Positions 1-23,274 of a DNA stretch of 23,274 nt are shown one piece after another (positions within the stretch are counted from its first letter, which is position 1; every line of letters begins with the position of its first letter). The position numbers were made by a program, and so were the translations under genes. The DNA is from a virus. The notes below the pieces were generated by a model. It was not told the origin of the DNA, searched no databases, and worked only from the letters and a program-made list of their open reading frames with translations. The DNA lies in IMG/VR virus record IMGVR_UViG_3300042344_000529, positions 1 through 23,274 of that record; one strand, written 5' to 3'.

Positions 1-146
1 ACCGTCGATGGGAGCGGCCAGTGCGCCGGCTGGCCTTTGCGGTCCCCACCCAAAGCGGTGAAGAGGATCGCGGCGTGCTGGTAGCGGCCGGGTTTCCCCG
101 GTGCGATGACAGCGTCTGAGGCGTCGAACAATTCGAGTTGGTTCAC
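1..146 (-). CDS. Unknown early protein, partial (C-terminus beyond window edge)
   Basis: The minus-strand frame is open from a GTG at 146 to the window edge, giving 48 residues that begin MNQLELFDASDAV. The GTG overlaps the HNH nuclease stop (GTGA at 146-143), the same coupling used by every neighbouring gene, which is the main reason to accept it. The visible part includes a Gly/Pro-rich PGKPGRY segment. I do not recognise the family, and the rest of the gene lies outside the window. As the last visible gene of the leftward early operon it is probably co-expressed with the recombination genes. Confidence 0.6.
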   Translation of the reverse strand, partial: MNQLELFDASDAVIAPGKPGRYQHAAILFTALGGDRKGQPAHWPLPST

Positions 147-493
147 GGTTTCCCCCTGTCAGTTTCGTTGCATGGTGTGGTGGTGCCGGTGTTGTCGAGG
201 AGCACCCATTCGGATCCGTAACGCAGCACCGGAACTTGGGTGGGGTTGTGTCCTTGGCGGACAAGCCAGCCCCGTTCGTAGGCCAGGGTGCGGCGGGATT
301 CGACCATCTGGTGGCAGGCCCCGGAGATCGCTAGCCCGTTGGATGCTTGGTTTGTGTCGGGGCGTCGGCTTCCGCCGGCGCCGCGGGCACGGCGGTGGTG
401 GGCTTGTTCGGGGCGGTCGAAGCCGCAGATTTCGCAGAAGTCCTGGGCTCTGGTGAAGATCAAGTCCCGCACCTTCTTCGGGAAGCCGGTCAC
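143..493 (-). CDS. HNH endonuclease
   Basis: This 116-aa protein has the layout of a small phage HNH nuclease. A CEIC zinc knuckle (C20, C23) is followed by a His pair (H32, H33), then an Asn (N52) and a Cys-His (C60, H61) that would complete the metal-finger active site. Such enzymes nick or cut DNA with a divalent metal. The GTG start at 493 overlaps the upstream stop (GTGA). Many phages keep an HNH gene beside the terminase for packaging, but this one sits in the early operon two genes after a Rad52-like annealing protein, so a replication or recombination role is equally possible. The fold call is firm; the role is inferred. Confidence 0.85.
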   Translation of the reverse strand: MTGFPKKVRDLIFTRAQDFCEICGFDRPEQAHHRRARGAGGSRRPDTNQASNGLAISGACHQMVESRRTLAYERGWLVRQGHNPTQVPVLRYGSEWVLLDNTGTTTPCNETDRGKP

Positions 494-861
494 CGCGCCA
501 GGCTCGCTTCGAGCCGCATAACACCGACCACGCTGCGTCCCACATCTATCCGCGTTTCAGCTATTCCGATCTCTCGGCGCAGGATGCTCAGTTCGGCGGC
601 AGCGAGTTTCGAGGCGAGCCGTTCCTGTTCGGTCGCCAGCAATGCTTTGGCTTCCCGCTCGGGCACGGTGCCCTCATCGACTGCGAGGAGGGCTTTGGCC
701 TTTGCCACCCGGTATGTGTGCTCGGTGGTGACAGCCTCACGCTCAGCGGCTTTGAGCCGGAATCCCAGCTCGTCGAGCTGGCGGGAGAGCCGTGCCATCT
801 CCATAACCGCGGAGTTCGGGGTTATATCGGGTGCGTTGCCCTGCATGCGTAGGTCACTCAT
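490..861 (-). CDS. Coiled-coil early protein of unknown function
   Basis: This 123-aa product is rich in Ala, Glu, Arg and Leu. From about residue 18 to the C-terminus it shows long heptad-like stretches, for example MARLSRQLDELGFRLKAAE, so an extended coiled coil is likely. No catalytic motif or membrane segment is visible. The ATG at 861 overlaps the Rad52-like gene stop by 8 nt (ATGAGTGA), and its own stop overlaps the HNH start. Lying between an annealing protein and a nuclease, it could be an accessory or adaptor for recombination, but nothing in the sequence proves that. I do not recognise a named family. Confidence 0.75.
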   Translation of the reverse strand: MSDLRMQGNAPDITPNSAVMEMARLSRQLDELGFRLKAAEREAVTTEHTYRVAKAKALLAVDEGTVPEREAKALLATEQERLASKLAAAELSILRREIGIAETRIDVGRSVVGVMRLEASLAR

Positions 862-1414
862 CGGCGATCACCTTCGTGAACGCTTCAATGGTTTCCGCCT
901 GGGCGGTGCCCACGGTGTGGCCGTACTCATCCTCAAACCGCTGCCCGACATCACCGGGGACAAGCCCTTTGCGCTTGCACACCGCCAGGAGGGCGTCCTG
1001 CGCTAGCCGTTTCCGCGACGGTGGCTGCGGTGCATCAGGGTCGCCCTTTGACCACAGATCCAAAGCCATACCGAAACGCATCCCGGCGTTGCGGAGCGCA
1101 TCCCCGATAGCGACCTTGATGGCGTCCGGCCCCTTCTTCCCGCCGGCGTCGCCGTACCCGAGGCGGGTCACACCGCACACCGTCAAACGGATCCACAGGC
1201 CGCCGAACTCATCCAGGAGCGGCAGGCCGCGGTCGTCCAGGGCAACGGGCTCCCAATTCCAAAACGGGTCGGCGTCCAACAGGCGTGCCGTGATGAAGCC
1301 GTGGCCCACGAAGTCGAGCTGGATACCGCCCTTCGGGAGTTTCCCGATCTGGCTGGGTGGGAACGGCTCCCGCAGCATTTTCAGGCGATCCAAGTCGCCG
1401 TTGGGTTCACTCAT
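854..1414 (-). CDS. Rad52/Erf-like single-strand annealing protein
   Basis: This 186-aa protein carries a pattern I associate with actinophage proteins annotated as Rad52/22-family repair proteins. An N-terminal PFPPSQIGKLPKGG leads into LDFVGHGFITARLLDADP, then WNWEPVALDD, GGLWIRLTVCGVTRLGYGD and AIGDALRNAGMRFGMALDLW. These proteins anneal complementary single strands during phage replication and recombination. The start at 1414 has GGGAG upstream and overlaps the preceding stop (ATGA). An in-frame start at 1465 would overlap the upstream gene by about 55 nt and is less likely. No exonuclease partner is visible in the window. The Rad52 label rests on remembered motif similarity, not on a search. 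Confidence 0.75.
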   Translation of the reverse strand: MSEPNGDLDRLKMLREPFPPSQIGKLPKGGIQLDFVGHGFITARLLDADPFWNWEPVALDDRGLPLLDEFGGLWIRLTVCGVTRLGYGDAGGKKGPDAIKVAIGDALRNAGMRFGMALDLWSKGDPDAPQPPSRKRLAQDALLAVCKRKGLVPGDVGQRFEDEYGHTVGTAQAETIEAFTKVIADE

Positions 1415-1662
1415 CCGATTGCTCCCGCTTCTATGTCCTCGCACCACCGGTCGTTGATTTCGCACGCCCGCTTCGCAGCCTCAGCGGTGTCGAAATACCC
1501 CAGCATCAGCAGCGGGCGGCGGTGCCGAACCAAACGCGCCACCCACCGCACCTCCGCCACACCAAGGCGGTAACTCTTATCGGGTTGCACCGAGTAATGG
1601 CCCGCCACCACATCAGCGGTGTGACCGGTGTACCTTCGTTGAACCCACCGCAGCCCGCTCAC
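1411..1662 (-). CDS. Small basic early protein, unknown
   Basis: This is an 83-aa basic protein. A central VRWVARLVRHRR segment looks like two beta strands, followed by a predicted helix GYFDTAEAAKRACEINDRW. The strand-strand-helix shape, with aromatic-x-T followed by AAKxAC and a Trp, resembles the small gene at 4641-4883. I place the start at the GTG at 1662, which gives a GTGA overlap with the upstream stop as elsewhere in this operon. An in-frame GTG at 1686 with a weak GGGA upstream is an alternative. A nucleic-acid-binding role is a guess from charge and shape; I do not recognise a family. Confidence 0.65.
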   Translation of the reverse strand: MSGLRWVQRRYTGHTADVVAGHYSVQPDKSYRLGVAEVRWVARLVRHRRPLLMLGYFDTAEAAKRACEINDRWCEDIEAGAIG

Positions 1663-1877
1663 CAGCCACCATCCCGGCGAGCCCACACCTGATCCCGGTA
1701 GTCCTCACGGAAGGAACGGTCGTTGTCGACGTAATCGACTGCGCAGTAACCGATCAGCCCCGCTGCCGCCACCACCACACCGGCGGCGAGCTGCACCATC
1801 GAGTCGAACAACCCGAATGCCGTCAGGAGCATCCCGATGATCCCCGTCAGGGCGAAACCCACCCGCAGCCTGTTCAC
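1659..1877 (-). CDS. Small membrane protein
   Basis: This 72-aa product has two adjacent hydrophobic segments, roughly residues 8-22 and 28-46, joined by a short FDSMVQ turn. It ends in a charged tail (DNDRSFREDYRDQVWARRDG), so a two-pass inner-membrane protein is likely. The GTG at 1877 overlaps the previous stop (GTGA) and has GGAG upstream; longer in-frame starts would run deep into the upstream gene. It lies one gene from a secreted protein, so two envelope-directed products sit in the early operon. Possible roles include superinfection exclusion or modifying the host envelope. It does not look like a lysis-cassette holin, since no endolysin is nearby. Confidence 0.7.
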   Translation of the reverse strand: MNRLRVGFALTGIIGMLLTAFGLFDSMVQLAAGVVVAAAGLIGYCAVDYVDNDRSFREDYRDQVWARRDGGW

Positions 1878-2269
1878 ACCGACTCCAACCAGGAGTAAAG
1901 GTCGGGGCGTGTGGCCGCCAACCCGCGGCGAACCTCCCGGCCCGACATGGGGCACTCCTCGAACAGCCGTGTGGGGTGCGGTTCGACAACACCGGACACC
2001 ACCCACATGGATTCGTGGCACACGGGGCAGGTTTTCTTCTCCCCGCACGGCATTTCCGCGAGGAACCGGGACACTGACCTGTCGGTGATCTGCAACCTGT
2101 CGGCCACCTCAGCCAACGTCAGCTTCCCCAAAGGGACTAAACCGCCGGGGCATTCCTGCGCGGTGACAACTTTGCTTTCAAGTCGCCGCATCACCATGCG
2201 CTTCTCATCGGGCCGCAGCTTCAGGGCGGAACCCTCAACCACGAAATGAACAGCCAGCCAGTCGATCAC
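1874..2269 (-). CDS. Helix-turn-helix protein with Cys-rich zinc-like motif
   Basis: This 131-aa protein has a clear HTH at about residues 50-70 (TLAEVADRLQITDRSVSRFL), of the sigma-70 region 4 or HTH_23 type. It is followed by a likely zinc site made of C75, C81-x2-C84 with H85, and a later C106. The N-terminal half (LRPDEKRMVMRRL) matches a layout common in actinophage early HTH proteins. It probably binds DNA and regulates early or replication genes. The GTG at 2269 overlaps the upstream stop (GTGA). The HTH is seen directly; zinc binding and target are inferred. Confidence 0.8.
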   Translation of the reverse strand: MIDWLAVHFVVEGSALKLRPDEKRMVMRRLESKVVTAQECPGGLVPLGKLTLAEVADRLQITDRSVSRFLAEMPCGEKKTCPVCHESMWVVSGVVEPHPTRLFEECPMSGREVRRGLAATRPDLYSWLESV

Positions 2270-2595
2270 GCCACGACCCCGCTATCTTGGGCGGCGAACG
2301 CTTTGAGCAGCGCCAGGTGGCGTGGGCACCGGTCAGCGACGGACACGGCGAGGACGTGGCCGGCTTGCTGCCAGGACAGGCCGTCGTCGTTGATGGATGC
2401 ACCGACCCCGACGACCCCGGCGAAGCTGGGGAACTCATCCAGGGTGGCGCACACCGCCCACCCGTAGCGTTGGGCGTAGTCCAGTGACACCCGATCCGGG
2501 TCGGCCTTCGCCGGTGCCGCGATGATGGTGGCGGCGGCGATCAGGGAGCCGGTGCAGATCCCCAGGGCGAAAGCCCGCACAGTGCTGGTCCTCAT
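2266..2595 (-). CDS. Secreted DUF732-like protein
   Basis: This 109-aa protein starts with a classic Sec signal peptide: a basic n-region, a hydrophobic core at about residues 8-27, and an AKA cleavage site near residue 31. The mature part holds two cysteines (C49 and C90) that could form a disulfide. Its VCATLDEFP, DGLSWQQAGHVL and ADRCPRH pattern matches what I know of DUF732, a small exported domain common in mycobacteria and their phages. It would act outside the membrane; the function of the family is unknown. Its presence argues for a mycobacterial-type host. The ATG at 2595 overlaps the upstream stop (ATGA). The gene may alter the lysogen surface. Confidence 0.82.
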   Translation of the reverse strand: MRTSTVRAFALGICTGSLIAAATIIAAPAKADPDRVSLDYAQRYGWAVCATLDEFPSFAGVVGVGASINDDGLSWQQAGHVLAVSVADRCPRHLALLKAFAAQDSGVVA

Positions 2596-2855
2596 TCGGA
2601 CACCACCTTCGCGGTGCCGTTCTCGTCGTCCAGGACGATGCGGCGCGTCGGGATCGGCACCTCGACGCGGGTGATCGTGGAGAACACGGCCCGCCAGTTC
2701 CGCTCCGACATGGAGATGTTGAACGGGCCGATGTAGACGTGGATCAGTTTCCCGTCGTCGCTTGAACCGGCCGACACTTGGGCGGGGTGGCAGGTGTGGG
2801 TGTCCAGCGACCCGTACACCGGGTCGGGCAGGTTGCTACACTTCTTGATTGACAT
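2592..2855 (-). CDS. Hypothetical early protein
   Basis: This 87-aa protein has an N-terminal section with Cys8 and Cys29 and a C-terminal half predicted to be beta-rich (KLIHVYIGPFNISMSERNW, then TRRIVLDDENG). No signal peptide or membrane span is visible. I chose the ATG at 2855, which has a purine-rich AGAAAG upstream, over the in-frame ATG at 2876. The latter directly abuts a strong hairpin and has no clear Shine-Dalgarno. The hairpin at 2877-2907 lies in the leader, so translation may be structure-controlled. I do not recognise the family. Confidence 0.65.
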   Translation of the reverse strand: MSIKKCSNLPDPVYGSLDTHTCHPAQVSAGSSDDGKLIHVYIGPFNISMSERNWRAVFSTITRVEVPIPTRRIVLDDENGTAKVVSE

Positions 2856-2876
2856 ACCGTTTTCTTTCTGTGTCAT

Positions 2877-2907
2877 GGCCCCGGGACTGCGCCAACAGCC
2901 CGGGGCC
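2877..2907 (-). promoter_or_regulatory. Strong hairpin in early operon leader
   Basis: A perfect 9-bp GC-only stem (GGCCCCGGG with CCCGGGGCC) encloses a 13-nt loop, within which CTG and CAG can add three more pairs beyond a bulged A. It lies in the longest untranslated gap of the early operon, between the 83-aa gene and the 87-aa gene. No U-tract follows on either strand, so it is not a textbook intrinsic terminator. It may be an attenuator, a U-less terminator or an antitermination site. Confidence 0.5.
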
Positions 2908-2911
2908 GCTT

Positions 2912-3163
2912 CTATTTGGGTTGGAAATCAAAGTGGTGGAACAGTTCCCGCTCCAACGCGTCACCGATGGCCAACCGGTTCGGCACCTGAAGGAGCGCAA
3001 GGGTTTCGCCGATCACCTGGGTGAGGGTTGGAGTGCCGACCGGCGCAGACGGTTCTGCGCCGGTCGGCGCCGCACCGGCGGGCCAGGGTGCGGAGTCATC
3101 GCCGCCGAACACGGCGTCGTGGATGTGGTTAACCCACGCGAAGGGGAGCAGCCGGCTGATCAC
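2912..3163 (-). CDS. Hypothetical early protein, Ala/Pro-rich centre
   Basis: This 83-aa protein has a hydrophobic N-terminus (ISRLLPFAWVNHIHDAVFG), a flexible Ala/Pro/Gly-rich middle from about residue 25 to 45, and a helical C-terminal part (TLTQVIGETLALLQVPNRL). Its GTG start at 3163 overlaps the stop of the tiny Arg-rich gene (GTGA), which supports both. No known motif is visible. The hairpin at 2877-2907 follows its stop. Function unknown. Confidence 0.65.
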   Translation of the reverse strand: MISRLLPFAWVNHIHDAVFGGDDSAPWPAGAAPTGAEPSAPVGTPTLTQVIGETLALLQVPNRLAIGDALERELFHHFDFQPK

Positions 3164-3270
3164 CGCGCCACCCGGTTGATGCGCCTCGAGCGGCGGGCCA
3201 CCTTGTTACGGGCGCGGCGCCGCACCGTCGCCAAGTACTGCTGCACACGGCGCTGCTGCTTCAGAGTCAC
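3160..3270 (-). CDS. 36-aa arginine-rich micro-peptide
   Basis: A short frame runs from a GTG at 3270, overlapping the antirepressor stop (GTGA), to a TGA at 3160-3162 that overlaps the next GTG start. Fourteen of its 36 residues are Arg or Lys and none is acidic; the core reads VRRRARNKVARRSRRINR. It would form a basic helix of the kind that binds RNA or DNA. Its place right after the antirepressor recalls the arginine-rich antiterminators of lambdoid phages, but that is only a hypothesis. It is supported by junction geometry on both sides, not by homology. Confidence 0.6.
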   Translation of the reverse strand: MTLKQQRRVQQYLATVRRRARNKVARRSRRINRVAR

Positions 3271-3965
3271 GCGGCGAACCCCTCGGCGGCCAACTCCCAC
3301 ACCCAGGCCGGATAGCTGTTCACCGTGCCGAAATGCGGGTGGTGAACCTTGTCGGGGTCAATACCGTGTGTTCGGGCGATCATCCCGGCGCAGCGGGAGA
3401 ACCTAGCCAGGAACTTCTCGTAGGTCGGCATCCCGTTGATGCGCGCATAGCCCAAAGCAGTGAGCCAGCCGTGCTTGCCCTCAATGCTGTCAAGGCGAGC
3501 CTCGTTGCGTTCGGCAAGCTGCTTGGCTTCGGCTGCATCGCGCTGTGCGGCTTCAAGTTGGTCGATCATGGCCCGGAGGGCGTCGAACTGGTTGACCGCC
3601 GGGACCCGGACGGTCCGCTGGTTGAAGTAGGCATCTAGGGCGTCGGCGGCTTGGCGCTGGAACGCCTCGATGGTCGGACGGGATTGCGGACTAACGCGGC
3701 CGGAATCAATTGTGGCGAGCCACATTGTCATGGTGCGCCGGTCGATCATCAGCATTTCCCGCGGCTTACCGTCCGCAGCAACCACGGTCATGATGGACGT
3801 GGTTGCCCATGAGGTGCGCTTAAGCCGCTTGGCCTGAGCGTCGGCGTCGATTCCTAGCGAATCGCACAAGGGGCGAAGGGCGACGAACGCATGTCCGCCA
3901 ACGTGGACGGCCTGCAGGGGAACGGTTGCTCCGGGCACCGCCACCGGGACCAGTTCGGCGCTCAT
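3267..3965 (-). CDS. Phage antirepressor (P22_AR_N type)
   Basis: This 232-aa protein begins with a P22 antirepressor-type N-terminal domain (about residues 8-115): FVALRPLCDSLGIDADAQ, then KRTSWATTSIM, MLMIDRRTMTMWLATID and AFQRQAADALDAYF. A Gln/Ala-rich linker at about 125-165 leads to a C-terminal domain with RCAGMIARTHGIDPDKV and FGTVNSYPAWVWE, as in KilA/BRO-like antirepressors. Such proteins bind or bypass the repressor to favour lytic growth. The ATG at 3965 overlaps the Cro-like stop (ATGA), so the two are co-translated. The protein ends in GFAA, a degron-like tail shared with the other regulators. Confidence 0.88.
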   Translation of the reverse strand: MSAELVPVAVPGATVPLQAVHVGGHAFVALRPLCDSLGIDADAQAKRLKRTSWATTSIMTVVAADGKPREMLMIDRRTMTMWLATIDSGRVSPQSRPTIEAFQRQAADALDAYFNQRTVRVPAVNQFDALRAMIDQLEAAQRDAAEAKQLAERNEARLDSIEGKHGWLTALGYARINGMPTYEKFLARFSRCAGMIARTHGIDPDKVHHPHFGTVNSYPAWVWELAAEGFAA

Positions 3966-4174
3966 GCTGCTGACTCGGCGAGTAGGGCAGCAGCAGGGAT
4001 ATCAAGAAGGCCGGCGATGGCGACCAGTTCACTGACCCGGAAGTCAACGCGGCCGTTGAGCCGTTGCGATACGTTTTGGCGGCTAACCCCAAGGCAGGCA
4101 GCCACTTCCATCTGCGTTATTCGTTTTCGGGCTAGCTCTGCGCGAACGTTCGCTGCTACGGACGCTTGTGTCAT
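3962..4174 (-). CDS. Cro-like HTH (XRE) regulator
   Basis: This 70-aa protein is almost entirely an XRE-type helix-turn-helix domain; ITQMEVAACLGVSRQNVSQRL at residues 19-39 holds the recognition helix. It is transcribed leftward, divergent from the larger HTH gene at 4291, and heads the early operon that includes the antirepressor, which fits a Cro-like role. The ATG at 4174 has no Shine-Dalgarno, but a plausible -10 (4183-4188) lies 8 nt upstream, so a nearly leaderless mRNA is likely. An upstream start at 4252 would cover the promoter. It ends ESAA. It could also be the repressor itself, with the roles of the two HTH proteins swapped. Confidence 0.82.
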   Translation of the reverse strand: MTQASVAANVRAELARKRITQMEVAACLGVSRQNVSQRLNGRVDFRVSELVAIAGLLDIPAAALLAESAA

Positions 4175-4290
4175 GGGTACTACAAATACACGCTCAGCGA
4201 ACACCCTGCAAGCCCCACAAGGGTGTGTCGGCATTTCACTTGGTGTGCCCACACTTGCGCTTGTAACGCCTAGCGTGCAAACTGAACCGT
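4175..4290. promoter_or_regulatory. Divergent lysis/lysogeny promoter-operator region
   Basis: Leftward, TTGCAG (4211-4206, minus strand) and TATTTG (4188-4183) are 17 nt apart, ending 8 nt before the Cro-like ATG. Rightward, TTGCGC (4255-4260) and CAAACT (4278-4283) are 17 nt apart, ending 7 nt before the repressor ATG. Candidate operators are ACACCCT/AGGGTGT (4201-4226, 12-nt spacer), which overlaps the leftward -35, and the palindrome GTGTG-CC-CACAC (4243-4254), which abuts the rightward -35. CACTTG repeats directly at 4237 and 4252. Neither gene has a Shine-Dalgarno. The -10 boxes are weak, so the exact elements are tentative. Confidence 0.6.
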
Positions 4291-4644
4291 ATGGCTACAA
4301 TTCACGATTCCGGCGCCGAGGAGACACTCCAAGCCGCCGTCGCGAGACGCCTACGGGGGCTGCTTGCAGAAATACGCATGACCAAAACAGAGTTCGCCGA
4401 GAGAGTCGGCTGGGACCGGGGCTACCTATACCGCCGACTGTCGGGGGAAACGCCCATCGACGTGGCCGACCTGGACGACATTGAGCACGCCGTCAGGATT
4501 CGGGCCGACTACCTCGTCGGAGGACACGAGCCGAAACTTGCGCCATTGCCGGAGCCGCCGCACCCTCCGGGCGGGGTCAAGAAAACAGCCCCGCATCCCG
4601 ACTTCGGGTCTTGGGATTATCAGTTCCTAGGTTCAGCAGCATGA
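4291..4644 (+). CDS. Probable immunity repressor (XRE HTH)
   Basis: This 117-aa protein has an XRE helix-turn-helix at about residues 14-75: MTKTEFAERVGWDRGYLYRRL, then a helical IDVADLDDIEHAVRIRADYLVGG. A Pro-rich tail (LPEPPHPPGG) ends in FLGSAA. It is the first gene of the rightward module leading to the integrase, which fits a lysogeny repressor that binds the intergenic operators. It lacks a peptidase-type C-terminal domain, so SOS self-cleavage is unlikely; the -SAA end suggests proteolytic control instead. No Shine-Dalgarno precedes the ATG, suggesting leaderless translation. Its stop overlaps the next start (ATGA). Confidence 0.82.
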   Translation: MATIHDSGAEETLQAAVARRLRGLLAEIRMTKTEFAERVGWDRGYLYRRLSGETPIDVADLDDIEHAVRIRADYLVGGHEPKLAPLPEPPHPPGGVKKTAPHPDFGSWDYQFLGSAA

Positions 4645-4883
4645 GCAATCTGACGTCGCGGCGGCAGCCGACGTGGGGCGGTGGGGCTTACTACTTCGCC
4701 TACGCGGAGGACGCCACCTACTACGAGATCAACCACCGCATCGGGGCTTGGCGGATTAACTTCGTCGGCCCGGAGCCGCACGACCGCGAAGACCGTGCAC
4801 TGTGCGGTAAGGAGTTCCGCACCGTGTCCCAGGCAAAAGAAGCCTGCCGGGTACACAGCAAGTGGCGGAACCTAATCGCATGA
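4641..4883 (+). CDS. Small protein between repressor and integrase
   Basis: This 80-aa protein is joined to the repressor by an ATGA overlap and to the next gene by another. After an aromatic section (GGGAYYFAYAEDATYYEINH) comes WRINFVGPEP, then KEFRTVSQAKEACRVHSKW, giving a strand-strand-helix shape. That shape resembles the gene at 1411-1662 and, loosely, arm-type (AP2-like) DNA-binding domains. Between repressor and integrase it could be a directionality factor or repressor partner; I do not recognise a family. The purpose is inferred only from position. Confidence 0.72.
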   Translation: MSNLTSRRQPTWGGGAYYFAYAEDATYYEINHRIGAWRINFVGPEPHDREDRALCGKEFRTVSQAKEACRVHSKWRNLIA

Positions 4884-5020
4884 GCGAGTTCCGCATCCGC
4901 AAACACGGCCCCCACTACTGGGTGTGGCAATGGGAAACCAGCCGCAAATACGTGCGCATCGAACAGCCCCACCCGACCCGCGCCGCCGCCCAGGCCTGGA
5001 TCCAATCCACAACCAACTGA
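4880..5020 (+). CDS. 46-aa protein with arm-domain-like pattern
   Basis: This short frame starts at an ATG that overlaps the upstream stop (ATGA) and ends at TGA 5018-5020. It reads FRIRKHGPHYWVWQWETSR, then KYVRIEQPHPTRAAAQAWIQ. Three short strands followed by a helix ending AAAQAWI is the pattern of arm-type DNA-binding domains found at the N-terminus of many tyrosine integrases, and the integrase downstream lacks such a domain. It might supply that function in trans or act as an excisionase, but this is speculation from pattern and place. The coupling makes it very likely translated. Confidence 0.65.
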   Translation: MSEFRIRKHGPHYWVWQWETSRKYVRIEQPHPTRAAAQAWIQSTTN

Positions 5021-5092
5021 GTCACGAAAGTCATCCGGGGGGATAACAATTGTTGCCACCGCAAGTATCTGAGCAGCCCGCTGTGCTGAACT

Positions 5093-5120
5093 CCCTGCCA
5101 CACAAACGTGGACGACAGGG
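5093..5120 (+). promoter_or_regulatory. Hairpin over the integrase ribosome-binding site
   Basis: CCCTG-CCAC (5093-5101) can pair with GTGG (5108-5111) and, after a 4-nt internal loop, CAGGG (5116-5120). The second arm contains the only Shine-Dalgarno-like sequence before the integrase ATG at 5128. Folding would hide it and lower integrase translation. The stem is short and interrupted, so this is tentative. Confidence 0.3.
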
Positions 5121-5127
5121 ATTCAAC

Positions 5128-5961
5128 ATGCAACTACACCCACTCATCGAGGAATGGGTTCTGCACCAACTCTCCGCCCGGCGGTCCACGAAAACCGTCC
5201 ACGAACGCTCCAGAGTGATCCAACAGTTCCTCAACGAGGTCGGGGCCAGCCCCGTCACCCTCACCGCGATGGACATCGTCCGGTGGACATCGGGGCACGA
5301 CGAATGGTCGTTGTCCACCGCCGCCACCTACCACTCCTACCTGTCGTCCTGGCATAAGTGGCTGTGTTTGTTCGACCACCGCTCCGACAACCCCATGCGG
5401 AAGCTGTCCTCCCCGCGCCGGCCGGAACGCACACCCCGCCCCGTCGCCGACGACGGCATGATCACACTCCTCACCATGCGGATGCACCGCCGCACCAGAG
5501 TGATGGTGATGCTCGCCGCCCTCGCCGGTCTCAGGGTGGGGGAGATCGCCAAAGTCAAAGGCGAAGACCTCGACCTCGCGGGCCGCAAAATCTATGTGAT
5601 CGGGAAGGGCGCGAAGCGGGCGTGGGTTCCGCTGCACCCGCTGCTCATCGAGGTGGCCGCGCAGATGCCGCAGCGCGGCTGGTGGTTCCCCGGCAACATC
5701 CGCAGGCCCGGGGAACACATCCACCCCAAAAGCGTGTCCGACATCCTGGGGCAGGCGATGCGCCGAGCACGGGTCCAGGGGACACCGCACTCCCTGCGCC
5801 ACTGGTACGCCTCCACCCTCCTTGATGATGGGGCGGACCTGAGGACGGTGCAGGAGCTGCTGCGCCACACGTCCATCCAAACCACCCAGGTGTACACCAA
5901 AGTCAGGGACGAGCGCCGGGTGTCAGCGGTGGACCGGCTGGACCCATTCCGGGCTGCGTAA
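5128..5961 (+). CDS. int: Tyrosine recombinase, phage integrase
   Basis: This 277-aa site-specific recombinase has a SAM-like core-binding domain (about residues 1-100) and a catalytic domain with all expected residues. These are R136 in AGLRVGE, K160 in VIGKGAK, H221 and R224 in HSLRHWY, H247 in LLRHTSI, and the nucleophile Y256 in TTQVYTK. It would integrate the genome at the tRNA-Lys-like att site that begins 14 nt after its stop. The ATG at 5128 has CAGGG 7 nt upstream; the longer frame to 5050 has no good start. At this size it lacks the usual N-terminal arm-binding domain and is XerC/D-like. It ends PFRAA, a possible ClpXP degron. Confidence 0.93.
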   Translation: MQLHPLIEEWVLHQLSARRSTKTVHERSRVIQQFLNEVGASPVTLTAMDIVRWTSGHDEWSLSTAATYHSYLSSWHKWLCLFDHRSDNPMRKLSSPRRPERTPRPVADDGMITLLTMRMHRRTRVMVMLAALAGLRVGEIAKVKGEDLDLAGRKIYVIGKGAKRAWVPLHPLLIEVAAQMPQRGWWFPGNIRRPGEHIHPKSVSDILGQAMRRARVQGTPHSLRHWYASTLLDDGADLRTVQELLRHTSIQTTQVYTKVRDERRVSAVDRLDPFRAA

Positions 5962-5974
5962 CTATGCTGTCGAA

Positions 5975-6047
5975 GCCCCTATAGCTCAGTTGGTAGAGCT
6001 ACCAGCTTTTAACTCGCAGGTCATGGGTTCGTGTCCGATTGGGGGCA
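5975..6047 (+). tRNA. Degenerate tRNA-Lys(UUU)-like sequence
   Basis: The cloverleaf can be drawn: a 7-bp acceptor stem (GCCCCTA/TGGGGGC with one G-T pair), an intact D-arm (GCTC/GAGC), an anticodon loop CTTTTAA with TTT at 6008-6010, a variable region AGGTC and a T-loop TTCGTGT. The anticodon stem (ACCAG/CTCGC) has two mismatches, the T-stem (ATGGG/CCGAT) has a G-G clash, and the T-loop departs from TTCGANT. No CCA is encoded. I read it as a decayed tRNA copy serving as attP rather than a good working tRNA, though weak function cannot be excluded. Confidence 0.55.
5975..6047. other. Putative attP region (tRNA-Lys type)
   Basis: A tRNA-Lys-like sequence next to a tyrosine integrase gene is the usual sign of attP for phages that insert in a host tRNA gene. 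Tail genes lie on one side and int on the other, so the site is unrecombined. The exact crossover core cannot be set without the host tRNA; the intact run from the acceptor stem through the anticodon loop (5975-6012) is the best preserved part. Confidence 0.55.
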
Positions 6048-6048
6048 C

Positions 6049-6099
6049 AAAAAAGGTGGGCGCCCACCGACTCATGTTCCGAGTCGGTGGGCGCCCACC
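6049..6099 (-). terminator. Intrinsic terminator of the late operon
   Basis: A perfect 19-bp inverted repeat (6055-6073 with 6081-6099) encloses a 7-nt loop ATGTTCC. On the minus strand it is followed at once by six U (6054-6049), so it is a textbook terminator for leftward late transcription, protecting attP and int from read-through. Each arm contains GGTGGGCGCCCACC, itself a 14-bp palindrome. Rightward int transcripts would meet the same stem, but without a U-tract. Confidence 0.9.
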
Positions 6100-6100
6100 A

Positions 6101-6121
6101 GGGCACAAGGATGGTGTGCCC
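6101..6121 (-). other. Short hairpin after the last late gene
   Basis: GGGCACA (6101-6107) pairs with TGTGCCC (6115-6121) around a 7-nt loop, just downstream of the TAA of the last late gene and directly before the main terminator. It may protect the mRNA end or help termination. GGGCACAA also occurs at 6043-6050, at the end of the tRNA-like element, probably by chance. Confidence 0.35.
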
Positions 6122-6126
6122 AAAAT

Positions 6127-6465
6127 TTATGCGGTATGCACTTCCCTACGCAGGGAAGCGACCTGCAACTCCAATTCAGCGATCCGCACCTCACGCTCGT
6201 CGCGGCCGTGGTCGGCCCGATCAGCCTCATCCAAAGCCTCGTGCAGCCGGCGCACCAAGTCCCCCATGCAGCCATGCAAAGAGGTGATGAAGTCGGCGTC
6301 GGCACTTGCCAGGAATGAACCGATCAGCGTTTCTTCGTGTTTCTCGTTCACGGCGACGATGTCGACACCGTTGATGGTTTCCACGGGCTTCCAGAACGTG
6401 TCCTGCGCCCCGGTGGTTCTCGACCACACCTGGTACAGCAGGTCGATGAATTCGCGGTCGTCCAT
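6127..6465 (-). CDS. Hypothetical post-tail protein with C-terminal coiled coil
   Basis: This 112-aa protein begins MDDREFIDLLYQVW. It contains FLASADADFITSLHGCMGDL, similar to a helical segment seen in many small actinophage proteins, and ends in a charged coiled coil (EVRIAELELQVASLRREV). The ATG at 6465 shares one base with the upstream stop (TGATG); the longer frame to 6720 only covers other genes. It is the last gene of the late operon, right before the terminator. No enzyme motif, signal or membrane span is present, so a lysis role is unlikely. Function unknown. Confidence 0.72.
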   Translation of the reverse strand: MDDREFIDLLYQVWSRTTGAQDTFWKPVETINGVDIVAVNEKHEETLIGSFLASADADFITSLHGCMGDLVRRLHEALDEADRADHGRDEREVRIAELELQVASLRREVHTA

Positions 6466-6626
6466 CACCGCATCCGTGTGCGGTTGAAGGTGCCTTGGCA
6501 GAGGCGGCACTGGCCGGTGTCGACGTTGCGGCGGCGCCCGTTCGGGTTGTACAGGAACAGCGGCATCACTTCGCGGCACCCACACAGCCGTAGGCCGGCG
6601 GCCAGAAGATCCTTGGGGGTGACCAT
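6465..6626 (-). CDS. 53-aa zinc-ribbon-like protein
   Basis: This small basic protein starts MVTPKDLLAAG and carries two cysteine pairs, C-x-C in LRLCGCREV and C-x2-C in GQCRLCQGTF, about 25 residues apart, which looks like a zinc ribbon. The start at 6626 follows the upstream stop with a one-base overlap (TGATG), and its own stop overlaps the next start the same way. A start at 6650 would intrude on the upstream gene. It may bind nucleic acid or simply be a small metal-stabilised protein. Its late position after the tail genes is unusual for a DNA-binding protein. Confidence 0.7.
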   Translation of the reverse strand: MVTPKDLLAAGLRLCGCREVMPLFLYNPNGRRRNVDTGQCRLCQGTFNRTRMR

Positions 6627-6892
6627 CAGATGGCCTTGAGGGCGGTCCACCCGGATAGGGTGCCCTGCTGGTCGTTGGAAACACTGCCATCCAAACCGGT
6701 GACGTGCCAGTACAGCACACCTTGGTCGGAGACCCTGACGGCGATTCGGCCGGTGCCGGGTTCCTCGAGGACGGTGCCCACGGGGTCGCCGCCCTGGACT
6801 CGTTGCACAGCGGTCAGGACGGCTTTGACTTGTTCCTCGGTGAGGTCCGCTACTTGGGCGGTCACGGCCCGCACTAAACCGGCATCAGCCAC
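6626..6892 (-). CDS. Hypothetical protein after minor tail genes
   Basis: This 88-aa product starts at a GTG at 6892 with AGGAG 6 nt upstream (6903-6899), lying over the stop of the preceding minor tail gene. The N-terminal part is helical (LVRAVTAQVADLTEEQVKAVL). The C-terminal half is beta-rich (GRIAVRVSDQGVLYWHVTGL, SGWTALKAI), perhaps a small carbohydrate- or protein-binding fold. The longer frame to 6997 is an artefact overlapping the tail gene. It may be a tail accessory or chaperone, by position only. Confidence 0.7.
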   Translation of the reverse strand: MADAGLVRAVTAQVADLTEEQVKAVLTAVQRVQGGDPVGTVLEEPGTGRIAVRVSDQGVLYWHVTGLDGSVSNDQQGTLSGWTALKAI

Positions 6893-6902
6893 AACAACTC
6901 CT

Positions 6903-7955
6903 CTATTTACTGTCGAACATGACGAACTGGGCGGCTTTAGCGGACTGCAACGCGGACGCGTTCGCGAACGACAACCCGGTGTACCGGTGGGTGGCACCGA
7001 GGAACGAGATCCTGCCGGTGTCTATGCCCTCAAGGATTTGCGTGCCACCCTCGAACAGTCGGAAGGTGTAGGGGGCGTCCGCAACCCCGCCTGTGCCTTT
7101 CACACCGCACTGCAACGTGTAGGCGGCGGCGGGGTTGAAGTTGAACGTGTTGGCTTTCCTGAGGATCGTTTCGTTTCCCCGAATGTTCACACCGATCTCC
7201 GCTGATTTAGCGCCGAGCTTCGCGAACACAAAGGTGGCGGTGTCCTCAGTGTTACCTGTCTTGGAGACACGCCCCATGAGGTAGTTGTACGCGGTCTGGC
7301 CGAACAACCCTGTTTGGGGTTTCGACCCGAACACCACACCGACGCGCTGAAAGTCGGTGCCGGTGTCGTCCAGCACGTATCTGGCCCACCCGTACCGGGT
7401 AGCCAGGGGGAAGCAGAACAACCACATTTTGCCGTCTTTGATCTCAATGGTCTCCGCGGCTAAACCTTTATGCCACGTCTGCCATTTCGACCCAGGGCCG
7501 CCGTTGGGATAAAGGTTGAAGTTCTCCGTTTGGGACACCCCATCAGCGCCCCCGGCGAACAGGGCGGCGACATCGGAGTTCAGGGTGGAGATAGCGGCGG
7601 CGATCTCCTCCATCGTGGCGTAGATGTCGAAGAAGTCCCAGTCGCCCTCCACCAGGCCCTGCCAACCATCCACGATGTTGTTGATGATGTCTTTGAAGAA
7701 CTTCAGGAAATCGGGTCTGGTTTTCAACGCACCCATGATCGAGGTGACCGCGGAGATCCCGTCGCCGAAATCCCCGCCCGAGAACGGCTCGAACTGCTTC
7801 AAAGCATCCAACGGCAACCGCAGCAGTTGGCGTTCAACCTGCTCCAACGGGCTATCCCAATTCGGGGTGATCCCCACAAGCTGACCCAGGATGGTTTCAT
7901 CTAAGTTCTGGTTCCAATCCCCGCCGCCGCCGATCACATACGAGCCGTCACTCAT
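6903..7955 (-). CDS. Minor tail protein (distal, beta-rich C-terminus)
   Basis: This 350-aa protein is the last large gene of the tail cluster. The N-terminal 140 residues are mostly helical and include TRPDFLKFFKDIINNIVDGW, typical of the connecting part of mycobacteriophage minor tail proteins. From about residue 150 the sequence is beta-rich (GKMWLFCFPLATRYGWARYV, VGVVFGSKPQTGLFGQTAYN), suggesting a jelly-roll-like tip that could contact the host. The start at 7955 overlaps the upstream stop by 8 nt (ATGAGTGA) and has GAGG upstream; an in-frame 7988 start has less support. A receptor-binding role is inferred. Confidence 0.82.
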   Translation of the reverse strand: MSDGSYVIGGGGDWNQNLDETILGQLVGITPNWDSPLEQVERQLLRLPLDALKQFEPFSGGDFGDGISAVTSIMGALKTRPDFLKFFKDIINNIVDGWQGLVEGDWDFFDIYATMEEIAAAISTLNSDVAALFAGGADGVSQTENFNLYPNGGPGSKWQTWHKGLAAETIEIKDGKMWLFCFPLATRYGWARYVLDDTGTDFQRVGVVFGSKPQTGLFGQTAYNYLMGRVSKTGNTEDTATFVFAKLGAKSAEIGVNIRGNETILRKANTFNFNPAAAYTLQCGVKGTGGVADAPYTFRLFEGGTQILEGIDTGRISFLGATHRYTGLSFANASALQSAKAAQFVMFDSK

Positions 7956-8400
7956 CAGCGACCTCAGCGGGGAGGAACGCCGGCCCATTCACCGGTTCCG
8001 ACACCAACCCCGCGTCGACGAACTGCTGCAGCATCGCCTGTTGTTCGTTGGCGGTCAGCTCGTTGATGTCGGGCAGGCGGACGGGTTCCGGTGCGGGTGT
8101 GCCCTCGGTGACCCACCGGGCAGCGTTGTTCCAGGAGTGGCGTGGGCCGCGCATAGCGGGCTGGAAATCCAGGATCTGCCTGGGCAGTTGATCGACATGG
8201 ACCATGCCGTTCTCATCGGCCAGCGACGCAATGTAGTCCGTGTGGGCGAACCCGCAGTTGAACAGGTGCTCCGACCACTGCGTCAAAAACATGGGGTGGG
8301 TGATGCCACCCACCCCGGCGATCATGGGGAGGTTCCGCAAAGCCCACACGAAATGTTCACGCGGGTTCGCGTAGTTCGTTTGCTCCTGCGAACGGATCAT
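7948..8400 (-). CDS. Tail-cluster protein, DUF2744/L5 gp30-like
   Basis: This 150-aa protein includes NPREHFVWALRNLPMIAGVG, HPMFLTQWSEHLFNCGFAH, DQLPRQILDFQPAMRGPRH and WNNAARWV. This is a conserved pattern I associate with a protein found among the minor tail genes of L5-like mycobacteriophages (DUF2744). Its exact role in the tail is unknown to me. The ATG at 8400 overlaps the stop of the 56-aa gene (ATGA). Its place between minor tail genes matches L5-type order. Confidence 0.78.
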   Translation of the reverse strand: MIRSQEQTNYANPREHFVWALRNLPMIAGVGGITHPMFLTQWSEHLFNCGFAHTDYIASLADENGMVHVDQLPRQILDFQPAMRGPRHSWNNAARWVTEGTPAPEPVRLPDINELTANEQQAMLQQFVDAGLVSEPVNGPAFLPAEVADE

Positions 8401-8567
8401 GCGGAGAACCTTTCCGACATCTGTTTGAACAACTCCCAGCGGGCGGCATCCAGCAACCCCAACGCATCAATGAACGAGGTGTTCTCATTCATGGCGACGG
8501 AGAACCCTTGGCCGCCGTCCTCGGTGATGTGCCGGGACACGGTGATCTCCTGGATGACTAGATCCAT
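8397..8567 (-). CDS. 56-aa tail-cluster protein
   Basis: A short frame runs from ATG 8567, which shares one base with the stop of the large minor tail gene (TGATG), to a TGA overlapping the next ATG. It reads MDLVIQEITVSRHITEDGG, then FSVAMNENTSFIDALGLLDA and WELFKQMSERFSA. Small proteins of this kind lie in the same place in L5-like phages. It fills what would otherwise be a 167-nt gap, and both junctions are coupled. Its role is unknown; a tail assembly helper is plausible. Confidence 0.78.
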   Translation of the reverse strand: MDLVIQEITVSRHITEDGGQGFSVAMNENTSFIDALGLLDAARWELFKQMSERFSA

Positions 8568-10393
8568 CACAACAGCCCTAACTGTGATCCGATGCTGCCC
8601 AGCTTCTGAATTTCCGACATGACTCGGGTCATGGGGTCAGCCGGTTTGCGGTAACCCAACCCGATCTGCCAACCCGAAGGGCCGTCCTTACCCCAACTGT
8701 ATTTCGCCTTCTTGACCCGTTCCACGAAGATCGTGTCGGGGTCGGGGTAACCCAGAACGGTTGTGCCGACCCGGGAACCGATCCACATGTGCCCGTAACC
8801 GTTGCGGCCGAACAGGTACGGTGCGGCGTCACTGATTTGCAGGGTGTGCGCGGTGTGCGCCTGCGTTTCAAACATCCGCTTCTTGATAGCCAACGCAGCC
8901 CCAAGTGTGAACGCTTTCTGCGCCTCACCCCAACCCTCGTAATAGTGGAAATCACCTAAACCGGTTTTGATGTTCTCCAGCCCGGCAATGGGGAGACTGA
9001 CACTCGTCGCCCTCAGCGTCGGCACCTGCATGAACGCGGCAATGACATCAAGGTAGAAAATTTGGGCTACAGCGTCAATCATGCCTCCGAGTGAGGGCAT
9101 TTCGACGGGGATAGCACCGACAGGGGCACCTGACGCGGCTTCCAACGCACTGTTGATCAGCGACGAGATGATGTCGCCGCCGATGTTCACCGCAGCACTG
9201 ATGGCCTCGTTGATGCCCGGTGCTGACGAACCACCCGTCAGGAACGAAACATCAGTGGCCTCAAAGTACTGGAACTCGCTTGATTTGATGCCCGTGTATT
9301 TGCCTTCCACGAACACCACATGCGGTGCCTGCGGGGAAGTGCCGAAATAGTTAGGGGTGTAATACTCCCCGGGGAACGTGGCATCCCCGGTGAACACATC
9401 CACACCCTCGGTGTAGCCGTCAGAAGTCAAATTGATGATGCCCCTGGTCAACCCGACCAGAATTGAACCACCGAACGCGGTCTCTTTGCCCCACTCGTTG
9501 TTGTCCTCGACATCCCACACCAAACAACCCGGCCGCAACGGGATGGACGTGTAAAGGTCCTCCAACAGTTGCTGCTCACCGATGAGGTTCTCAAATGGGT
9601 GCGGGTCACGGTCGGGCAGATACCGGCGGCAGGTGATAGTCAACCCGGTGTCGTCCAACACTTGTTTCGCGGTGTCGTAGAACGACCCGAACCGTGAGAA
9701 AACAATCGTCACTGGGGTGTTGTCCCCCAACAACGGGTAGGGCTTCACAATGTTGCGCCAGTTACCCGGCCAAAAGCTAGGCCCCATCCACTCGTTGATG
9801 TCCAGGGGATCATCAGGCAAAGACCACAGGGAGCCTTCCAGGCGGATGCAGAGGTTCACGAAAAGGGTTGTCAACAGGCAAAACCGGGCCGGACCGAAAA
9901 TGACCCACAGCTTCGGGAATTGGAACTCCGGGCGCAGGAACGGGTTGGCCCACACCCGGATGTGTTTCAGTTCCTCAAAATCATGAAGGAACGTCACATC
10001 GAGGTAGCAGTCCCCGGAGTCCTCTTTGACCACCCGGTAATCGGACATTCGGCCCGACCACCTAACGCCCTGCTTCTCGATGACGATGTGGATGTTTCGT
10101 TTCAGGCGGCCTTTGTGATTTAAGATCCACTTCGCGAGGTAGTGGTCTAACCCGAGTTGGATTGAGGCGGTTCCGGTCTCGTTCTCAATTTCCTCGAAGT
10201 CACCTGACCGTTCCCCGGCCACCGCGCCGCGCAGCTGGTAGTCCCCGTCGTACAGTTCGATGACCGGCTTCGATAGCCGCATCTTCTCCAACCGGGCGCG
10301 GCGCTCCTGAACCTTCCCCCACAGGTTCTCGTGATCCGCGAGGCTCGACAGCCCACCTAAAAGGTCAGCGCGTTGCTCCAAAACCGAATCCAC
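8567..10393 (-). CDS. Minor tail protein (L5 gp28-like)
   Basis: This 608-aa protein is a large tail component placed two genes after the tape measure. Its features are a helical start (LEQRADLLGGLSSLADHENL), then a siphophage baseplate hub-type beta domain (PVIELYDGDYQLRG, GVRWSGRMSDYRVV), and later an amphipathic region near residues 420-520 with small residues (NIGGDIISSLINSALEAASG). The end includes GYGHMWIGSRVGTTVLGYPD. The start is the GTG at 10393, with GGGAGG 6 nt upstream, overlapping the small upstream gene by 29 nt; a 10519 start would overlap it almost fully. It probably builds the tail tip. Family assignment rests on order and pattern. Confidence 0.85.
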   Translation of the reverse strand: MDSVLEQRADLLGGLSSLADHENLWGKVQERRARLEKMRLSKPVIELYDGDYQLRGAVAGERSGDFEEIENETGTASIQLGLDHYLAKWILNHKGRLKRNIHIVIEKQGVRWSGRMSDYRVVKEDSGDCYLDVTFLHDFEELKHIRVWANPFLRPEFQFPKLWVIFGPARFCLLTTLFVNLCIRLEGSLWSLPDDPLDINEWMGPSFWPGNWRNIVKPYPLLGDNTPVTIVFSRFGSFYDTAKQVLDDTGLTITCRRYLPDRDPHPFENLIGEQQLLEDLYTSIPLRPGCLVWDVEDNNEWGKETAFGGSILVGLTRGIINLTSDGYTEGVDVFTGDATFPGEYYTPNYFGTSPQAPHVVFVEGKYTGIKSSEFQYFEATDVSFLTGGSSAPGINEAISAAVNIGGDIISSLINSALEAASGAPVGAIPVEMPSLGGMIDAVAQIFYLDVIAAFMQVPTLRATSVSLPIAGLENIKTGLGDFHYYEGWGEAQKAFTLGAALAIKKRMFETQAHTAHTLQISDAAPYLFGRNGYGHMWIGSRVGTTVLGYPDPDTIFVERVKKAKYSWGKDGPSGWQIGLGYRKPADPMTRVMSEIQKLGSIGSQLGLL

Positions 10394-10565
10394 GCCGATC
10401 CTCCCACTCCCAGTCGTACCGGCTCTCCGGGGAGAGCGGGCTGCCGTCACGTTCAAAGTTGTGTGCGCTGCCACCACCGATGGTGGCCTCGCTGTCTTCT
10501 TCAGCCCCGCCGACCACATCCACGGTGAGGACGGGGATTCCGAAAACCCTGACCACGATTGTCAT
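10365..10565 (-). CDS. Small protein between two minor tail genes
   Basis: This 66-aa frame starts at ATG 10565, overlapping the upstream tail gene stop (ATGA). It begins MTIVVRVFGIPVLTVDVV, a short hydrophobic, beta-prone stretch, and continues with an acidic and Gly-rich tail (AEEDSEATIGGG). Similar VRVFG-starting small proteins occur beside tail genes in actinophages. It overlaps the next gene by 29 nt, where that gene's GGGAGG ribosome site lies inside this frame. No function is known to me. Confidence 0.68.
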   Translation of the reverse strand: MTIVVRVFGIPVLTVDVVGGAEEDSEATIGGGSAHNFERDGSPLSPESRYDWEWEDRRGFGFGATR

Positions 10566-12526
10566 TCCAAACCCCACGGGCGGGACCAGGGGCGGGGTAG
10601 GCGCAACGCCACCATCTGGCCGGGCTTACACCCAGACACCGTGATCTCGAACTTACGGGCGCCGGTGTAAGGGGGGACGAAGTGTTTGAACCTCACCCCG
10701 TTCATGCGGCCCCACAGTTCCGAACCGGACTCCGACACAACCTGCTCCACACGCGGGTCGGTGTCGACGAACGCGTTCTCCGCCGCGGCGGTAGCGCCTT
10801 GTAACCGGACAGCGGTGGTGACCCTCGGTTTCCGGCCACCGGTCAACGCCACAGACACAGGCTCAAGAGGCGGAACGTTCTTGCCGGAAAGAGCGCCCAG
10901 GAATGTGATTTGGATTGGGTGGGAGCCCTGCGTGACCGTTTCGATGGCCACAGCCGGGTTCTTCCCACCGGTCAACCTCGACGCATCAGCCTTCATCATT
11001 TCAGCGTTGTACCCGGACAGGGCACCGCCGAACGTGATGGTGTTCTTGCGGTAGCCCGGGGTGAGGATTTTCGTGTTCACCGATATCCCCGCACCGCCGG
11101 ACAACCCGGAAGCGTCAGCGGTCAAACGGTTAACCGCAACCCCACCCAGGTTGCCTTGGAACGCAACCTTCCACCACGGCCCACCACCGAACAAACCCGC
11201 CCCGGTGACGTTGATGTCGAACGAACCGATGTTGGGTAGCTTCGACAGTTCAAACGCCACAGTGAGATTCGATGCCCGGTAGGGGATCGGGTCGGTGGTC
11301 TGCCCATCCAGGGTGAGTCGGAACGTGCCCTGGGTGGGTTCACCGACGATCCGTACCTCCTGGACGCAGTTCTGCACTTTCTGGTCCACACTCACACCCA
11401 CCATCGACACCTGTGGCAGCGCAGCCAACGCCGCATACATGTTCAGGGCGATCGCGTTGTACGGAATCCAGTCAGTCCAGTTGTCCTCAAAGGACAGGCG
11501 GAAAGACCCCCCTGTGGCGCCGCCGGTCAGCTCCACGGTTTGCTTCTCATCCACAGCGGGGTTCCGGGTGACCTCAACATCCCCCGCGGCGATCTGCGCT
11601 AACGCCACCAACGCGTTCTGGATTTGCGTGGTATTCGCGTTGTGCGGGATGGTGCCGGTGGTTTCCGTTCCGAACTTCAGGCGGAAGTTCCCACCAGTGG
11701 GCCTACCGTCGATGACGAGCTGCTGAATCTCGTTGGTCCGCAGACCGCCGATCAGACCGGGCAGGCGCAGCCGGCGGTCCTTCTGGTCGTCGTCCTCCCA
11801 CGAATAGTCGGGCAGCGTCCAAATAGTTGCCTTCGACCGTGGGGCTCCCAGCCACGGCAGCCACGGGATGTACGGCTCCGCCGGGGCCTCGGTGGAACCG
11901 GGGACACCCCATTTAGGCCAGATGATCTGATCTGTCGGATTGACCTTCGGAACATCAATGAACAGTGTTTCCTTGGGCAGTTCGTTCTGCGGCCACGGCC
12001 ACGGCAACTGCAACGCATTCGGGTCGAAGCTGGTGTCTGTTTTCGTGACAGCGGTGTGGATTTCGTCCTCACCCCACCAGAACGGGTCATTGGCCACACA
12101 CACCATCGACACCCGGTTGATGGTGTGCATACGCGGGTCGGTGGTGGTGTCAACCTGGGGGGACTCCAACAGCCGAACCTTCAGATACCGTGTCCCCGAC
12201 TCCGGGGTCGTGACGAACAGTGTGCAGTCAGCATCGAAGGACCACGCTTTGCGCCACTCCGAATCCCTCGACAACCACGACTGGTTCTTCGACGGGTCGT
12301 CCAGGATCTCCACCGCGAACACCATGTCGCGGCGCAACACCCGGTGATTCAAATACCTTGAGCCCGGATAGTTACCGGGCTCCTCGGACACCACCTTCAC
12401 CGGGGGGTCGAAGAACTCCTTCAACCCTGTTCCCAGGTACACACCTTTATCCCCGGCGTTGGGGCCGGCGATGGTGAACCGGACCCCGTTGACACCTTCC
12501 AACACAACTACGGTGCCAGGTCTCAC
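10562..12526 (-). CDS. Minor tail protein with internal repeats (L5 gp27-like)
   Basis: This 654-aa protein directly follows the tape measure gene, where siphophages encode the distal tail protein. The first 230 residues fit a distal-tail or minor tail fold (HRVLRRDMVFAVEILDD, FWWGEDEIHTAV) and are Trp/Pro-rich near 175-230. Residues about 268-565 carry two repeat types, three copies each: GGxFRLxF...IPYNA...LxALP and ITFxGALSGxN...LTGG. The end (RFKHFVPPYTG, EITVSGCKPG) returns to the core fold. I chose GTG 12526 (GGGAG 5 nt upstream) over TTG 12538. The repeats may be surface domains that bind glycans or the host. Confidence 0.85.
   Translation of the reverse strand: MRPGTVVVLEGVNGVRFTIAGPNAGDKGVYLGTGLKEFFDPPVKVVSEEPGNYPGSRYLNHRVLRRDMVFAVEILDDPSKNQSWLSRDSEWRKAWSFDADCTLFVTTPESGTRYLKVRLLESPQVDTTTDPRMHTINRVSMVCVANDPFWWGEDEIHTAVTKTDTSFDPNALQLPWPWPQNELPKETLFIDVPKVNPTDQIIWPKWGVPGSTEAPAEPYIPWLPWLGAPRSKATIWTLPDYSWEDDDQKDRRLRLPGLIGGLRTNEIQQLVIDGRPTGGNFRLKFGTETTGTIPHNANTTQIQNALVALAQIAAGDVEVTRNPAVDEKQTVELTGGATGGSFRLSFEDNWTDWIPYNAIALNMYAALAALPQVSMVGVSVDQKVQNCVQEVRIVGEPTQGTFRLTLDGQTTDPIPYRASNLTVAFELSKLPNIGSFDINVTGAGLFGGGPWWKVAFQGNLGGVAVNRLTADASGLSGGAGISVNTKILTPGYRKNTITFGGALSGYNAEMMKADASRLTGGKNPAVAIETVTQGSHPIQITFLGALSGKNVPPLEPVSVALTGGRKPRVTTAVRLQGATAAAENAFVDTDPRVEQVVSESGSELWGRMNGVRFKHFVPPYTGARKFEITVSGCKPGQMVALRLPRPWSRPWGLE
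10830..11720 (-). repeat. Protein-level tandem repeats in minor tail gene
   Basis: In the minor tail protein, type A units (FRLKFG, FRLSFE, FRLTLD, each followed by an IPxxA and a leucine-rich helix) occur near residues 270, 332 and 394. Type B units (xxxFxGxLxGxN...LTGG-like) occur near 455, 496 and 539. The order is A-A-A-B-B-B. The copies have diverged at DNA level, so they are old duplications. Confidence 0.65.
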
Positions 12527-12527
12527 G

Positions 12528-15500
12528 TCATCTCCCAATGGTTGCTTGCATTTGCCGGTTCTGAAGGGTCCTTTGGCCGCTCAAAGCGTCATCCATGTTC
12601 GCCACGTTGAACACGAAGTTTGATGCGTAATCGAGGCCCTGCTGCATCAGCGACGGGATAGCGCCCTGGCCGGACCAACCCAGATCGGACAGGAACTGGT
12701 TACCGGTGGCGGTGGCGAAATCCAACGGCAACTTCTGGAGGCTCTTGATCTGTTCCTGGTAGCTCTGAGACGTGGATGACATTTGCCCGCCGTACTTCTG
12801 GGCGTAGGCCAGTTTGTCGCGCTCCAACCCGAGGGCGGTTTTCTGGTTGCGGATCTGCTCGAGCTGCGCCTTGATCGCGCCCTGGTCGGCGTTCGGGTTG
12901 TCCTTCGCGAGTTGCAGTTCCTTGCGGCGGATCTCCAACTCCGCGATGGACTGCCCCAGCTGGTCGATCTTCTGCTTCGCAGCGGTGGTGTCGATCTGAG
13001 TTAACGACTGGCCGGCAGCACCCATTGACTGTTTGAAGTCCGCCGCCGCCGCCGACGTGGACGCCAACTGGGTTTGCAGCCCCGAAAGCGCGGGGGTCTC
13101 CGACGCCGCGTTGAGGTTGAAGTTCAGGTTCACCCCCTCGGCGGAGCCGAACACGTCCTTCACCGACTGCAGGATGGCCGTCGCGTACTCCTTGATTTGG
13201 GCGACGCTGGAACCGACTTGGGAGCCGACACCTTCGTTGAAGCCCTCACCGACGTTCACACCGATGTCGCGGAACACCGTTGACGGCGAGTTGATCCCGA
13301 GGAACCCTTTCACCGCGCCCACCACACTGGACGCCACTTCCTGGGCGGCTTGCAAGGCTGCGCCGGCCATCGACTTGATGCCGTTGACCAACCCTTGGAT
13401 CAGGTCCTTGCCCGCCGACACCAGCAGCGAACCGAAGTTGGAGCACGCCGACACAACTCTCGCGCCGAACGCCACGAACTCAGCGATGCCGCTGGCCACA
13501 CCCGATGTGATCGCTGAGACGAACTGGCTCATCCCGGCGGTGATGGAGTTGACCACCCCGGACACCCCCGAGGTGACCGCGTTGATCATCGCGGCGGCCA
13601 GCCCCGCGAACACACCGATCACCTGGGCGACCACCCCAGCCAAGCTGCTGATGATGTTCAGCAGCGGAGCGAACGCCGAAAGCACTTGCAGCGCCGCGGT
13701 CGCCAGATTCGCCGCCGCCGGGATCAGCGGTATGAACGCCTGCACCAGTTGCAGCAGCGGCGGGACGAGCTGAATGAGAACGGGTAGCAGAGCGGCGAAG
13801 GTTTGCGCTAACTGGGGCAGCACCTGGGCCAGCGCCCCCGACAGAGCGGTGGCCAACTGGGTGAACGCCGCAACGATCAGCGGCATCAGCGGGGCCAACG
13901 CCTGGATGGCGGTCGTTAACACCCCGCCGAGGGTGGTGGCCACCTGTGCGAGGATCGGCGCCAACGCTGTCGCGGCGGCGGTCAACACCGGCCCCAGGAC
14001 CTGCGCCAACTGGGTTAGAGCGGGGGCGACGGCAACCACAGCTTGCGATAGCGCGGTGCCTAGTGTCGACGCCAGCTGGGTGAGGATCGGTGAGATCGCT
14101 GACACCGCAGGGGTGAGAGCGGCGAACGCCGGGGCCAACGATGTGCCCAACGCCCCAATGGTGTTCGCGACACCCGCCGCGAACGCTGTCAGCGCAGGCG
14201 TCGCCCCGACGAGCAGATCACCGAACCCGCCGAGCAGGTTCTGCAGAGGCGCACCCAACGAACCCATCGCCTGCGCACCCGCCTCAAACAGCCGGGTGAA
14301 TAAGGTGAAGATGCCGTCAAGGGTTTGCGACAACCCCTGCAACGCGCCCTCGAACACACCGTTGGAGGTGATGCGCTGCGCCATCGCGTCGAAGCCGTTC
14401 GCGAAGTTCTGCAGCGGGGCGAGCAGCAACCCGAACGACTGCGCCCCCGACGAAGCTAACGTGAGGAACGACTGCGTTGCTGTTTGCACTACCGGGCCGA
14501 GGTCCCGGAAGAAACCACCTACCCCTTGCAGGATTGTTCCGATCTGCTGCACACCCTGAACTGAGGTGGCGGCGTTCGCGAATCCCTGGAAAATCCCGGA
14601 AAGCCCCGAGGCGATCTCCTGGAATCCCGACTTCAGAACCGGAAAAATCGGGAGGAACTGCTGAAAGATCGGGGTGAGCTGCTCCTGGAACGTGCCGGCC
14701 ACCGCCGCTTTCAGCTCATCGAACGCTGGTTTCACCGACTGCGCTGCCGCTTTGATGCCATCTAAGCCCAAAGCGACCGCCGCACTACCAGCGGCGAACG
14801 CACTGATCAGTGATGGCAGACCGGCGAGGAGACCAGCGACCAACCCGATCGCGGGTGCGGCGGCGGCGAACACCGCGAACGTGATCAGCTGAGTTCGTCC
14901 GCTCAGCCGCCCCATCGACGCTGAGGCGGAATCGGCCGCCTTGTCCACATCCCTCAAGCCCAGAGAAAGACCGAGTAGCCCTCTATCGCTGATGTTGGTT
15001 TTGAGGTTCTCCAGCTTGGACTGCAGCACGACCAGTGACCGCCGAAAGCGATCAGAGTCGACCTCAATAGGTACTTCGACTTTTGACCTACCCGCCAAGG
15101 TTTTTACCTCAGCGAGGCTCTTCTCGAAGTCCGCCTTGATTTGAGCGGAATCAAACTCCGCGTCCAGTTCCACGGGAAGCTGACGCAGCTCCGCAACAAG
15201 ACCTGATATGCGTTTGCGGAGCTGATCGTCGTCAACATCGGTTCGGATCGTGGCCCGCAGCGACGCAGCTTTGTTGATGATGTCGGCACGCCACTGCTTG
15301 AAAGCCTGCTCGTCGGTCTCAGGCTTTACCGGCAACGAGGTTTCCGGCAGACCTTGAGGGTCTGTGAACTTCGGCTCGAACGGAACATCGGTCTTCGGGA
15401 GGTTCTTCGTTGCGTCCCTGATGCTTTCCCGCAGCTGCTCACCGATGCGGGACGTGTCGGCGCCGACAGCGACTTCAGCGTCAAGGCTCTCGGTGGCTGC

Positions 15501-15659
15501 CCGGACCTCGTCCCGCAGCCGGCTGGTGTCAGCACCAATCCGGATCTCCGAGACTTTACGTTCCAGTTCCTCCAGCTCACCCTGAAGTTGCTCCCGGAAC
15601 CGATCCAAATCGGGGATGACCCGGATGGAGACCTTCCCGACTTCCTTCGAACCGGCCAT
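12528..15659 (-). CDS. Tail tape measure protein
   Basis: At 1043 aa this is the longest gene and sets tail length, roughly 150-160 nm at 0.15 nm per residue. The N-terminal 230 residues are charged and coiled-coil-like (FREQLQGELEELERKV). A hydrophobic stretch lies at about 255-300, and a long Ala/Leu/Pro repeat region (LAPxLxQLAxxLG units) runs from about 500 to 680. The hallmark FLGINSPSTVFRDIGVNVGE occurs near 810, followed by a coiled coil (AELEIRRKELQLA). The ATG at 15659 has AGGAAGG upstream, and the frame overlaps the shifted chaperone ORF by 83 nt. It would be threaded into the tail tube and ejected ahead of the DNA. Confidence 0.95.
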   Translation of the reverse strand: MAGSKEVGKVSIRVIPDLDRFREQLQGELEELERKVSEIRIGADTSRLRDEVRAATESLDAEVAVGADTSRIGEQLRESIRDATKNLPKTDVPFEPKFTDPQGLPETSLPVKPETDEQAFKQWRADIINKAASLRATIRTDVDDDQLRKRISGLVAELRQLPVELDAEFDSAQIKADFEKSLAEVKTLAGRSKVEVPIEVDSDRFRRSLVVLQSKLENLKTNISDRGLLGLSLGLRDVDKAADSASASMGRLSGRTQLITFAVFAAAAPAIGLVAGLLAGLPSLISAFAAGSAAVALGLDGIKAAAQSVKPAFDELKAAVAGTFQEQLTPIFQQFLPIFPVLKSGFQEIASGLSGIFQGFANAATSVQGVQQIGTILQGVGGFFRDLGPVVQTATQSFLTLASSGAQSFGLLLAPLQNFANGFDAMAQRITSNGVFEGALQGLSQTLDGIFTLFTRLFEAGAQAMGSLGAPLQNLLGGFGDLLVGATPALTAFAAGVANTIGALGTSLAPAFAALTPAVSAISPILTQLASTLGTALSQAVVAVAPALTQLAQVLGPVLTAAATALAPILAQVATTLGGVLTTAIQALAPLMPLIVAAFTQLATALSGALAQVLPQLAQTFAALLPVLIQLVPPLLQLVQAFIPLIPAAANLATAALQVLSAFAPLLNIISSLAGVVAQVIGVFAGLAAAMINAVTSGVSGVVNSITAGMSQFVSAITSGVASGIAEFVAFGARVVSACSNFGSLLVSAGKDLIQGLVNGIKSMAGAALQAAQEVASSVVGAVKGFLGINSPSTVFRDIGVNVGEGFNEGVGSQVGSSVAQIKEYATAILQSVKDVFGSAEGVNLNFNLNAASETPALSGLQTQLASTSAAAADFKQSMGAAGQSLTQIDTTAAKQKIDQLGQSIAELEIRRKELQLAKDNPNADQGAIKAQLEQIRNQKTALGLERDKLAYAQKYGGQMSSTSQSYQEQIKSLQKLPLDFATATGNQFLSDLGWSGQGAIPSLMQQGLDYASNFVFNVANMDDALSGQRTLQNRQMQATIGR

Positions 15660-16415
15660 CTGAACCTTCCTCAGCCAACTTTTGGGCCGCGATAGCGGCG
15701 AACGAACCAGCGCCGCGGCGCTTCGGACGGTCAGGGATGGGGAACGGCTCCGGCGGCTTCGGCCGGGACTTCACATGCGCCGACACATAGGTGTGCTGCA
15801 ACGCCCTCATCGCGTTCACCGTCGCCACCGCGGCGTACCGGGACGCGTCCCAACCGCGGAACTGCTGCCCACCACGCAGAGCTGCGTTGAACCGGCCACC
15901 CTCGGGCAGGCCGCGGATCAACACCAACAACCACAGCGGTGTCAGCGGGCTGCTCGGATGCACCAGATCCCGCAGATCCACCCGGTAATGCTCGAGGAGG
16001 TCAGCGGCCAAATGCTCACCGTACTCATCTATGAGGTCGGCGAGCCCTCGGCTTCCCCCGCCTGGGTGCCCTCCATCCACCGGCTGAACACCCGCAGCGT
16101 CAACGCCAAATCGTCCTCAATGGACTCCACGAGCTTCGCGCCGAGCTTCTCGTTGTCGGCCACCAAAGGCAGGATTTTCAGGGCGATCTGCGCGGACTGC
16201 TCAGTGGCCACCAAGCCGTCCTGGTCGTCGTCTTTCTGGATGTCGGACAGCTCATCGAGCAGTGCGTACACCTGTTCCCGGGTGTTCTTCGGGAGCCGCA
16301 GAAGGTTCCGCAGCGTCAACGTTTTCCCCTCCCCCAAATCCACCTGGCAGGGGGCGAACTCCCGCTCGATGTCTTCGCGGAGGGAATCCAAAGTCAAAAT
16401 GTTGCTGTTGGGCAT
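15577..16415 (-). CDS. Tail assembly chaperone, -1 frameshift product (gpGT-like)
   Basis: The shorter chaperone ORF and a second open frame (down to 15577) are joined by a -1 shift, giving about 279 aa. The likely slip site is GGGGGAA (16059-16053, minus strand), at codon 120 (GGG) of the first ORF, near its 3' end as expected. The T-like part includes HPSSPLTPLWLLVLIRGLPE and RYAAVATVNAMRALQHTYV. Programmed shifting between two genes ahead of the tape measure is conserved in siphophages; both products coat the tape measure during tail assembly. The T-like frame overlaps the tape measure start by 83 nt, longer than usual. The precise slip point is inferred. Confidence 0.82.
16029..16415 (-). 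CDS. Tail assembly chaperone (gpG-like)
   Basis: This 128-aa acidic, mostly helical protein (ILTLDSLREDIEREF, LPKNTREQVYALLDELSDI) is the unshifted product and should be made in excess over the frameshifted form. It sits between the major tail subunit and the tape measure, the universal chaperone position. The start is ATG 16415 with GAAAGG upstream; the frame to 16451 adds residues with no better signal and runs toward the hairpin. It binds the tape measure and helps tube subunits polymerise. Confidence 0.9.
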   Translation of the reverse strand: MPNSNILTLDSLREDIEREFAPCQVDLGEGKTLTLRNLLRLPKNTREQVYALLDELSDIQKDDDQDGLVATEQSAQIALKILPLVADNEKLGAKLVESIEDDLALTLRVFSRWMEGTQAGEAEGSPTS

Positions 16416-16458
16416 GGCTGGGCCTTTCTCATAGCGGGTCTCGGCGGGCAAAGGTGAG

Positions 16459-16496
16459 GGGGGAGGGGAGCGGCCCGCCAGGAACTCCCCTCCCCC
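16459..16496 (-). terminator. G/C-rich hairpin after the major tail gene
   Basis: A 12-bp stem (GGGGGAGGGGAG with CTCCCCTCCCCC) encloses a 14-nt loop just beyond the major tail stop. Only a weak U-containing stretch follows, so it is probably a partial terminator or an mRNA 3'-end stabiliser that raises major tail output relative to downstream genes. It closely resembles the hairpin after the capsid gene. Confidence 0.65.
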
Positions 16497-16503
16497 GGCC
16501 TAC

Positions 16504-17181
16504 TCACGGGACGAAGAAGTCCTTGTTGATCCAGGAGAACTTCACTTCGTTGTTGTGGCGCAGCAGCGTCGCCCGGATGGGCAGCGCAGCGAACTCATCG
16601 GAGGCCATCTCCACCGAATCGTCACGCCGGAACGACGCCTTGTGGGCGTGGAACCCGATCTTGTTCTGCCCGTCCACGATCACAATGAACAGCGCCTTCT
16701 CCACCGGGACGGTGGTGCCGCCGGCCACACCGAACACACCGGGCGTGGTGGGCAGGGCGTCCTTGCCGTAGTACAGCTCGAACGCACCCGAGTCGAACTG
16801 GTGCAACTTGAACGTCAGGTAGTCGACCGTCGATTTCGTTTCAACCTCGCGCAGCGACTCGTTCTGCCATGTGCCTTTGGTTTCGAGGTCGCCGCCATCT
16901 AGGCCCCACTCCGGGAGGTCATCCCTGGAGGTGTGGCCCACGTTGACCCACGCCACAGCCAGCGGGGCCTTCGGGTCCGCGGTGACAGTGGAACGCCCGG
17001 CCTTGCCGCCGGCATCAGCATCGGCATCCGGGTCGGCAACGTCCTCGCCGGAAGCCTCGCTGATCAGGCGCTGCAAATCCAGAGCCGCAAGCTCAGTTGG
17101 GGTCGGTGCAGCAGTGCCGACTGGGGCCGTGTAGATGAACCCAGTCGCGGCGGTGATGACCGCTTTGTCATTGATTGGCAT
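16504..17181 (-). CDS. Major tail subunit (tail tube protein)
   Basis: This 225-aa protein precedes the chaperone pair and is followed by a strong hairpin, as expected for the abundant tube protein. It is beta-rich (VTAATGFIYTAPVGTA, STVDYLTFKLHQFDSGAFEL, KALFIVIVDGQNKIGFHAHK), ending EVKFSWINKDFFVP, as in L5 gp23-type tube proteins. An acidic run (DVADPDADADAGGKAG) near residues 47-62 is probably a surface loop; it is not a canonical EF-hand. The start at 17181 has AGGAG 9 nt upstream and overlaps the terminator gene by 14 nt. Confidence 0.9.
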   Translation of the reverse strand: MPINDKAVITAATGFIYTAPVGTAAPTPTELAALDLQRLISEASGEDVADPDADADAGGKAGRSTVTADPKAPLAVAWVNVGHTSRDDLPEWGLDGGDLETKGTWQNESLREVETKSTVDYLTFKLHQFDSGAFELYYGKDALPTTPGVFGVAGGTTVPVEKALFIVIVDGQNKIGFHAHKASFRRDDSVEMASDEFAALPIRATLLRHNNEVKFSWINKDFFVP

Positions 17182-17608
17182 GTCTATTTACTCCTGGTTT
17201 TTGATTGGAAAGGGGTCGAACCCCGAATGCGATGAGTCCCTGGACCCGCCAGGAGTCCTGGAAAGGAGACGGGTACTGGGCGGCGCCAGAGGTCTCCTTC
17301 ATTGAGTGCAGATAACCGGTATCTGTCCGTTTCTGATTCTCCGCAGCGTCGTACAGCGCCTCCAGGGCGTCTTCGTACAGCTGCTCGGTTTCCACCAACC
17401 CCTCTGTGCCGTAAGCGGTCAACTCGATGACCGGCATGGCCAACTGGGTAGGTCTTCGGTCGTGCCGCATCCCACCGATCCGCCTGACTTGCAGCATCGG
17501 GAAGTCACGAAAGTCGATGTCCTCAACCCAGGAACCGACCTTCACATCGGGAAACGCGTCCCGCAGGATGGGGAGAATGACCGACTGGATGCGAGGCATC
17601 CTCGACAT
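17168..17608 (-). CDS. Tail terminator protein
   Basis: This 146-aa protein lies directly before the major tail subunit, the standard place of the terminator that caps the tube and joins it to the head. It reads RIQSVILPILRDAFPDVKVG, then PMLQVRRIGG, PVIELTAYGTEG and a helix TEQLYEDALEALYDA; this alpha/beta pattern fits the gpU / HK97 gp10-type terminator family. The ATG at 17608 has AGGAGG 5 nt upstream; a GTG at 17614 would sit on that ribosome site. Assignment is by position and pattern. Confidence 0.82.
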   Translation of the reverse strand: MSRMPRIQSVILPILRDAFPDVKVGSWVEDIDFRDFPMLQVRRIGGMRHDRRPTQLAMPVIELTAYGTEGLVETEQLYEDALEALYDAAENQKRTDTGYLHSMKETSGAAQYPSPFQDSWRVQGLIAFGVRPLSNQKPGVNRHANQ

Positions 17609-17617
17609 GCTCACCTC

Positions 17618-17974
17618 CTAGGCTTGGCTGTGCGTCCCCGTCATGATGTAAAGACCGAACGGCGCTTTCGTGCGGGTTCCCTCCAACTTCCCCGAGGGGG
17701 CGTGCCCGTACTCGATGGCCATCGCGTTCGCGGCGGTCATGGAGACGTGGTAGTCGCAGGTGTACTGGCCGTCCGCTTCGGACACTTCGATGGCGGTTTC
17801 GCCGGCCGAGCCGCGGTCGTACTTCACCCATTTCGTTGATGAGCGTGCGGCTGTTAACCGGGTTTGCGCGATGCCTTCCAGGCGGCCCGCTTCGTCCCGC
17901 AACGCACCCTTCACCCCGTCCATGTGGGCGATCATCCCGTTGAACGCTTTGCCCTTCTTGTAGATCTCCGCCAT
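17618..17974 (-). CDS. Neck/tail completion protein (HK97 gp10-like)
   Basis: This 118-aa protein has a helical N-terminal half (GRLEGIAQTRLTAARSST), then GETAIEVSEADGQYTCDYHV, and AMAIEYGHAPSGK. An IEYGHxxSG signature is common to HK97 gp10-type and DUF5403-like proteins of the head-tail joint. It lies between stopper and terminator, as expected. Its start shares one base with the upstream stop (TGATG), and its own TAG is followed at once by the AGGAGG of the next gene. The exact role in the neck is inferred. Confidence 0.8.
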   Translation of the reverse strand: MAEIYKKGKAFNGMIAHMDGVKGALRDEAGRLEGIAQTRLTAARSSTKWVKYDRGSAGETAIEVSEADGQYTCDYHVSMTAANAMAIEYGHAPSGKLEGTRTKAPFGLYIMTGTHSQA

Positions 17975-18321
17975 CAGTGCCTCTTGATGGTGTAGATCAG
18001 GTGGGAGGTGCGCGGAGAGTTGGTGTACCTCAACGGGTCACCGTGGATGACCCACCGCTCACCCATCCACTCAATTTGGGACTGGGCACCCAACACACAT
18101 CTCAGGCCGCGGGGGAAACGCAGCGAATACACCTTCTCGCTGTCGAACCCATCCCCGTACTGGTCGGCTGAGGCTGCGCCACCGGAACCCAACGGTTGGA
18201 TGCGTGCCCTGGCCCGGAACCCGCACTTAGCGGCTTGGGTTTTCGTGTTTCCGTCCGCGTCGGTGACCTTTTCCTCCGGGTACACAACCACGCACTGATT
18301 ACCCCTGTCCAGAAGGCTCAT
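17974..18321 (-). CDS. Head-tail stopper (head closure) protein
   Basis: This 115-aa beta-rich protein reads NQCVVVYPEEKVTDADGNTK, then GFRARARIQPLG, KVYSLRFPRGL and QIEWMGERWVIHGDP, ending TSHLIYTIKRH. The WMGERWVIHGDP motif and size match head closure proteins of L5-like and HK97-like phages (SPP1 gp16 fold), which seal the head after packaging. Its ATG at 18321 overlaps the upstream stop (ATGA). Normally this gene follows the adaptor gene closely; here they are separated by more than 2.8 kb of fibre-like genes and a small HTH-like gene. Confidence 0.8.
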   Translation of the reverse strand: MSLLDRGNQCVVVYPEEKVTDADGNTKTQAAKCGFRARARIQPLGSGGAASADQYGDGFDSEKVYSLRFPRGLRCVLGAQSQIEWMGERWVIHGDPLRYTNSPRTSHLIYTIKRH

Positions 18322-18635
18322 TGGGTGAGTGCGGCTTTCACGTCCGAGGGCCGGATCAGCTTCGTGCGGTCCTTGAGGATGTGCGGGATAACCCCGTCAG
18401 CGACGAGCTTCTTCAGCCGATTCATGGAGATGTCAACGACACCTGGCACCCGTGTCATCGGGATCGGTGCGTCGTCCTCTGCCGGCTGCGCGGCGAGGGC
18501 GTTCACCCGGTCTGCCAGCGTGACGATTTCACCCGCCTTGCCTGCCCGATCCTTCTTCCAATCGAGGTTGTCGATGAGTAGCTTGGCCAGCGTGTCGGGC
18601 AGATCGGCTTTGACTTCTCCGTTGGTGATTTCCAT
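18318..18635 (-). CDS. Small HTH-like protein in connector cluster
   Basis: This 105-aa protein has a helical N-terminus (LPDTLAKLLIDNLDWKK) and a C-terminal part SMNRLKKLVADGVIPHIL, then DRTKLIRPSDVKAALTQ. It resembles an excisionase/MerR-type winged helix: a recognition helix, a short wing, then a terminal helix. AGGAGG sits 5 nt before ATG 18635. A DNA-binding protein among virion genes is unexpected. It may bind DNA in the capsid or neck, regulate, or simply use this fold structurally. The HTH reading is from pattern only. Confidence 0.75.
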   Translation of the reverse strand: MEITNGEVKADLPDTLAKLLIDNLDWKKDRAGKAGEIVTLADRVNALAAQPAEDDAPIPMTRVPGVVDISMNRLKKLVADGVIPHILKDRTKLIRPSDVKAALTQ

Positions 18636-18644
18636 ATTGACCTC

Positions 18645-19382
18645 CTAGTCCACCCTGATGAAGTAGTTGACAACAAAGTGCTTCGGGCGGGTTTCCGCGT
18701 CGCCGCCAGTGACAGGATTTGTGGACTCACCGGGACGCAGGTACGCCTCGCCTGCCGCATACGACGCAGAACCCGCTATGCCCCGTCCACTGTCGCCCTG
18801 TCTGATCGGGTTGCGTGCGGTGACGGTGAAGTTGGTGCGCGGTGCCCTAGTTGAGTCATCGACGTGGGCGTTGAGCGTGCCACCGGCCCACCCGGTAACG
18901 CCTGCCCGTGTGCCTGCGCCGCGCAGGAACGACCCACGCAGATCAGGCACCGTGTTGCGTTTGGTGAGCGTTGCATACGCTGTTTCTGCCACGCTGCGCC
19001 CATCGCACAGCACCCACACACCGGTCATGCCGCTGATCTCAGCCTCAGTGAGCAGCGACGAAATGACCGTCCCGATAGGTGACGGCTCCGCTTTGATTGC
19101 CGCCACCTCGGCTTGGAGTTTGGTCAACTCGCCGCGCATCGCCACCGTAAGCCCTTGCAGGGCAGACGATTTACCGTTTAGGTCGGTAAACCCGGCCTGG
19201 ACGGTGTCCATCCGAGCCGAGATGGCGTTTAGGTAGGCCGTCATCTGATTACTGACCTGCGCCAAAGGCAGGGCAGGGTCCATCAGAGCATCGGAGATGA
19301 GCGTCTTTGTGTCGGCGGGAACGGTGCGCGGGAACTGCGCCTGCTGGCCGGTACGGTCTTTGTTGCCGAAAGTTGTAGCCAT
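18645..19382 (-). CDS. Fibre/appendage protein with tail-collar-type C-terminus
   Basis: This 245-aa protein has an N-terminal GNKDRTGQQAQF motif shared with the next gene upstream, and a helical shaft (about residues 25-100: NAISARMDTVQAGFTDLNGK, LTKLQAEVAAIKAE). From about 100 there is a collar/tip domain with GVWVLCDGRSV, VPDLRGSFLRGAG and the terminal ETRPKHFVVNYFIRV. These are hallmarks of short tail fibres and tail-collar proteins, which form trimers and often bind receptors. Here the gene lies between head-tail connectors, far from the tail-tip genes. A neck or head appendage is a good inference. It starts at a TGATG junction. Confidence 0.82.
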   Translation of the reverse strand: MATTFGNKDRTGQQAQFPRTVPADTKTLISDALMDPALPLAQVSNQMTAYLNAISARMDTVQAGFTDLNGKSSALQGLTVAMRGELTKLQAEVAAIKAEPSPIGTVISSLLTEAEISGMTGVWVLCDGRSVAETAYATLTKRNTVPDLRGSFLRGAGTRAGVTGWAGGTLNAHVDDSTRAPRTNFTVTARNPIRQGDSGRGIAGSASYAAGEAYLRPGESTNPVTGGDAETRPKHFVVNYFIRVD

Positions 19383-19927
19383 CAGAACACCTGATAGCTG
19401 ATGCCGTCGAATTGCACGGTGTCGTATTTTCCGGTGGGGGCCGAAACGGAAATGCCGCCGTCTGTGCTGATGCGGACACCCGCAAGCCGGTACGACGTAC
19501 CGGTGTCCACAGCGAACGCGGCGGCGTTGACCTCAAGCTGGGGATTCGGGATTGCGCTGTTCAATTTTCGGACACCCAACCCCGACCCCGGCGATGACAC
19601 CTTGACAGCCACAGTGCCCCGCAGTTGCACCGTCCCGTTGATGAGTCGGGCCTCAACCAGTCCCGTGCCCGTGCCGTTGAGTGGGCAGGCCACCCAGTCA
19701 ACGTTGGGTGGCACGTTTTTGCCTCCGGTGAAGATGTTGCGAATCTCAGTGACGGTGCTGGCTGGCAGCGGAGGGGGAGCCGCCTTGTCGGCTTTCAACG
19801 CCTCCAGGTCTGTGCGCATCGCCCCGATAACCGCCTCCATCACGGTGAAGTCACCATCAAACGGCGTCAGAGTGCGGGTGAACTTCTGAGGCTCACCCGC
19901 CCTATCCTTGTTACCCAGGACCGTCAT
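19382..19927 (-). CDS. Fibre-like protein with shared anchor motif
   Basis: This 181-aa protein starts MTVLGNKDRAGEPQKFTRT, nearly matching the N-terminus of the 245-aa neighbour. A short helical shaft (MEAVIGAMRTDLEALKADK) and a Pro-rich turn lead to a beta-rich C-terminal domain (GLVEARLINGTVQLRGTVAV, RLAGVRISTDGGISV), different from the neighbour's collar tip. I chose ATG 19927 with GGGAG 6 nt upstream; a GTG three bases earlier is possible. It probably shares an attachment point with the next protein but presents another head domain. Function inferred. Confidence 0.75.
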   Translation of the reverse strand: MTVLGNKDRAGEPQKFTRTLTPFDGDFTVMEAVIGAMRTDLEALKADKAAPPPLPASTVTEIRNIFTGGKNVPPNVDWVACPLNGTGTGLVEARLINGTVQLRGTVAVKVSSPGSGLGVRKLNSAIPNPQLEVNAAAFAVDTGTSYRLAGVRISTDGGISVSAPTGKYDTVQFDGISYQVF

Positions 19928-21153
19928 CACTTACTCCCTGGGAAGTCGATGCCAGTAGCTTCGACCAACGCCGTCAGCAGATCGTTGAGCAACCAGAACA
20001 TTTCGGTGATGGACTGCACCGTCGCGGTTGGCCCGTTCATGGCGTTCATCACGTCCTGCACCAGCTTCGCTAGGTCGTTGTGGTTGGTATACACGCCGCT
20101 GAATAGGTCGACAATGGAGTTCTCCCACCGCTCAAAGAATTCCTTGTCTAAGTACTTCTCGGTCACCCAAGCGACAATCTCCGCGTCCTGAGCCTCAAGC
20201 CGCTGAGTCTCCTCAACCGCGAACGCGGCCTGCTCACGCAGGGCAGCGATATCGGTTTCGCTGATCTTCTGCGCCAGTTCAGCTTTCATGGTGACGTTCT
20301 CCGCCTCAAGGGCGTCCAGACGTGCCAGCAGCGAATCGACGACCGCCTGCGATACACCCTCACCGGAGAGGGCCGCAGCTTCCAACGCGGTGACGCGATC
20401 ACCAAGCTCATCTTTGACAATCGCCTGAATCAGCACCGGCAGCCCGGCCTGCACATCAGCCGCAGTCGGGTTGGCCGACAGCGGTTTACCGGACAGCGCC
20501 GACAGCAGTTGCGCAACAGCAACACTGCCGTCCGACAACGCCTGCCAGATGACCTCAACGTCAGCCAGAGTCGCACCGGGCTTCACCGCGAGCAGGTCAA
20601 GTAGAGGCTGCAAATCGGCGGGATTGTTGCCTGCGACCTGCGCCACCAGATCATCCCAGGCGGTCACCGCTAGGGCGACCAGCCCGCCGCCCGCAATTGT
20701 GATTGCCGACGGATCAGGATTACCTGCGACCGCCGTAAGGAACTGCTGCAAGCCGACACTCGTTGCGTACGCGCTGCTTCCGAGAGTACCGAGGTTGTCA
20801 TCAACGCCCGTGACATAGACGATCAGGTCCGCGACAGTCCCGCCAAAAACGTCAAGGATCGGCTGCACCTGGCCCAGCAGCGCCGCCTGCTCCGGTGTCA
20901 AACCACCACCCGCAACAGTGGCGATAGCAGCTGCGATAGCCGCATCAACCTGCGCCTGGGTTGGGCCTGTCGGGGAGATCGGCAGGTTCGCGATGGCCGT
21001 ATTGACGATGGCCTCAACCTGGGCCTGGGTCAGGCCCCCGGTGACGACCCCGCCGCCGAGTGACCCACCACCATTGGGCAGGACACCGTAATCATCCTGC
21101 AGTGTTTGGTAGATCAGTTTCTTAACACCGATCACCGTGAAAACTGTTGTCAT
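19927..21153 (-). CDS. Long Ala-rich fibre or whisker-like protein
   Basis: This 408-aa protein begins with a short basic segment (VIGVKKLIYQTLQDDYG), then Gly-rich sequence and two similar repeats (LTQAQVEAIVNTAIANLP and PTQAQVDAAIAAAIATV). A long helical middle (DRVTALEAAALSGEG, LLARLDALEAENVTMKAELA, EETQRLEAQDAEIVAWVTEK) looks like a trimeric coiled coil. The C-terminus is amphipathic. It fits an extended appendage, not a globular connector. The ATG at 21153 overlaps the adaptor stop (ATGA), tying the module to the neck genes. No known family is recognised; a neck whisker is one option. Confidence 0.75.
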   Translation of the reverse strand: MTTVFTVIGVKKLIYQTLQDDYGVLPNGGGSLGGGVVTGGLTQAQVEAIVNTAIANLPISPTGPTQAQVDAAIAAAIATVAGGGLTPEQAALLGQVQPILDVFGGTVADLIVYVTGVDDNLGTLGSSAYATSVGLQQFLTAVAGNPDPSAITIAGGGLVALAVTAWDDLVAQVAGNNPADLQPLLDLLAVKPGATLADVEVIWQALSDGSVAVAQLLSALSGKPLSANPTAADVQAGLPVLIQAIVKDELGDRVTALEAAALSGEGVSQAVVDSLLARLDALEAENVTMKAELAQKISETDIAALREQAAFAVEETQRLEAQDAEIVAWVTEKYLDKEFFERWENSIVDLFSGVYTNHNDLAKLVQDVMNAMNGPTATVQSITEMFWLLNDLLTALVEATGIDFPGSK

Positions 21154-21560
21154 TGCTGTATTTCCGCCTCACCTAGAACTGTGTATCCATCGCCAAGCAG
21201 CACCGAAGGCACAAGGGTGGTCAAACGGTTCCGGTAAACACCCAGCATCGCCCACTCATCAGAAGTCAAACTCAACTTCCCCGTAGCGAGGTCTTTCGAC
21301 AACTGGTAGGTGTAATTGCCGTCCGTTTCACTGACATAGCCCTCAGGGTTGCGGCATAAACGCAGCACCGCGTCAGCCTCAACCTGAATCAGATCCTCAA
21401 CATCAATCGAACCTGCGGCGAGCCGATCATCGAGCGTGGGAACCCTGCGGCGGATCAGGCGCTCAACGTCCTCCAAGCGAACCGAAACGAGTTCCCTTTC
21501 CTCGCAGGACAGATCGCGGGACCAGCGCACCGCGACATCGTCAACGGATGCGAAAGCCAT
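21150..21560 (-). CDS. Head-tail adaptor protein (Gp19-like)
   Basis: This 136-aa mostly helical protein reads FASVDDVAVRWSRDLSCEE, then LVSVRLEDVERLIRRRVP, VEDLIQVEADAVLRLCRNPEG and TYQLSKDLATG. This is the pattern of the Gp19/Gp15-type adaptors that sit under the portal and receive the stopper. The start is ATG 21560, sharing one base with the upstream stop (TGATG); the longer frame to 21782 covers the small basic gene and is false. The next gene in line is the long fibre-like protein, not the stopper. Confidence 0.85.
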   Translation of the reverse strand: MAFASVDDVAVRWSRDLSCEERELVSVRLEDVERLIRRRVPTLDDRLAAGSIDVEDLIQVEADAVLRLCRNPEGYVSETDGNYTYQLSKDLATGKLSLTSDEWAMLGVYRNRLTTLVPSVLLGDGYTVLGEAEIQQ

Positions 21561-21715
21561 CAGAGGGACTTCGGGGCGCGCTTGCGAACCGGCTTGGGCT
21601 CCACGTCGTCTGCCGGTTCGGGGATTTCCTGCCAACCACCCGCGCCGACGAGGACGTTGCCCAGCTCTTCGGACACTTCCGCGAAAGCACCGCTGGTCTT
21701 GTTCTTCAGCTTCAC
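21560..21715 (-). CDS. Small basic protein following the capsid
   Basis: This 51-aa protein reads MKLKNKTSGAFAEVSEELGN, then LVGAGGWQEIP, and ends in a basic tail (KPVRKRAPKSL). Proteins with an N-terminal K(L/V)xNKxTG start, a GGW motif and a Lys/Arg tail commonly follow the capsid gene in actinophages; their role in the head is unclear. The GTG at 21715 has GGGG 7 nt upstream and follows the capsid hairpin. A longer frame to 21874 only runs into the capsid gene. Confidence 0.72.
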   Translation of the reverse strand: MKLKNKTSGAFAEVSEELGNVLVGAGGWQEIPEPADDVEPKPVRKRAPKSL

Positions 21716-21741
21716 AACACTTCCCCTTCTTTGGGTGGGAA

Positions 21742-21783
21742 GTTGCGGGGGGAGGGCAGCGATGGCTCCCCTCCCCCGACAAC
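21742..21783 (-). terminator. G/C-rich hairpin after the capsid gene
   Basis: GGGGGAGGG (21748-21756) pairs with CCCTCCCCC (21769-21777), and the stem extends through GTTG/CAAC (21742-21745 with 21780-21783), ending right next to the capsid stop. No clear U-tract follows. It likely trims or protects the capsid mRNA, giving a partial stop. It is very similar to the hairpin behind the major tail gene. Confidence 0.65.
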
Positions 21784-22716
21784 TCACTTGGTCAGGGTGA
21801 CGAACGCCTCGGGATCGTCGACGAGGACACCGAACTCGGCCTCGATGCGGATCGCGATCAAGTTGTTCTGCCACAGCGACACCAGGCCGGAGCCGTCACC
21901 GTTGGCCGACATGTCCAGCGTGGCCTGGTCGGTCACGTCGTAGGACAGCCCGCCGATCTGGCCCCACACGATCTTCGACCAGTCGCCCATGATGCCGAGG
22001 ATTCCGGTGTCGTTGTTCGGCTTCGTCGGGTCGGTGACGTGATCCGACAGGAACGTCGGACGCCCCAACACCCGACCCGAACGGAACGGCGAGTTGATGT
22101 CGGTGTACGTGGACTCGATGAACAGCGGGCGGTCCTGCTTGTCCTTCGACCCGTTGAGGACCGGCTCGGCCAGATCATCGAACAGGGTGCCGTTCCACTT
22201 CTTCTTGTCCTTCAGCAGCAGATCCAGTCCTTTGTTCAGTGAATCGAACGCCGTGTCCGGGCCGGCCAACTTGACCGACTTCGCGGTGTCAGCGACGCAC
22301 TTGCCGAACGGGCTGTCGATGCCGTGCAGCACCGCGGCGTCAAAGGCAAGCGCGATCGCCTCAGCGACCTTCGTGCGCATCGTCGCGAGGTAGTTACCCG
22401 GGTTGACCCGGACAACCTCAGCGGACGCCGCGAAGATCGTCGCGATCTTGTGCGGGACCACTTCCTGCTTGGTCATCGAACCTTTGGTGACGGGCTTCTG
22501 CTCACCCTCACCGGTCCACTTGGCGCGAACATCACCATCCCAGTGCGGGATACGAACACCGGTCGGCCCCAGAGGGATCTTCCGGGCGATCTGCTGAACA
22601 ACGGAGGTTTTCTCAACCTCAGCGAAGTAGTCCTGAGACATCACCGGGTCCAGGTAACCCTGGAACATCGTGTCGCCGGTCAGGGCCACCGTATCGGGGG
22701 TATTGAATGCAGGCAT
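21784..22716 (-). CDS. Major capsid protein (HK97 fold)
   Basis: This 310-aa protein carries the expected HK97-fold pattern: an N-terminal arm (VMSQDYFAEVEKTSVVQQIA), the P-domain strand VRIPHWDGDVRAKWTGEGEQ, TKQEVVPHKIATIFAASAEV, a spine-helix segment MRTKVAEAIALAFDAAVLHG, and the end NNLIAIRIEAEFGVLVDD. It would assemble on the scaffold encoded just upstream. The length is typical for phages with a separate scaffold. The ATG at 22716 is preceded by a purine-rich stretch rather than a strong Shine-Dalgarno, and a hairpin follows the stop. The capsid identity is very secure. Confidence 0.95.
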   Translation of the reverse strand: MPAFNTPDTVALTGDTMFQGYLDPVMSQDYFAEVEKTSVVQQIARKIPLGPTGVRIPHWDGDVRAKWTGEGEQKPVTKGSMTKQEVVPHKIATIFAASAEVVRVNPGNYLATMRTKVAEAIALAFDAAVLHGIDSPFGKCVADTAKSVKLAGPDTAFDSLNKGLDLLLKDKKKWNGTLFDDLAEPVLNGSKDKQDRPLFIESTYTDINSPFRSGRVLGRPTFLSDHVTDPTKPNNDTGILGIMGDWSKIVWGQIGGLSYDVTDQATLDMSANGDGSGLVSLWQNNLIAIRIEAEFGVLVDDPEAFVTLTK

Positions 22717-22749
22717 TTCTGTTTGTCTTCTTTCTTGAAAAGGAAGGGT

Positions 22750-23223
22750 TTAGGCGCCGACCATCCGCTTCACGGTCTCCAACAACGGATCACCGTTCAG
22801 CGGCAGCACATTGCCCGAACCCTGAGATGGGTCAACAGGGCGCTCCCGGGTGGGAGCTTTATCCAGAAGCGACTTCACACGCTTCACGCTGTCCGAAACC
22901 GTGGCCTCATCGTCACCCTGGATCAGGGCGGCCACATCCAGAACATCCTCGGCTGGGATGCCCTCAGCGAGAACAGTCTTCAACTTCAACAACTCCAGGT
23001 TGCGGGCGGAATGCTCGGCCTGAAGATCGTTGAACGCTGCGTCCTGCTCACCATGAGACTTCTTGAGTGCCTCGATAGCCGTGAGGGCTTCGTTGCGTTC
23101 AGTCCGGTACTTCGCGTTCTCCCTGCGAACCTTCCTGATTTCCTCAAGCATGCCGCTGTCCTCTGGGGTGACCTCCGGGGCCACAGCAGATTCAGTGTCG
23201 GCGGTAACGGCTTCGTCTGACAT
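22750..23223 (-). CDS. Capsid scaffolding protein
   Basis: This 157-aa acidic protein lies directly before the capsid gene. An acidic, disordered N-terminus (DEAVTADTESAVAPEVTPED) leads to a long coiled coil (MLEEIRKVRRENAKYRTERN, FNDLQAEHSARNLELLKLK) and a basic C-terminal part (SVKRVKSLLDKAP, LLETVKRMVGA) likely to bind the capsid. This is the usual layout of siphophage scaffolds, which are removed before packaging. The ATG at 23223 has AGGAGG about 7 nt upstream. An in-frame TGA lies shortly before, so the start cannot be far upstream. Confidence 0.9.
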   Translation of the reverse strand: MSDEAVTADTESAVAPEVTPEDSGMLEEIRKVRRENAKYRTERNEALTAIEALKKSHGEQDAAFNDLQAEHSARNLELLKLKTVLAEGIPAEDVLDVAALIQGDDEATVSDSVKRVKSLLDKAPTRERPVDPSQGSGNVLPLNGDPLLETVKRMVGA

Positions 23224-23274
23224 GTTGGTTGCCTCCTGGGCGTAGTTGAGAACCCATCAAGGGCTCACGGTTTT
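23224..23274 (-). other. Upstream edge of scaffold gene
   Basis: This stretch holds the scaffold ribosome-binding site (AGGAGG) and TGA stops in two of the minus-strand frames near the edge (for example after GTG AGC CCT). One of them probably ends the preceding gene, which by order would be a capsid protease or portal-related gene. Too little is visible to assign it. Confidence 0.4.

Follow-up and report, generated by a model that had tools for sequence, protein, structure and literature searches.

A probable fibre cassette between the head-tail adaptor and stopper genes of a cluster-A-like mycobacteriophage may be an accessory, neck-attached receptor-binding device

Fibres attached near the head-tail joint have been described in lactococcal and cyanobacterial phages. 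The neck passage structure (NPS), or collar-whisker, of the lactococcal 936 and P335 phages is encoded by an optional gene of the structural module, which lies upstream of mtp in 936 phages (PMC4759559, PMC6669499, PMC4493119). It is a single protein of ~500-900 aa whose conserved N-terminus of ~180 residues resembles the BppU collar domain and is joined to several exchangeable C-terminal types, forming a coiled-coil fibre that is accessory to the receptor-binding protein of the tail tip. A C-terminal carbohydrate-binding module of the NPS binds cells weakly (PMC6669499). Neck fibres have been demonstrated structurally in the Anabaena myophage A-1(L), where they consist of gp80-82 (PMC10966104). 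By its description this is a multi-protein fibre in which the N-terminus of one component, a domain of ~125 residues, is anchored on the 15-fold gp5 ring of the neck, and the numbers of the fibre genes are far removed from those of the neck genes, gp5 and gp7. In the mycobacteriophage structures that we found, the receptor-binding proteins are located on the baseplate of the tail (PMC13033339, PMC13252515), and no description of a second adsorption device at the head-tail joint in this phage group was found in the literature.

The window analysed here is the whole stretch of 23,274 nucleotides of a 23-kb IMG/VR record (IMGVR_UViG_3300042344_000529). In the phage collection search its DNA matches Mycobacterium phages only, its gene order agrees with that of Mycobacterium phage JeppNRM, and, judged by its genes, it is the minus-strand late operon of a cluster-A-like mycobacteriophage. 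Scaffold, capsid, the adaptor Ad1, the stopper Hc1, Neck1 and the tail terminator could all be assigned with PHROGs, as could tail genes (phrog_106, phrog_110 and phrog_737); the contig excludes the left arm of the phage. The Dit-like minor tail protein (10562-12538, minus strand) exceeds JeppNRM gp29 in length by ~200 aa, and three stretches of its internal repeats match tail-sheath/major-tail profiles (phrog_2839). An overlapping pair of reading frames between the major tail protein and the tape measure (15577-16451, minus strand) looks like tail assembly chaperones with a programmed frameshift. The phage is probably temperate, because a tyrosine integrase (5050-5961, plus strand) and an Ant-like antirepressor (3267-3965, minus strand) are encoded.

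An earlier note on this DNA had described three genes of 408, 181 and 245 aa as a fibre module that splits the adaptor from the stopper, two genes that are normally close neighbours. The three reading frames are present on the minus strand. Ad1 (21150..21560, minus strand; 136 aa; phrog_137, E 5e-41; Pfam Phage_Gp19) is followed by the putative fibre shaft F408 (19927..21153, 408 aa), the candidate tip protein F182 (19382..19927, 181 aa) and a second candidate tip protein, F245 (18645..19382, 245 aa), which has a probable tail-collar-type C-terminus (phrog_523). The head closure protein, or stopper, Hc1 (17974..18321, minus strand; phrog_320, E 1e-35) forms the other flank. The tight joins hold as well: ATGA between the adaptor gene and that of F408, and TGATG both between F408 and F182 and between F182 and F245. 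Counted from its ATG (19927), F182 has 181 aa; it reaches 182 only with the preceding GTG as start. All three genes stand in the gap, but they share it with a fourth, g105 (18318..18635, minus strand), which encodes a small protein of 105 aa. Relatives of g105 also come after tips in tail-array contexts (L009 and L130; L numbers denote loci fetched for comparison). The g105 N-terminus resembles a small protein encoded directly before the adaptor (MxIxNxxxGxxADxPxxLAxxLxxxGW; L078:430-624). A helix-turn-helix profile matches the C-terminus of g105 below threshold (HTH_17, E 0.13). The gene may have arisen by duplication of a small head-region gene.

The module is very probably a fibre cassette. 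Residues 69-244 of F245 match the tail collar fiber profile phrog_523 (E 6e-11) and also phrog_327 (E 2e-9), whereas the Pfam Collar match of 18.4 bits lies under the curated cut-off of 24. The tail-collar-type C-terminus that had been proposed for F245 is therefore backed by PHROG profiles but not by Pfam. The coiled coils proposed at the same time stand for F408, where heptad periodicity over residues 338-400 scores 13.3, with 8.4 as the 99th percentile of shuffled sequences, and fall for F245, in which no heptad periodicity above shuffles was found. Members of the tail collar family are annotated as tail fibres, and the C-terminal part of F245 would be what the module has in common with them; the module lies instead in the connector region and has one shaft followed by two tips. 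Globular connector proteins, with the task of lengthening or sealing the neck, would suit the position between connector genes, and that point only. The collar-fibre profiles of F245, the relatives that are fused to a tail-fibre/hyaluronidase-type N-terminus (L130) and the full connector set encoded besides the module (Ad1, Hc1, Neck1 and the terminator) speak against this already disfavoured explanation and leave it very improbable.

The phage-database search that the earlier note had suggested returned nothing from isolated phages: tblastn with F408, F182 and F245 found no match among 50,697 phage records. In the same collection a type-B tip and the L013 shaft have no homologue, and none was found among isolated phages for the N-terminal region of the shaft in L009. 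An alignment of shafts gave no confirmed match in GTDB genomes, and PDB sequence searches, queried with F245 and also with the alignment of tips, gave no meaningful match. AlphaFold2 monomer models of F245 and F182 had pLDDT values of 36-37, too low to use. The F182-type tip of L016 (3447-3911) shows a faint resemblance to the receptor-binding head domain of lactophages (Pfam Caudo_bapla_RBP, E 0.057, below threshold).

Comparison with relatives identifies the module as an insertion. The cluster A mycobacteriophages Bxb1 and JeppNRM agree with the module-bearing phages in gene order, and their genes for connector, tail and left-arm fibres are homologous, but their adaptor and stopper lie about 120-180 bp apart (121 bp in Bxb1), and no homologue of the module was found in them. 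The gap was measured in every fetched locus in which both genes were found. It is 1.9-2.8 kb in the module-bearing IMG/VR contigs, as opposed to 0-179 bp in 12 loci of named genomes (prophages of Mycolicibacterium, Mycolicibacter, Nocardia, Segniliparus, Rhodococcus and others) and in all other module-less relatives measured. Stopper matches occur in 1023 isolate records and adaptor matches in 1028; among the matches listed (60 each), the phages present in both lists, for example Salz, NorthStar and Ajay, have the two genes about 130-180 bp apart. As far as these sequences tell, the space between adaptor and stopper in cultured relatives holds no more than one tiny gene. The separation of two usual neighbours by an insertion is thereby confirmed, and relatives that lack just this block and keep the two genes adjacent were looked for and found among isolates, prophages and fetched loci.

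The position of the module is constant in all module-bearing loci measured, and it recurs at the same place in contigs from many metagenomes; the identical arrangement in so many metagenomes rules out an assembly chimera. Its genes are under purifying selection, with dN/dS values of 0.06-0.24 in comparison with L007. This selection and the recurrence at one place argue that the block is not there by chance. A relocation of the usual fibre set was considered and ruled out. The cluster-A left-arm fibre set (a gp4-like gene and a collagen-like gene), located upstream of lysin A, is kept in the module-bearing genomes L079, L069 and L041, and L079 (44 kb) further keeps Dit-like, Tal-like and additional tail-end genes. 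Because these genomes retain both left-arm and tail-end fibre genes, the module is, on gene content, an addition to the usual fibres and not a move.

The sequence record of the module is that of an adsorption locus, in which shafts and tips are swapped and the flanks stay similar. Between the window and L007, dS is 0.07 for scaffold, 0.02 for capsid and 0.00 for the adaptor, and 0.22-0.30 for the module. Between the window and L013, adaptor and stopper are 99% identical, the shafts about 40%, and the tip is of another type. For the distant L027, tip dS is 0.48-0.66 and that of the measurable flanks 1.08 or more; since the tips are closer than these flanks, they have moved between lineages. A block of the window on the minus strand (18661..20842) is common to unrelated phages: 18661-20618 is shared with L009 at 91.4% and 18661-20842 with L026 at 89.2%. 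These shared blocks of 2.0-2.2 kb (89-91% DNA identity) end within the shaft, and there is no DNA match outside them. In L009, a 63.8-kb contig, the block lies among tail genes, just ahead of an endolysin gene, on a different N-terminus. Arrays of fibre genes in L130, L157 and L170 include relatives of these shafts and tips, carried on still other N-termini, one of which, in L130, is of the tail-fibre/hyaluronidase type. Interchangeable N-terminal anchors on a common shaft and tip, as expected of a modular cassette, are thus found when these loci are compared with the window. The fibre or adsorption character claimed for the module is upheld by the collar-fibre profiles, the coiled-coil signal, the exchange of shafts and tips, and the near-identical copies in the tail-fibre arrays of other phages. 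A small secreted-looking protein is encoded beside the cassette, in the adaptor-stopper slot of L039 (3514-3873) and in the fibre arrays of L130 (6363-6671; phrog_658) and L170 (5514-5846); we take it to resemble mycobacterial DUF732 proteins.

If the module were a neck whisker serving mostly structure or assembly, the role suggested for T4 fibritin, it would bind no receptor. Such a whisker would agree with a shaft that carries a coiled-coil signal and sits between connector genes. The tips, however, fall into several unrelated or distant types that are exchanged between phages, which fits receptor binding and not a structural brace, and no fibritin match was found in Pfam or PHROGs; a purely structural whisker is accordingly improbable. 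Our main reading, to which we give a probability of roughly 0.55, is that the module is a fibre cassette for receptor binding, accessory and modular, with the neck as the most likely point of attachment.

Two short sequences bear on the site of attachment. The first is a putative N-terminal anchor peptide of F408, residues 1-27 (21073..21153, minus strand), with the consensus M[AT]TV[FI]TV[IV]GV..LIY in 87 fetched loci, a redundant set. The adaptor gene is directly upstream of it in 83 of these redundant loci, and the remaining 4 of the 87 stem from one contig that breaks off within the adaptor gene. The anchor peptide has no match in isolated phages and is absent from the tail-array fibres compared and from the left-arm fibres of module-bearing genomes. 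The second is a C-terminal extension of the adaptor, residues 123-136 (21153..21194, minus strand), a candidate docking site for the module. Residues 3-122 of Ad1 align with the Bxb1 adaptor gp15 (PDB 9d94). All 15 module-bearing adaptors examined carry the extension LVPS..LG[DN]..T[VI], whereas the adaptors of module-less cluster A phages, including Bxb1 gp15, stop before its position. Other, unrelated adaptor extensions occur in some module-less phages (L054, L055, L059, L062, L081 and HanShotFirst). The LVPS extension is not a scar of gene overlap, being conserved also where the genes do not overlap. A pairing of anchor subtypes with adaptor subtypes was not seen: the window and L016 have identical anchors and adaptors that are only 65% identical, so the two do not co-vary at this fine level. 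The extension belongs to the C-terminal arm of the adaptor. In the cluster L4 phage Douge, this arm passes between portal subunits, between their clip and wing domains, and extends as far as the vertex of the capsid (PMC13033339).

Attachment of the fibre to the neck is plausible and is favoured because the anchor was found only next to the adaptor gene and the adaptor extension accompanies the module. Gene order is an unsafe guide to position in the virion. In lactococcal phage TP901-1 the gene of the neck-passage protein follows those of the baseplate (PMC4493119), and in cluster A phages fibre-like proteins with tail annotations have genes a long way from the tail operon. Since gene order does not fix virion position, neck attachment is something that we infer, and a smaller, though real, share of the probability goes to an accessory tail-tip fibre. 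Such a fibre would join the other minor tail proteins at the baseplate, and the slot between adaptor and stopper would merely be tolerated within the late operon. The shafts and tips of the same kind in the tail-fibre arrays of L009, L130, L157 and L170, and the cluster A fibre-like genes outside the tail operon, are in keeping with this. Those tail-array fibres and the left-arm fibres of module-bearing genomes do not share the anchor peptide, however, the adaptor extension goes with the module, and the module never varies in position; a tail-tip location is on balance unlikely.

In a neck-attached fibre, F408 would be the shaft, probably trimeric, and its first ~27 residues would fix it to the neck. 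The partner there would most likely be the adaptor ring, by way of the C-terminal extension of the adaptor. The conserved C-terminal helix of F408 (NGP.AT...MFWLLND...ALVEATGI; 19948..20046, minus strand) is a candidate tip holder. Where the shaft ends in this FWLLND helix, the tips encoded next have an FGNKDRxG-like N-terminus (with motif variants in L078 and L007). In L016 and others an F182-type tip is fused onto the shaft; these shafts are without the helix, and the next tip is without the motif. Such co-variation points to docking, but it is suggestive only and does not count independent events, because the loci share ancestry. On this basis the helix could hold both F182 and F245 by their common N-terminal motif. 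The tips would then contact the cell surface before the tail tip engages, and adsorption would be raised or redirected, in the way in which lactococcal NPS are thought to act. The fuller scheme, which we offer tentatively, is that tail-fibre cassettes were re-mounted on the adaptor ring through a swapped anchor of ~27 residues and an adaptor extension, with tips made interchangeable by a shared docking motif.

Among described systems, the NPS is the nearest functional parallel to the module. Like the NPS gene, the module is an optional part of the structural genes. Both combine a conserved N-terminus with exchangeable C-terminal types, and both would form a coiled-coil fibre that supplements the receptor-binding protein of the tail tip. 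In the module, by contrast, the conserved N-terminus has ~27 residues, shaft and tips are spread over separate genes, and attachment to the neck is a proposal. The A-1(L) neck fibre, although it belongs to a myophage, is likewise built from several proteins and held by the N-terminus of one of them, as suggested for the module. Profile searches of Pfam and PHROGs gave no match of F408 that might represent a BppU-like collar domain; because it does not match the collar domain profile, the module may work like an NPS and is not classed as one.

If neck attachment is correct, an uncultivated clade of soil mycobacteriophages would have a second and independent means of adsorption in the form of an exchangeable fibre where head and tail meet. 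The anchor peptide, together with the adaptor extension, would offer a testable idea of how phages shift fibre cassettes between attachment sites.
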